53,643 nucleotides of DNA, from the NCBI GenBank assembly GCA_003599575.1, contig QZKV01000115.1:1-53643 (forward strand), read 5' to 3'. The notes beneath the pieces are model-generated. The model saw only the letters and a list, made by a program, of their open reading frames with translations, ran no database searches and had not been told where the DNA came from. This stretch comes from Desulfobacteraceae bacterium. Lineage in GTDB: Bacteria > Desulfobacterota > Desulfobacteria > Desulfobacterales > Desulfosarcinaceae. This document shows positions 1-53,643 of the stretch, piece after piece (position 1 is the stretch's first letter; every line of letters starts with the position of its first letter). The translations under genes and the position numbers were made by a program.

Positions 1-185
1 AAGTCCGAGCCGCCCTTTCCCCCGCCGATCGGCATGCCGAACCCTTTATGGACATCGGGCATGATCGCAATGTGCATGTATGCAAATGGAAGGTTGGCTA
101 GATTTATGGCTTGCTGAAGAGCTTCTGCTTCAATCTTCGCTGCCCAAAGCTTAATCGGGAGTTTACCTTCATGGATTGTTCTCAA
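1..185 (-). CDS. rtcB: RtcB-type RNA ligase, N-terminal fragment cut by window edge
   Basis: Read from a TTG at 183-185, the frame gives about 60 residues with the pattern of the RtcB N-terminus: IKLWA, then QQAINLANLPF, then HIAIMPDVHKGFGMPIGG. RtcB ligates 2',3'-cyclic phosphate and 5'-OH RNA ends. An AGAGG lies 7 nt before the TTG, which supports that start. The start overlaps the stop of the preceding ORF (169-171) by 17 nt. Oddly, after MPIGG the last codons read GGKGGSD, which is not the usual RtcB continuation (GGVLA-like) but fits the glutamate dehydrogenase signature PIGGGKGGSDF. The last few bases may therefore belong to another gene. Only the N-terminus is visible. Confidence 0.6.
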   Translation of the reverse strand, partial: MRTIHEGKLPIKLWAAKIEAEALQQAINLANLPFAYMHIAIMPDVHKGFGMPIGGGKGGSD

Positions 186-1866
186 TGGAACACCTCTGTG
201 ACATGCCGTGCAGCATTTTTTCCAATGCCGGCAAATACCCGAAGTTGGTCAGGTCAAAATGAACCGGTGTAATTGAAATGTAGCCGTCCAGAACTGCGCG
301 CACATCGCTGTCATCCGATTCTTCGCCCTCAACCAGTTCACCGGCCAGGGCTTTCTTTACAAGTGCTTCGCGTTTCTTGACCTGCTCCATGGTGATCGGG
401 CGCACGCTGGCGGGCGGTTCTTCCAGTCCGTATTTCCATTGCAGGAATTTTTTGCCGGTGACCGGATAGAGTGCGTAGATCAGCAAGTCATCCATGTCTA
501 CGGCCTGATCGCCGATTTCTTTTTTGGCCTTGTCCAATTCGGGATCGATCACCTCGGCCGGACGAACGGTTATGGGCTTCTCACCGCGCGAATAACCCTT
601 CAGGGCTTTCTTCTGGACCTCCGGATCGATGGGTACGGCGGTCTTTCCATAGAGACCGTAGCACAGGTCCTTGACCTGGTCGGTGATCATTTTGTAGCGT
701 TCTTTCGCGTCGTCGAAAAGCACATTGTTGACGGTCTGGATACCCACAATCTGACTGGTGGGCGTGACCAGGGGGATCTGGCCCAACTCCTTGCGCACCC
801 GCGGCAGCTCTTTATAAACTTGGCCTATCTTATCCAGGGCGTCCATTTCGCGCAACTGGTTGACCAGGTTGGAGAGCATCCCGCCGGGGGTCTGGTGCAG
901 CAAGACATTGATATCGATGATCGAGACCTTGGAGTCGTCCAGCAGGTGCTTGTACTTTGGCATGACCTCCTTTTCCAGCTTCTCATTGATTCTAGCCAGC
1001 AACTGGATATCGAATCCCGTATCGCGGTTGGTGCCCAAGAGGGTCATCACCAGCGGCTCGATGGCAGCATGCGAGGTGCGGTAGGCATAGGGGGTCATGC
1101 AGGTGTCGAGGATGTCCACGCCGGCTTCGACGGCCTTGAGATGCGTCATGGAGGACATGCCGGAAGTAAAATGACTGTGCAGATGAATGGGCGGTTTTAC
1201 GGCCGCCTTGAGCGCTTTGACCAGTTGATAGGCATCATAGGGCGCAAGCAGTCCGGCCATGTCCTTGATGCAGATCGAGTCGGCGCCCATGGATTCCAGG
1301 TCCTTGGACTTCTTGACGTAATAGTCGATATTGTAGACTTCCCCGCCCATGCGCGGTTCGGTCATGGAGTAGCAGATGCAGCCCTGAAAATGCTTGCCGC
1401 TCTCCTTGATCACTTTGACCACGGTTTCGAAATTGCGGTAGTCGTTCAGGGCGTCGAAGGTGCGGAAGATATCCATGCCGTTGGCCGCCGCCCGATCCAC
1501 GAAGGCGCGCGCCGTGTCGTCGGCGTAATTGCGGTAGCCCACCAGGTTCTGGGCCCGCAGCAGCATGGAAAAAGGGGTCTTCTTGATATAGCGCTTCAGG
1601 GTGCGGATGCGCTCCCAGGGATCTTCGTTCAAAAAGCGGTGCATGGTATCAAAAGTGGCGCCGCCCCAGGTTTCAACTGCCCAGAACCCCACCTCATCCA
1701 TCATTTCGGCCACAGGAATCATGTCTTCGGTGCGCCCGCGGGTGGCAAACAGGGACTGATGACCGTCGCGCAAGCTCAAGTCTTCGATCTTGAGCGGGTT
1801 TGCGGCTATGGGGCGTTTTTTATCGTAATTCATCGTGGTTATCTTCACTTGATCATGGTCGCTCAT
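169..1866 (-). CDS. Biotin-dependent carboxyltransferase subunit (transcarboxylase 5S / PycB / OadA-like)
   Basis: 565 aa. The HMGL-like TIM barrel has the metal and catalytic residues of the family: D-G-H-Q-S at residues 34-38, the active-site lysine in IKDMAG (K201), and the metal histidines HLHSH (H228, H230). A PYC/OADA conserved domain follows to about residue 510. Such subunits move a carboxyl group between biotin and pyruvate/oxaloacetate. With the 12S-type gene upstream in the same operon, the likely role is the 5S half of methylmalonyl-CoA:pyruvate carboxyltransferase; pyruvate carboxylase B or oxaloacetate decarboxylase alpha are alternatives. GGAGGGAG precedes the start by 9 nt. 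Oddity: family members end near residue 515, but here about 48 more residues follow (172-315), containing GYISITPVHFDLT, a SurE C-terminal signature. No biotin-carrier domain is fused. Confidence 0.9.
   Translation of the reverse strand: MSDHDQVKITTMNYDKKRPIAANPLKIEDLSLRDGHQSLFATRGRTEDMIPVAEMMDEVGFWAVETWGGATFDTMHRFLNEDPWERIRTLKRYIKKTPFSMLLRAQNLVGYRNYADDTARAFVDRAAANGMDIFRTFDALNDYRNFETVVKVIKESGKHFQGCICYSMTEPRMGGEVYNIDYYVKKSKDLESMGADSICIKDMAGLLAPYDAYQLVKALKAAVKPPIHLHSHFTSGMSSMTHLKAVEAGVDILDTCMTPYAYRTSHAAIEPLVMTLLGTNRDTGFDIQLLARINEKLEKEVMPKYKHLLDDSKVSIIDINVLLHQTPGGMLSNLVNQLREMDALDKIGQVYKELPRVRKELGQIPLVTPTSQIVGIQTVNNVLFDDAKERYKMITDQVKDLCYGLYGKTAVPIDPEVQKKALKGYSRGEKPITVRPAEVIDPELDKAKKEIGDQAVDMDDLLIYALYPVTGKKFLQWKYGLEEPPASVRPITMEQVKKREALVKKALAGELVEGEESDDSDVRAVLDGYISITPVHFDLTNFGYLPALEKMLHGMSQRCSIENNP
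172..315 (-). other. SurE-like C-terminal tail fused in frame to the carboxyltransferase
   Basis: The last ~48 codons of the carboxyltransferase ORF read DSDVRAVLDGY, then ISITPVHFDLT, then LPALEKML. SurE nucleotidases end with GYVSVTPLHxDLT and a short helix, and carboxyltransferases do not. The junction is near nucleotide 315, just where a 5S-type protein would normally stop. Either a deletion removed the body of a surE gene and joined its end to this ORF, or the sequence is a chimeric join. The tail is followed at once by an RtcB start, so surE and rtcB may be true neighbours elsewhere. Confidence 0.5.
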
Positions 1867-1913
1867 CTTTTGCGTCTCCCTCCTGGTAAGGCGTTAAACC
1901 GTGCAGATGGTCA

Positions 1914-2132
1914 TCATCGATGCAACGCTTTGACCTGCATCAGGTTACGCATCTGCATCATGCTCTGGCGTCCGCTTTGTCCCCACAGGTTCGGCATGGC
2001 TGCCTGGGCCTGTGTTTTGGGAGGGGCCATTGCGGCGGCCAGGTGCTGGTGAAAGGCTTCTTCTTCCTGTTGCATAAAGGCGGCCACCGCGGCTAAAGCG
2101 GCAGCCATTTCTTTTTCTTTTTTATCCATCAT
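1914..2132 (-). CDS. Small carboxylase-associated protein, uncharacterised
   Basis: 72 aa from the ATG at 2130-2132, chosen over an ATG eight codons upstream because GGGGAA lies just before it. The N-terminal half is a charged then Ala-rich helix (MMDKKEKEMAAALAAVAAF). The C-terminal half has a Pro-Asn-Leu-Trp-Gly ... Gly-Arg ... Met-rich Arg stretch. It sits between the 12S-type and 5S-type carboxyltransferase genes with short gaps, so it is almost certainly co-transcribed. Small proteins at this position in related loci are thought to be accessory or epsilon-like subunits; no such role is shown here. It lacks the M-K-M biotinylation motif and has no membrane segment, so it is neither a 1.3S carrier nor a typical OadG. 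Confidence 0.65.
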   Translation of the reverse strand: MMDKKEKEMAAALAAVAAFMQQEEEAFHQHLAAAMAPPKTQAQAAMPNLWGQSGRQSMMQMRNLMQVKALHR

Positions 2133-2213
2133 GGATTCCCCGTTTCCCGGCCGCATGCCGGCAAATCCAGCCCGGTTGATGTCTTTACTTCATCCCTCAG
2201 CCTGCAGCCCTCT

Positions 2214-3767
2214 TTAGGTCGGAATATTGCCGTGCTTTTTAGGAGGCCGTAACTCACGCTTGGTGCACATGATCTCCAGGGCATCGATCAGCCGCGGCCG
2301 GGTTTCACTGGGCCGGATAACGGCATCGACGTAGCCGCGGCCTGCGGCCACATACGGATTGGCAAAAATATCACGGTATTCCTTGATTTTTTCCTGGCGC
2401 TTGGCCGCAGGCTGGGCCGCCGACTGGATTTCCTTGCGGTGGATGACGTTGGCCGCACCTTCGGCGCCCATCACGGCGATTTCAGCAGTGGGCCACGCAA
2501 ATACCATATCGGCGCCAAGGTGGCGTGAAGACATGGCAATGTAAGCTCCGCCATAATCCTTGCGGGTGATCAGCAACAGTTTGGGAACCGTGGCCTCGCT
2601 GTAGCACCACAGCAGCTTGGCCCCGTGCCGGATGATGCCGCCCCATTCCTGCTGGCTGCCGGGCAGATAGCCGGGCACATCGGCGATGGTCAGCAAGGGG
2701 ATGTTGAAGGCGTCGCAAAAACGGATAAACCGGGTGGCCTTGTCCGAGGCATCGATATCCAGGCAGCCCGCCAGCACATTGGGCTGGTTGGCGATGATGC
2801 CGATGGTGCGGCCGTTCAGGCGGGCGAAACAGACGACGATGTTTTTGGCAAAATATTCGTGCGGCTCCAGTATTTCCCCTTTGTCCACAATGGAGCGGAT
2901 CACCGTCTTGATGTCGTAGCCGGTATTGGGGTTCTCGGGAATGATGCCGTCCAGGGCCGCCGCAGTGCGACGGGGATCGTCGCCTGTGTCGATGCGCGGC
3001 GGATCCTCCATGTTGTTGGAGGGCAAATAGGCCAGCAGGGTGCGGATACGTTCCAGGGTTTCGGCATCGCTTTCGCAGGCGAACTGGGCCACACCGCTTT
3101 TTTCGTTGTGGGCCATGGCGCCGCCGAGATCTTCGAAAGAAATCTCTTCACCGGTGACCGCTTTGATCACTTCGGGGCCGGTGATGAACATGTAGCTGGA
3201 CTGCTTGACCATGAAGACAAAATCGGTCATGGCCGGGGAGTACACGGCGCCGCCTGCGGTCGGACCCATGATCGCCGATATCTGCGGGATGACGCCCGAA
3301 GCCAGTGAGTTGCGGTAGAAGATATTGCCGTAACCGCACAGGGCATCCACGCCTTCCTGGATGCGCGCGCCGCCCGAATCGTTCAGGCCCACGAAGGGCA
3401 CGCCGGCCTTGATGGCCAGATCCATGACCTTGCAGATCTTCTGGGCATGCATTTCGCCCAGGCTGCCGGCTCTGGCGGTAAAGTCCTGGGCGAACGCGAA
3501 GACCGGCCGTCCGTCCACCTGGCCATGTCCGGTGACGACACCGTCCGAGGGAATCGCAACCGAAGGCATATCGAAGTTGACACTGCGGTGTTTGACGAAC
3601 ATGTCGATTTCACGGAAAGTTCCCTTGTCAAACAATCGATCGAGCCGTTCGCGGGCGGTCAGCCTTGCGTTTTCCTTGTGTTTGGCGACGGCCTTGGCCC
3701 CCCCCATTGCAAGCATTTTGGCTTCGCGCGCCTTGAGTTCATTGATTTTGTCTTCAACACTGCCCAT
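2214..3767 (-). CDS. mmdA: Methylmalonyl-CoA carboxyltransferase 12S / propionyl-CoA carboxylase beta-type subunit
   Basis: 517 aa, the normal length for the family. Two crotonase-like carboxyltransferase domains are present, with oxyanion-hole glycines in SGGARIQEG (about residue 135) and GPTAGGAVYSPA (about 172) in the first half, GYLPGSQQEWGG in the second, and the typical ending PPKKHGNIP. It transfers CO2 between biotin and propionyl-CoA/methylmalonyl-CoA. The start at 3767 is preceded by AAAGGAA; the open frame runs 33 codons further but has no better ribosome site. Next to mutase, MeaB and a 5S-type subunit it fits the transcarboxylase 12S role. It could also work as a decarboxylase (MmdA) or PccB; sequence alone does not separate these. 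Confidence 0.9.
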   Translation of the reverse strand: MGSVEDKINELKAREAKMLAMGGAKAVAKHKENARLTARERLDRLFDKGTFREIDMFVKHRSVNFDMPSVAIPSDGVVTGHGQVDGRPVFAFAQDFTARAGSLGEMHAQKICKVMDLAIKAGVPFVGLNDSGGARIQEGVDALCGYGNIFYRNSLASGVIPQISAIMGPTAGGAVYSPAMTDFVFMVKQSSYMFITGPEVIKAVTGEEISFEDLGGAMAHNEKSGVAQFACESDAETLERIRTLLAYLPSNNMEDPPRIDTGDDPRRTAAALDGIIPENPNTGYDIKTVIRSIVDKGEILEPHEYFAKNIVVCFARLNGRTIGIIANQPNVLAGCLDIDASDKATRFIRFCDAFNIPLLTIADVPGYLPGSQQEWGGIIRHGAKLLWCYSEATVPKLLLITRKDYGGAYIAMSSRHLGADMVFAWPTAEIAVMGAEGAANVIHRKEIQSAAQPAAKRQEKIKEYRDIFANPYVAAGRGYVDAVIRPSETRPRLIDALEIMCTKRELRPPKKHGNIPT

Positions 3768-3927
3768 ATCGGATTCCTTTCCCCCGTGCTGAGCGGAATG
3801 CAGAAGCGGTCTGCATTCCGGCGTCATCACCCAAACGAACCATCGGCTGATGAATATTGATACCAAACAAGCAAGGAAGTTTTTCTTTCGTCGATCGGCA
3901 ATTGGAAAGTTTCAATCCAGCAAAAAG

Positions 3928-4932
3928 TCATATCTGTTTATTATCTATACAGTTGTTGTCAAGCAAAAAAAGCAGTCGACGCGCCGCGCGGGTGGGCGTC
4001 ACCTCGCCCCGGCGGACTTGACCGGTGATCTGCGGCAGATGCTTTTGAACGGCCTGATGCTGATGGAAGCGCTCTTTCAATCCATCTTCGATCAAGGCCC
4101 ACATCCACTGCAGGGCCTGATCCCTGCGCCGCGCGTGCAACTCACCGGTGGTCGACAAGAGCCGGTTGTATTCCACCACCAAATCCCAGATCGCATCCAG
4201 TCCCGACTGCGTTTTCGCGCTGCATGTCACCACCGGCGGCCGCCAGTCATCCGAGACCGGATGCATCAGGTGCAGGGCTTTCTCCAGCTCCAGGCGCGCC
4301 AGTTCGGCCGCTTGCATGTTATCGCCGTCGGCCTTGTTGATCGCCACGGCATGCACCAGCTCCAAAATGCCTTTTTTGATGCCCTGGAGCACATCGCCGG
4401 CGCCCGTGATCATGAGCAGCAGGAAGAAATCGACCATTGAAGCAACCGCGGCTTCACTTTGGCCGACGCCGACCGTCTCCACGAGGATGACGTCAAAACC
4501 CGCCGCTTCACAAAGCAGCATGGTTTCACGGGTCATCCGGGCCACCCCGCCCAGAGTGCCGCCCGTAGGCGATGGGCGGATAAACGCCGCGGGTGCGGCC
4601 GCCAACCGTTGCATGCGGGTTTTGTCGGCCAGAATACTGCCTCCCGAACGTATGGAGCTGGGGTCCACCGCAAGCACGGCCAACCGGTATCCACGATCGG
4701 TCAGGCGCATGCCGAAATTTTCGATAAAGGTGCTCTTGCCGACCCCGGGCACCCCGGAGATCCCCACCCGGAAGGCGCGGCCGGTGCGGCCCATTACCGA
4801 CTCGATCAGTTGCTGGGCCATCTCGCGGTGCGCGGGCAGATGGCTTTCCACCAGCGTGATGGCTTTGGACAGAATGCGGCGGTCGCCGCTTGCAAGGCCG
4901 TCGACATAATAGCTGAGGGGTTGGGGGGACAT
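3928..4932 (-). CDS. meaB: MeaB-type G3E GTPase, methylmalonyl-CoA mutase chaperone
   Basis: 334 aa. P-loop GVPGVGKS at residues 60-67, DPSS near 93, a switch region ETVGVGQSE near 170, and NKAD near 220, which is the order of the MeaB/ArgK family. MeaB gates loading of adenosylcobalamin and protects or rescues methylmalonyl-CoA mutase using GTP. The mutase gene ends 152 bp upstream in the same direction, the usual pairing. The start is the ATG at 4930-4932, aligned to the family N-terminus (LSYYVDGLASGDRRILSKAIT). The ribosome site before it is weak, so an earlier start is possible. The old name (LAO/AO transport ATPase, ArgK) would be misleading here. Confidence 0.93.
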   Translation of the reverse strand: MSPQPLSYYVDGLASGDRRILSKAITLVESHLPAHREMAQQLIESVMGRTGRAFRVGISGVPGVGKSTFIENFGMRLTDRGYRLAVLAVDPSSIRSGGSILADKTRMQRLAAAPAAFIRPSPTGGTLGGVARMTRETMLLCEAAGFDVILVETVGVGQSEAAVASMVDFFLLLMITGAGDVLQGIKKGILELVHAVAINKADGDNMQAAELARLELEKALHLMHPVSDDWRPPVVTCSAKTQSGLDAIWDLVVEYNRLLSTTGELHARRRDQALQWMWALIEDGLKERFHQHQAVQKHLPQITGQVRRGEVTPTRAARRLLFLLDNNCIDNKQI

Positions 4933-5084
4933 TGGTATGTTTACATCCAACTTTCTGAATTGCAATTCTTTGTGGGTACGCGTCAAGCCCCGGGGGGCAC
5001 AATACCGATCCGATTGCGCCCCCAATTCATAGCGCCCCTGGAACCATTGGATTTGCCAAGCTGAAGTCCGTCAGGACTCAGCTT

Positions 5085-7214
5085 TCATTGCACCTTCTCC
5101 AGCGCGTTCAGAACGTCGTTGGCCGACTTGATCAGCGATGTGCCGGGTCCGAACACCCCCACCGCACCGGCTTTTTGCAGGAATTCGTAGTCGGCCGGGG
5201 GGATCACGCCGCCTACCACCACCAGGATATCTTCGCTGCCCTGGGCTTTGAGGGCGGCGAGCAATTGGGGCACCAGGGTTTTGTGACCGGCCGCCAGGGT
5301 GGATACGCCCACCACGTGGACATCGTTTTCCAATGCCATTTTGGCGACTTCCTCGGGTGTTTGGAACATGGGACTGATGTCCACATCGAAGCCGAAATCC
5401 GCAAAGGCCGTGGCGACCACCTTAACCCCCCGGTCGTGACCGTCCTGACCCATTTTGGCCAGCAAGATGCGCGGCCGCCGGCCTTCGCGGCGCATGAACG
5501 TCTCGGTGCGTTTGTTTAAGCTGTCGATCATGGTGGGGTCCTTGTATTCCGCTGCATATACGCCGGAGATGACTTGGGTGGTGGCCACGAACCGGCCGAA
5601 GACCTTTTCCATGGCATCGGAGATTTCTCCCACCGTGGCCCTGGCCCGCACCGCCGGCAGGCAGGCGGCCAGCAGATTGTCACCGGACTGCGCGGCCCGG
5701 GTGAGCGCCTGCAGCGCCTCTTCAACGCGCCCGGGATCGCGCCGGGCCTTGATGTCGCGCAGCCGCTGGACCTGCTCCAGGCGGACGGTTTCGGGCACCT
5801 CCAGGACATCCATCAACGGCACTTCCTCGACCGTGTACTTGTTGACGCCGACAATGACATCCAGGCCCTGGTCGATGCGCGCCTGGCGCCGCGCGGCCGA
5901 TTCTTCGATGCGCCGCTTGGGCATGCCGGTTTCGATGGCGTGGGCCATGCCGCCCAATTCTTCAACCTCGGCGATGATCTTGCGGGCTTCGTCGGCCATG
6001 GCGGCGGTGAGCGCTTCAATATAATAGGATCCGCCCAGGGGATCGATCACACGCGGGACATGGGACTCTTCCTGGAGGATCAACTGGGTATTGCGGGCTA
6101 TGCGCGCCGAGAAATTGGTGGGCAGCCCGACAGCCTCGTCGAAGGCATTGGTATGCAGCGATTGCGTACCGCCCAGCACCGCGGCCAGCGCCTCCAAAGT
6201 CGTCCGGATGATATTGTTGTAAGGGTCCTGCGCCGTAAGGCTCCAACCGGAGGTCTGTACATGGGTGCGCAGGATGCTTGAGCGGGAATCCTTGGGTTCA
6301 AAACGGCTGATCAATTCGTGCCACAAGAGGCGCGCGGCGCGCAGCATGGCGATTTCCATGAAAAAATTCATGCCCACGCCGAAAAAGAAGGAAAGCCGCG
6401 GGGCAAAGGCATCGATATCCAGACCCGCCTTGAGCGCCGCTCGCACGTATTCCAGTCCGTCGGCCAGGGTAAAGGCCAGTTGCAGCACGGAGGTGGCGCC
6501 GGCTTCCATCATGTGATAGCCGCTGATGCTGACCGTGTTGAAGCGCGGCATGTTGCGGGAACAATGGGCGATGATGTCCGCCACAATGCGCATGGACGGC
6601 TCCGGCGGATAGATATAGGTGTTGCGCGTCAGATACTCTTTTAGGATATCGTTTTGAATGGTTCCGGTGAGCTGTTCCTGTTGTACGCCCTGCTCCACCG
6701 CCGCCACGATATACATGGCCAGAATGGGAAGGACCGCCCCGTTCATGGTCATGGACACCGACATTTTGTCCAAAGGAATCTGATCGAAAAGAATTTTCAT
6801 GTCTTCCACGGAGTCGATGGCCACGCCCGCCTTGCCCACATCGCCCATGACCCGGGGGTGATCGGAATCATACCCGCGGTGGGTGGCCAGGTCGAAGGCC
6901 ACCGAGAGTCCCTTTTGCCCGGCCGCCAGATTGCGCCGGTAAAACGCATTGGATTCCTTGGCGGTGGAAAAGCCGGCGTACTGGCGGATCGTCCAGGGTC
7001 GCCCGGCATACATGGTGGCCATGGGACCGCGCACGTAGGGCGCAAATCCGGGCAGGCTGCCGAGGTGGGGCAAGCGCTCCAGATCCTGGCCGGTGTAAAG
7101 AGGCTTGACGGTGATGCCTTCGGGGGTATGCCAATTCAACTCGTCCAACGATTGGGCCTTGAGTTGTTTGGCGGCAAGCTTTTTCCAATGATCGATGTCG
7201 GGGTTCTGCGCCAT
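5085..7214 (-). CDS. Methylmalonyl-CoA mutase, single-chain
   Basis: 709 aa, carrying both the substrate-binding TIM barrel (residues about 30-560) and the C-terminal cobalamin domain. The B12 ligand motif D-x-H-x-x-G is seen as [10 protein letters not shown], followed by the SxL ([10 protein letters not shown]) and GG (VVVGGVIP) motifs. It interconverts (R)-methylmalonyl-CoA and succinyl-CoA using adenosylcobalamin. All mutase domains are on one chain and no separate small-subunit gene is present. MeaB lies just downstream and the epimerase 1.4 kb upstream. In a sulfate reducer this step serves propionate oxidation or the reverse, fermentative direction. Confidence 0.96.
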
Positions 7215-7374
7215 CTTGGTTTGCTCCTTATCATTTATGATCCCGCTGATGGTTTCAAATGGGTCGTGCCCGTTAAGATACTTACATTAATCACAAATAG
7301 GCGAAGACCACATGGGTTCAACAAGGACAGGCTGACTCTTGGATGCTTGTGTCGCTTTTCCGGCAGGCCTGGAT

Positions 7375-8055
7375 TCATGCATCCGGGCGGGTCATGCCGC
7401 GCCACACCATGTCGAACAGATTATTGGCCTGACCGGCCAGACTCTCCTGCCTGCCCCGTTGCTCCCACATCACAAAGCTGCGCTGGACCAGTCCCAGCAT
7501 GAAGTCGAGCAATACGCCGGCCCGTACATGGGGATTGAGCATCCGCTGGGCCTGCCCCTTTTTAAGAACGTCCAGATAGAGGTGAATCATCCGCTTCTGC
7601 TGGAAAGTTTCGTCGGCCATCCAGGTAGCCATCGGCAGGGTCATGAACAAGATACGTCCCAAGTGGGGATTGCGCTCGTAGTAATCCAGCTGCAGCCAGA
7701 GTACCTTGCGCAGCTTTTCCTTCATATCTTCGATGCCCTGCAGATGATCAACAATCCGCTCGGTCAATTTGCCCAGCCAGACATCCACGAATGCAAAGAC
7801 CAGTCGCTCCTTGCTGCCGTAGTACTTGTATATGGTACTGAAACTGACGCCCGCCCGCTTGGCGACATCGCGAATATTGGCTTTATGAAAGTCGGAATTG
7901 GAGAAGATATCCAGAACGGCTTTTTCCAGGCGCGCCTGAACCTCAGGCCGCAGCGGGGGCATTGGAGGAGATTTGGTTTGTGACTTTGAAGTTGCCGCGG
8001 AACCGGTTTGGAAACCGCCGCCTGCCCGAAGTGTGGAATGAACCTGCTTTGGCAT
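7375..8055 (-). CDS. TetR-family transcriptional regulator
   Basis: 226 aa. The helix-turn-helix is clear (IRDVAKRAGVSFSTIYKYYG, about residues 60-80). A helical ligand-binding domain of the TetR type fills the rest. The first 31 residues are low-complexity and lie before the domain; an ATG at 7960-7962 (MPPLRPEVQ) would give 195 aa and may be the true start. The gene lies 160 bp upstream of the mutase gene in the same direction, so it probably controls the methylmalonyl-CoA operon and itself, perhaps in response to an acyl-CoA. The ligand is not evident. A dyad at 8283-8297 in the upstream region could be its operator. Confidence 0.85.
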   Translation of the reverse strand: MPKQVHSTLRAGGGFQTGSAATSKSQTKSPPMPPLRPEVQARLEKAVLDIFSNSDFHKANIRDVAKRAGVSFSTIYKYYGSKERLVFAFVDVWLGKLTERIVDHLQGIEDMKEKLRKVLWLQLDYYERNPHLGRILFMTLPMATWMADETFQQKRMIHLYLDVLKKGQAQRMLNPHVRAGVLLDFMLGLVQRSFVMWEQRGRQESLAGQANNLFDMVWRGMTRPDA

Positions 8056-8282
8056 GAATCAGCCTTTGCCGGTGCGCCGGCGCCTGTTGCAACAATGCGT
8101 GCGCCCATTCGCCCACCTCGCACCTGCTGTACCGCTTTATCGGTGGGAGAGATGGGGGGTCAAAGCATGGCGCTATACCCGCTTTTACAGGGAACCAGAT
8201 AACTCTATTACCTCAAAATATGATTATAAGTATCTGTAACCAAATAATAATTTTAATCAATCAACCATGATGTGCATAATAG

Positions 8283-8297
8283 AGTAACAAAGTTACT
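8283..8297. promoter_or_regulatory. Perfect dyad AGTAAC-N3-GTTACT, possible TetR operator
   Basis: Six-base arms with a 3-nt spacer lie in AT-rich DNA about 230 bp upstream of the TetR gene. TetR-family operators are short palindromes near their own gene. No second copy was noticed elsewhere in the window, so the assignment is a guess from position and symmetry. Confidence 0.3.
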
Positions 8298-8414
8298 GAA
8301 AATTGGAGGGACTATACTCTTTGGGATTCGGGGGTGTCAATAGGGAAATAGGTATCCTTGAGGGGTTCAGCTCAGCCTAGCTGGTGTCCATCCAGGAATA
8401 CGCCTTTCTTAAAT

Positions 8415-8537
8415 CGTATTCGTATTCGTAATCGTATTCGTAATCGTATTCGTAATCGTATTCGTAATAGTTGTCGTAATCGCCATCGTTCATCCAAGCT
8501 TCGAATACGATTACGAATACGACAACGATAAGTTGAG
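8415..8537. repeat. Hexamer-repeat element A (CGTNNN tract, then CGANNN tract)
   Basis: From 8415 to 8468 nine 6-bp units alternate CGTATT and CGTAAT (a 12-bp period). The phase continues imperfectly to about 8492. From 8502 units of CGA+NNN follow (CGAATA, CGATTA, CGAATA, CGACAA, CGATAA) and the tract ends GTTGAG. The 21-bp segment 8502-8522 is the exact reverse complement of 8432-8452 and of 8444-8464, so a strong hairpin is possible. The same 21-mer pair brackets the four-helix-bundle gene at 30.5-31.0 kb. Here the arms are only about 35 bp apart and no gene lies between them. Confidence 0.85.
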
Positions 8538-8589
8538 GGATCGGGGAGTTTTGGACGCGTACGCGTACGAGCAAGACACAGCAGAGTTT

Positions 8590-9000
8590 TTATGATCCCT
8601 GGCGCTCGCATAACTCGACCAGGATCCCCTGGGTATCCTTGGGGTGCAAAAAGGCGATCCGGGCGCCGCCGGCCCCGATGCGGGGTTTTTCATCGATCAG
8701 GCGAACGCCCTTGGCTTTCAGTTCGGCCAGCGCCGCTTCGATGTCTTCCACGCGGAAGGCCACGTGCTGAATACCCTGACCTCTTTTTTCGATGTATTTG
8801 GCCACCGGCCCATCCGCGGCGGTGGATTCCAGCAGTTCCACTTCGCTTTCGCCCACCGGGAAAAACGCTGTGGTCACTTTCTGTTCGGCAACGGTTTCAG
8901 CGCCCGCAAAAGGCAGCCCCAGCACATCGCTCCAGAAGGAGCGGGCCTGATCGATGTTGTTGACCGCAATGCCGAGATGGTCGATTTTGAGGATTTTCAT
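8590..9000 (-). CDS. mce: Methylmalonyl-CoA epimerase
   Basis: 136 aa, the full length of the VOC-fold family. It starts IDHLGIAV with metal histidine H8, has EVELLE in the middle, HVAFRVEDI, and ends GILVELCERQ, giving the H/E/H/E metal site of the family. It converts (S)- to (R)-methylmalonyl-CoA, the form used by the mutase. It is separated by 10 bp from the aminotransferase upstream and is in the same direction as the mutase operon, with a repeat-filled gap between. Confident by motif and context. Confidence 0.95.
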   Translation of the reverse strand: MKILKIDHLGIAVNNIDQARSFWSDVLGLPFAGAETVAEQKVTTAFFPVGESEVELLESTAADGPVAKYIEKRGQGIQHVAFRVEDIEAALAELKAKGVRLIDEKPRIGAGGARIAFLHPKDTQGILVELCERQGS

Positions 9001-9010
9001 CGTTCTCCTT

Positions 9011-10192
9011 TCAGCGATATTTTTCCATTACCCGTGCAAATCCGGGCAGCGCATTGATGATGGTTTGATCGTCCACGCAGAAGGCGATGCGGAAATGGCC
9101 CGGGCCGGCAAATCCGCTGCCGGGCACCGTCAAAATCAGCTCCTCTTGAAGCTCGCGCACAAACGCGACATCATCGGGTATGGGGGTGCGCGGAAACAGG
9201 TAAAAGGCTCCGGGGGGGCGCAGGAAGCTGTAGCCCGCATCGGCAAGGCCGTCGCACAACAGATCCCTCTTGCGTTTGTATTGCCCCATGTCCACACTGG
9301 CCCCCTGCAGGCAGGCCACGACCCGCTGCATCAGTGCCGGTGCGTTGACGAAACCCAGGATGCGGTTGGCCAGAGCCAAGCCGCCCCTGATCTCCATTTT
9401 GAAGGCAGCCCGGGGATTGACCGCCGCAAAGCCGATGCGCTCACCGGGGATCGAAAGGTCTTTGGAATAGGAGGTCGCGACCAGGCTGTTTTCATAGGCC
9501 GCAAAGATGCTCGGCACTTGACTGTCGAACACGATCTTGCGGTAAGGCTCATCGGAGATGAGATAAAGGGTGCGGCCCAGTTCGCTGCTTTTTTTTCTTA
9601 GCAGCGCTCCCAGTTGGCGCAGGTTCTTTTCGGAGTAGATCTGTCCGGTAGGGTTGTTGGGCGAGTTGATCAATACCGCTTTGGTTTTCGGTCCCAAGGC
9701 GCCCTCGATGGCGCTCACATCCAGGGAGAAATCGGCTCGCGTGGGCACCATCCGCACGATCCCGCCATGATTGTCCACGTAAAAGCGGTATTCCACGAAA
9801 CAGGGCGCAGGCACGACCACCTCATCGCCCGGATCCAGAAGTGCTTTCAAAATGACGTTGAGCGCGCCGGCCGCTCCGCACGTCATGATGATATCGGCGG
9901 CTTCGACGGCCACCCCCTGCTCGGAAGAGAGATAGTCGGCCACGGCCCCGCATACTTGCGGATAGCCGGGTTGGGGCATGTAGCAGTGATCCCCCAAACC
10001 GCAGGCGGTCACCGTGTCGCGCAGGGTTTCATGAAACTTTTCAGGCGGCGGCAGATTGGGGTTGCCCAGGCTGAAGTCAAAGACGTTTGCGGCTCCGTGC
10101 AGGGCTTTAAGGCGCGCGCCTTCCTCGAACATTTTACGGATCCAGGAAGATTGGGACATGACGGTGCTGATCTTCTGGGCGACGGACATCAC
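9011..10192 (-). CDS. Class I/II PLP aminotransferase
   Basis: 393 aa (or 392 from the second ATG). Aspartate-aminotransferase fold-type I with NSPNNPTG, the PLP-contacting LISDEPYR, the PLP lysine in TSYSKDLSIPGERIG, and a C-terminal FRIAFCVDD substrate arginine. Substrate not determined: aspartate, alanine or aromatic amino acids are all possible. Its product 2-oxoacid could feed either neighbouring module, the Ior operon upstream or the methylmalonyl-CoA genes downstream. It ends 10 bp before mce, so the two are probably co-transcribed. Confidence 0.88.
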   Translation of the reverse strand: MMSVAQKISTVMSQSSWIRKMFEEGARLKALHGAANVFDFSLGNPNLPPPEKFHETLRDTVTACGLGDHCYMPQPGYPQVCGAVADYLSSEQGVAVEAADIIMTCGAAGALNVILKALLDPGDEVVVPAPCFVEYRFYVDNHGGIVRMVPTRADFSLDVSAIEGALGPKTKAVLINSPNNPTGQIYSEKNLRQLGALLRKKSSELGRTLYLISDEPYRKIVFDSQVPSIFAAYENSLVATSYSKDLSIPGERIGFAAVNPRAAFKMEIRGGLALANRILGFVNAPALMQRVVACLQGASVDMGQYKRKRDLLCDGLADAGYSFLRPPGAFYLFPRTPIPDDVAFVRELQEELILTVPGSGFAGPGHFRIAFCVDDQTIINALPGFARVMEKYR

Positions 10193-10347
10193 CGGCTCCT
10201 TGGGGAAGGATTGGACGAAACTAAGCAGGGCAGATGGTATTGCAACATCCCGGGATCGCTATCGGAAGCGGCCTCGAATTCAGCTCCGGCGGCGGCCGAT
10301 TCCGCATTTCAAGCCCCGAGTCAATTTCTGAACGGCGGCCGCGACTT

Positions 10348-10572
10348 TTACTGGACCGCTTCGACTTTCTTTACTTCGGGCACTTCCTGCTTGATAATGC
10401 GCTCGATGCCGTTTTTCAGGGTCATTTGCGACATCGGGCATCCACGGCAGGCCCCCTGCAAGCGAACTTGCACCACCCCGTCATCGCTGACATCCACCAG
10501 CTCGACATTGCCGCCATCTGCTTTGAGCATCGGACGAATCTTTGCGATCGCCGCTTCTACTTTTTCTTTCAT
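10348..10572 (-). CDS. Nfu-type Fe-S cluster carrier (NifU C-terminal domain)
   Basis: 74 aa, made only of the Nfu domain: an IRPMLKADGGNVELV-like start, then the cluster-binding C-x-x-C in GACRGCPMSQMTL and KNGIERII. Such stand-alone domains carry or deliver [4Fe-4S] clusters. It has no N-terminal scaffold and so is not a full NifU. It lies downstream of tgt and upstream of the aminotransferase, on the same strand. It could serve the several Fe-S enzymes encoded upstream (Ior, ferredoxin, FrhB-like). Confidence 0.92.
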   Translation of the reverse strand: MKEKVEAAIAKIRPMLKADGGNVELVDVSDDGVVQVRLQGACRGCPMSQMTLKNGIERIIKQEVPEVKKVEAVQ

Positions 10573-10740
10573 TGCTACACCCCTTTTCAGTTGATCAGGT
10601 GGATCATTTCTTGATCGAGTTGCCCGCCCACGGGATCATCATAATAAGTCCGCATCACCGCCAAGGCCGGACGAACATGCCGGAAAGTGCGCTTCGTGAG
10701 TGCAATCGGAAAGCGGCTCCCTCTCTGCCCGCACCGGCCT

Positions 10741-13418
<2,678 letters not shown>

Positions 13419-13425
13419 TTTACCC

Positions 13426-13932
13426 TCACATTCCGAAGAGCCGTTCAACGCTCCAGATTCCCCTGGGGAGGGGAACATCGAGCAAGAGATCGAACAGGAT
13501 GAATGCGGCCACCGAAAATACGACCGCCAGCAGCAGGGTCACCCAGCCAGAGTGCTTTTTACCAAGAGCCCCGGCGGAAATCGCCAATGCCGCCGCCATC
13601 ATGACCACGGAGCTCGCCAGGAAACCGAAAAGTTGCATGGCGATAATGTAACCCAGCAGCAGTATTAAAATGAAGATGGCGGGCCGGCGCCGCTGCCGCG
13701 GGGAGTCTGTGACGCCGGGCTCTGGCGAACCTGCTTTCGCTCGCAGGGCAACAATCAATTGACACAGCGCCAGAAAAGAAAAAATCGATCCAACCGCGGT
13801 GGGGAAAAAAGCCGGGGTCGTGACGACATCCTGCATCATCAGCGGCAGGGGGATGAAATATGCATTGACCGTAAAAAAAAGACCGATGGCAAGGAGCAGC
13901 GCAGCACCCTTAACGTCCGGCTTAACTTCCAT
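13426..13932 (-). CDS. Tripartite tricarboxylate transporter small membrane subunit (TctB family)
   Basis: 168 aa with four predicted membrane segments: residues about 8-28, 40-62, 84-104 and 130-150. A basic cytoplasmic loop (PRQRRRP) lies between segments two and three. The length and layout are those of TctB, the poorly conserved small subunit that pairs with TctA. It sits between tctC and tctA in the usual order. A perfect 21-bp hairpin lies just upstream. Confidence 0.85.
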   Translation of the reverse strand: MEVKPDVKGAALLLAIGLFFTVNAYFIPLPLMMQDVVTTPAFFPTAVGSIFSFLALCQLIVALRAKAGSPEPGVTDSPRQRRRPAIFILILLLGYIIAMQLFGFLASSVVMMAAALAISAGALGKKHSGWVTLLLAVVFSVAAFILFDLLLDVPLPRGIWSVERLFGM

Positions 13933-13964
13933 TCATGACCTCCTTCGGCGGGCCTTGCTCAAGG

Positions 13965-14012
13965 AAGTCCGGTGTTCCGCCGCGGTCGCTGCCGCGGCGG
14001 AACACCGGACTT
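13965..14012 (-). promoter_or_regulatory. Perfect 21-bp hairpin between tctC and tctB
   Basis: Arms 13965-13985 and 13992-14012 are exactly complementary, very GC-rich, with a 6-nt loop. On the transcript the hairpin comes right after tctC and before tctB, and no U-run follows, so it is not a standard terminator. Intercistronic stems behind binding-protein genes commonly protect the upstream message and raise its yield over the permease genes. That role is inferred from position. Confidence 0.75.
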
Positions 14013-14018
14013 GCCATT

Positions 14019-14993
14019 TCATTTTTCCATCTCTTTGAGCAGCTTCATGGTGCTTTGAAATTCATCGATCTGGCCGATCATCCATTTCTTGAATTCCTCA
14101 CCGGGCATCCAACCATCTTCCAGATGGTTCATTTTCAGGTATCCCTGCTGCCACTCGTCCGTGGCGCGGACTTTTTGCAGGACGTCGATCCAGTAATCCA
14201 CCACCGCCGGCGGGGTATCCGCGCGCATGCAAAGCCCGCGCTGCTGCAGGTAAGTGACATCGTATCCGAGCTCTTTGAAGGTGGGGATATCGGGAAACGA
14301 TTTCAGCCGCTTTTCGGAAGAGACGCCCAGGGCCACCAGTTTGCCCGCTTCGAGCTGGCCGATCGCTTCACTGAGGTTGAACCAGCCCATGGTGATGTGA
14401 CCGCCCAGAACATTGGCCAGGACCTCGCCGCCGCCCTTCATTGCGCTGTAGGCGATTTTGACGCCGGCGTCCTTGTTCAATTTTACCGTGCACACCGAAT
14501 CCGGTCCACCGGTCGTACTGGTGCCGCCGGCGGTGAACGGGGTTGGGCTTTTCTTGGCGGCTTCGATCAGCGCGGGCAGTTCCTTGAACGTGCCGGCTTT
14601 CACGCAGAGTACATTAAACTCGTAGACCATGTTGGCCAGATAGGCCCAGTCGGTGGTTTTCCATTTAATGCTGGGTTGCAGGATGGGTGATATGGCATTG
14701 CCGATGTCGGCCATGGTCAGATTGTATCCATCGGCCGGGCTCTGCAGCACGTAGACTTTGCCGATCTGTCCCGACCCGCCGGTTTTGTTGACAACCACCA
14801 CCGGCTTGGGCATCAGATCTTTTTCCTTGATGATGTTGGCGATCACCCGGACCATCAGGTCCGAACCGCCTCCCGCCGAGTAGGGGCAGACGATGGTGAC
14901 CGGTTTTTCCGGGTAGCTGCCGGCCACCGCGGCGGTGCTGAACATACCAAAGACTAGAACAAGAACCAGGGGCAGGCATACCAGCTTTTTCAT
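14019..14993 (-). CDS. Tripartite tricarboxylate transporter periplasmic binding protein (TctC family)
   Basis: 324 aa. A Sec signal peptide is clear (basic MKK, hydrophobic LVLVLVFGMFSTAAVA, cut near residue 24). Mature-protein family marks are YPEKPVTIVCPYSAGGGSDLM, NKTGGSGQIG, DGYNLTM and an FxDIPTFKELGYDV region. It captures the carboxylate in the periplasm for TctAB. Its ATG overlaps the stop of the preceding gene as ATGA, so its translation is coupled to that of the uncharacterised 207-aa protein. It ends just before a strong hairpin that probably stabilises its message. Confidence 0.95.
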   Translation of the reverse strand: MKKLVCLPLVLVLVFGMFSTAAVAGSYPEKPVTIVCPYSAGGGSDLMVRVIANIIKEKDLMPKPVVVVNKTGGSGQIGKVYVLQSPADGYNLTMADIGNAISPILQPSIKWKTTDWAYLANMVYEFNVLCVKAGTFKELPALIEAAKKSPTPFTAGGTSTTGGPDSVCTVKLNKDAGVKIAYSAMKGGGEVLANVLGGHITMGWFNLSEAIGQLEAGKLVALGVSSEKRLKSFPDIPTFKELGYDVTYLQQRGLCMRADTPPAVVDYWIDVLQKVRATDEWQQGYLKMNHLEDGWMPGEEFKKWMIGQIDEFQSTMKLLKEMEK

Positions 14994-15613
14994 AAATCTC
15001 TCCTTTCGGCTGCTTTTTCGTCCAGCAGTCTTTTGAAACGTTGTGGATTACCGATGCCGCACACGCAAGGCTTGACCAGCAGTTGCGCGCCTTCGGCGCT
15101 TGTCATCTTTCCCTTGTTCATTCTTTTAAGGATGTGGTTCACCAGGTGCGGGGATACCAGACCGTGCCCGCACTGGGTGGTTATCCGAAGGGTTTGCTCG
15201 TCGGGAAGCTTTTCGGTTTTGCCGAAAATTCCCAGGGAAACATTGTAGGTATGCTCCCTGATGCCGGCCGCCGTGCAAATGTCGCGCACATCGCTGAACA
15301 AAGCGGAAAGAACCACGGACACACCCAGCTTCTGGGACTTGATGTCGCGGACCAGCGCCAGGACATCTTCTTTGTCGGTAAAAACAGCGGTAACGATTCC
15401 CGCCCGCGCACACATTTCGGTGATGGCCGGCGGATCAAGCCCCAGCGGAGCGCCGATGATGTTTTTGGGGCCGTAGCGCAGCACCGTGCGGGCCATCTGC
15501 CGCATGGCTTCGGCTTTCTGGGGCTTTTCCTTGCGGTGCGCCATGGCCAGGAACACAATTTCCTCACCCGGCCGGTCTTCCGAAAGCCCTCGCCTGTTCA
15601 ACGTATGGGTCAT
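14990..15613 (-). CDS. Uncharacterised cysteine-containing protein in the ior-tct operon
   Basis: 207 aa. I do not recognise the family. Start: ATG at 15613 with a perfect AGGAGG 6 nt before it; the open frame runs further but into the ferredoxin gene. It looks soluble, with alternating strands and helices (GPKNIIGAPLGLDPPAI, AGIVTAVFTDKEDVLALV) like a Rossmann-type fold, plus conserved-looking cysteines at TTQCGHG and KPCVCGIGN near the C-terminus. The latter could bind a metal or cluster. Its stop overlaps the tctC start (ATGA), so it is made together with the binding protein. Position between a ferredoxin-like subunit and a transporter suggests a role in handling the imported acid; this is inference only. 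Confidence 0.8.
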   Translation of the reverse strand: MTHTLNRRGLSEDRPGEEIVFLAMAHRKEKPQKAEAMRQMARTVLRYGPKNIIGAPLGLDPPAITEMCARAGIVTAVFTDKEDVLALVRDIKSQKLGVSVVLSALFSDVRDICTAAGIREHTYNVSLGIFGKTEKLPDEQTLRITTQCGHGLVSPHLVNHILKRMNKGKMTSAEGAQLLVKPCVCGIGNPQRFKRLLDEKAAERRDL

Positions 15614-15728
15614 TTTATTTCCTCCTGAAGTGAGCGGCTGTACCGGTGCCCGGTCGAGCCGGTTGATCCCTTCATTGCTTTCGAAATTTTGTAGAGCCCA
15701 AAACCGTGTGCCCGCGAAATTCGTGAAC

Positions 15729-16439
15729 TCAAATCCGGGCCATCCCGATGTTGACCTTGCCATTGGGATAAGGCGCAAAACCGGCCTGCTTGACCTGTTT
15801 TAAAAACCGGCAGTCTCCCCTTTCATCGGCGCGACAGATAACGCTCATGCTGGCTACCGAATCGAGCTCCGCGTTTAAAAAAGCCGCCAGCTCTTTTACG
15901 ACACCCATGGCCTTTTCTTCCGGGATCAAAAACTCGGCTATGGCGCTCATGACTTTTTCCCGAAGTACTTCCGGTTTCAGCGCACCGCTGCTTCGATCGG
16001 AAATCAGCGGATAGACCGGATTATCGGGGGCAAAGACGCCCCCCAGCGAGGTCACTTTACGGACCACCTTATCCATGTCGCTCAGGTAGGCCCCCAAACC
16101 GGGCCGGCCGATCTCGATGGAAAAGCCGATTTGACCGGCTTGAAACATATCGGTCACGTCGTTGGTCTTCATTTCCTCTGTCCCGCGTCCACCCACACCG
16201 GTGTTCGCATGGGCTTCCAAAGGATCTGAAAACGCGGCCCGCACCACCCGCGGATACGGGATCTCATCGACCTGCCGGATCGCATCTTCCTTACAGATTC
16301 CGAAGCGCCGGCAAACCCCGCACTCAACACAGGCTTCATAATCGATGTGCACCTGTTTTTGCGCAAGTACGATGGCGCCCATGGGGCATACCGGCATGCA
16401 ATCGAGGCACCGCTTGCACCGATCCTGATCAATAAACAT
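15729..16439 (-). CDS. 2[4Fe-4S] ferredoxin-domain protein of the ior cluster
   Basis: 236 aa. The N-terminal 55 residues carry two cluster motifs: CKRCLDCMPVCP and CVECGVCRRFGIC. The remaining ~180 residues are not a known ferredoxin part: they include GQIGFSIEIGRPGLGAYLSDMDKV and an ending KVNIGMARI that resemble no domain I can name. It lies between iorB and the 207-aa gene. Probable role: electron carrier or scaffold for the oxidoreductase, passing electrons between Ior and the FrhB-like protein. GGAAA precedes the start. Confidence 0.85.
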   Translation of the reverse strand: MFIDQDRCKRCLDCMPVCPMGAIVLAQKQVHIDYEACVECGVCRRFGICKEDAIRQVDEIPYPRVVRAAFSDPLEAHANTGVGGRGTEEMKTNDVTDMFQAGQIGFSIEIGRPGLGAYLSDMDKVVRKVTSLGGVFAPDNPVYPLISDRSSGALKPEVLREKVMSAIAEFLIPEEKAMGVVKELAAFLNAELDSVASMSVICRADERGDCRFLKQVKQAGFAPYPNGKVNIGMARI

Positions 16440-16552
16440 TTCCTTTCCCCTTTCACACTTTCAAGTTCAGTCATCGCAATCACAGGCCCTTGCGGGCTTT
16501 ACGCTTCATAGCGTTTTCTTCCTGCGTGTTGGATCGGCCGCCCTGAAGCATT

Positions 16553-17170
16553 CTACCGGATGGAGGCCACACCTCTATCGAAGGCCGTCATATTGATTTC
16601 CACCTTGTCCGCGGACATGGTGCGTGCGATCACTTCGCGAAAGCCGTTCTTGTCCAGGGGCAGCTCGCCCACGGCCGCCAGGGCACCCACCAGCATGACG
16701 TTGCCCAGAATGGGATTGCCGAGCTTTACGGCCTCATCGGTGGCGTCGATGAACCATGCCGCCTGGGTGAGTTTGCCCATCCACAATTTAAGATCGTCCA
16801 TTGATGGATACTTGAGCTCGCCGCTGATCACGCCGACCGAGTAAATCGGCCGGGTGTTGGTGATCGCCTTGACCCGCGCATTGCCGTAGTCCTTGAGCAC
16901 ACGCAAGGCTTCGGTCGGTTCCAGGGCCACCACCATGTGCGCTCTGCCCTTGGGGATCTGCGGCGACAGGATCGCCGCGCTGCTGATCCGCAGGTGGCTC
17001 ATGACCGCGCCGCCGCGCTGGGAGGCGCCGAACGTCTCGCCGATGGTGACGTAGTATCCCTGGTCGGAGAGGATGTTGCCGACGATTCTGGACGCCAGCA
17101 CATTGCCCTGGCCGCCCACGCCGGTGATGATGAGGTTGTATGGGTCCGCCGCAAGAGCCTTGTTTGCCAT
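16553..17170 (-). CDS. iorB: Indolepyruvate ferredoxin oxidoreductase, beta/gamma-type subunit
   Basis: 205 aa. It is the gamma-like domain of 2-oxoacid:ferredoxin oxidoreductases: ITGVGGQGNVLASRIVG at the start, GETFGASQRGGAVMSHLR, then LEPTEALRVL and GNVMLVGALAAVG. It pairs with IorA to oxidise aryl-pyruvates to aryl-acetyl-CoA, reducing ferredoxin. Its ATG is one base after the iorA stop, so the subunits are made in step. Confidence 0.94.
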   Translation of the reverse strand: MANKALAADPYNLIITGVGGQGNVLASRIVGNILSDQGYYVTIGETFGASQRGGAVMSHLRISSAAILSPQIPKGRAHMVVALEPTEALRVLKDYGNARVKAITNTRPIYSVGVISGELKYPSMDDLKLWMGKLTQAAWFIDATDEAVKLGNPILGNVMLVGALAAVGELPLDKNGFREVIARTMSADKVEINMTAFDRGVASIR

Positions 17171-17171
17171 G

Positions 17172-19106
17172 TTATGCCGCCTCCTTCTTCGTGATGGCCC
17201 CCGACGGGCAGATCGATGCGCACACGCCGCACCCGGAGCAGATCACTTCATCCAGGTGGGCCGATTTCTTCTCCGCATCCCACTTGAGTCCCGGGCACTT
17301 GAACACGCGGGTGCACAGTTTGTTGCATCCGCAATTCTCCCCGCTGCACACCGCTTCGTCCAGGGTGACCGCGAACAGTTTGCGGCCCTTTTTCTCCGGG
17401 GACAGCGCGCAGATCTGCTTGAGAATGAGGACATTCACGCCGCCCTTGCGCAGAAGCCCAAGAAGCTTGTGGCGCGTCGTGTCGATATCGAACGGATCGG
17501 ATAATTCCACCCGGGCGCCCATGGCGCGAGCGACATCGGCGATGTTCAGGGCTGGAACCTGATCGCCCGCGGCATCCACAGTCAGGCCCGGGTGCGGCTG
17601 AAACCCGGTCATGGCCGTACCGGAGTTGTCCAGCACCACAATGGTGATGTCGGACTGGTTGTGGACGGCATTGACCAGGGCGGGCATGGCCGCATGAAAG
17701 AAAGTCGAATCGCCGCACACCGACAGCACGGGTTGGTCGAGGCCGAAGCGGCCCAGCTTGCCGAAGCCGCTGGCGATGCCCGTGCCCGATCCCATGGCGT
17801 GTCCCGTTTTCAACGTGGAAAATCCGGTCGGCAAAAATGCCATCGAGTAGCACCCGATGTCGCCGCAAACGAATCCATCGCGTCCGTCCATTTCCAGGGC
17901 ACTGTGAATGGACCAGAAACTGGCCCGGTGAGGGCATCCCGGGCAGAAGGCCAGTTCGCGATGGGGAGCGCCGAAAAAGGCGCACTCGAGCGCCTGGCGG
18001 GCGTACTCGGGATCGACCGCCTGGTAAGGCACTCCCAGGATCTTGGCGAGTCCGGCCGCCACCAGGTCGGGATTCAGTTCGTTGACAGTCGGCAGCGTGC
18101 CGTCGGCGCGCCCGTGGAATTTCTTTACGCCGATGCGCTCAGCCAGATCCGCGGCCATAATCTTTACATTGTCCTCCAGGAAGGGCAGAACTTCCTCAAC
18201 CGTGAAAATCACCTTGGACCTGGACAGATGGGTTTCCATGAATTTGGGCGGCAGCGGCCAGGTCGTGCCCAATTTGAGCAGGCCCACGCGGTCCCCCGCG
18301 CCGAGCAGCTGGATGGCCTCTTTCGAATAGAGATAACAAGCGCTGCTGGTCACGATGAGCACCTTGGGCCGATCCGGGCCTTCGTAGCGGTTGAAGGGGC
18401 AGTCCTCGAACAGCTCGACGGCCTGCTTGAGCTTCTGCTGCATCAGCTGGTGTTTGTATTCCACCGGAAAGGTCATCACGGGGCCTGTGTCCGGGTCCAG
18501 GAAAAAGCCTCTGTGTTTGAACTGCGCCTGGGGCCTGACCTGGGGCAGCGCACCCAGGGTCACGTTGCCGCTGGCGTGGGAGAGCCGGGTGACCGAACGA
18601 ATCATGACCAGATTCCTGATTTTCTCGGACAGCTCGAAGGCCCAGCCGGTAATCTCCTTGGCCTCCTGGAAATCACCCGGTTCGAGCAGGGGAATCTCGA
18701 ACATTTTGGCGAACGGGCGGCTTTCGCCCTCATTGCCCGAGGAGAGCGCGCCGGGATCTTCGCACGAGATCAGGACCATGCCGCCCCGGGTGCCCGATTC
18801 GGACAGGTGCAGCATAAAGTCGGACGCCACGTTCACGCCGACCTGCTTCATGATGGCGGCCGACCGAAGACCGGCAAAGGATGCGGCGGCGGCCACTTCC
18901 ATGGCCACTTTTTCATTGACCGACCACTCCACATACATGTTCGTGGCTTTGGAGGCCTGAGCGAGATTTTCGATGATTTCCGACGAGGGCGTCCCCGGAT
19001 ACCCTGCCGCCACCGCAGCGCCCGCCTCGATGATGCCCCTGGCGAAGGCGTCGTTGCCCATCAGCAGGTGGCGAGTCCCTTGTTTTCCTTCCCAGACGAC
19101 CGACAT
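17172..19106 (-). CDS. iorA: Indolepyruvate ferredoxin oxidoreductase, alpha subunit
   Basis: 644 aa, the usual IorA size. Order: pyrimidine-binding domain (GYPGTPSSEIIE near residue 37; VEWSVNEKVAMEVA), a middle transketolase-C-like domain, the TPP domain (CPGCPHRASF near 388; CGDIGCYSM; GDSTFFHA and the TPP/Mg motif around VLDNSGTAMTG), then a C-terminal cluster region with CSGENCGCNKLC and the ferredoxin motif CSGCGVCASICP. It decarboxylates aryl-2-oxoacids with CoA and passes electrons to ferredoxin. The 49-bp gap after the FrhB-like gene and the 1-bp gap to iorB show an operon. Several paralogues usually occur in these bacteria, so the exact substrate (indole-, phenyl- or hydroxyphenylpyruvate) is open. 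Confidence 0.95.
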   Translation of the reverse strand: MSVVWEGKQGTRHLLMGNDAFARGIIEAGAAVAAGYPGTPSSEIIENLAQASKATNMYVEWSVNEKVAMEVAAAASFAGLRSAAIMKQVGVNVASDFMLHLSESGTRGGMVLISCEDPGALSSGNEGESRPFAKMFEIPLLEPGDFQEAKEITGWAFELSEKIRNLVMIRSVTRLSHASGNVTLGALPQVRPQAQFKHRGFFLDPDTGPVMTFPVEYKHQLMQQKLKQAVELFEDCPFNRYEGPDRPKVLIVTSSACYLYSKEAIQLLGAGDRVGLLKLGTTWPLPPKFMETHLSRSKVIFTVEEVLPFLEDNVKIMAADLAERIGVKKFHGRADGTLPTVNELNPDLVAAGLAKILGVPYQAVDPEYARQALECAFFGAPHRELAFCPGCPHRASFWSIHSALEMDGRDGFVCGDIGCYSMAFLPTGFSTLKTGHAMGSGTGIASGFGKLGRFGLDQPVLSVCGDSTFFHAAMPALVNAVHNQSDITIVVLDNSGTAMTGFQPHPGLTVDAAGDQVPALNIADVARAMGARVELSDPFDIDTTRHKLLGLLRKGGVNVLILKQICALSPEKKGRKLFAVTLDEAVCSGENCGCNKLCTRVFKCPGLKWDAEKKSAHLDEVICSGCGVCASICPSGAITKKEAA

Positions 19107-19155
19107 GAATCCCTCCCCTTCAAGCCGCCGCGGCGGCTCTATAGATCACGCGTGA

Positions 19156-20283
19156 TCATAGCGTATGCCCGGTTATCCTCTCGATCGCCGCCGGCGGCAT
19201 GCGCAGGGCGGCCCGGTTTTGCTCACCGGTCGTGTTCAGGCGTCCTTCTTCGGCCGCTGTCCGCACTGCACGGGCCTTTTTGCCGGCCCCGGCCTTTTCC
19301 AGCGCTCGCTTGAGTTCCTGTGGAAACTCCCGGACTTCCAGGAATTTGGAATGCACGGCGGCATCGACAGCCTGGTCGCCTTTGGCGGTGCGCACGATCA
19401 GGGTATTCCACCCGGGCATGCCCTCCACCTGGCCGATCGAGACGTCGGCCCACTCACTGGTCATGTCCGGGCAGATATGGCATCCGTGCGGCACCAGCGG
19501 ACGGATTTTGGAAAGCGGTATTTCCGCCTTGCCGCGATCGGTGTCAACGACCATGATTTCAGCGGGCGGTGGGGGCACATCCATGGCCAGGATGCAGGTG
19601 TCGCCCACGCATTCAGCCACCACCGGCATGAGTTTGCGCGTGTCCAGCGCCCATGTGCAGAACAGCCCTATGGCAAGCCCGACAGGGTCCGTGAAATCCT
19701 CACGGCCCAGGGGGTTTTGACGCATCTGCGCCACGGCCGTGATCTGGCAGGGCGTGCCCACCACGCCGATGTTACGGCGCCCGTCCCGGACCGCCCTGTT
19801 CAGGGCCGACAGCGTGGGCGCGGCCATGAACTTGGACCCCGCGGCCCCGGTTACGTCGTTCGGATCGGTCACCAGCATGGGAACGGCGACAAGCCCCTCC
19901 CTGCCGGTGAGCACGGCAGCCTCAATGGTTCGCGCGGCCAGGGCGCTGGCCGTGATCGCGGATACAGTTCCGCCGCCCTGGAAATTGCCCTTGGGCGCTT
20001 TTGCACCGGCGCGCGCCATGGCGATGCGGCGATATCGCCCCAGGGGCAGACCCTCGTAGGGACCGTTCCAGCATGCCTGGGCCAACTCGCCCAGATCCAC
20101 TTCCGCCTTGGGGCAATGGGCATAACACCGGCCCTGCTTCAGGTCGCACGCGAACAGCCGCGCGGTTCTGCCCAAATGGGATTTGAAGTACGGACATAAA
20201 TCCACGCAGGCGCCGCACCCAACGCACAGACCCCCTGTCAGGACGTCCGCCGCCAATTCATTGGAACCGAAAATTACTGCCAT
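19156..20283 (-). CDS. FrhB/FdhB-family flavin and Fe-S oxidoreductase subunit
   Basis: 375 aa. A [4Fe-4S] motif CVGCGACVDLCPYF lies at residues 20-33 and further cysteines follow (CDLKQGRCYAHCP). The central part carries the family's GGTVSAIT and the GTPCQITAV motif (near residue 185); CHICPDMTSEWADVSIG binds another cluster. The FrhB family holds FAD and passes electrons between ferredoxin-like partners and F420, NAD(P) or other acceptors. First gene of the ior-tct operon; AAGGAGAGG precedes the start by about 9-12 nt. It could let the Ior complex exchange electrons with something other than free ferredoxin. Electron acceptor unknown. Confidence 0.88.
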   Translation of the reverse strand: MAVIFGSNELAADVLTGGLCVGCGACVDLCPYFKSHLGRTARLFACDLKQGRCYAHCPKAEVDLGELAQACWNGPYEGLPLGRYRRIAMARAGAKAPKGNFQGGGTVSAITASALAARTIEAAVLTGREGLVAVPMLVTDPNDVTGAAGSKFMAAPTLSALNRAVRDGRRNIGVVGTPCQITAVAQMRQNPLGREDFTDPVGLAIGLFCTWALDTRKLMPVVAECVGDTCILAMDVPPPPAEIMVVDTDRGKAEIPLSKIRPLVPHGCHICPDMTSEWADVSIGQVEGMPGWNTLIVRTAKGDQAVDAAVHSKFLEVREFPQELKRALEKAGAGKKARAVRTAAEEGRLNTTGEQNRAALRMPPAAIERITGHTL

Positions 20284-20542
20284 AGGGTTTTACCTCTCCT
20301 TTGCCGCCACGCTGGCGCACGAGTCATGTGCTCCAGCCATGCGCCGGTGATGTTATTGAGGCTGAGTTTAATGAGATTAAGTTGCAGGGTCGCGAATAAA
20401 GGCTTCGCAGGGCAATCCGATTTTGCGGATGTGGATGGTTGCCGTGGGTTGAACCTGTGTGGCATCCGATGCTGCTTTCTTCTGGCGTAGGCGTTTGGTG
20501 CAAAGGTAAAGCCCGTTGCCGTCGCAGGTGGAACGTTCACTC

Positions 20543-20571
20543 CCTTTACTGAACTATCAGTTGATTGTCAA
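20543..20571 (-). promoter_or_regulatory. Possible sigma-70-type promoter with overlapping dyad for the frhB-ior-tct operon
   Basis: On the minus strand TTGACA (20566-20571) is followed after 17 bp by TAAAGG (20543-20548), a poor -10. The spacer contains the perfect dyad ACTGA-N4-TCAGT (20548-20561), where a bound repressor would block polymerase. It lies about 250 bp before the frhB start, implying a long leader. Confidence 0.4.
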
Positions 20572-20643
20572 TGTTTTATGAGGCCGAACTCATTTTTTAG
20601 TTCGACCATATCGAACCGGATTCGTCTATATATAGTATGGGCA

Positions 20644-20667
20644 CTTCCTGGCGGGACCCGCAGGAAG
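20644..20667. terminator. GC-rich hairpin downstream of queA
   Basis: CTTCCTG (20644-20650) pairs with CAGGAAG (20661-20667) and the inner CGGG/CCCG extends the stem. It lies about 100 bp after the queA stop. No U-run follows on either strand, so it is at best an atypical terminator. Confidence 0.3.
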
Positions 20668-20759
20668 GCTGGCGTGGAAACGGAGAGGTTCACAGGCATG
20701 CTCAGGTGAGATCCTTTTTTAAAATTGCAGCAGGCGGGCGGCGGCGATACACAAGGGGA

Positions 20760-21794
20760 TCATTGAATGATCATTGCATCCCCGTAGCTGAAAAACCTGT
20801 ACTTCATCCGGACCGCTTCGGCATAGGCCGCCAGAATCTTTTCGCGGCCGGCGAAAGCCGAAACCAGCATCAAGAGAGTGGATTTGGGCAGATGGAAGTT
20901 GGTGATCATGCCGTCGACCAGCTTGAAGGCGTACCCGGGGTAGATGAACAAATCGCACTGGCCGCTGCCGGCCGCGAGATACCCCTGGTCACCGGTGCAA
21001 TATTCCAAAGTGCGCACGCAGGTGGTCCCGACGGCCAGCACACGCCGGCCTTGTTTTTTGGCACTGTTCACGGTGTCGGCTGTTGCGGGCGGCAGGGAGA
21101 AAAACTCGCTGTGCATGCGATGGTGCCGGATGTCGGTGCTCTCCACGGGCAAAAAGGTGCCATAGCCCACATGCAGAGTCAAATAAACCAGCCGCACCCC
21201 TTTTTGAGCCAGGCGCTCCAGCAAGGGCCGGGTGAAGTGCAGCCCCGCGGTGGGCGCAGCAATGGCGCCCTTTTCAGAGGCGTAAACGGTTTGGTAGGTA
21301 TGCTGATCCGCCGCGGTGTCGTTGCGCCGGATGTACGGCGGCAGGGGGACATGACCGTAGCTCTCCAGTATTTGGTCCAGGTCGGCGCTTTTGTCGAAGG
21401 CCACGCTGCAGGTGCGTTCCTGAAGATTCAGAACACGCGCTTCGACTCCCTCGCCGAAGATGAGCCGGTCGCCGGTGCGGGGTCGTTTGGAGGCTTTAAC
21501 CAGGCAGGTGAACGTCTTTTGCTGCATTCCCCGGGCGTAGTCCAGGATCAGAAGTTCCACCTTGCCGCCGGTCGGCTTGCGGCCGAGCAACCGTCCCGGG
21601 ATGACGCGCGTGTTATTGAGCACCAGCACGTCGCCCGCGTTCAACAGATCGGCCACATCACCAAAACGCCCGTGGGTCGTTTGTCCCGTGGCCCGTTGCA
21701 GGTGCAGCAGGCGCGATTGGTCGCGGATGGGTTGCGGCTGCTGGGCGATCAATGCTTCGGGCAGTTCATAATCGTATTCGTCCAGCTTGAACAA
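20760..21794 (-). CDS. queA: S-adenosylmethionine:tRNA ribosyltransferase-isomerase
   Basis: 344 aa, full length. It transfers the ribosyl part of SAM to the queuosine precursor in tRNA to make epoxyqueuosine. Family marks seen: YDYELPEALIAQQP near the start, VLVLNNTRVIPGRLLG, GAIAAPTAGLHFT, LHVGYGTFLPV, GTTCVRTLEY, and the C-terminal TNFHLPKSTLLMLVSAFAG. The DUF2065 gene starts about 200 bp upstream and ends 9 bp before the queA start, so they are probably one transcript. Confidence 0.96.
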   Translation of the reverse strand: MFKLDEYDYELPEALIAQQPQPIRDQSRLLHLQRATGQTTHGRFGDVADLLNAGDVLVLNNTRVIPGRLLGRKPTGGKVELLILDYARGMQQKTFTCLVKASKRPRTGDRLIFGEGVEARVLNLQERTCSVAFDKSADLDQILESYGHVPLPPYIRRNDTAADQHTYQTVYASEKGAIAAPTAGLHFTRPLLERLAQKGVRLVYLTLHVGYGTFLPVESTDIRHHRMHSEFFSLPPATADTVNSAKKQGRRVLAVGTTCVRTLEYCTGDQGYLAAGSGQCDLFIYPGYAFKLVDGMITNFHLPKSTLLMLVSAFAGREKILAAYAEAVRMKYRFFSYGDAMIIQ

Positions 21795-21803
21795 AATTTT
21801 CCC

Positions 21804-21992
21804 TTAAACCTGCCGGCCGATATACACCAGCAGCAAACCTGTCAGCATCAGGCCCAGTCCGAGGCCGCGCAACTTTTGATCGGAGGTCTCCATCAACTTA
21901 TGCAGCCAGGGCTTGATTTTCTCGGGAAAGGCGAAATAGGGCACCCCTTCAAGAATCAGCACCATTCCGAGAACAGTAATAAAAAACGGCAT
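21804..21992 (-). CDS. DUF2065 small membrane protein
   Basis: 62 aa with two membrane helices (residues about 3-19 and 44-60) and the DUF2065 pattern: LILEGVPYFAFPEKIKPWL, then LRGLGLGLMLTGLLLVYIGR. Such proteins sit in the inner membrane and often lie near hflC or purA in other proteobacteria; the function is unknown. Here it ends 9 bp before queA. The start at 21992 follows GAAAGGGGAAT. Confidence 0.85.
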   Translation of the reverse strand: MPFFITVLGMVLILEGVPYFAFPEKIKPWLHKLMETSDQKLRGLGLGLMLTGLLLVYIGRQV

Positions 21993-22199
21993 TTCAATTC
22001 CCCTTTCAGAACATGTGTTTCGATCGACCGCTCAGTGAACAGGTCAATGGCCCTCCCTCGGAAAAGCCGGCAAAGGGCCCGGGCACCCAGCTACTACCGA
22101 TTAACACCCCTGTTGTAAAGCAAATTTCCTTGACTTAAATGCATGGATTGGTCAAAGTCTTGGAGTTTTGGCATCCATTTGATTGAGGGACGGCGTTTC

Positions 22200-23630
22200 A
22201 TGGTGTTATTCGAACCGGTAATCGGGTTGGAGGTGCATGCTCAGCTGAAAACCGCCACCAAAATTTTCTGTGGCTGTTCGGCCGCGTTCGGCGCCCCGCC
22301 CAACACGCATACCTGCCCCATCTGCCTGGGCATGCCGGGCGTTCTGCCCGTCCTCAACAGGAAAGTCGTCGAGTACGCCTTGCGCATGGCGCTGGCCACG
22401 CACTGCAGCGTGGCGCAGCTCAGCCGCTTTGCCCGTAAAAACTATTTTTATCCGGACCTGCCCAAAGGATACCAGATCTCCCAGTACGACCTGCCCATCG
22501 CGGTCGACGGACATGTCGAGATTCAGATGGACGGCCAAACCCGCCGAATCGGTCTGATTCGCATCCACATGGAAGAGGATGCCGGCAAACTCATGCACGC
22601 ATCGGACCGGCCGGTCAGTTTTGTGGATCTGAACCGTGCGGGCGTCCCCCTGATCGAGATTGTCAGCGAACCCGACCTGCGCTCGGCCGAGGAAGCCGGC
22701 GCCTATTTGCGCACCCTGCGCTCCCTGATACGCTGGATCGGTGTCGGCGACGGCAATATGGAAGAGGGCAGCTTCCGCTGCGATGCCAACGTCTCCATCC
22801 GGCCGCAGGGCAGCTCCGCTTTCGGCACACGCACCGAGATCAAGAACCTCAATTCCTTCAAGCATGTGGAAAAAGCCTTGCGCTACGAGATCGCCCGTCA
22901 GACCGAAATCGTGCTGGACGGCGGCGCCGTGGTCCAGGAAACCCGCCTGTGGGACCCTGACAAAGGCGTCACCCTTTCGATGCGCGGGAAGGAAGAGGCC
23001 CACGATTACCGCTATTTCCCCGATCCCGATCTACCCCCGCTGGTCATCGACCGGGCCTGGATCGATCGCGTGCGCGGGCAGTTGCCCGAACTTCCGCACG
23101 AACGCAGGCAACGGTTCATCACCGATTACCAGCTGCCGGCGTATGACGCCGGCATCCTGACGGCAAGCCGCGAAGCGGCCGATTATTTCGAAGCCTGTTT
23201 GCAAGTCTACCCTCACCCCAAGGTGGTGAGCAACTGGATCATGGGCCCCCTGTTGGGGTTGCTCAATGCCCAGGACAAAACCATCGAGCAGTCTCCGGTC
23301 AGCGCCGCGGATCTGGCCGCACTGCTGCAGTTGACCGGCGAAGGCGTGATCAGCGGCAAAATCGCCAAAACCGTTTTTGACGAAATGGCCGCCAGCGGCC
23401 GTACGGCCGGGCAGGTGGTCCAAGACAAGGGCTTGGCCCAGGTTTCCGATACGCGCGCCCTCGAAGCGGCCGTGGACAAAGTGCTGGCCGGCGCTGCCGA
23501 TGAGGTGTCGCGCTATAAGGCGGGCCAGACCAAACTGATGGGATTCTTTGTCGGTCAGGTCATGAAAGCGACCAAGGGCAAAGCCAATCCCAATGTGGTC
23601 AATGAAATACTGAAGAAGAAACTGCACTAG
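22200..23630 (+). CDS. gatB: Asp-tRNA(Asn)/Glu-tRNA(Gln) amidotransferase subunit B
   Basis: 476 aa, the standard GatB size. [15 protein letters not shown] at the start, the zinc site with C-x-C (FCGCS) and CPICLGMPG, the kinase-site stretch [20 protein letters not shown], then [29 protein letters not shown], and a C-terminal YqeY-like tail. It phosphorylates and amidates misacylated Glu-tRNA(Gln) or Asp-tRNA(Asn) with GatA and GatC, whose genes are 9 kb away on the other strand. The ATG at 22200 matches the family start and follows GAGGGA; an upstream in-frame ATG at 22143 adds 19 unlikely residues. Confidence 0.96.
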
Positions 23631-23705
23631 GTTGGAATTATGAATAGCCAAGTACAAACCGCATTCAGTTCTCGCCTGCCTATTTCCAAATCAAGGAGCC
23701 ACCAA

Positions 23706-25430
23706 GTGAAACTATCGGTACTGCATAGAATATGGGTGATGGTCGTAATTGGCTGCATCTGGATGCCTTTGGCGGCCGCGGCAGCACCCGTCCGAATCGC
23801 CATCCTGCCCTTCAGCATTCATGCCGACAAAGATTATGCTTTCCTGCAAAAAGGCATCGCGGAGATGCTTGCCTCGCGCCTTTCTGTTCCGGAAAAAGTT
23901 GTGGTCATCGACCCGGCCTTGACCGTGCGGGCCGCCGAGGCTCTGCGCGGTAAAAGCAGCGAAAGCCTGGCCCGCCAGGCCGGCGCCGAGCTCAAGGCGG
24001 ACTACGCCGTGCATGGCAGCATCACCATTTTGGGTGAAAGCGTCAGCATCGATGCCGTTACGGTGGATATCAACGGAAGCCGCCCGGCGCTGACCTTCTT
24101 CAAGCAGACCCAAGACCTGGGCGGGGTGATCCCCCAAGTCGACCGCCTGGCCGAAGAGATCAATACCCGACTGCTCGGGCTTGCGCCGCGCGCGACGGGC
24201 GCGCAAGGCGCCGCCGGTCCCCCACCCGCAGCCGCGGGCCGGCCCCAGGCCGCGCCACCCGTTCAGCCCGATGTCCATAAGCACCCTGAAAAACTGCTTC
24301 AAAAAAGCCCCTTTGCTTCTTCCCAAACCGAAGAAGCGTCCGGCCAGACCCCTTCTCATCGGCTCAACCCCGCTTTCCAAGCGGCCTATGGAGATTCAGT
24401 CGAAGACAACACGGTTTTTTGGAAAAGCCGTAATTACGACCACATGATCAACAGCATCGATGTGGGTGACGTGGACCGCGACGGGCTTCTGGAAACCGTG
24501 GTGGCCACTCCAGAGAAAATCATCATCTATCGTTTCGCGCAGGGCCGCCAGGAAACCATCGCCGAAATCGAGACCGGCAACTTCCTGCGCAACATCAGCG
24601 TGAGCATCGGCGACATCAACCGCAACGGCACGCCTGAAATCTTTGTGACCGCCTTGACGATCCAACTCAATGCGCTGGAATCGTACGTGCTCGAATATGA
24701 CGGCGCCAAATTCAAACCGCTGGTCGAAAAAAGCCGCTATTACTACAGCGTTGTTCAGCATCCCACCCTGGGAACGCTTCTGCTGGGCCAACGCCAGGCC
24801 AGCAGTGTCTCCACCCCCTTTGACGCACCGGTCTTCGAGATGACCTGGAAGGGCGCCGACTACGAACCCGACCGGCAGATCCTGCCGGGCCGCAAAGCCA
24901 GCCTTTTAGGCCTGGTTTACGGCGATATCATGAACAGCGGCGGCGACAGCATTGCCGCCTTCGATCCCTACGATCATCTGCAGGTCATTCTGCCCGGCGG
25001 CAAAGTCGAATGGAAAGACGATGATGTCTACGGCGGGACCGTGCTCTACTTCGCCTTGCCGCCCAACGCCCCCGGCGACGGCGAACAGCCCTTTTACCTG
25101 CCCGTGCGCATCCGCAGCGCGGATCTGGACAAGGATGGAAAAAACGAGCTCATCGTATTCCGCAATGAAGGCGGCACGGGCCGCAAACTGGGTGTGCGGC
25201 GCTACTTCAAGAACAGCCGCATCGAAGCCCTGGGCTGGGACGGTTTGGCGCTGCATCCGCTCTGGAAGACACGCCAGCTCTCCGGCCGGATCCAGGATCT
25301 GGTGGTCGCCGATTTCGACAACGACGGCGCGGATGAAATCCTGGCGGCGGTGGTGAGCAAGGAAGGCGCAATCATCTTCACCGATGCCCGCAGCAGCCTG
25401 ATCGCATACGATCTGAGCCGGCCCAAGTAG
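23706..25430 (+). CDS. Exported FG-GAP/VCBS-repeat protein with a TolB-N-like start
   Basis: 574 aa from a GTG at 23706. AAGGAG lies 7 nt before it and a clean signal peptide follows (VKLSVLHRIWVMVVIGCIWMPLAAAAA), so this start is better than the ATG at 23640. Residues about 28-160 resemble the TolB N-terminal/CsgG-like alpha-beta domain (VRIAILPFSIHADKDY, GIAEMLASRL). A Pro/Ala/Gln-rich linker follows (about 160-230). The rest has repeated calcium-binding-type loops: DVGDVDRDGLLE, IGDINRNGTPEIF, DLDKDGKNELI and DFDNDGADEI, typical of FG-GAP blades. Probably a periplasmic or outer-membrane propeller protein. Function unknown. It follows gatB by 75 bp but is not obviously related. Confidence 0.82.
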   Translation: MKLSVLHRIWVMVVIGCIWMPLAAAAAPVRIAILPFSIHADKDYAFLQKGIAEMLASRLSVPEKVVVIDPALTVRAAEALRGKSSESLARQAGAELKADYAVHGSITILGESVSIDAVTVDINGSRPALTFFKQTQDLGGVIPQVDRLAEEINTRLLGLAPRATGAQGAAGPPPAAAGRPQAAPPVQPDVHKHPEKLLQKSPFASSQTEEASGQTPSHRLNPAFQAAYGDSVEDNTVFWKSRNYDHMINSIDVGDVDRDGLLETVVATPEKIIIYRFAQGRQETIAEIETGNFLRNISVSIGDINRNGTPEIFVTALTIQLNALESYVLEYDGAKFKPLVEKSRYYYSVVQHPTLGTLLLGQRQASSVSTPFDAPVFEMTWKGADYEPDRQILPGRKASLLGLVYGDIMNSGGDSIAAFDPYDHLQVILPGGKVEWKDDDVYGGTVLYFALPPNAPGDGEQPFYLPVRIRSADLDKDGKNELIVFRNEGGTGRKLGVRRYFKNSRIEALGWDGLALHPLWKTRQLSGRIQDLVVADFDNDGADEILAAVVSKEGAIIFTDARSSLIAYDLSRPK

Positions 25431-26045
25431 TTTGTAGTCCGTTCCTGCGCACAGGATTTGGCCTCACTGATTCTTCTATGCTCTTTTCTCCCGCCGGGGC
25501 CCGAGGCGGAGAAGGCAGCCACTTCGCACCAGCCGAAAGTAATAACGGCGCTGATTTGAATTCTTTAAGGGCGCTTTGAAAATCTGAACATAGGGATATT
25601 AAGCTACTTATAATTGTATGGACAAGGACCTATGAAAAGCTTTGATTTACTTTGGTTCGTCATTCCGGCGAAAGCCGGAATCCAGTAAGATCTTCTGGCC
25701 CCCCGGATTTCGTCGGGGTGACGCATTTTCAAACTTCTTATGGACTCTTCAAAGCTCATCCGCCATACGATTATGCAAAATCTAATGAGTGGCGTTGCCC
25801 CCGTTTAGAGCACAGTAATTCGGATGTTCTGATTCTCTTTCTTTTCTTCCCGATGTTTGGCGTACGTCCGTATCATTTCGACATCCAATTCTTGCCGTCT
25901 CGACGCAAAACCCTTAATTTTCGGATTGCCACCCGGCTCTTTTAGGCTTTACTTTTGTCCATCATTGAACCAGCGCCCTTCGGCCACGAACCCAGCTTCA
26001 CCTACAATAAAGAACAGCCCTACCACTTCACGACGGCGCATAACG
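25431..26045. other. Non-coding gap with a REP-like palindrome
   Basis: No supported gene. It holds the palindromic repeat at 25658-25723 and otherwise AT-richer sequence without clear signals. A 97-codon ORF starting inside the repeat is spurious, because its first residues are the usual translation of this repeat type (RHSGESRNP). Confidence 0.6.
25658..25723. repeat. REP-like palindromic element
   Basis: It starts CGTCATTCCGGCGAAAGCCGG and ends CGGGGTGACG. Inside is an 8-bp stem ATTCCGGC/GCCGGAAT closed by a GAAA tetraloop (25662-25681), followed by a second imperfect C-rich/G-rich stem. The GTCATTCCGGCGAAAGCCGG motif is a widespread proteobacterial intergenic repeat. One copy only was seen in this window. 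Confidence 0.8.
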
Positions 26046-26078
26046 AAAAAAGCCGGGGCTTTGGGCCCCGGCTTTTTG
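26046..26078 (-). terminator. Rho-independent terminator of the porin-like gene
   Basis: AAAAAGCCGGGG (26047-26058) pairs with CCCCGGCTTTTT (26066-26077), with a short loop. On the minus strand the stem ends in a run of U, and it lies about 35 bp after the porin stop. The flanking A- and T-runs make it potentially bidirectional. Confidence 0.9.
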
Positions 26079-26109
26079 CAGTGCTCTAAAAATACGGATT
26101 CTTCAGACC

Positions 26110-27288
26110 TTAGAAATCAATGCGGAAGTTCACGTCCAAGAAAGCCAGTTTGCCATTATCCAAGTCGGCCGCACCGGTGCGTTCCAGATCGCCGCGATCA
26201 AGCCATCCAATTTCAGGAATGATCTGAACGCCCTTGGCAACTGCGATCGGGGCTTGCAGGTAATAGTAAAAGCCGGTCTGCTCGGCTTCAACACCAGCGG
26301 CGATATCGACTTGGGCATTCGCATAGGATATACCAGCTTCTATACCGAAGGCCGGATTGAATTTCATACCCACCACCAAAGTGGCCTGCAGCAGTTTGGA
26401 ATCCTCGATATCGGCGCCAACCGCTTGGGCGTTCGTTATAGCGACAAGGGGATTGACCAACTGGAGCTGGGTTTGTCCGTAGTTGCCCGCATTCTGCATG
26501 TAGGAAGCGGTCGCTTTGACGTATGCGGGCCCCAAGGTCACGCTGACGCCCAGGCCGGCCAGGTAGCTGGTGATGCTTTCATCGACAGTGCCGGCCGCGT
26601 TTTCGACTTTATAGGTCTGGAATCCCAAAACCGGGCGCAGCGCAAGGACCGGGGTCCGGAAAACATAGGCGGCTTCAACGCGCGGCAGATAGAAATCTCT
26701 GTCGGTCAAAGCAACGCCACCGACCGTATAAGTGGGGGCGGTTGAATTGTTCTCGATGAAAGCCAGTTCAAACGTGCCGAATTGCAGTTCGAGCAGAGGC
26801 TGGCGGCCGATGTAAGGCAAGCCTTGAACCAGCAGGTTGGCGTCGCCGCTGTCGCCCATGTCGCCATGCGAGTTCGAGTAGCCCAGGAAGGTGCCCGGGG
26901 TATAGGTTTTACCGGCGAGCAGTTTGCCGGCGCCGAAATTCCAGATACCGAAAATTTGCCGCAGGTAGACATCCTGAATCTGCCCAGCGGTACGAGAGGT
27001 CTCTTGGAAGCCGATCTCCACAATGGCGGTCAGCTTGTCGGAGGCCACGGCCTTGGCGCCGATGCGGGTCGAGGTCCCTATACTAAGGAGCGTCCCACTA
27101 TCGCTATCCTCGCCTACTGCACCGGCACCGCCCGCAATGGTCCCATCCATGCCCGGGCCGCCTATAAAATCTTCGCTGGCCTTAAAATACCCCAAATGGT
27201 TCCTAATGCTGCCGTAAAAAAAGAAATCGGCGGCCATGGCCGGGGCTGCCAACCCCAGCACCAATAAAACAACTAATAGTTTCTTCAT
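26110..27288 (-). CDS. Porin-like outer-membrane beta-barrel protein
   Basis: 392 aa. Signal peptide MKKLLVVLLVLGLAAPAMAA, cut near residue 20, then FFFYGSIRNHLGY. The mature protein is rich in Gly, Ala and aromatic residues in alternating strands, has no long hydrophobic helix, and ends FLDVNFRIDF with the terminal phenylalanine used for barrel assembly. It is probably a trimeric or specific porin; the substrate is unknown. AGGAGG precedes the start. It stands alone between two non-coding gaps with its own strong terminator, which fits a highly expressed single gene. Confidence 0.85.
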   Translation of the reverse strand: MKKLLVVLLVLGLAAPAMAADFFFYGSIRNHLGYFKASEDFIGGPGMDGTIAGGAGAVGEDSDSGTLLSIGTSTRIGAKAVASDKLTAIVEIGFQETSRTAGQIQDVYLRQIFGIWNFGAGKLLAGKTYTPGTFLGYSNSHGDMGDSGDANLLVQGLPYIGRQPLLELQFGTFELAFIENNSTAPTYTVGGVALTDRDFYLPRVEAAYVFRTPVLALRPVLGFQTYKVENAAGTVDESITSYLAGLGVSVTLGPAYVKATASYMQNAGNYGQTQLQLVNPLVAITNAQAVGADIEDSKLLQATLVVGMKFNPAFGIEAGISYANAQVDIAAGVEAEQTGFYYYLQAPIAVAKGVQIIPEIGWLDRGDLERTGAADLDNGKLAFLDVNFRIDF

Positions 27289-28260
27289 CTGTTGTCCTCC
27301 TGATACGAGTTAAAAGAAAGCCAAACCAAACCAACCCAATAAAAAAGCCGGGCGCACCTAAGCCTGCTCAAAACTGCTTTTCCCCAACGGTTTTCCTTTC
27401 GAGACGCACGGCTGCATGATGCATGCTTCGTTTCAATTGGATGAATGGGTTCGAGTTAAGGGCAGGTTTATGTACACTCGGCCACAATATAGAAGCATTG
27501 CTAACAAGGCCGCCAGCAAAAGTCAAGCGATTTTCAGTCGCAATGATTCAGGCCCTTTCAGTGGTTGCGGTTCGCGCCGGGCATGCATTGCGCGGCCCGC
27601 GCGCTTGCCGCCAACAGCAGGCTGGCCGGCGGCTCGCAGGAGGCCTTCTTTCTGCACATCCTCTTTGCGCCTCTGCCTCCCTGCAAGAAAACAGCAATGC
27701 AGGTTCAGGTTCGTTGTATGGAGCGGTTGAGAAACTAGTGCCAGCACGGTGGAATCAAAATGTTAACCGAGTAAGCAACTTCGTTTCCGAACGTTCCGTC
27801 AAGCGCTGCAGCGAAGAAAAAAGGTGTGCGAAAGAGCGCAGCTATTAAAACGTGGTTGGGATTTATTCCTTCCAATCATGTAGCATTCCACCCAAGAAAG
27901 GAATTTCTTGCGCCGTGACTTTGCATAAAAGCACACGAACCCGGCACAGCACCGGACACGAAGGGGCGGCATCCTTGGCCGGAGATTCCGCAGCAGGTCG
28001 TAAGTAATTGCCGTCGCGCCGGTGAATTTTTAGCTGAGTGCTCGAAGGCATAAATTCAGTGACGTATAACTTGTCTTCAATAACGTACCGCTTTGGGGGA
28101 TTTGCTTAGTCGGTGAATTGGTCGGCTTCGGGTCGGTACCGGAATCGGCATCGGTATCGAATTCGATTGCGACCCCGACCCCGAATAGTTACGTCAAATG
28201 CTTCCCCTCTCCCTGGAAAAGCACCGCAGGCGTTGGGTGCCGCTGAGAATGCCATCGTGT
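27289..28260. other. Long non-coding stretch (about 970 bp) upstream of the porin-like gene
   Basis: No gene that I can support. The first ~250 bp must hold the porin promoter. A minus-strand TTGACT near 27520 has no good -10 at the right distance, so I give no firm position. ORFs of 62-141 codons here lack ribosome sites and family features. The end carries hexamer-repeat element D (28122-28195). The rest looks like decayed or regulatory DNA. Confidence 0.5.
28122..28195. repeat. Hexamer-repeat element D (CGGNNN then CGANNN)
   Basis: Units of six bases run CGGCTT, CGGGT (one base short), CGGTAC, CGGAAT, CGGCAT, CGGTAT, then switch at CGAATT to CGATTG, CGACCC, CGACCC, CGAATA and end GTTACG. 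The switch point is the palindrome ATCGAATTCGAT. The 24 bases 28155-28178 are identical to 46852-46875 (element E). The layout (CGK tract, then CGA tract, then GTT) matches element A at 8.4 kb, although the variable triplets differ. Confidence 0.8.
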
Positions 28261-30063
28261 TCACCCGGTCCGCCCAAACGCTTTTTCAAGATCCCGCAGG
28301 GTCCAGCGGATCCAGGTGGGGCGGCCGTGGGGACAATGGGAGGGGTTTTGGCAAGCGTCCAACTGGACCAGCAGGCGACGGATCTGGGCATCCGCCAGGT
28401 GCTGGTTGCCGCGCACCGCGCGGTGGCAGGCCATGACCATGCGGCACTCCTGAATGACCCGCGCAATCCCCGCGCCCAGGCCGATCTCCGCGCTGCGCTC
28501 GGCCAGCTCACGGACCAGCCTTCCGATATCGTGGTCGCTCAGCAGCGAGGGTACCGCCTTGACGGCAAACGTGGTGCCGCCGAAGGCTTCGATTTCCAGC
28601 CCCATCGCGCCCAGGCCGGGAAGAAGGTGTTCCAACATGCGGGCCTCGCTGAAGCTCAGCTCGACCGTTTCAGGGACCAGCAGGTGCTGCGCCTCCGGGC
28701 GCTCGGCGTTTTGGCTCAATTGTTCATACAGGATGCGTTCATGGGCCGCATGCTGGTCGATCAGAATCAGGTCATCCCCATCCTGGCAGAGGATATAGGT
28801 GCCGCGAAACTGGCCCACAACGGTCAGGTCGGCGAATCCGTGGGCGGTCCAAAGGTCTTGCTGGCGGGAGGGGGCAGGGAAAAACGGCCTGCCCGTAAAC
28901 CCGGGCGGTTTCGGCGCAGCGCCGGGTACGCTTTTTTCAATCTGCGCGGCGTCCGGGAAAGTGCCGGCCGCCGGGGCCCGCAGCCCGGCCTGCCCGGTCA
29001 AAGGAACCGGGTTGTAGGCGGGTTGCGCTTCGCGCACGGCTTCGCCGCTGCCCGCCGGAGCCCACAAGCGGCGTTCGGCCCGCGAAAGCGCTTCGGCCGT
29101 AGCCTGTCGGACCAGATCGTGCACGCGGCGCTGATCGGCGAAACGGACCTCGTGCTTGGTGGGGTGCACGTTGACATCCACCTGGTCGCAGGGCATTTGC
29201 AAAAACAGCACGGCCGATGGAAAACGGCCCTTCATGATGAGGCCGTGATATCCTTCGCACAGGGCGTGCTGGATCACGCGGTCCCTGATCCTGCGGCCGT
29301 TCACAAAAACAATCGTGCCGCGCGAGGTGCTGCGCGCCATGCCCGCCGGCGCCAAATAGCCCCTCAGGATCAACTCTCCCCTCTGATCCTGCACCCGGAT
29401 CAAATCATCGGCCGCCAGCGGCCCCATGCTATCGGCCGCACGCTCGATCGGATCGTTGACCTTGGGCCACTGTTTGACCAGCCTGGCATTGTGAAGCAGC
29501 TTGAAATGGACCTGCGGATAGGCCAGGGCCATCCCGCCCACGACATCGGCCACATGGCCCATCTCGGTGGCGGTACTTTTCAGGAATTTACGCCGGGCCG
29601 GAGTGTTAAAAAAAAGCTGGGCCACACGGATCAAAGTGCCTTGGGGCGCGCCGGTTTCGGTCACCTGCACCATTTTGCCCCCTTCGATCTGCACCTGCAC
29701 CCCGGCGGCGGCTTCCCGCTCCCGGGTGATCAGGGTCAGCTTGGAAACGGCCGCAATACTGGGCAGGGCCTCGCCGCGGAATCCCAGAGTGCATATGCCC
29801 GACAGATCGGCATCGCTGTGCAATTTGCTGGTGGCAAATCGCTCCAGTGAAAGCAGGGCATCGTCGCGGCCCATGCCGCTGCCGTTATCGGCGACTTGAA
29901 TCAGGGATCGGCCGCCGTTTTCGATTTCGATGGTGATCCGGCTGCCCTGGGCATCCAGCGCGTTTTCAACCAGCTCCTTGACTACCGAAGCCGGCCGCTC
30001 GACCACTTCTCCGGCGGCGATTTTATTGGCCAGAATGTCCGGGAGTATGCGGATTCGGGGCAT
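28261..30063 (-). CDS. mutL: DNA mismatch repair protein MutL, endonuclease-type
   Basis: 600 aa. The GHKL ATPase N-terminus is complete: IAAGEVVERPASVVKELVENALDA, DNGSGM, TLGFRGEALPSI, GT, and LFFNTPAR. After a Pro/Ala-rich linker (about residues 330-400) the C-terminal domain has the metal-binding endonuclease motif DQHAAHERI, ACHRAVRGNQ and CPHGRP, so it should nick DNA like MutL of bacteria lacking MutH. The gene comes last in an argS-SPOR-gatC-gatA-small ORF series on the minus strand, but about 200 bp of repeat sequence separates it from the small ORF. Confidence 0.96.
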   Translation of the reverse strand: MPRIRILPDILANKIAAGEVVERPASVVKELVENALDAQGSRITIEIENGGRSLIQVADNGSGMGRDDALLSLERFATSKLHSDADLSGICTLGFRGEALPSIAAVSKLTLITREREAAAGVQVQIEGGKMVQVTETGAPQGTLIRVAQLFFNTPARRKFLKSTATEMGHVADVVGGMALAYPQVHFKLLHNARLVKQWPKVNDPIERAADSMGPLAADDLIRVQDQRGELILRGYLAPAGMARSTSRGTIVFVNGRRIRDRVIQHALCEGYHGLIMKGRFPSAVLFLQMPCDQVDVNVHPTKHEVRFADQRRVHDLVRQATAEALSRAERRLWAPAGSGEAVREAQPAYNPVPLTGQAGLRAPAAGTFPDAAQIEKSVPGAAPKPPGFTGRPFFPAPSRQQDLWTAHGFADLTVVGQFRGTYILCQDGDDLILIDQHAAHERILYEQLSQNAERPEAQHLLVPETVELSFSEARMLEHLLPGLGAMGLEIEAFGGTTFAVKAVPSLLSDHDIGRLVRELAERSAEIGLGAGIARVIQECRMVMACHRAVRGNQHLADAQIRRLLVQLDACQNPSHCPHGRPTWIRWTLRDLEKAFGRTG

Positions 30064-30082
30064 GTAAAAGGCCTCAGATTGA

Positions 30083-30197
30083 CCGTAATCGTATTCGTTA
30101 TCGTGTTCGTAATCGACCTTCGTTATAGAATTCCGTTGTTACTTAAACCCCTTTTCGATTACGGTTACGAATACGATTATAAATGCGAACACGAGTA
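30083..30197. repeat. Hexamer-repeat element B (inverted pair)
   Basis: Left arm 30084-30114 runs CGTAAT, CGTATT, CGTTAT, CGTGTT, CGTAAT, CGACCT. Right arm 30156-30197 runs CGATTA, CGGTTA, CGAATA, CGATTA, then TAAATG, CGAACA, CGAGTA. The arms are imperfect inverted copies about 40 bp apart, between mutL and the 62-aa gene. It is a diverged, gene-less copy of the element at 8.4 kb. Confidence 0.75.
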
Positions 30198-30261
30198 TCT
30201 ATATCCTGCTGTATTCATGAATTTTTTGATACGTAAGCGCGCGCAAACAAGTTCGATGAAG

Positions 30262-30450
30262 CTACTTTTTCTGCGATGCGTCGTCTTTCAACAACTTCTC
30301 CAGGGCAGCCGCATCGGCCGGGGTGAGATTGAAGGTCAAACAGGCGCGCTCGATCAGTTGGTAGATCGGGGTGCCCGGGTTGGCCTGGCGTTCCGCGCTG
30401 ATCCATTTGACGGCCCGGCGCAGATTTTCTCCTTCGGGTTGGATATTCAT
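30262..30450 (-). CDS. Small conserved-looking protein, unknown function
   Basis: 62 aa. MNIQPEGENLRRAVKWISAE, then PIYQLIERACLTFNLTPADAAALEKLL and a Lys-rich end. It reads as two or three amphipathic helices, soluble, without cysteines. I recall similar short ORFs beside mutL in related bacteria but cannot name a family. AGGA lies 10 nt before the ATG. It would be co-transcribed with gatA and mutL if the inserted four-helix-bundle gene upstream does not block transcription. Confidence 0.7.
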   Translation of the reverse strand: MNIQPEGENLRRAVKWISAERQANPGTPIYQLIERACLTFNLTPADAAALEKLLKDDASQKK

Positions 30451-30485
30451 GGGCTTTTCATCCTAAAAAGACAGAGGCGTCGCCT

Positions 30486-30953
30486 CTAAGCCTTGGTTGG
30501 TGGGTTGCTCCCGTTCTGCTTTTCGTATTCGTAATCGTATTCGTCACCATGAAGTTCCTTTACCGGCGCCGTCTCCCCATATGTAGGAGCAGCTTCCTTT
30601 ACGTTCTCATTGAATAAACTCAATTTTGTTAACATCGATACGATTCGAATCAAATATTGTTTTGCCTTATTGTTCTCTTCGAGTGTAAGCACATTACCGA
30701 TTTGAAGAACATCTTGAATAGCTGCGCACTCCAACGCAGACCCCCGAGCGATTTCGAAAAAGTGCCGTCGGTCGTTTCGTCCGCTCTTGCCATTGCCCTC
30801 GGCAATGTTAAGGGGGACGGACTGGGATGCACGCAACAGCTGCTCACGGGCATTGCGATGATGACTTTTTAGTCGAGGCACCTGACTGTAAACCCATGCG
30901 ACATATTCAAGTGAGAGCTTGTAAACATCGAGTTGCTCGTGTCCAAAACGCAC
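30486..30953 (-). CDS. Four-helix-bundle protein (23S rRNA intervening-sequence protein family) with repeat-encoded tail
   Basis: 155 aa. The family pattern is clear: LDVYKLSLEYVAWVYSQVP, REQLLRASQSVPLNIAEGNGK, RRHFFEIARGSALECAAI, and a last helix ending near residue 120. Proteins of this fold (S23/IVP type, also Avd of diversity-generating retroelements) form pentamers that bind nucleic acid; the cellular role of stand-alone copies is unknown. The last ~20 residues (DEYDYEYEKQNG) are encoded by hexamer repeat C1 (30523-30543), and the inverted copy C2 (30985-31005) lies just upstream of the start. The gene interrupts the gatA to mutL series, as if inserted. No reverse transcriptase or rRNA is nearby. 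Confidence 0.9.
   Translation of the reverse strand: MRFGHEQLDVYKLSLEYVAWVYSQVPRLKSHHRNAREQLLRASQSVPLNIAEGNGKSGRNDRRHFFEIARGSALECAAIQDVLQIGNVLTLEENNKAKQYLIRIVSMLTKLSLFNENVKEAAPTYGETAPVKELHGDEYDYEYEKQNGSNPPTKA
30522..30546. repeat. Hexamer-repeat arm C1
   Basis: CGTATT, CGTAAT, CGTATT, CGTCAC. The 21 bases 30523-30543 equal 8432-8452 and are the exact reverse complement of 30985-31005. It lies inside the 3' end of the four-helix-bundle gene and encodes its Tyr/Asp/Glu tail. Confidence 0.9.
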
Positions 30954-30978
30954 GCTGCCGTCCTTTGGTTTCTGTTTT

Positions 30979-31008
30979 CGAATACGAATACGATTACGAA
31001 TACGAGTT
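30979..31008. repeat. Hexamer-repeat arm C2, inverted partner of C1
   Basis: CGAATA, CGAATA, CGATTA, CGAATA, CGAGTT. The 21 bases 30985-31005 equal 8502-8522 in the same orientation. It sits between the four-helix-bundle start (30953) and the end of gatA (31015), so C1 and C2 bracket the gene over about 480 bp. Confidence 0.9.
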
Positions 31009-31014
31009 TTACAA

Positions 31015-32481
31015 TCATGGTGCTAACTCGGGTTTCTTTTTATGAAACTCCGTGGCTTGTTCAAAGGCATGCGCCGCCGCCAGCAGGCGTGCTTCCTGGA
31101 AATGACCGGACAGCAGTTGCATCCCGATGGGCAGGCCCGCCTGGGACAAGCCGCAGGGCACGGCGATACCGGGAATGCCCGCCAGGTTGGCCGAAAGCGT
31201 ATAGATGTCGGACAGGTACATGGCCAGCGGATCATCGCCGTGAGCCCCGATGCGCGGCGCCGGAGCGGGCGTCACCGGTGAAGCGATCAGGTCACAGCGC
31301 GCGAAGGCGTTTGAAAAATCGCGCATGATCAGCGTGCGCACTTGAGAGGCCTTGCGGTAGTAGGCATCATAATATCCGGCCGACAAAGCGTAGGTACCCA
31401 GCAGGATGCGCCGTTGCACCTCCGGACCGAACCCCTGCCGGCGGGTATTGCGGTACATTTCCAGCAATTCGCCGGCCGCTTCATCGCGCAGCCCATACCG
31501 TACGCCGTCATAGCGGGCCAGATTGGAGCAGGCTTCGGACGGTGCGATCACATAATAGGCGGCCACGCCGTAGCGGGTGTGCGGCAGATCGATCTCCACT
31601 ATCCGGGCACCCAGGCCTTCCAGCGTATCGATGGCCTTCAATACGGCCGCGCATACATCGGCGTCCAGGCCCTGATTGGCGAAGTAGGCTTTGGGAACGC
31701 CGATCCTGAGCCCACGCACCCCTTGGGACAAGGCGGCGCCGTAATCGGGAACCGCATCCGGCGCGCAGGTGGCATCGGCGCCATCATGGCCCGCAATGGC
31801 TTGTAACACCCAGGCGCAATCGGCCACGGATCTTGCCAAGGGACCGATCTGATCCAGGGAGGAAGCAAAGGCCACCAGGCCGAAGCGCGATACCCGTCCG
31901 TAGGTGGGTTTAAGCCCCACGACCCCGCAGTGGGAAGCCGGCTGGCGGATGGAACCGCCCGTATCCGATCCCAGGGCGGCCAGGCACATGCCGGCCGCGG
32001 CGGCGGCCGCCGAGCCGCCGCTGGACCCTCCGGGGATATGGTCGGTGTTCCATGGATTGCGCGTCGTATGAAAAGCCGAGTGCTCCGTGGTGGAACCCAT
32101 GGCGAACTCGTCCATGTTCAGCTTTCCCAGCAAAACGGCCTTCTGGCTTTTGAGCCGCCGCACCACAAAGGCATCGTAGGGCGGAATGAAGTTTTCCAGG
32201 ATACGCGACCCGCAGGTAGTCCGCACGCCCTGCGTGCAGATCACGTCTTTGAGTGCGATCGGAATGCCGGTCAGGGGCGCCATGTGTCCACGGGCCATGG
32301 CCGCATCGGCGTTGCGGGCGTCGGCCAGCGCCTGGTCCGCGGTGACTGTCAGGAACGCGCGAATGCGCGGTTCGACCGCATCAATACGCTCCAAGACGGC
32401 CCGGGTCAGTTCCAGCGCGGAAATGTCGCGGCGCTTAAGCAGGTCGTGGGCCTGGGCGATGGTTAAGGCATACAAATCCAT
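31015..32481 (-). CDS. gatA: Asp-tRNA(Asn)/Glu-tRNA(Gln) amidotransferase subunit A
   Basis: 488 aa amidase-signature enzyme. The catalytic triad Lys-cisSer-Ser is present: lysine in [12 protein letters not shown] (near residue 75), cis-Ser and Ser in [15 protein letters not shown] (near 150-155), and [16 protein letters not shown]. It releases ammonia from glutamine for GatB. The start at 32481 (MDLYALT) has GGAG 6 nt upstream; an ATG four codons earlier has none. gatC lies 124 bp upstream. gatB is 9 kb away, so the GatCAB genes are split. Confidence 0.96.
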
Positions 32482-32605
32482 GTGGGGCTCCACAGGTAAA
32501 CGACGGTTTCATAAGAAGTCGATCGAAACAGACTCTTAAGAGCCATCAGGGAATGCTGAATTCGTAAAAAGTCCATTTTTCATCATTTTCACCATAACGA
32601 AACCT

Positions 32606-32899
32606 TCAATCCTGCTGGATGATCTTAGGCACCACGAAGCAACCATTTCCACGCGACGGCGCATTGGCCAGGGCCTGTTCCGCACCCAGATGGGGGTGTT
32701 CCACATCATCGCGGAAGGCATTGGTCAGCGCAATGGCGTGAGAGGTGGGTGGTACATCGCGGGTGTCCACCTCGTTTAATGCATCCACATAGGCCAGGAT
32801 GGTCGCCACCTGCTGACATAGTCTATCAACCGAACCCGGCTCGATCACCAGGCGCGCCAGTTCGGCAACATGTTTGACCTGCGCGGCGTTTATTTTCAT
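32606..32899 (-). CDS. gatC: Asp-tRNA(Asn)/Glu-tRNA(Gln) amidotransferase subunit C
   Basis: 97 aa, normal for GatC. VKHVAELARLVI near the start, ATILAYVDALNEVDTRDVPPTSH in the middle, and an ending GCFVVPKII, all as in the family that stabilises GatA. The start is the ATG at 32899 rather than 32905, because AAGGAG touches the first ATG but lies 6 nt before the second. Downstream is gatA, upstream a SPOR-domain protein. Confidence 0.95.
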   Translation of the reverse strand: MKINAAQVKHVAELARLVIEPGSVDRLCQQVATILAYVDALNEVDTRDVPPTSHAIALTNAFRDDVEHPHLGAEQALANAPSRGNGCFVVPKIIQQD

Positions 32900-32964
32900 T
32901 ACCATCTCCTTGGGACGATGCCGCCAAATTGATTTTAAAGGTGCCGCAAGCAGTTCTGGATCGT

Positions 32965-33750
32965 CTACGGCGTGCCGACCACCAGCCCCTTGAACTGATC
33001 GCCTTGCAACCGCTTGAGCATGCCTTCGGCCGCCGTGCGATTTTCGAATGCGCCGACGCGCACACGAAACCAGACTCCCTTGCCCGGAATCTCGGTGCGC
33101 AGGGTAAAACCCGGATAACCCTTGGCGCGCAGCGCCGCCGCCACCTTCTCGGCGCTCTGCAGATCCTTGAAAGCCGCCACCTGAATACTGAGGCGGCCCC
33201 CTTGGGGCGGCGCTGAAGCAGCCGCCGGGGCCTGATCGGCCTTTTCCGGCTTGACCGCCGGGGCAGGTCGCTGGTCGGACTTGGCTGCCGGATCATCCGG
33301 TTGAGGCGCCCTGGGGGCCGGAACCGCGGTTGCGGCGACCGGTATTTCTTTTTTCCGCGGGAGGGGTGCTGGTTCAGGCCTCTTTTGAGTGGCTGCAGAA
33401 GCGGAGGGGATTTTATGGCCCTCCTTTGCAGGAGGTTTTTTCAACGCTTCATAGAACCCCAACTCGGTTGCTTGCACCTCTTTCTGCCCGACAATGGCTT
33501 CGGCATCGGCTTTCTCCTTGATCCGTATGGCCGTTTTCATTGCGTTCAGCTCTTTTTCCAAAGCAAACGTCTTCGGGGGCAACGGTGCGGTGCCGCGCCC
33601 CACCAGTATGCCCAGCACGAACATCCAGCCCATGATGAAAAAGATCAGCCCGCCCCACACCAGCATGCCCTTGCGCGTCATTTGAACAGGGTATCTGTCT
33701 TGCTCTTTGGCCAACGGATGCGCCTTCCTGGTGTTCGAATGATTCCGCAA
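32965..33750 (-). CDS. SPOR-domain inner-membrane protein
   Basis: 261 aa. One membrane helix (residues about 30-50, LVWGGLIFFIMGWMFVLGILVG), a long Pro/Ala/Lys-rich periplasmic linker (about 100-180), and a C-terminal SPOR domain: LSIQVAAFKDLQSAEKVAAAL, then WFRVRVGAFENRTAAEGML. SPOR domains bind denuded peptidoglycan and send proteins to the division septum. The layout is like FtsN/DedD. It sits between argS and gatC, probably in the same transcript. Confidence 0.9.
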   Translation of the reverse strand: MRNHSNTRKAHPLAKEQDRYPVQMTRKGMLVWGGLIFFIMGWMFVLGILVGRGTAPLPPKTFALEKELNAMKTAIRIKEKADAEAIVGQKEVQATELGFYEALKKPPAKEGHKIPSASAATQKRPEPAPLPRKKEIPVAATAVPAPRAPQPDDPAAKSDQRPAPAVKPEKADQAPAAASAPPQGGRLSIQVAAFKDLQSAEKVAAALRAKGYPGFTLRTEIPGKGVWFRVRVGAFENRTAAEGMLKRLQGDQFKGLVVGTP

Positions 33751-33861
33751 TTTAGCTGTTACAGCAAATTCCGGTGCGATAGTTTAAATGCGCGGCCGCA
33801 GGGACGATCCATGTTCTGGAGGTACGTTCGCCTCGGTTCCCGACGGCCTACCCCACCGGTT

Positions 33862-35526
33862 CTACATCTGCTCGGGGGCGTTTACCCCCAAGACTGTCAA
33901 TCCGTTACGGATCACCTTCTGTACCGCCAGCACCAGGCAAAGTCGGCCCATCGTCAGCGCAACATCTTCGCTCAAAACCCGGTGTTTGTTGTAATAAGCA
34001 TGAAACAGCGCCGCCAGCTGCATCAGATAGTAGGTGATGCGATGTGGGGCCAGCGCCTGGGCCGAAGTTAACACCACTTCCGGATAGCGGGCAAGCGCCT
34101 TGATCAAATCGATTTCTTCGGTTTCATTCAATCGAGCGCCGGCCGCTTCCTGCCATTGGGGACCGGCGATGCCTTGCTCGGCGGCTTTACGCAGTATACT
34201 GCAGATACGGGCGTGGACGTATTGGACGTAGTAAACCGGATTGTCGTTGGTTTTTTGCTTGGCCACTTCCAGATCGAAATCCAGGGGGCTTTCGTGATCG
34301 CGGATCAAAAAAATAAACCGCGCCGCATCGCGGCCCACTTCATCCAGCACCTCTTTAAGGGTGACGAATTCGCCCGAGCGCTTGCCCATGGCCACGGGCT
34401 GGCCGTCCCGCAGCAGGTTGACCAGTTGCACCAGGACCACTTGAAACTGATCCCTTCGATAGCCGGACGCTTCGACTGCAGCGTTCATGCGCGGAATGTA
34501 GCCGTGGTGATCGGCGCCCCACACGTCGATGACCCGCTCGAAGCCGCGCTGGTATTTGTTCCGGTGATAAGCGATGTCCGAGGCGAAATAGGTGGTCTGG
34601 CCGTTCTGGCGAACGACCACGCGATCCTTTTCATCGCCGAAATCGGTGGTTCTGAACCACCAGGCATTGTCCTGAAAATAGAGGACCTGACGCGCTTTGA
34701 GATCCTCTATGGAGCGCTCCACCTGAGCGCTGTCGTAAAGACTTTGTTCGCTGAACCACTCGTTGTAAGTAATCCCGAAAGCTTCCAGGTCCCGGCGGAT
34801 GCCGGTGATAATGGCATCGGCGGCGAAACGCGCGCACTGGATTATAGTCTCTTCGTCTTCACGGCCAAAGAATTCCCGCCCGCGGGTTTCGATCAGCGCA
34901 CGCGCCAGATCCCGAACATAGGCGCCCTGGTAACACGCTTCAGGAAACGTGATGGATTCGCCCAACAGCTCCCGGCCGCGTAGAAGAACGGAACGGCCCA
35001 TCATCTGAATCTGGCGTCCCGAGTCGTTGATGTAAAATTCGCGCTGGACGTCGTATCCGCACAATCTCAACAAGTTGGCGATGCTGTCCCCCACGGCCGC
35101 GCCGCGGCCGTGCCCGACGTGCAGGGGGCCGGTTGGATTGGCGCTGACAAACTCGACTTGAACCTTGCGACCCTGGCCGATCGGAGATGCGCCATAAGCA
35201 TGGTCCTGCGCAAGCACCCGCCGCACCACGGGCGGCCAAGCCGACGGCCTTAGAAAGAAATTGATAAAGCCGGGGCCGGCAATCTCCAGACGCGCGACCA
35301 GGGCCTGCGGATCGTCCATGTGATCCATAAGTGCCTGGGCGATCTTGCGCGGGGCCATTTTCTGCGTCTTGGCCGACAGCATGGCGAAATTGGTGGCAAA
35401 ATCCCCGTGGGACCCAATCTTCGGCTCTTCTACCTCCACTGCCGGAAATTCAGCCGCCGACAGCGCCCCCTGCGCCTGGGCTTTGCGGGCGGCATTGATG
35501 ATCAACTCTTGAATCTGGGCTTTCAT
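33862..35526 (-). CDS. argS: Arginyl-tRNA synthetase
   Basis: 554 aa, normal length. N-terminal Add-1 domain ([16 protein letters not shown]), the HIGH-like signature [14 protein letters not shown] near residue 125, the KMSKS-like loop [16 protein letters not shown], an [12 protein letters not shown]-type stretch and an alpha-helical anticodon domain ending [12 protein letters not shown], all as in class I ArgRS. First visible gene of the argS-SPOR-gatC-gatA group on the minus strand. Confidence 0.97.
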
Positions 35527-35849
35527 GAGGATGCTCTCTTCGTTCCATCTTTTTTTCCGTTACAGCTGCATAAAACTGAGTCTCATAAATAGTATTTAAT
35601 GGCAAGTCAAGATCGGCAGCCTCCATTTCGCGCGGTAATGCGTTTGACTTTCAGATCCAAAATGGTTATCACTTCGCCAATCCGGACCCGAAGTCCGCGC
35701 TGATTTTCATTCCTAAGCAAAACACAATCCAGCCAAGAAGGTTTCTTCCTCTCGGCCGCAGCCGGAAATAATCGCCTGTTCAAAAACGATCGCGCGCAAA
35801 GGACCAATGTGCTTCTGCGGACAGGCCGGGCGAACAGGACCACAGCATC
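35527..35849. other. Divergent non-coding region between argS and cbiM
   Basis: 323 bp with no supported gene. It should contain promoters for argS (minus) and cbiM (plus), but I see no convincing -35/-10 pair. No cobalamin-riboswitch box and no NikR-type palindrome was found, although metal uptake genes follow. An 82-codon minus-strand ORF overlaps the cbiM start and lacks family features. Confidence 0.5.
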
Positions 35850-36491
35850 ATGCATATTTCCGAAGGCTATCTTTCCGGCCCGATATTGATTTCAGGCGCG
35901 GTATTGGCCGCCGCTGGAACCGCCGTTGGACTGAAACGACTCGATTACGATCAAATAGCCCAGGGCGGGATTTTGGCGTCGACCTTTTTCGTCACCTCCC
36001 TGGTACACGTGCCGATCGGTCCATCAAATGCCCATTTGATCATGAATGGCATTATCGGCCTGCTGCTTGGATGGTCCGCTTGTCCGGTCATATTGGCCGC
36101 CCTGGTCCTGCAAGCCGTATTTTTTCAATTCGGCGGCATTACCACTCTGGGGGTCAACGAAATAATCATGGCCGCACCGGCCGTGGCTGTATATTACCTG
36201 TTCGGTCCCTGGATCAGCCGTTCGGGCTGGGTAGGGATGGCCGCTGCATTTGCCGGGGGCGCTCTGGCCGTCGCTTTTTCGGCGATAGTGATGGCGCTTT
36301 GTCTTTTTTTTACGGACGAAAATTTCCTGGCCGTCGCTGTCGCGGCCATTCTGGTGCATTTGCCGGTCATGATCATCGAAGGTGTGGTGTCCGCCTTTTG
36401 CGTGGGGTTCTTAAAAAAAGTAAAACCGGAGATGCTGCCGCGAACACCTGGTGAACAAACGTCTGTTTTCGATCACTCACCATTGAGTTGA
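35850..36491 (+). CDS. cbiM: ECF-type cobalt/nickel transporter substrate-binding membrane subunit CbiM
   Basis: 213 aa with about seven membrane segments. The N-terminus MHISEGYLSG carries the His-2 of the family that coordinates the metal after Met-1. VPIGPSNAHLIMNGIIGLLLGW and FGGITTLGVNEIIMAAPA are family motifs, including the His-67-type ligand. It binds Co(II) or Ni(II) for the energy-coupling module. AGGA is about 10 nt upstream. Followed by a NikL-like gene rather than cbiN. With hydrogenase maturation genes and B12-dependent mutase in the window, either metal would make sense. Confidence 0.93.
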   Translation: MHISEGYLSGPILISGAVLAAAGTAVGLKRLDYDQIAQGGILASTFFVTSLVHVPIGPSNAHLIMNGIIGLLLGWSACPVILAALVLQAVFFQFGGITTLGVNEIIMAAPAVAVYYLFGPWISRSGWVGMAAAFAGGALAVAFSAIVMALCLFFTDENFLAVAVAAILVHLPVMIIEGVVSAFCVGFLKKVKPEMLPRTPGEQTSVFDHSPLS

Positions 36492-36548
36492 TGCGCTGAA
36501 CCAGCGGCAGGCTTTCTTTGCCGCCACTCGGCCTCACAGGGGAGAGTC

Positions 36549-37166
36549 ATGCGTGCGAATTGGCTCCAAAATTGGACCTGCTGCGGTATTTTGGTGGCAA
36601 TAGCGCTGTTCCGGGCCGCGCCGGCGCAAGCACACAAAGTCACCATATTTGCATGGGCGGAAAACGACACCATCCATACTGAAAGCAAATTCAGCGCGGG
36701 CAAACCGGTCCAGGGCGGCAAAATCGAGGTGTATGATCCGCAGGGCAAGAAGCTGGTGGCAGGCATCACCGATGATCAAGGTCGCTTCAATTTCCGCATA
36801 CCGCAGCGCAGCGACTTGAAAATTGTCCTGACGGCGGGCATGGGGCACGGCAATCACTGGTGGTTGCGTGCGCAAGCAATCAACCCGCAGGCGGAAATCG
36901 GCGCACCGCCTGTTGCCCGCCTTCCTTCTTTTTCGGAAAGCGCCACCCACCCCGACGTCCCGCCGAACGCCAGCGAGTGCCTGGATGCCCAGGCCATGCA
37001 GCAAATTGTCGCGCAGGCTCTGGAAAAAAGGCTGGGACCCTTGGAAGCCCGGTTGGCCGAACAGCCATGGGATTGGCGCGATATCATCGCGGGGATCGGC
37101 TACATATTAGGGTTGATGGGGGTGGCGGTGTTGGTTCGCCACGGCAAAATCAAAGAGAAAAGGTGA
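36549..37166 (+). CDS. NikL-like component of the nickel/cobalt ECF transporter
   Basis: 205 aa. A signal peptide ends ARA-type before HKVTIFAW (cut near residue 29), then a carboxypeptidase-regulatory-like beta domain (GKPVQGGKIEVYDPQGKK, TDDQGRFNFRIP) with His-rich GMGHGNHWW. A single C-terminal membrane helix (about 178-196) follows. NikL proteins replace NikN/CbiN as accessory subunits in some nickel ECF transporters. This favours nickel as the metal, without proving it. GGGGAGAGTC precedes the ATG. It lies 57 bp after cbiM and 34 bp before cbiQ. Confidence 0.8.
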   Translation: MRANWLQNWTCCGILVAIALFRAAPAQAHKVTIFAWAENDTIHTESKFSAGKPVQGGKIEVYDPQGKKLVAGITDDQGRFNFRIPQRSDLKIVLTAGMGHGNHWWLRAQAINPQAEIGAPPVARLPSFSESATHPDVPPNASECLDAQAMQQIVAQALEKRLGPLEARLAEQPWDWRDIIAGIGYILGLMGVAVLVRHGKIKEKR

Positions 37167-37200
37167 AAGGAATGGCAGCGAGTAGCGGAGGCAACTCAAA

Positions 37201-37950
37201 TTGATGGAAGAACGCTTCGCCGAAGGGGACTCTGTGATTCATCGCACCGACCCGGCCGTGCGCGCTTTGGCAGCCACACTCTACTCCTTTACGGTGGCCT
37301 TGATGGACAGCCTGGAAGCTTTGGGCCTGGCGCTTCTTTTTTCGATCGCCCTGGCAGCGGCCGCCCGCTTGACGATCAGGCCGCTTGTTCAACGGCTTGC
37401 GGCTGCGGCCGGTTTCTTATTGCTGCTTTGGCTGCTTTTGCCGTGGAGCTATCCCGGCGAAGCCTTGGGGCGCCTTGGACCTTTGGTGATCAGCCGTCAA
37501 GGCGTACGGATATGCTTGCTCGTCACCTGTAAGACAGCAGCCATCCTGATCGGCTTTACCGCTCTGGTGGCCACCATGCACCTTAGCACACTGGGCCATA
37601 CCCTGCACCGGATAGGATTGCCGCCCAAGTTGGTGCACTTGCTGCTGTTGGCCTACCGCTACATCTTCGTCATCCAAACTGAGTATCAACGATTGCTGCG
37701 CGCCGCCAAAATCCGCAATTTCCGACCGGTCACAACGATGCATACCTATCAAACCTATGCTTACTTGATCGGCATGCTCTTTGTCCGTGCCTCTGAAAGA
37801 TCCGTGCGCGTGCACCAGGCGATGAAATGCCGCGGGTTCAACGGGCGCTTCCACTCGCTCGACAGCTTCGGCGCCACAGTCTGGAACCCGGTCCTTGCCA
37901 CAGCCGTGGTACTGGTGAGTGCGGCCATGATCTACATCAACATAGGATAG
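37201..37950 (+). CDS. cbiQ: ECF transporter coupling T-subunit CbiQ
   Basis: 249 aa (TTG start; 248 from the ATG at 37204; GGAGG lies 9 nt before the TTG). Several membrane helices, then the cytoplasmic coupling helices with the Ala-Arg-Gly-type motifs: RLLRAAKIRNF and VHQAMKCRGFNGRF. These contact the ATPase. Normally an ABC ATPase gene (cbiO/nikO) follows; here the stop TAG runs directly into an inverted-repeat element and the next gene is convergent, so no ATPase gene is present at this locus. Confidence 0.92.
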   Translation: MMEERFAEGDSVIHRTDPAVRALAATLYSFTVALMDSLEALGLALLFSIALAAAARLTIRPLVQRLAAAAGFLLLLWLLLPWSYPGEALGRLGPLVISRQGVRICLLVTCKTAAILIGFTALVATMHLSTLGHTLHRIGLPPKLVHLLLLAYRYIFVIQTEYQRLLRAAKIRNFRPVTTMHTYQTYAYLIGMLFVRASERSVRVHQAMKCRGFNGRFHSLDSFGATVWNPVLATAVVLVSAAMIYINIG

Positions 37951-38143
37951 GGGACGTACATGAAAATATTAAAATTGTCGAGCCAACCGGGTCCTCCCTC
38001 ACAAACGCCTCAATAAAATTCACGAGGCATAACTTTATCATCCAAACAGATCGTCTATTCGGCTAACTGGGCAGATGCTCGATGCGCCGGGGTGGTTGCG
38101 TCGGCATGAGCCAGCTTTTTTTCATATTTTCATGTACGTCCCC
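37950..38143. mobile_element. 194-bp element with perfect 20-bp inverted ends (MITE/REPIN-like)
   Basis: GGGGACGTACATGAAAATAT (37950-37969) is repeated inverted and exactly at 38124-38143, with four more matching bases inward after one mismatch. The interior (154 bp) has no gene. The first G is the last base of the cbiQ stop codon, and the right end stops 2 bp before the stop of the convergent lipoprotein gene. The GGGGACGTAC end resembles sequences often associated with REP-associated tyrosine transposases; that link is from memory. No clear target-site duplication was found. Confidence 0.75.
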
Positions 38144-38145
38144 CA

Positions 38146-38664
38146 TCAGGGAAAATCCGCGTGGACCTGATCCGCATGGGTCAGCATGTTCTTGCGGAGC
38201 GTATCATCCATCCCGCCCATGTTTTGGATGACCTGTTTAAGCGAAGATAATTCGAGGCTGCAAAGGGAGAGCAGATGGCTTTCAGTATCCGTGTAGTGAT
38301 GATCACTGATGCGGGTGCGCTGGAGGATGGATTCGGTCAGTGCGTTGATTATTTCCGTTCGATCTGCCTCCGGGAGATCACCCGCGGCAGCGGACAGCAA
38401 CTTGAGGTAGGATTCGATCACGCGGGCCATTTCCGCCCGCGCCTGATTATCGGCGGTGGCGCGCAACAAGGTGGCGTTGCGCAGGCCGGAGGCCTTTCCG
38501 ATGCCGTAAAAAAGCCTTTCGCCGCCGACCACGTAGGCGCCGCTTTCCAATTGGGTCCACTGAGCAGTTGACACGATGGCCATTTTAGGTTTCGCGCAAC
38601 CGCCCAGAAACCAAAACCCAATGAGCAAACTTACAGTTGCGGCAGCAGCGATTCTGTTGCGCAT
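38146..38664 (-). CDS. LPP20-like lipoprotein
   Basis: 172 aa. A lipoprotein signal ends in the lipobox LGGC (cysteine near residue 23). The mature part has GERLFYGIGKASG, then NATLLRATADNQARAEMARVI, which matches the LPP20/FlgP-like pattern (short name-giving GxG then helix with A-R-A). Such lipoproteins are on the outer membrane or linked to flagellar basal structures; the function here is not known. It is convergent with the cbi genes. A FlgT-like protein is encoded 2.4 kb downstream. Confidence 0.7.
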   Translation of the reverse strand: MRNRIAAAATVSLLIGFWFLGGCAKPKMAIVSTAQWTQLESGAYVVGGERLFYGIGKASGLRNATLLRATADNQARAEMARVIESYLKLLSAAAGDLPEADRTEIINALTESILQRTRISDHHYTDTESHLLSLCSLELSSLKQVIQNMGGMDDTLRKNMLTHADQVHADFP

Positions 38665-38738
38665 GAAACCTCCGACCGAATCCAGCGGAACACCAAATTA
38701 AAAAGGGTCACGATCATCACCGCAACCCTTTGATAACG

Positions 38739-38813
38739 TGGTAGGCACGCGCGGATTTGAACCGCGGACTTCTACCGTGTCAGGGTAGCGCTCTCCCCCT
38801 GAGCTACGTGCCT
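38739..38813 (-). tRNA. tRNA-Val(GAC)
   Basis: On the minus strand the cloverleaf is complete: acceptor AGGCACG/CGTGCCT, D-arm GCTC/GAGC, anticodon arm CTACC-CTGACAC-GGTAG with anticodon GAC, T-arm CGCGG-TTCAAAT-CCGCG, discriminator A and encoded CCA at 38739-38741. Length 75 nt. Confidence 0.97.
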
Positions 38814-38827
38814 GAAAGCAGGGTTTG

Positions 38828-38856
38828 TTGTTAACATCGGCACATAGGCCTGTCAA
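38828..38856 (-). promoter_or_regulatory. Possible tRNA-Val promoter
   Basis: On the minus strand a perfect TTGACA (38851-38856) and a weak TAACAA (38828-38833) are 17 bp apart and end 15 bp before the tRNA 5' end, a normal distance for a stable RNA. Confidence 0.5.
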
Positions 38857-39189
38857 GGGCAAATGCAGCCAGCCGGCATCTACGTTGCTCCGTTCGCATG
38901 ATCGAGAAACGGCGTTTATGGCGCGTGCGCGCGGGCGGGCTTGGCCGATGCGACGTTCGAAATCTGCTGGCTCGCGCGCTGCGGCTTGGGAACACGCACC
39001 GAAATGATTAAAGCATGTTCGGCGGAAAAACGCCGGCCTGGGACGACCGCCGCCGGGAGGCGTTGAAGAAGCTGAGGACCGTTGTGAAACCAAAAATAAA
39101 TCCGCGTTGACCTCACCTCATCCGGTGTTATTTTAGTGTCCAAAGCACAAGCTGACATGCTGGGGAAGGTTGTTCGAGTTTTTTATCTG
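38857..39189. other. Non-coding gap between tRNA-Val and the metallo-hydrolase gene
   Basis: About 330 bp, GC-rich in the middle. I see no gene or clear signal. A GTG-initiated extension of the hydrolase (from 39136) falls here but lacks a ribosome site. Confidence 0.4.
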
Positions 39190-40299
39190 ATGATGAGTCG
39201 CAGAATATTTATCCAAAATTTAATGACAGGGCTTAAAAGCGTGGCCCTTTTTCATTTGGTGCCGGGCTCGGCGAGCCTGGCGCTCGGTCAGGCGGAAAAG
39301 ACTGAAAAGCTCCACTACAAGCGCCTCAACGGGGTTTCTATCCGGGCGTTGGCGGCGGCCAGGGAGCATCATGGTCCGGACGGCCGCTTTCTAAACCCCT
39401 TGGGCCACGTGCGCCGTCGCCGAAAAGTCGGCGAGCTGCTGTACTGGAAGCTGTTCAGCGAAAATGAGTTCAGGTCTTCTCTGGATGAACAGCCCATCAC
39501 TCCCGTGCAGGTGGATTGGGACAAGGTGCGCCATCACCGGGGTTTGTCGGTAACGTTCATCAAACATGCCACCGTGCTGATCAAGGACCTCGATCAGTAT
39601 CTTATTGTCGATCCGGTGTTCAGCCATATCTTCTGGTTCATCAAAGATTTCTCTCCTTTGGCGTTTGAGCCGCATGAGTTGCCCAAAATCGCCCACATTC
39701 TGATCACCCACGGGCATTACGATCATATCGACGAACCATCGCTGAGTTTATTCGACCGCAAGACGCATGTGATCTCCCCACTCGGGTATGACAATATTTT
39801 TACCGGGCTGGGCATGCATCATCGCACGCAACTGGACTGGTACGACGCATATACCGACGGGCGGAGGGAGATTACGCTTTTGCCGTGCAATCACTGGACC
39901 ATGCGCAACCCCATCGCAGGGCCGAACCGTTCCCTGTGGGGATCCTACCTGATCAAGACCGCGGCGGGGAAGACCATCTATTTGTCCGGTGATACGGCAT
40001 TTTTCGATGGATTTCACGAAATCGGCCGGCAATACGACATCGACTTGGCCATTATCAACCTGGGGGCCTACGAACCACGCTGGTTCATGGCGCCCAGCCA
40101 CATGAATCCGCGCGAAACGGTGGAGGCTTTTAAACAGCTCGGCGCCCGCAAATTGATGATCGTCCACTGGGGCACCTTCCGCCTGGGGGACGAACCGGTC
40201 CATTTTCCCCCCATGGAACTGCGCAAAATTCTGCAGGAAGAGGGCTTGCTGGATTCCTGGGTAGATCTCAAGCACGGCGAAACGCTCTACCTGGCGTAA
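39190..40299 (+). CDS. Tat-exported metallo-beta-lactamase-fold hydrolase (NAPE-PLD/UlaG-like)
   Basis: 369 aa from the tandem ATG at 39190. The N-terminus MMSRRIFIQNL followed by a hydrophobic stretch to about residue 35 matches a twin-arginine signal (S-R-R-x-F-I). The catalytic domain has THGHYDHID (two-metal site HxHxDH), NHWTMR, LSGDTAFFDGF and HWGTFRLGDEP. The Lactamase_B_2/NAPE-PLD-like branch cleaves phosphodiester or lactone bonds; the substrate here is unknown. Tat export suggests metals are loaded before export. No co-directional partner genes. Confidence 0.85.
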   Translation: MMSRRIFIQNLMTGLKSVALFHLVPGSASLALGQAEKTEKLHYKRLNGVSIRALAAAREHHGPDGRFLNPLGHVRRRRKVGELLYWKLFSENEFRSSLDEQPITPVQVDWDKVRHHRGLSVTFIKHATVLIKDLDQYLIVDPVFSHIFWFIKDFSPLAFEPHELPKIAHILITHGHYDHIDEPSLSLFDRKTHVISPLGYDNIFTGLGMHHRTQLDWYDAYTDGRREITLLPCNHWTMRNPIAGPNRSLWGSYLIKTAAGKTIYLSGDTAFFDGFHEIGRQYDIDLAIINLGAYEPRWFMAPSHMNPRETVEAFKQLGARKLMIVHWGTFRLGDEPVHFPPMELRKILQEEGLLDSWVDLKHGETLYLA

Positions 40300-40312
40300 G
40301 CTTCCGGGCTTC

Positions 40313-40487
40313 GCGCGTTTACGCATTTTCCAACACGTTCCACTCTCGTACCCGGCGCAGGAAGTACGTGTACCCGTCGAAGCGTCCATCGAAATATTTG
40401 GAGATTGGCGCATTCGATTTCTTGTACGCGAAAGGAGTACGCCGGCGATAAACGCGGCCTCGGCCGTGATCCAGGGGGTTTTTGTAA
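40313..40487 (-). pseudogene. Open frame without a start codon, possible gene remnant
   Basis: On the minus strand, +1 relative to pgsA and overlapping its last codons, a frame stays open for about 60 codons and then stops (TAA near 40319). Its end reads like real protein: FAYKKSNAPISKYF, then DGRFDGYTYFLRRVREWNVL. It has no ATG or GTG before that, and a TGA closes it inside pgsA. It may be the remnant of a small gene or a pgsA extension lost to a frameshift. Family not recognised. Confidence 0.25.
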
Positions 40488-41042
40488 TTATGGGTTGTTC
40501 GGTTCCTGCAAAATGTTCATGCCGACATAGATGTAGTGCAGGCCGGAGAGGATGGTCAGAATGGCTGCGGCCCACAATAAAAGTGGATGCAGGGCGGTCA
40601 GCTTCACCCCGGCGGGATCGAAGAGCGCCAGAATGACCAGCAGAATCTGGGCTGTGGTGGTGCATTTGCTCACAATGGTCGGTCGAACCTCGTAGGATTT
40701 CTGGGTCAATGTAAAAATCGCGATCCCCAACAAAATGATGACATCCCGGGCAATCACGATGACGACTACCCAGCTTGGGATCACAGCTAAAATGCCCAGC
40801 GCGACAAAAGCCGAGATGAGCAGCAACTTGTCCGCCACGGGGTCCAGGTGGGCGCCCAAAACCGTGCGCTGATTGAAGTAACGCGCTATGAGCCCGTCGA
40901 GACCGTCGCTCACGCCTGCCGCCACAAAGACCACCAGAGCCTGCGGGTAATTGCGGCGCAGCAGCAAAATCAAAAACAGCGGTGTAAGCAGAATACGCAC
41001 CACTGTGAGTATATTGGGTATACTGATGGGCAATCGGCTCAA
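40488..41042 (-). CDS. pgsA: CDP-diacylglycerol-glycerol-3-phosphate 3-phosphatidyltransferase
   Basis: 184 aa, about five membrane helices. The CDP-alcohol phosphatidyltransferase signature D-G-x2-A-R-x8-G-x3-D-x3-D is complete: DGLDGLIARYF then GAHLDPVADK near residues 46-72. N-terminal SIPNILTVVRILLTPLFLI is typical of PgsA. It makes phosphatidylglycerol phosphate in the inner membrane. It begins 15 bp after the FlgT-like gene. Confidence 0.9.
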   Translation of the reverse strand: MSRLPISIPNILTVVRILLTPLFLILLLRRNYPQALVVFVAAGVSDGLDGLIARYFNQRTVLGAHLDPVADKLLLISAFVALGILAVIPSWVVVIVIARDVIILLGIAIFTLTQKSYEVRPTIVSKCTTTAQILLVILALFDPAGVKLTALHPLLLWAAAILTILSGLHYIYVGMNILQEPNNP

Positions 41043-41057
41043 AAAGCCCCTCTTGCG

Positions 41058-42239
41058 CTAGCGCGACAGCAATTGCAGTACAATGACCGCGTCCTCCACC
41101 TGAACAACATTGATCCGAAAATTATCAAAATTGAGCATCTGCGCGGCATCGGCCAAAGTACGGGCACTGCCCTGATAAGTGGCCGTCATAACAGCCGTAT
41201 CGGATGCCAGTTCCCTCAATTGCAGATTGTCCACACCCGAGGTGCCGCTCAAGGCGCCGCGGAACTTCACCAGACTGGCGATGTTGCCCCCTACGCCCTG
41301 CACCCGTATTTCGATGCCGGTCCCCAAAGCCGCTTGCCTGGACCAGGCACTGGCGACTTTACTGGAGAGCTCTTCCCCAGCCAGTGCCGCCGCCCTGCGA
41401 AGGAGTTCGCCGCCGTCCGCAATCCCTTGGCCGGCTTCGGTGGTGGCGCTCTTTTCAACCTTTGCAAGCGCCTTTCCATCTGCCGTGCGATAGGCAATCG
41501 TACGAATTGTTCCGCGGTAGGCTTGGGCACTTGGCTGCAAGGGCGTGTTGGCATGCTCGACCAGGGCCGAACCCGCCACCACCACCTCGGCGTCGAATCG
41601 CCGGCCCAAATCCATGGCTTCGGCCGCACTCAGTTCGGATGCGTAGTCCGCAGTGACTCCAGCACCATCGGGTTGAACCATCACAAAATTGCTGTCGGAA
41701 AAGATCCGTGACAAGACTGAGCTGGAGATGTGAACATCTGAAACCGGCCGCCGACTCCACCAATACTGAGGTGCAAGGTCATTGAGATTTTTTTCGGCAA
41801 CACATAGAAGGACGCGCGGATAGGGGATCTCCCCCAGCCGAAGACCGGCGGCTTTGGCAGCATCTTTCAACTGGTCGACCGAAACCGTGGCCTGCACAAT
41901 CAGCCGGTAGGTGTCTTTGGTGACGGATTCGGTCAACACTTTGTAGTCACGCACAAATCTATCGGTGCGATTCAGAAGGGTCTCGTTGACGACTTTAAAA
42001 TGGCCCACCAAAGATTCGATGGGAATCGCGTCCCCCAGCGCCCGGCTTACCGCCATGATCAGACCGGCATTGATCGCCTCCTCCCGGCCTGCCGCCATGT
42101 CTCCTCCGCGAATTCGGCTGCTGCCGATAGCAAAAACCGTGATTTCGCCGCCGCCTGGCTGAGCCCGAACGCTCGAGCAAACCGGCAGGATGATAAGAGC
42201 CAAGATCAGCAACGTTTTGCATCCCGGTATCGTACGCAT
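41058..42239 (-). CDS. Exported FlgT-like protein
   Basis: 393 aa. Start: ATG at 42239 with AGGAGG 8 nt upstream. Signal peptide to about residue 27 (TLLILALIILPVCSSVRA). The next ~90 residues (GSSRIRGGDMAAGREEAI, VKDTYRLIVQATVSVDQL) resemble the FlgT N-terminal domain, and a middle part (VVVAGSALVEH) the FlgT/TolB-N-like domain. FlgT helps form the H/T ring of polar flagella in vibrios; no flagellar genes are nearby, so a general envelope role is also possible. Confidence 0.7.
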   Translation of the reverse strand: MRTIPGCKTLLILALIILPVCSSVRAQPGGGEITVFAIGSSRIRGGDMAAGREEAINAGLIMAVSRALGDAIPIESLVGHFKVVNETLLNRTDRFVRDYKVLTESVTKDTYRLIVQATVSVDQLKDAAKAAGLRLGEIPYPRVLLCVAEKNLNDLAPQYWWSRRPVSDVHISSSVLSRIFSDSNFVMVQPDGAGVTADYASELSAAEAMDLGRRFDAEVVVAGSALVEHANTPLQPSAQAYRGTIRTIAYRTADGKALAKVEKSATTEAGQGIADGGELLRRAAALAGEELSSKVASAWSRQAALGTGIEIRVQGVGGNIASLVKFRGALSGTSGVDNLQLRELASDTAVMTATYQGSARTLADAAQMLNFDNFRINVVQVEDAVIVLQLLSR

Positions 42240-42423
42240 AAGAGTTCCTCCTGGCGGCAAAAAACCTTCTACGGCCGCTAATGCCGATTCTTTGCATGAA
42301 ACGCTTCGGCATTCAATGGAAACTATTCGATTGCGTCAGGCGCGGAATGCCGGATTAAATTTTGCATGACAACAGTTTTCCGGGTCCCCCTGCCCAAAGA
42401 TTGGGGCGCCCCGCACAATGCGT

Positions 42424-43407
42424 TCAACTGGCCCGCGACCACGCATATTCCACGACATCTTCCAGAATCCGGCGTTCCGGGGAAGGATCGAACGTAAACA
42501 AGGCCTGTTTGGCTTGCCGGATCTGACCTGCGGCAAGATCGCGGGTGTAGTCGATGCCGCCGTAAAACCGCAGCCGGTCCAGCAACCGGTCGAAATCCGA
42601 AGGGGTGAACGCTTGCGCCCGGATAAGGGCTTCCATCCACAACTTGTCCTGCGGACCGGCCTGCCGAAGGGCGTAAATCACGGGCAGGGTCAACTTGCCT
42701 TCCCGCAGGTCGGCGCCGGCTTTTTTGCCCAGCGCGGCCGTATCTTGCGTATAATCCAGCAAATCGTCGGCCATTTGAAAGGCCATGCCCAGGTGAAAAC
42801 CGAATTCACTCAAGGCCTGCGCCGATTGCCGCGTAGCCCCGGCAATCAGCGCCCCGACCCGGCAGGCGCCCTGGAATAGCACCGCTGTCTTGCAGCGGAT
42901 GACATCCATGTAGATTTCTTCATCGAGGGCAACATCCCCTTTATGGGCCAGCTGCCGGATTTCTCCTTGCGACATCTGTTCAGTAATGCCGGCGATCACC
43001 GCGATCACTTCGGGCAGACCCGTGCGCGCCGCCAGGGAAAGCGCGCGCGCCAGCAGGAAATCACCCGTCAGCACGGCCGTAGGCGGGTCCCAAACGTGGT
43101 GCGCCGCCGGCCGCCCGCGGCGCAAATCAGCGCCGTCCACCACATCATCGTGTATCAAGGTGGCGGCATGCAGATATTCGAAGATAACACTCGTGTCGGC
43201 GGCTGAAGGCCTGTCCGCATGTCCGCATAAGCGTGCTGAGAGCATCATCAACAACGGCCGCAACCGTTTGCCGCCGGCAAAAAGCAGGTGTCCGGCCACC
43301 TGCCGGACCAAATTGAGCTGGGGGTTGAGATTTCCGGACAGGGCGTCTTCAATCGACGATAGGTCCTCTTGCACGGCAGCCAGGATTCTATTTTTAAGAT
43401 CGGTCAT
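42424..43407 (-). CDS. Polyprenyl diphosphate synthase
   Basis: 327 aa, all-helical trans-prenyltransferase. First aspartate-rich motif in LIHDDVVDGADLRRG (near residue 86), second in QMADDLLDYT (near 213), GGKRLRPLLM binding IPP, and KTAVLF. The small-residue pattern before the first motif (YLHAATLIHDD) suggests a long product (octaprenyl or similar, for menaquinone side chains). Its ATG overlaps the rimO stop (ATGA), so translation is coupled. Confidence 0.9.
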   Translation of the reverse strand: MTDLKNRILAAVQEDLSSIEDALSGNLNPQLNLVRQVAGHLLFAGGKRLRPLLMMLSARLCGHADRPSAADTSVIFEYLHAATLIHDDVVDGADLRRGRPAAHHVWDPPTAVLTGDFLLARALSLAARTGLPEVIAVIAGITEQMSQGEIRQLAHKGDVALDEEIYMDVIRCKTAVLFQGACRVGALIAGATRQSAQALSEFGFHLGMAFQMADDLLDYTQDTAALGKKAGADLREGKLTLPVIYALRQAGPQDKLWMEALIRAQAFTPSDFDRLLDRLRFYGGIDYTRDLAAGQIRQAKQALFTFDPSPERRILEDVVEYAWSRAS

Positions 43408-44735
43408 AACGCCTCTGTGATCAGATCGTAATCAAGGGTTTGCACCACGCGTACCGGGATGAAGTTTCCAGGTACCGGCGCCGGACCCTCCGGGGAGGCT
43501 TTGATCAAGGTCACACCGTCCACTTCCGGCGCCTGGAAGCATGTGCGGCCGATCCAGAAATCGTCGCCCTTCTTGGGGGCCGCGTCCACCAGCACTTGCA
43601 AGGTACGGCCTTGAAATCGGGTCAGCTTTTCAGCCGATATACGCTGCTGCAGGGCCATGACCATGTCAAGACGCTCCTGGGCCAGAACGGCATCCACATG
43701 TTCACCCAGATGGTGCGAGGGCAAATCCTCGGCATCCGAATAGGCAAACACTCCCAGGTGATCGAAACGGGCTTGCTCGATAAAATCCAGCAGCTGCTTG
43801 AAATCATCCTGGCTTTCACCGGGAAAGCCCACCAATACGGTGGTGCGCAAAGCCGCATCGGGGAGTTGCGCGCGAATCGAAGTGAACAAGTGCAGCAATT
43901 CCCGATCCGTATACCCGCGCCCCATGCGCCGCAGCATGTTAGAGCTGGCATGTTGGACAGGTATATCGAGGTAGGCGCACAGATTGGCATGTGCGGCCAG
44001 GGTCTGGATGACCTTCGCGGTGATGCTTTGCGGGTGGCCGTACATCACGCGAATCCAGACGGACGGGTCCACTCCGGCCAATGCCGAAAGCAAGCGGGCC
44101 AAATCGGTCGGCGGACGCAGATCTTGCCCGTAGGCAGTCGTTTCCTGGGCCACGAGGGTCAGTTCCCGGGCGCCGTCGGCAATCAGCGCCCGGGCTTCCT
44201 GAAGCAGGGTCGCAAGGGGACGGCTTTTTTGACCGCCCCTCAGCTTGGGGATGATGCAATAAGTACAGTGCCGGCTGCATCCTTCCGCTATTTTCAAGTA
44301 GGCGCTATGCGCCGCCAGGGGCTTGCGCAAAACCGGCAGACGGCTGTCCACGGCGTCCGGATCGGGCAACAGGCAGGCACCGGCCGCCCATGCACCTTGC
44401 ACGGCCGGAACAATCTGCTCATAGGCACCGGTGCCAAGAAAAAAGTCCACCTCGGGCAATGCTTCCACGATCGGGTCGCGGTAGCGCTCCGGCAGGCAGC
44501 CGGTCACGATCAGCCGGCGGCAGCGGCCTTCGCGCTTGTATTTGGCCAATTCCAAAATGGTGTCGATGGATTCATCGGCCGCGCTTTCGATGAAACTGCA
44601 TGTGTTGACCACGATCGCCTCTGCCAGAGAGGGATCATCGGTGATACCGATGCCGGCCGCTTCGAGCCGCGCCAGCATGGTTTCACTGTCCACCTGATTG
44701 CGGGCGCAGCCTAAACTTTCAAGATAAATCAACAT
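43404..44735 (-). CDS. rimO: Ribosomal protein S12 methylthiotransferase
   Basis: 443 aa. UPF0004 domain with three cysteines (SLGCARNQVDSE, VNTCSFIESA, VTGCLPERY), radical-SAM motif CSRHCTYCIIP near residue 150, and a C-terminal TRAM domain (LVDAAPKKGDDFWIGRT ... GNFIPVRV). CARNQVDSE is the RimO rather than MiaB form. It adds a methylthio group to an aspartate of protein S12. It is 21 bp after etfA and overlaps the polyprenyl synthase by 4 nt. Confidence 0.96.
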   Translation of the reverse strand: MLIYLESLGCARNQVDSETMLARLEAAGIGITDDPSLAEAIVVNTCSFIESAADESIDTILELAKYKREGRCRRLIVTGCLPERYRDPIVEALPEVDFFLGTGAYEQIVPAVQGAWAAGACLLPDPDAVDSRLPVLRKPLAAHSAYLKIAEGCSRHCTYCIIPKLRGGQKSRPLATLLQEARALIADGARELTLVAQETTAYGQDLRPPTDLARLLSALAGVDPSVWIRVMYGHPQSITAKVIQTLAAHANLCAYLDIPVQHASSNMLRRMGRGYTDRELLHLFTSIRAQLPDAALRTTVLVGFPGESQDDFKQLLDFIEQARFDHLGVFAYSDAEDLPSHHLGEHVDAVLAQERLDMVMALQQRISAEKLTRFQGRTLQVLVDAAPKKGDDFWIGRTCFQAPEVDGVTLIKASPEGPAPVPGNFIPVRVVQTLDYDLITEAL

Positions 44736-44756
44736 ATCAAAAGGATTGGGACGGTT

Positions 44757-45719
44757 TTATGCCCTGAGCTTCTTGATCTCCGCGGTTAAAGCCGGCACAA
44801 TTTCGAATAGATCGCCCACAATGGCGTAGTCGGCCTTGCCGATGATGGGTGCTTCGGGATCTTTGTTGATGGCCACGATGACTTTGGACGAGGACATGCC
44901 GGCCAGGTGCTGAATGGCCCCCGATACACCGCAGGCGATATACAAAGTGGGCGAAACGGTCTTTCCGGTTTGTCCCACCTGATCGGCGGCCGCGCGCCAG
45001 CCTTCGTCCACGGCTGAACGGGAAGCGCCCACGGCGGCGCCCAGTGCGGCAGCCAAAGCCTCGACGGTGGAAAAATCCGGCCCCCCCATTCCGCGACCGC
45101 CGGTCACCACGATATCGGCCTCGGTCAAATCCACCTTGCCGGTTTCGAACTGCTTGCCGACCACTTGGGATCGACCCCTCACGCTGATGGCCACTTTTTC
45201 CACATCACCGGCTCCCTGGGCCGCTGAAATGGTTTGGGTATTGGGACGCAGCGATACGATCACGGGCGATCCGGACAGCCCCACATCGGCCAGAATCTTG
45301 CCGCCGTACATGGGCCGCGTGGCCACCACCTGCCCATCTTCCACGCGCAGGCCGATGGAGTCGGTGGCCAGGGCGGCATTCAGGCGCGCCGACAAGCGGG
45401 CCGCCAGATCCTTGCCCTGTGTGGTTGCGCCCATAAGCACCACCGCCGGACGGGCCTGATCGATGATCTGAGCCAACGCATCGGTATACGCTTCGGTTGT
45501 AAAATCGGCCAAGGCCGGATCCTCCGCCACCAGGATACGCGCCGCTCCGTAGGCGCCCAGCTCGGCGGCCACACCGGCGATGCCGCTGCCCATCAACGCC
45601 ACGTTCACCGCGCCGCCCAACTGGCCGGCCAGCCGGCCGCCAGCGCTCAATGCTTCAAAGGTCACTTTGCGGAAAGCCCCCTGAACATGCTCCGCAACCA
45701 CGAGAACATTTTGTGTCAT
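44757..45719 (-). CDS. etfA: Electron transfer flavoprotein alpha subunit
   Basis: 320 aa from the ATG at 45719, with AAGGAG 6 nt upstream. The C-terminal FAD domain has the family signature LYIACGVSGAIQHLAGMSSSK followed by VIVAINKDPEAPI; VVTGGRGMGG also binds FAD. Forms the EtfAB dimer with the gene upstream to carry electrons from acyl-CoA or other dehydrogenases to the quinone pool. No EtfQO gene or dehydrogenase is in the window. Confidence 0.96.
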   Translation of the reverse strand: MTQNVLVVAEHVQGAFRKVTFEALSAGGRLAGQLGGAVNVALMGSGIAGVAAELGAYGAARILVAEDPALADFTTEAYTDALAQIIDQARPAVVLMGATTQGKDLAARLSARLNAALATDSIGLRVEDGQVVATRPMYGGKILADVGLSGSPVIVSLRPNTQTISAAQGAGDVEKVAISVRGRSQVVGKQFETGKVDLTEADIVVTGGRGMGGPDFSTVEALAAALGAAVGASRSAVDEGWRAAADQVGQTGKTVSPTLYIACGVSGAIQHLAGMSSSKVIVAINKDPEAPIIGKADYAIVGDLFEIVPALTAEIKKLRA

Positions 45720-45808
45720 CACCAGCTCCTTATCGTTATCCATCTCCGGCCCGCGCTACTCAAAACCGGACACAGGCATTGTACATGGCTATTTGCATTC
45801 TTCGGTCT

Positions 45809-46585
45809 TCATATAACTTTCGCCTCTTCATGCAGCGCCTTGATCAAAGCGGCCGCTTTGGCTTGCGCCGAATCTCCTGCGATGATGCGCCCGCCCTTTC
45901 GTTCGGGCGGCGTCTTCAGGGCTTTGATCTTGACCAGCGGCTGGAGGTCGGCGGCGTTGAGCCCCACATCGGCAAGGGTTTTGGTTTCCAGAGGCTTCTT
46001 TTTGGCTTTCATGATGCCCGGCAGGCTGGCATAGCGCGGTTCGTTGAGCCCGCGCTGGGCTGCGATCAAGGCCGGAAGGGGCGCTTCAACCTCTTTGGTG
46101 CCGCCCTCGACGGTGCACACGCAGCGGATCTTGCCGCCAGCCAGGCTCTGCTTGATGACCATGGAGATATTGGGAATGGACAACAGCTCGGCCACGGCCG
46201 TGGCCACCTGAAAGTTGTCATCATCCACTGCCCGGTGGCCGGCCACAATGAGGTCATAGGGCATGTTTTTGATGGCCGCCGACAGGATCTTGGCGGTCGC
46301 CAAACCATCGCAGGCGAGATTTCCGGGGTCAATCAAAAGGCCCTTATCCGCGCCCATGGCCATACCGGTTCGAATGGCTTCGGCGGCTTTGGCCGATCCG
46401 ACGGAAACAATGGCGACCGTCCCGCCCTGGGCCTCTCGAATGCGCAATGCCTCTTCGACCGCCAGTTCATCATAGGGGTTGATGACGACTTTGAGTCCAT
46501 CGGCTTTGATGGAGACGCCATCGCCCGCGACCGCAATCATTGACTCCGTTGCCGGTACTTGTTTGAGTAAAACCAGAATTTCCAC
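45809..46585 (-). CDS. etfB: Electron transfer flavoprotein beta subunit
   Basis: 258 aa from a GTG at 46585, chosen because AAGGAG is 6 nt before it and the family N-terminus (VEILVLLKQVPATE) begins there; the longer ATG frame adds 18 residues without a ribosome site. AMP/flavin-contact motifs: INPYDELAVEEALR, VGSAKAAEAIRTGMAMGAD, AGHRAVDDDNFQVA. It is the beta partner of EtfA. The leader (46586-46757) contains a 14-bp inverted repeat. Confidence 0.95.
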   Translation of the reverse strand: MEILVLLKQVPATESMIAVAGDGVSIKADGLKVVINPYDELAVEEALRIREAQGGTVAIVSVGSAKAAEAIRTGMAMGADKGLLIDPGNLACDGLATAKILSAAIKNMPYDLIVAGHRAVDDDNFQVATAVAELLSIPNISMVIKQSLAGGKIRCVCTVEGGTKEVEAPLPALIAAQRGLNEPRYASLPGIMKAKKKPLETKTLADVGLNAADLQPLVKIKALKTPPERKGGRIIAGDSAQAKAAALIKALHEEAKVI

Positions 46586-46631
46586 TCTGCACTCCTTTTT
46601 TGTTCGATTGGCCTTAAAAAAACAGCTTGGC

Positions 46632-46702
46632 TGAGACAAAAAGCCCCCTTCGAACCAACGGACCAGCGATTCTATCTCGATTTCACTAGGCTTTTTGTCT
46701 CA
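46632..46702. promoter_or_regulatory. 14-bp inverted repeat in the etfB leader
   Basis: TGAGACAAAAAGCC (46632-46645) is repeated inverted and exactly at 46689-46702, with 43 nt between. It lies between the likely promoter and the etfB start. It could be a leader RNA structure, an operator pair or a tiny mobile element. Confidence 0.6.
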
Positions 46703-46763
46703 AGCATGGCAAAGACTGAACATAAGTAGCTTGATTTATTGGTTTAGAAAATTACTTGCAGAC

Positions 46764-46792
46764 TTTTTATAAGACTAGACATTCAAAGTCAA
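46764..46792 (-). promoter_or_regulatory. Likely sigma-70-type promoter of etfBA-rimO operon
   Basis: On the minus strand TTGACT (46787-46792) is followed after 15 or 17 bp by TATAAA (46766-46771) or TAAAAA (46764-46769). It lies about 180 bp before the etfB start. Confidence 0.55.
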
Positions 46793-46850
46793 CGCCAAAT
46801 CGGTGCGGCCATCGGGCGGCATCCTGCAAGTCCGCGAAAATATTTTTTTG

Positions 46851-46902
46851 ATATCGAATTCGATTGCGACCCCGATACCGACCCCGACCCCGAAAGTTAC
46901 GC
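46851..46902. repeat. Hexamer-repeat element E (CGANNN half)
   Basis: Units CGAATT, CGATTG, CGACCC, CGATAC, CGACCC, CGACCC, CGAAAG, then TTACGC. The 24 bases 46852-46875 are identical to 28155-28178. There is no CGG arm on the left, so it looks like a half copy of element D. It lies between the etfB promoter and the end of apbE. Confidence 0.8.
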
Positions 46903-46958
46903 TACAATATTTATGAACACATGTACTTAGTGATGAAACTTGAATCCTTCAGCGAACC

Positions 46959-47999
46959 TCAATCCTCAAAGTGGGCGGAAATGCCCTGGGATTGAAAATT
47001 TTCCAGGGCGCCATCGGGTTGCCGCACGACGATCATGCCCTCCACGCCGGAAAGCCGGTCCAGCAACGCCACGCCTTGTTTTGGACCCATCACCATTAAC
47101 GCCGTGGCCAGGCCGTCGGCCAAGGTGCAGTTGTCGGCGACCACCGAAGCGCTGACCACGCCATTTTGCAGGGGGTAGCCGGTGCGCGGGTCGATGATGT
47201 GCGCGTAAGTGCGGCCATCGATCCGGTAAAAATTGCGGTAATCGCCGCTGGTGGCAAGCGCGGCCTTGTGCAGGCGCACCACCTTATAAACGTCTTCGGG
47301 GGCGGCACCGGCCTGCGGCCGGCTGATGCCCACGCGCCAGTTTTGCCCATCGGGCCGGCGGCCGGCGGCATAGACCTCCCCGCCGATTTCCACCAGATAG
47401 TTTTTAAAACCAAAACCATTCAGCAGCACGGCAATCTGATCCACGCCGTAGCCTTTGGCGATCGAAGCCAGATCAACCGTCACATGGGGAGATTTCTTGG
47501 TCAAATAGCCGTTGACGGAAATATCGATCAGATTGAAACCCACCTGCCGGCGCGCCCGTTCAATGGCTTGGGCCGGGGGGATGCTGTTTTTCAAAGGCCC
47601 GCTTTTGCCGAAGCCCCACAAATCGACCAGCGGATCCACGGTCCCGTCCCAAGCGCCTTGGCTTAACCGATGAATTTCACGAGCCGAAAGCATGACCCTT
47701 AAAAAGTCAGCCGAAATCGGAAACGGTTCATCCGTTCGGGTCATGGCGTTGAACCGGCTGATTTCGCTGTCCGGACGGAAGGTGGACATGCTCTGGTTGA
47801 TTTGGGCAAGCCGCGCCTCGATCATCTGATGCACGGCCTTCCAATCAACGGACTGCCCGGCCACCACCTTGATGTGATAAGTGGTGCCCATGGTCTCCCC
47901 GGCCAGTGAATGTTCCTTAGGTCCGCCGCAGGCGAGTGGCAGCACGGCACATGCGGTTATGATAAAAATTTTAAAGAAAATAGCTCCCAATGCCTTCAT
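46959..47999 (-). CDS. apbE: FAD:protein FMN transferase, lipoprotein
   Basis: 346 aa. Signal peptide with lipobox LACG (cysteine near residue 24). ApbE marks: GETMGTTYHIKVV, VDLASIAKGYGVDQIA, LVEIGGEVYAAG, HIIDPRTGYPLQNG and VADNCTLADGLATALMVMG, including the Mg-binding aspartate. It attaches FMN to threonines of NqrB/C- or RnfG/D-type proteins in the periplasm. No rnf or nqr genes are here. Last gene of the hyp-side group, 75 bp after hypE. Confidence 0.93.
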   Translation of the reverse strand: MKALGAIFFKIFIITACAVLPLACGGPKEHSLAGETMGTTYHIKVVAGQSVDWKAVHQMIEARLAQINQSMSTFRPDSEISRFNAMTRTDEPFPISADFLRVMLSAREIHRLSQGAWDGTVDPLVDLWGFGKSGPLKNSIPPAQAIERARRQVGFNLIDISVNGYLTKKSPHVTVDLASIAKGYGVDQIAVLLNGFGFKNYLVEIGGEVYAAGRRPDGQNWRVGISRPQAGAAPEDVYKVVRLHKAALATSGDYRNFYRIDGRTYAHIIDPRTGYPLQNGVVSASVVADNCTLADGLATALMVMGPKQGVALLDRLSGVEGMIVVRQPDGALENFQSQGISAHFED

Positions 48000-48074
48000 A
48001 TCACCTTCGCAAAAGCCCGCCGCGGCGCTTTCGAAACGCGGCCCAACGCAGATATCTGATTTATTACAAACCGT

Positions 48075-49085
48075 TCAGCAAATGCGCGGCAGTTGTTCCC
48101 CGCTGAGCATATCCACAATCCGCCGGCCCCCGATGCGCGTGGCCATCACCACCCGGCCGGGGTGGTCGGCGGTCACCCGGCCGATGACGCAGGCATTGCG
48201 GCCGCAGGTGTCCCGGCGCATGGCCGAAAGCACCCCCTCGGCCTGATCCTCCGGCACCAGGCAAAGCAACTTGCCCTCGTTGGCCACATACAGGGGATCA
48301 AACCCCAACAGCTCGCAGATCCCCGCCACGGCGGGCGCCACGGGCAAACGTTCTTCCTCGATCAGCATGCCCACCCCCGACCCGAGGGCGATCTCGTTCA
48401 AAGCTGTTCCCACGCCCCCGCGGGTTGGATCGCGCAGCACATGCACCTGCCGGGTAACGGCCAGAATCGCCTGTACCAGGAGGTGCAACGGCGCCGTATC
48501 GCTGATCACATTGGATTCGAAGCGAAAGCCTTCACGCTGGGTGAGCACGGCCATGCCATGTTCGGCCATGGCGCCGCTGAGGACAATCACGTCGCCGGGC
48601 CGCGCACCGCCGCTGCCGATATGCACGCCGGGCGGCACAATGCCGATGCCTGTGGTGTTGATGTAAATCTTGTCCGCCGCCCCCCTGGGCACCACCTTGG
48701 TATCGCCGGTCACCAGCTGCACCCCGGCGCGCTCGAGGGCATCGCGCATGCTGACCAGAACGCGCTCCAGATCGCCGATTGCAAAACCTTCCTCCAGAAT
48801 CAACCCCATGCTCATATACCGCGGCACGGCGCCGCACATGGCCAGATCATTGACCGTCCCGTTGACCGCCAGATCCCCGATATTGCCGCCGGGAAAGAAA
48901 ACAGGATCCACCACGAAACTGTCGGTGGAAAACGCCAGGCGCCCTTTTTCCACCTCGAATACCGCCCCATCGTGCAGCGGTGCCAGAATTGGATTGGCAA
49001 AAAGCGGCAGCAACACCTCGGTGGTCAGTTGGTGGGCCATTTTTCCGCCGCTGCCGTGGTCGAGAAGGATTTTGTCAGATTTCAT
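48075..49085 (-). CDS. hypE: Hydrogenase maturation carbamoyl dehydratase HypE
   Basis: 336 aa from the ATG at 49085. LDHGSGGKMAHQLT at the start, FSTDSFVVDPVFFPGGNIG and NGTVNDLAMCGA (ATP/Mg sites), LRDPTRGGVGTALNE, and the conserved C-terminal PRIC whose cysteine receives the carbamoyl group and becomes the thiocyanate for the NiFe centre. hypD lies on the same strand but two unrelated genes separate them. Ends LPRIC exactly at the stop, as required. Confidence 0.96.
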   Translation of the reverse strand: MKSDKILLDHGSGGKMAHQLTTEVLLPLFANPILAPLHDGAVFEVEKGRLAFSTDSFVVDPVFFPGGNIGDLAVNGTVNDLAMCGAVPRYMSMGLILEEGFAIGDLERVLVSMRDALERAGVQLVTGDTKVVPRGAADKIYINTTGIGIVPPGVHIGSGGARPGDVIVLSGAMAEHGMAVLTQREGFRFESNVISDTAPLHLLVQAILAVTRQVHVLRDPTRGGVGTALNEIALGSGVGMLIEEERLPVAPAVAGICELLGFDPLYVANEGKLLCLVPEDQAEGVLSAMRRDTCGRNACVIGRVTADHPGRVVMATRIGGRRIVDMLSGEQLPRIC

Positions 49086-49132
49086 TTTAGCCCGCTCGCG
49101 TTGATGGATGGTAGGAAAGTCCGGGTTCACAG

Positions 49133-50248
49133 TCAGGCGCCTTTGAATACCCCCCACGCAATCCGCCGGATCAGGCCTTTGCGCAAGGCGGCGTAGATGA
49201 CGGCGCGGATTTTACCCGCATCCAGGCCGGTGTGCCTTTGAAGCGCGGCCACATTGACGCCTTGGCGCGACCGCCGGATGATCGTCACAATTTTGGTATC
49301 ATCATCAGACAATCTTGCGGCGACGGCGCTTGCCGATGAAGATCCCGTTTCAGCCGCGGCCGTTGGCGGCTCGCAAGGTGGGTTTGCTTTGGGCGCAGGT
49401 ACCTCAAGCAGCCGCCGCTTCGGCTGGGGGGGGTTCATTTTCTTCGTCTCGCCCGCAGCCGGCGCCTTTTTCCCCCGTCTCCGGCCCATAGCGGCTCGGG
49501 GCTTGGCCGCGGGCGCATCCGGCGCCTCCAGATCGATGCCGAACAACGTGGACAGATCGGCATCGGCAATCACCCGCTCCCGGTTGCTTTCGGCATCGGC
49601 CTGCTCCAGCAACTTGCGGGCGGTAGCGGCCACGGCCCGGCCGACCAGATCGTTCACGCTGGCTCCACGCAGCACAAAGAGCAAAGCCGGTTCTTCATCC
49701 AGCCGGGCGCCAATGCCGTAGAGCACCGCCGCCACATGCTTGCACATACCGGCCCAGTCCGGACAGCTGCACTCGAAATGGATCTCATTGGGCGACGGAA
49801 ACAGACCTTGTCCCTGGGTCATGAAAACATCGCCCAGCTCTGTGGGAAACGTTCCGGAAAGAAGGGTCTGCAGCGAATCGATGCGGCCTTCGCACGCCGT
49901 GCGGATATGGCGCCAGGTGGTTGGTGTGAGCCGGTCGATCCTGATCTGCACTTCGTAGGGATACTCACGCGAACCCTGCACCATGGCTTCAATCCGGCCG
50001 GGTTGAATTTGAAGATCAAGCACGGCGCCATGGCGCACATAGCTGCGGCCCCGGCCGATGCGGTTGTCGTAATCGGCATAGCGTTCCAGATTGCGGCACC
50101 AGGCCTTGCCCCACCAGCTTTGCACAATGGCCCTGCCCTGGAGGATCACCGGTCGTATATGCGGATTCTTCCTCTGCAGTTTTCTGAGTTTCCTGGCGGC
50201 CTTGGCTTCTTTCAAGGCCACGGACACATATCGAGGCCAGTCGGGCAT
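49133..50248 (-). CDS. SWIM zinc-finger protein
   Basis: 371 aa, start with GAGGAG 7 nt upstream. SWIM motif C-x-C-x(n)-C-x-H is seen in FECSCPDWAGMCKHVAAVLYG (near residue 170). The N-terminal part has SWWGKAWCRNLERYADYDNR and GRSYVRHGAVLDLQI, typical of bacterial SWIM proteins that pair with SNF2 ATPases. A basic Pro/Ala-rich linker follows, and the last ~60 residues look like a small winged-helix (NVAALQRHTGLDAGKIRAVI). Probably the DNA- or protein-binding partner of the SNF2 protein encoded 44 bp upstream. Confidence 0.88.
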   Translation of the reverse strand: MPDWPRYVSVALKEAKAARKLRKLQRKNPHIRPVILQGRAIVQSWWGKAWCRNLERYADYDNRIGRGRSYVRHGAVLDLQIQPGRIEAMVQGSREYPYEVQIRIDRLTPTTWRHIRTACEGRIDSLQTLLSGTFPTELGDVFMTQGQGLFPSPNEIHFECSCPDWAGMCKHVAAVLYGIGARLDEEPALLFVLRGASVNDLVGRAVAATARKLLEQADAESNRERVIADADLSTLFGIDLEAPDAPAAKPRAAMGRRRGKKAPAAGETKKMNPPQPKRRLLEVPAPKANPPCEPPTAAAETGSSSASAVAARLSDDDTKIVTIIRRSRQGVNVAALQRHTGLDAGKIRAVIYAALRKGLIRRIAWGVFKGA

Positions 50249-50292
50249 GGCTTTCTCCTCGCGGCGATTGATCACAACGCCGGTTTCCGCGA

Positions 50293-52959
50293 TTACAGGG
50301 AAAGACGAAAAAGGTCAATCAGTTCCGCGTCGCTCATTTCGGTGATCCAGGTTTCGCCGCCGCCGGAGATCACCTGTTGGGTCAAACGGGTTTTTGCAGC
50401 CAGCATCGCGTCGATCTTCTCTTCCACGGTGTGGCGCACCAGGAATTTATGCACGAGCACTTTTTTCTCCTGGCCGATGCGAAAAGCCCGGTCCGTGGCC
50501 TGGTTTTCCACGGCCGGGTTCCACCAGCGATCGAAATGAACCACGTGGCTGGCGGCCGTCAGATTCAGCCCCACCCCGCCGGCCTTGAGCGATAACACCA
50601 TGAAGGGTACATAGGTCTCGCTCTGAAAATGGGTCACGATCTGCTTGCGCCGGCCCACGGCCACCCCGCCGTGCAGCACCGCGCCGGGCCGTCCGAAGAG
50701 TGCCGTCATAAAGGCCGCCAGGGGCTCGGTCATCTCCCTGAACTGGGTAAATACCAGCACCCGCTCGCGCTTGGCGGCGATCGTCTCGCAGATCTCGCGC
50801 AGTTGGCCGAACTTGCCGCTGTCGCTTTCGCCGAAATCGCCGCCGCCCAGGTATTGATCCGGGTGGTTGCAGATCTGCTTGAACTTCATCAGGGCCGCCA
50901 ACACCAATCCCTTGCGCGCAATTCCCTCGGCGCGGGCAAGCTGCGCCTTGAGCTCCTCGACCAGGGCGCTGTAGAGCACCACCTGGCGTTTGGACAAAGG
51001 GGCGAAAACTTTCATCTCCACCTTGTCGGGCAGATCGGCGATAACGCTGCGATCGGTCTTCATGCGCCGCAGGATGTAGGGACCGATCATGTTGCGCAGC
51101 CGGGCGTAGCCTTCGGGCCGCTTGTCCAGCCCTTTGCAGAAACGCTTGAATTCGGCGGCGCTGCCGAGCAGGCCGGGATCGAGAAAATCGAACAGCGACC
51201 AAAGGTCGGTCAGCCGGTTTTCGATGGGCGTGCCGGTCAAGGCCAGCCGGTTGCGGCAACGCAGCCGCTTGACCGCGCGGGCCTGCGCAGTGGCGGGGTT
51301 TTTAATCGCCTGGGCCTCATCCAGAATCACATACCCGAATTCGTGGTCCTGAAGCCGCTTGTAGCGCGACGCCAGGTTGTAAGTGGTCAGCAGCAGATCC
51401 CAGCGGCGGATCGTCTCGGCGGTGAGTTCAGGCACTTTCTTATCCTTGTGCGCGTCCGGATGCAATACCAGGACCTTGAGATGCGGTGCAAAGCGATGCA
51501 CCTCGGCCGCCCAGTTGCCCAGCAGCGAGGCCGGCATCACCAGCAGATGGGCCGGCATCTCCGGCCGCTGGGCCTTGAGACGGCTCAAGAAAGCCAGCAC
51601 TTGCACGGTCTTGCCCAGTCCCATGTCGTCCGCCAGGCAGGCGCCCAGTTGCAGCCCATGCAGAAAAGCCAGCCAGTGCAATCCCTTGGTTTGATAAGGC
51701 CGCAAGCTACCGCTAAACAGCGGATCGGCATCGCACGACTCGGAATCGATCCGGTCCGGATCGCGCAACCGCTCCAACACCTGCGCCAGCCAGCGGCCGT
51801 GGCAGACCTCGGCCTCGACTTCGCCGGCGGCGCCTTCCAGCGCCTGTTCGGGCGAAAGCTGCAACCGCATGGCCTCCCTGAAGCTCAGCCCCTCCTGCCG
51901 CGCCATGGTCAGAGCCGATTCATAGGCGTCCAGGGTCCGGCGCAGCTTCTCGGGGTCGACCGCCACCCAGCGATTTTTGATCAGGGCAAGGCCGCGCGAT
52001 TCTTCCAGCAGGTGCTGTGCCTCTTGCGGGGAGATGGGCGTGTCGCCCACCATCAGCTCGGGCTGGAAACTCAGCAAGGCCTCCAGACCCACCTGGGAGG
52101 GAGGGTGTTCACCCACATTCAAAGTCAGGCGCACCTTGGCCGTTCCCTTGCGCCACCAATCGGGAATGCGGCACAAGATCCCGGCGGCTTCATAGATCGG
52201 GATATCCTTTAAAAAAGGCCATGCCTCGCCGGCCGACCATGCCAGCGGATGGAACAACTCGCCGGCATCGAGCAGTTGTTTGAGCAACGGGCTTCGGGCG
52301 GCGGCGCGGTGCACGGTGGCCAACAGTTCTATCAGCTTGGCGGGCTGGTCGCCATATTCGGTCAAGGCCTGCTTGAGCGGCAGATGCTTGGATTGGCCGC
52401 GCTGGCCCAGGCGCGAGCTGTATGTTGCCAAAAAGGCAAAAGGCCGGTCGGCGCCTTTGTTCTCCACCAGGTGGAAAAAAACGCGCCCCACGAGGTGCAC
52501 ATTGGGGTTCAGCTTCTGGAAAAATTCGGCGACCGGACCGCTGAACTGCTTGAGCGCATCGCTGAAGGCGCGGTTCAGGCGCTCCCATGTAGCACGCAGC
52601 AGATCCGGATTAACATATTCGCCGCCGATCATCGCCGGCGCCTGCCGCACCAGGCCGGTGAGGATCTTCTCCTCGCCGGGCACGCAAGCTTTGTGGCGCA
52701 AGTCTTCCAAATCGGGAATACGGCGCAATTGCTCCACGAAGAGGGTCGCGACAGCGCGCCAAAAGGAAAGCGAAACGGACAAACGCGTGGAGGCATCCGC
52801 AAATCCCAGCCACAGCAGCGCCTGAGCGGGATCTTTGCGCCAGCGTTTGAAGAGCGCATTTTGGAACCGCTGATCGGGGACGCCCGCCTCGCCATCGGCC
52901 GCTGCCCATTCCAGCTGCAGCGCTCCGTCCGGCATAACGACCGCGATCAGTTCATCCAT
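50293..52959 (-). CDS. SNF2-family DNA translocase/helicase
   Basis: 888 aa. The C-terminal 460 residues are a complete SNF2 motor: DDMGLGKTVQ (motif I), TTYNLA (Ia region), DEAQAIKN (II), LALTGTPIENRLTDLW (III), VFTQFREM (IV), LSLKAGGVGLNLTAASHV (V) and DRAFRIGQ (VI). The N-terminal ~420 residues are the SNF2-associated domain of bacterial members, with no nuclease motif seen. Such proteins remodel or translocate on DNA or strip proteins from it, often together with a SWIM protein. The start at 52959 is preceded by GAGAG; a longer frame runs toward hypD. Its place between hypD and hypE is unusual. Confidence 0.93.
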   Translation of the reverse strand: MDELIAVVMPDGALQLEWAAADGEAGVPDQRFQNALFKRWRKDPAQALLWLGFADASTRLSVSLSFWRAVATLFVEQLRRIPDLEDLRHKACVPGEEKILTGLVRQAPAMIGGEYVNPDLLRATWERLNRAFSDALKQFSGPVAEFFQKLNPNVHLVGRVFFHLVENKGADRPFAFLATYSSRLGQRGQSKHLPLKQALTEYGDQPAKLIELLATVHRAAARSPLLKQLLDAGELFHPLAWSAGEAWPFLKDIPIYEAAGILCRIPDWWRKGTAKVRLTLNVGEHPPSQVGLEALLSFQPELMVGDTPISPQEAQHLLEESRGLALIKNRWVAVDPEKLRRTLDAYESALTMARQEGLSFREAMRLQLSPEQALEGAAGEVEAEVCHGRWLAQVLERLRDPDRIDSESCDADPLFSGSLRPYQTKGLHWLAFLHGLQLGACLADDMGLGKTVQVLAFLSRLKAQRPEMPAHLLVMPASLLGNWAAEVHRFAPHLKVLVLHPDAHKDKKVPELTAETIRRWDLLLTTYNLASRYKRLQDHEFGYVILDEAQAIKNPATAQARAVKRLRCRNRLALTGTPIENRLTDLWSLFDFLDPGLLGSAAEFKRFCKGLDKRPEGYARLRNMIGPYILRRMKTDRSVIADLPDKVEMKVFAPLSKRQVVLYSALVEELKAQLARAEGIARKGLVLAALMKFKQICNHPDQYLGGGDFGESDSGKFGQLREICETIAAKRERVLVFTQFREMTEPLAAFMTALFGRPGAVLHGGVAVGRRKQIVTHFQSETYVPFMVLSLKAGGVGLNLTAASHVVHFDRWWNPAVENQATDRAFRIGQEKKVLVHKFLVRHTVEEKIDAMLAAKTRLTQQVISGGGETWITEMSDAELIDLFRLSL

Positions 52960-53048
52960 ATGGTTCTCTCTATGGTCGGGCCTTCCCCATTCAGATCCCG
53001 CTGCCGGTTCCGACTCCAGGGGCATCTTAAACGGGCTGCTATGCTTCA

Positions 53049-53643
53049 TCATACCTGATAGCGGTAGTAGGCCGCGCACGTCCCTTCGCTCGACACCATG
53101 CAGGGCCCCACCGGATCCATGGGCGTGCAGCGCTTCCCGAACAGGGCGCACTGCAAGGGGGTTTTGCTGCCTGTGAGAATCTCGCCGCAGGCGCATCCTT
53201 TGGCCGGCGGCATTTCCACGACGGCGATCTTGAAGCGCCGGGCGGCATCGAATTGGGCATACGCATTCCGGATGGCCAGCCCGCTGCCGGCAATTACGCC
53301 CAAGCCCCGCCAGCGTGCGTCGACGGGTTCAAATACGTGTGCCAGCAACTGTTGCGCTTTGGCGTTGCCATCCTCGCATACGACCCGCGGATACGCATTT
53401 TCCAGGGCCGGAGCAGCTTTTTGGATTTGTTCGGACAGCTTTAAAATACCTTGCAGGACGTCCAGCGGCTCAAAACCGGCCACCACCCCGGGTATTCCAT
53501 ACCGGTCGAAAAAAGGTCGGTAAGCCTGCATGCCGATGATAACCGAGACATGGCCGGGCAGCAGAAAACCGTCGATGGCGACTTGCGGCAGGGTCATCAA
53601 CGCGGCCAAAGCCTGCGGCATGGTCTTGTGGGCCGAGTAGACG
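53049..53643 (-). CDS. hypD: Hydrogenase maturation factor HypD, C-terminal part (cut by window edge)
   Basis: About 197 residues up to the stop at 53049. The frame stays open to the window edge and upstream codons give VYSAHKT, so the gene continues outside. HypD features: DGFLLPGHVSVIIG, GVVAGFEPLDVLQGI, and the C-terminal [4Fe-4S] cysteines in GCACGEILTGSKTPLQC and CTPMDPVGPCMVSSEGTC. HypD with HypC holds the Fe(CN)2CO unit of NiFe hydrogenases. Confidence 0.95.
   Translation of the reverse strand, partial: VYSAHKTMPQALAALMTLPQVAIDGFLLPGHVSVIIGMQAYRPFFDRYGIPGVVAGFEPLDVLQGILKLSEQIQKAAPALENAYPRVVCEDGNAKAQQLLAHVFEPVDARWRGLGVIAGSGLAIRNAYAQFDAARRFKIAVVEMPPAKGCACGEILTGSKTPLQCALFGKRCTPMDPVGPCMVSSEGTCAAYYRYQV

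Follow-up and report, generated by a model that had tools for sequence, protein, structure and literature searches.

Results

A four-helix-bundle gene lies between inverted hexamer arrays in the gatA operon

The window, by which we mean the whole stretch of 53,643 nucleotides that was analysed, contains on its minus strand a host operon with gatA (31015-32493, TIGR00132), a small ORF (30262-30450) that stands beside gatA in relatives, and mutL (28261-30063, TIGR00585). Comparison with three genomes of the same genus (G008, G009 and G010) delimits an inserted unit of 562 bp (30453-31014, minus strand) upstream of the small ORF, between two copies of CCATGA. The left copy (31015-31020, minus strand) holds the gatA stop codon and the right copy (30447-30452, minus strand) holds the start codon of the small ORF; both are candidate target-site duplications, and G008-G010 have a single ATGA at which stop and start overlap or abut. 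Within the unit, an ORF of 155 amino acids with a GTG start (30486-30953, minus strand), belonging to the S23/IVP four-helix-bundle family (PF05635, TIGR02436), is preceded by a 5' arm consisting of the hexamer array TCGTATTCGTAATCGTATTCGTATTCGA (30978-31005, minus strand) and overlaps a 3' arm of the same kind (30523-30544, plus strand). By eye, the 3' end of the unit has a terminator-like hairpin AGAGGCGACGCCTCT followed by GTCTTTTT (30465-30487, minus strand).

In an earlier sequence-only reading, the gene had been located after gatA and before a small ORF that leads on to mutL, bracketed by 21-base inverted arms, one of which encodes its Tyr/Asp/Glu tail, and each of these points was borne out. 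The bases at 30523-30543 are the exact reverse complement of 30985-31005, with the exact match extending to 22 nt, the right arm encodes YDYEYE, and the profile matches of gatA and mutL confirmed the neighbours. The predicted RNA fold of the unit pairs both arms (z -3.05 against 100 shuffles), and a search for terminal repeats outside the arms of this unit found none above a best score of 5. The exact 21-mer occurs six times in the window, at 8420, 8432, 8444 and 30523 on the plus strand and at 8502 and 30985 on the minus strand, and CGTAATCGTATTCG with up to two mismatches occurs 22 times versus 0.17 expected from shuffles, an enrichment of about 130 times. A match with one mismatch at 21765-21780 was rejected as an array, as by its motif it looks like the coding start of a queA-like gene. 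A further inverted pair of these hexamers, with no gene inside it, stands in the same operon in the interval from the small ORF to mutL (about 30084-30189, no strand assigned), which the sequence-only reading had not listed.

The protein is a maintained member of the S23/IVP family

The ORF matched PF05635 with an E-value of 8.4e-21 (74.6 bits, cut-off 33.8) and TIGR02436, 'four helix bundle protein', with an E-value of 5.4e-19 (68.4 bits, cut-off 24). Its AF2 model had block means of 93-99 over residues 1-110 and a tail without high confidence. The nearest solved folds in Foldseek were 2gsc and 2rld, followed by Avd (4dwl; TM-score by target length 0.80-0.85, E-value 0.04 at best), and the only solved structures found by sequence were 2gsc and 2rld. 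The structure 2gsc is XCC0516 of X. campestris, presumably, from its tag, of the same strain as one of the Xanthomonas genomes in the repeat study discussed below. A title cited in PMC10053308 describes Xcc0516 as a pentamer of four-helix bundles. Among the gene copies compared, pN/pS was 0.09-0.30 in 16 pairs and dN/dS was 0.03-0.28 in the 12 pairs for which it was computable. Such low ratios indicate that the protein is maintained.

Inverted tandem-repeat arms accompany the gene family across phyla

We collected 84 loci of the same order by protein match only, from the top of the ranking, mostly full length and with the window genome included. Tandem arrays were found within 250 bp of the gene upstream in 41 of 83 loci and downstream in 50 of 84, while single 250-bp bins 2-6 kb away had arrays in 0 to 8 of 43 to 50. 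With a score of at least 18 as the threshold for inverted arms, 63 of the 84 loci passed; among 420 mismatched pairs 10 did so, and among 259 distal pairs 3. Of 351 control ORFs at these loci, 11 passed, at least two of them being family members missed by the mask; the rates were 5/113 for controls with at least 80 nt of intergenic DNA on both sides and 6/146 for those shorter than 600 nt. In the window genome itself, two of four copies passed (L003, 22; L004, 25.5), and the other two fell below the threshold (L001, 17.5; L002, 8, with direct 9-bp arrays instead).

A second set was obtained with five proteins as queries in named genomes. Among the best 80 of at least 574 confirmed relatives, from many phyla and one archaeon, 53 of 79 loci had inverted arms (one locus lay too near a contig end), versus 17 of 395 mismatched and 2 of 219 distal pairs. 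Here 18 of 343 control ORFs passed (9 of 96 for those of 500 nt or less). Overall, about 1-5% of controls had inverted arms. Among the best 12 of these 18, six were shorter than 430 nt, and they turned out to be five TIGR02436 genes and one GxxExxY gene; two longer ORFs that were scanned were neither. Thus, the short arm-bearing ORFs found blind were mostly members of this very family.

The arms are degenerate tandem repeats with units of 6-9 bp, mostly 7 bp, and the unit sequence differs from locus to locus. Clear arrays on either side of the gene were present at 77 loci, and in 71 of these the periods of the two arms agreed (the permuted mean was 42.8 and the maximum 55), with 7/7 in 54, 8/8 in 12, 9/9 in 4 and 6/6 in 1. 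Direct alignment outscored inverted alignment in 12 of 84 same-order loci, inverted being better in 72 of 84, and in 13 of 79 cross-phylum loci. A test for mirrored order of the repeat variants between arms (51 of 100 loci below 5%) was set aside as biased, because the arms had been chosen as best-aligned segments. On plasmids, a tblastn search returned 30 records, of which 24 have cyanobacterial names, and all eight cyanobacterial plasmid copies examined had heptamer arrays, with inverted scores of 21-33.5; in one (L259) the direct score of 75 exceeded the inverted score. The repeats on Nostoc-type plasmids go by the name of STRRs. In L256 and L259 the gene lies between cas6 and cas4 in type I-D CRISPR operons of two cyanobacterial plasmids, with different arms.

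The gatA site lacks the gene in six of eleven genomes of the genus

The sequence-only reading had proposed that the gatA-mutL interval be compared in close relatives for an empty site. Among 11 genomes of the genus that hold gatA, including the window genome, the four-helix-bundle gene lies between gatA and the small ORF in three (the window genome, G001 and G007) and is absent from this site in six; in the other two (G004 and G006) the small ORF was not found within the stretch compared. The empty site was indeed found: in G008, G009 and G010, gatA and the small ORF overlap or directly adjoin each other (in G010 by eye, just before the contig end), and the gap between the two matches is 21 bp in G003 and 95 bp in G005. 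In G002 about 1 kb separates gatA from the small ORF, with a 9-bp array and no four-helix-bundle gene; by eye, this stretch (L103 2950-3960) presumably encodes a PIN/AbrB toxin-antitoxin pair. A 9-bp array also follows gatA in G004.

At the filled site, the junction motif ATGA flanks the insertion on both sides, within CCATGA in the window and within ATGACC in the case of G001. The duplicated ATGA fits a target-site duplication, and selection for both codons could also produce it; the candidate duplication in the window is only 6 bp long and coincides with the stop and start codons that are needed. The gene at this site is open in G007 and has an in-frame TGA in G001. The units of the arms are TCGTAT/TCGTAA on both sides in the window and of the TCGTAC type on both sides in G001 and G007, and one arm differs by 18 bp, or three hexamers, between G001 and G007. 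The two arms of the window pair with a score of 22 and those of G001 with a score of 23, and the cross-species pairs score 13 and 14. As far as the compared sequences go, both arms at the gatA site have changed together between species.

The gene and its arms move as one unit in a relative

In the genome G045, which has 11 matches to the gene family, two loci (L033 and L065a) share a stretch of 545 bp at 95% identity, beyond which the 1.5 kb on either side shows no similarity, and a third (L067a) is 77% identical to this unit. A search with the 545-bp unit returned 56 matches. The ends, GGATCATCTCCCGATTAG at the 5' side and ...GGAGAAGAACC, form imperfect terminal repeats by eye. Exact 8-bp duplications flank five of nine inspected two-ended copies (L065a, C35a, C76, C133 and C85), with the junction shifted by one or two bases in some of them; the duplication is 7/8 in L033 and not evident in L067a, C112 and C5. 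Three copies (C133, C85 and C76) are short deletion derivatives without the gene. In G052, a query with the L061a unit returned 63 matches, mostly to the arms, and among them, at C94, is a 125-bp hairpin that lacks the gene and has the same ends. Judged from its dispersed copies, the gene and arms in G045 move as one unit. No transposase was identified for the element.

The gene-less copies at 8.4 kb belong to a separate MITE-like family

The sequence-only reading had also noted the 21-mer and its inverse at 8.4-8.5 kb without a gene, which is the case (8420, 8432 and 8444 on the plus strand, 8502 on the minus strand), and had taken these copies for relics of the gene element. This second part did not hold: the copies belong to a MITE-like family with ends GTGTCCATCCA of its own. 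The one in the window (8384-8529, no strand assigned) is an eroded copy outside the unit, with hexamer arms, one such end and no gene. Two complete copies in the window genome, of 183 bp (L016, C140:8030-8212) and 192 bp (L022, C146:1102-1293), have GTGTCCATCCA ends, hexamer arms and 6-bp duplications, GAACTA and TCGTTA. With at most one mismatch, TAGTGTCCATCCA had 36 hits in contrast to none for the reversed control, and no four-helix-bundle gene was seen inside the copies read, a subset of these 36 places. Three contigs of the assembly (C13, C75 and C83) terminate inside this family, and on C83 a further degenerate hexamer array, CCGATG/CCGACC, adjoins a MITE end (L015 195-245).

Nor is the 21-mer itself tied to the gene family. 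The other three gene copies of the window genome have flanking arrays of other sequence, and the 16-mer core of the 21-mer was absent from all other 59 genomes searched. On the loci compared, what is tied to the gene family is the architecture, not the 21-mer sequence.

Operon setting, RNA signal and candidate partners

From 164 loci, 137 could be scored for orientation (in 8 a neighbour was too far and in 19 there was none). With simple ORF calling, both neighbours were co-directional with the gene in 106 of 137 loci versus 111 of 186 small control ORFs. A second long-kept site, with the same gene pair in five genomes, is flanked by genes that we take to be queA and tgt. On the sense strand, G-U and A-C mismatches numbered 209 versus 217 in 122 loci, two identical loci having been dropped. 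Because there is no G-U excess, these loci give no sign of stems selected as RNA.

Gene-less arrays were scarcely commoner where the gene is abundant, with counts of 29 in 672 kb versus 36 in 704 kb (7 versus 16 for 7- and 8-bp arrays), after exclusion of two stretches of G011 (L201 and L202; G+C 0.00, taken as masked N); a smaller first sample gave 7 in 273 kb versus 11 in 305 kb. Arrays without the gene occur near the same gatA end in G002 and G004 and also in the gene-free genome G005.

No PF00078 reverse transcriptase was found in the window genome, or in 19 of the 43 gene-bearing genomes of the 60-genome set, some of them incomplete; these 19 include G045 and G022, which has 12 matches to the gene family. 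The GxxExxY nuclease (PF13366) was considered as a required partner and rejected, since the window genome holds only fragments of it. Counting longer matches only, GxxExxY lies within 5 kb of a four-helix-bundle match in 12 of 57 cases and within 15 kb in 22 of 57, with clusters at L363-L386, G023:C1:1.91-1.95 Mb and G029:C1:1.376-1.397 Mb. Inverted flanks also surround 9 of the 24 GxxExxY genes tested, and in several of these the units are of 8-9 bp and resemble CGCAGAGA.

Discussion

We propose, with a probability of roughly 0.6, that the unit in the window is a copy of a widespread small insertion element in which an S23/IVP gene occupies the loop between arms of degenerate short tandem repeats that could pair as a long hairpin. 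The architecture and its cross-phylum link to the gene family, the absence of the gene from the gatA site in other species of the genus, the covariation of the arms and the purifying selection on the protein are direct results of the comparisons. Dispersal of gene and arms as one unit, with gene-less derivatives, was likewise observed in a relative. How the window element itself moved is what we infer from such relatives. Several results weigh against the proposal: only two of the four gene copies in the window genome pass the arm threshold, the window unit shows no terminal repeats outside its arms and has a candidate duplication of just 6 bp over codons that are needed, the stems have no G-U excess, gene-less arrays are scarcely commoner where the gene is abundant, arrays stand without the gene near the gatA end in two genomes and in the gene-free G005, direct alignment was better at 12 of 84 and 13 of 79 loci, and no transposase was identified. 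The proposal that gene plus inverted arms form a mobile unit thus stands for the most part, with insertion at the gatA site (gene present in 3/11, absent in 6/11) and the dispersed 545-bp unit in its favour; the part that fell is the one concerning relics at 8.4 kb.

Movement would be at the DNA level. In at least one genome, G045, terminal repeats and 8-bp duplications are present, and these suggest a transposase acting in trans. A hairpin that can fold, or that can be processed in the way that RNase III cuts the 23S rRNA intervening sequence, would explain why insertion directly after a stop codon and co-directionally within an operon is tolerated. The protein, going by its family and fold, may form a pentamer like its relative Xcc0516 and bind its own hairpin. 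Slippage, together with one arm serving as template for the other in a hairpin of DNA, probably maintains the likeness of the arms.

It is also conceivable, at odds that we consider low, that the arrays came first: slippage and hairpin copying would give rise to inverted short-repeat arrays at the junctions of operon genes, and the gene would be a repeatedly acquired cargo. The 9-bp arrays that follow gatA without the gene in G002 and G004, the hexamer arms of the unrelated MITE in the window genome, the inverted flanks of 9 of 24 GxxExxY genes and the direct arrays around L002 all agree with such an origin. However, arrays are rare genome-wide, with 65 in the 1,376 kb sampled, yet stand beside most copies of the gene; entry of a gene into a single array predicts direct arms, whereas inverted alignment was better in 72 of 84 loci; and the dispersed copies have both gene and arms in common. 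Less probable still is an ordinary resident gene with a cellular function, whose arms merely regulate the operon transcript. Purifying selection and the site kept in five genomes would suit such a gene, but the gatA site lacks it in 6 of 11 genomes, the gene occupies several unrelated sites per genome, copies 95% identical are dispersed, and the arms have no G-U excess. An Avd-like retroelement, in which a reverse transcriptase partner copies the element or its repeats, is very improbable despite the fold shared with Avd of diversity-generating retroelements (treated in part of PMC10053308), given that PF00078 is missing from the window genome and from 19 of 43 gene-bearing genomes.

A broader reading can also be put forward, which is speculative and well short of even odds: the S23/IVP pentamer would recognise, and help to build or spread, 6-9-bp repeat arms in a pan-bacterial class of selfish elements, with the 23S rRNA intervening sequence as its rRNA-resident member and gene-less arms as its non-autonomous progeny. 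If true, this class would account for the cyanobacterial STRRs, the heptamer pairs of Xanthomonas and the overrepresentation of heptanucleotide repeats among bacteria in general. The portion of PMC4990558 used here calls it unclear where 23S rRNA intervening sequences and their S23 protein come from and what they do, and parts of PMC4679880 and PMC4692102 record that heptanucleotide repeats abound in bacteria, without an accepted cause. A link between gene and repeats would join both questions: the likely ligand of the protein, from its family and fold, would be the hairpin of its own repeats, and a single class of elements would have left some of the bacterial repeats that lack an explanation. 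Our results suggest that a very common kind of small mobile element gave rise to some short repeats that bacterial genomes have long been known to contain. Among the open-licence PMC titles and abstracts listed by our searches none states a link between this gene family and repeats, which may nevertheless be in print; the nearest is the report of heptamers in the Coxiella intervening sequence.

Several known systems resemble the element. The STRRs of cyanobacteria and the repeats of Xanthomonas are intergenic heptamer arrays, as are found around this gene family; the sections of PMC4692102 drawn on here report 70 and 75 convergent inverted pairs of GGGAATC repeats in two Xanthomonas genomes and only a few inverted pairs in Nostoc. 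Those sections do not tie the repeats to this gene, and the terms 'S23', 'four-helix' and 'intervening' do not occur in the paper. The solved family member XCC0516 (2gsc) comes from X. campestris. MITEs are short, bear terminal repeats, are flanked by target duplications and are moved in trans, and the G045 element has terminal repeats and target duplications too; unlike MITEs, it carries a conserved gene, and no terminal repeats were found outside the arms of the window unit. Avd of diversity-generating retroelements has the four-helix-bundle fold in common (4dwl), but no PF00078 reverse transcriptase was found in the window genome.

The closest parallel is the 23S rRNA intervening sequence of Coxiella, in which an S23 ORF lies in the loop of an inverted-repeat stem with tandem heptamers that vary in number between strains (PMC4990558, in part). 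It shares with the window unit the protein family, an ORF in an inverted-repeat stem loop and a similar size (428 nt versus 562 bp). It differs in that the window unit is inserted in a protein-gene operon, between gatA and the small ORF, rather than in a 23S rRNA helix, and has arms of 6-bp tandem repeats. The protein is under purifying selection in the pairs tested here, whereas the Coxiella authors, in the same part of PMC4990558, judge theirs to be expendable. In its overall layout, the intervening sequence of 23S rRNA resembles a version of this design that resides in rRNA.
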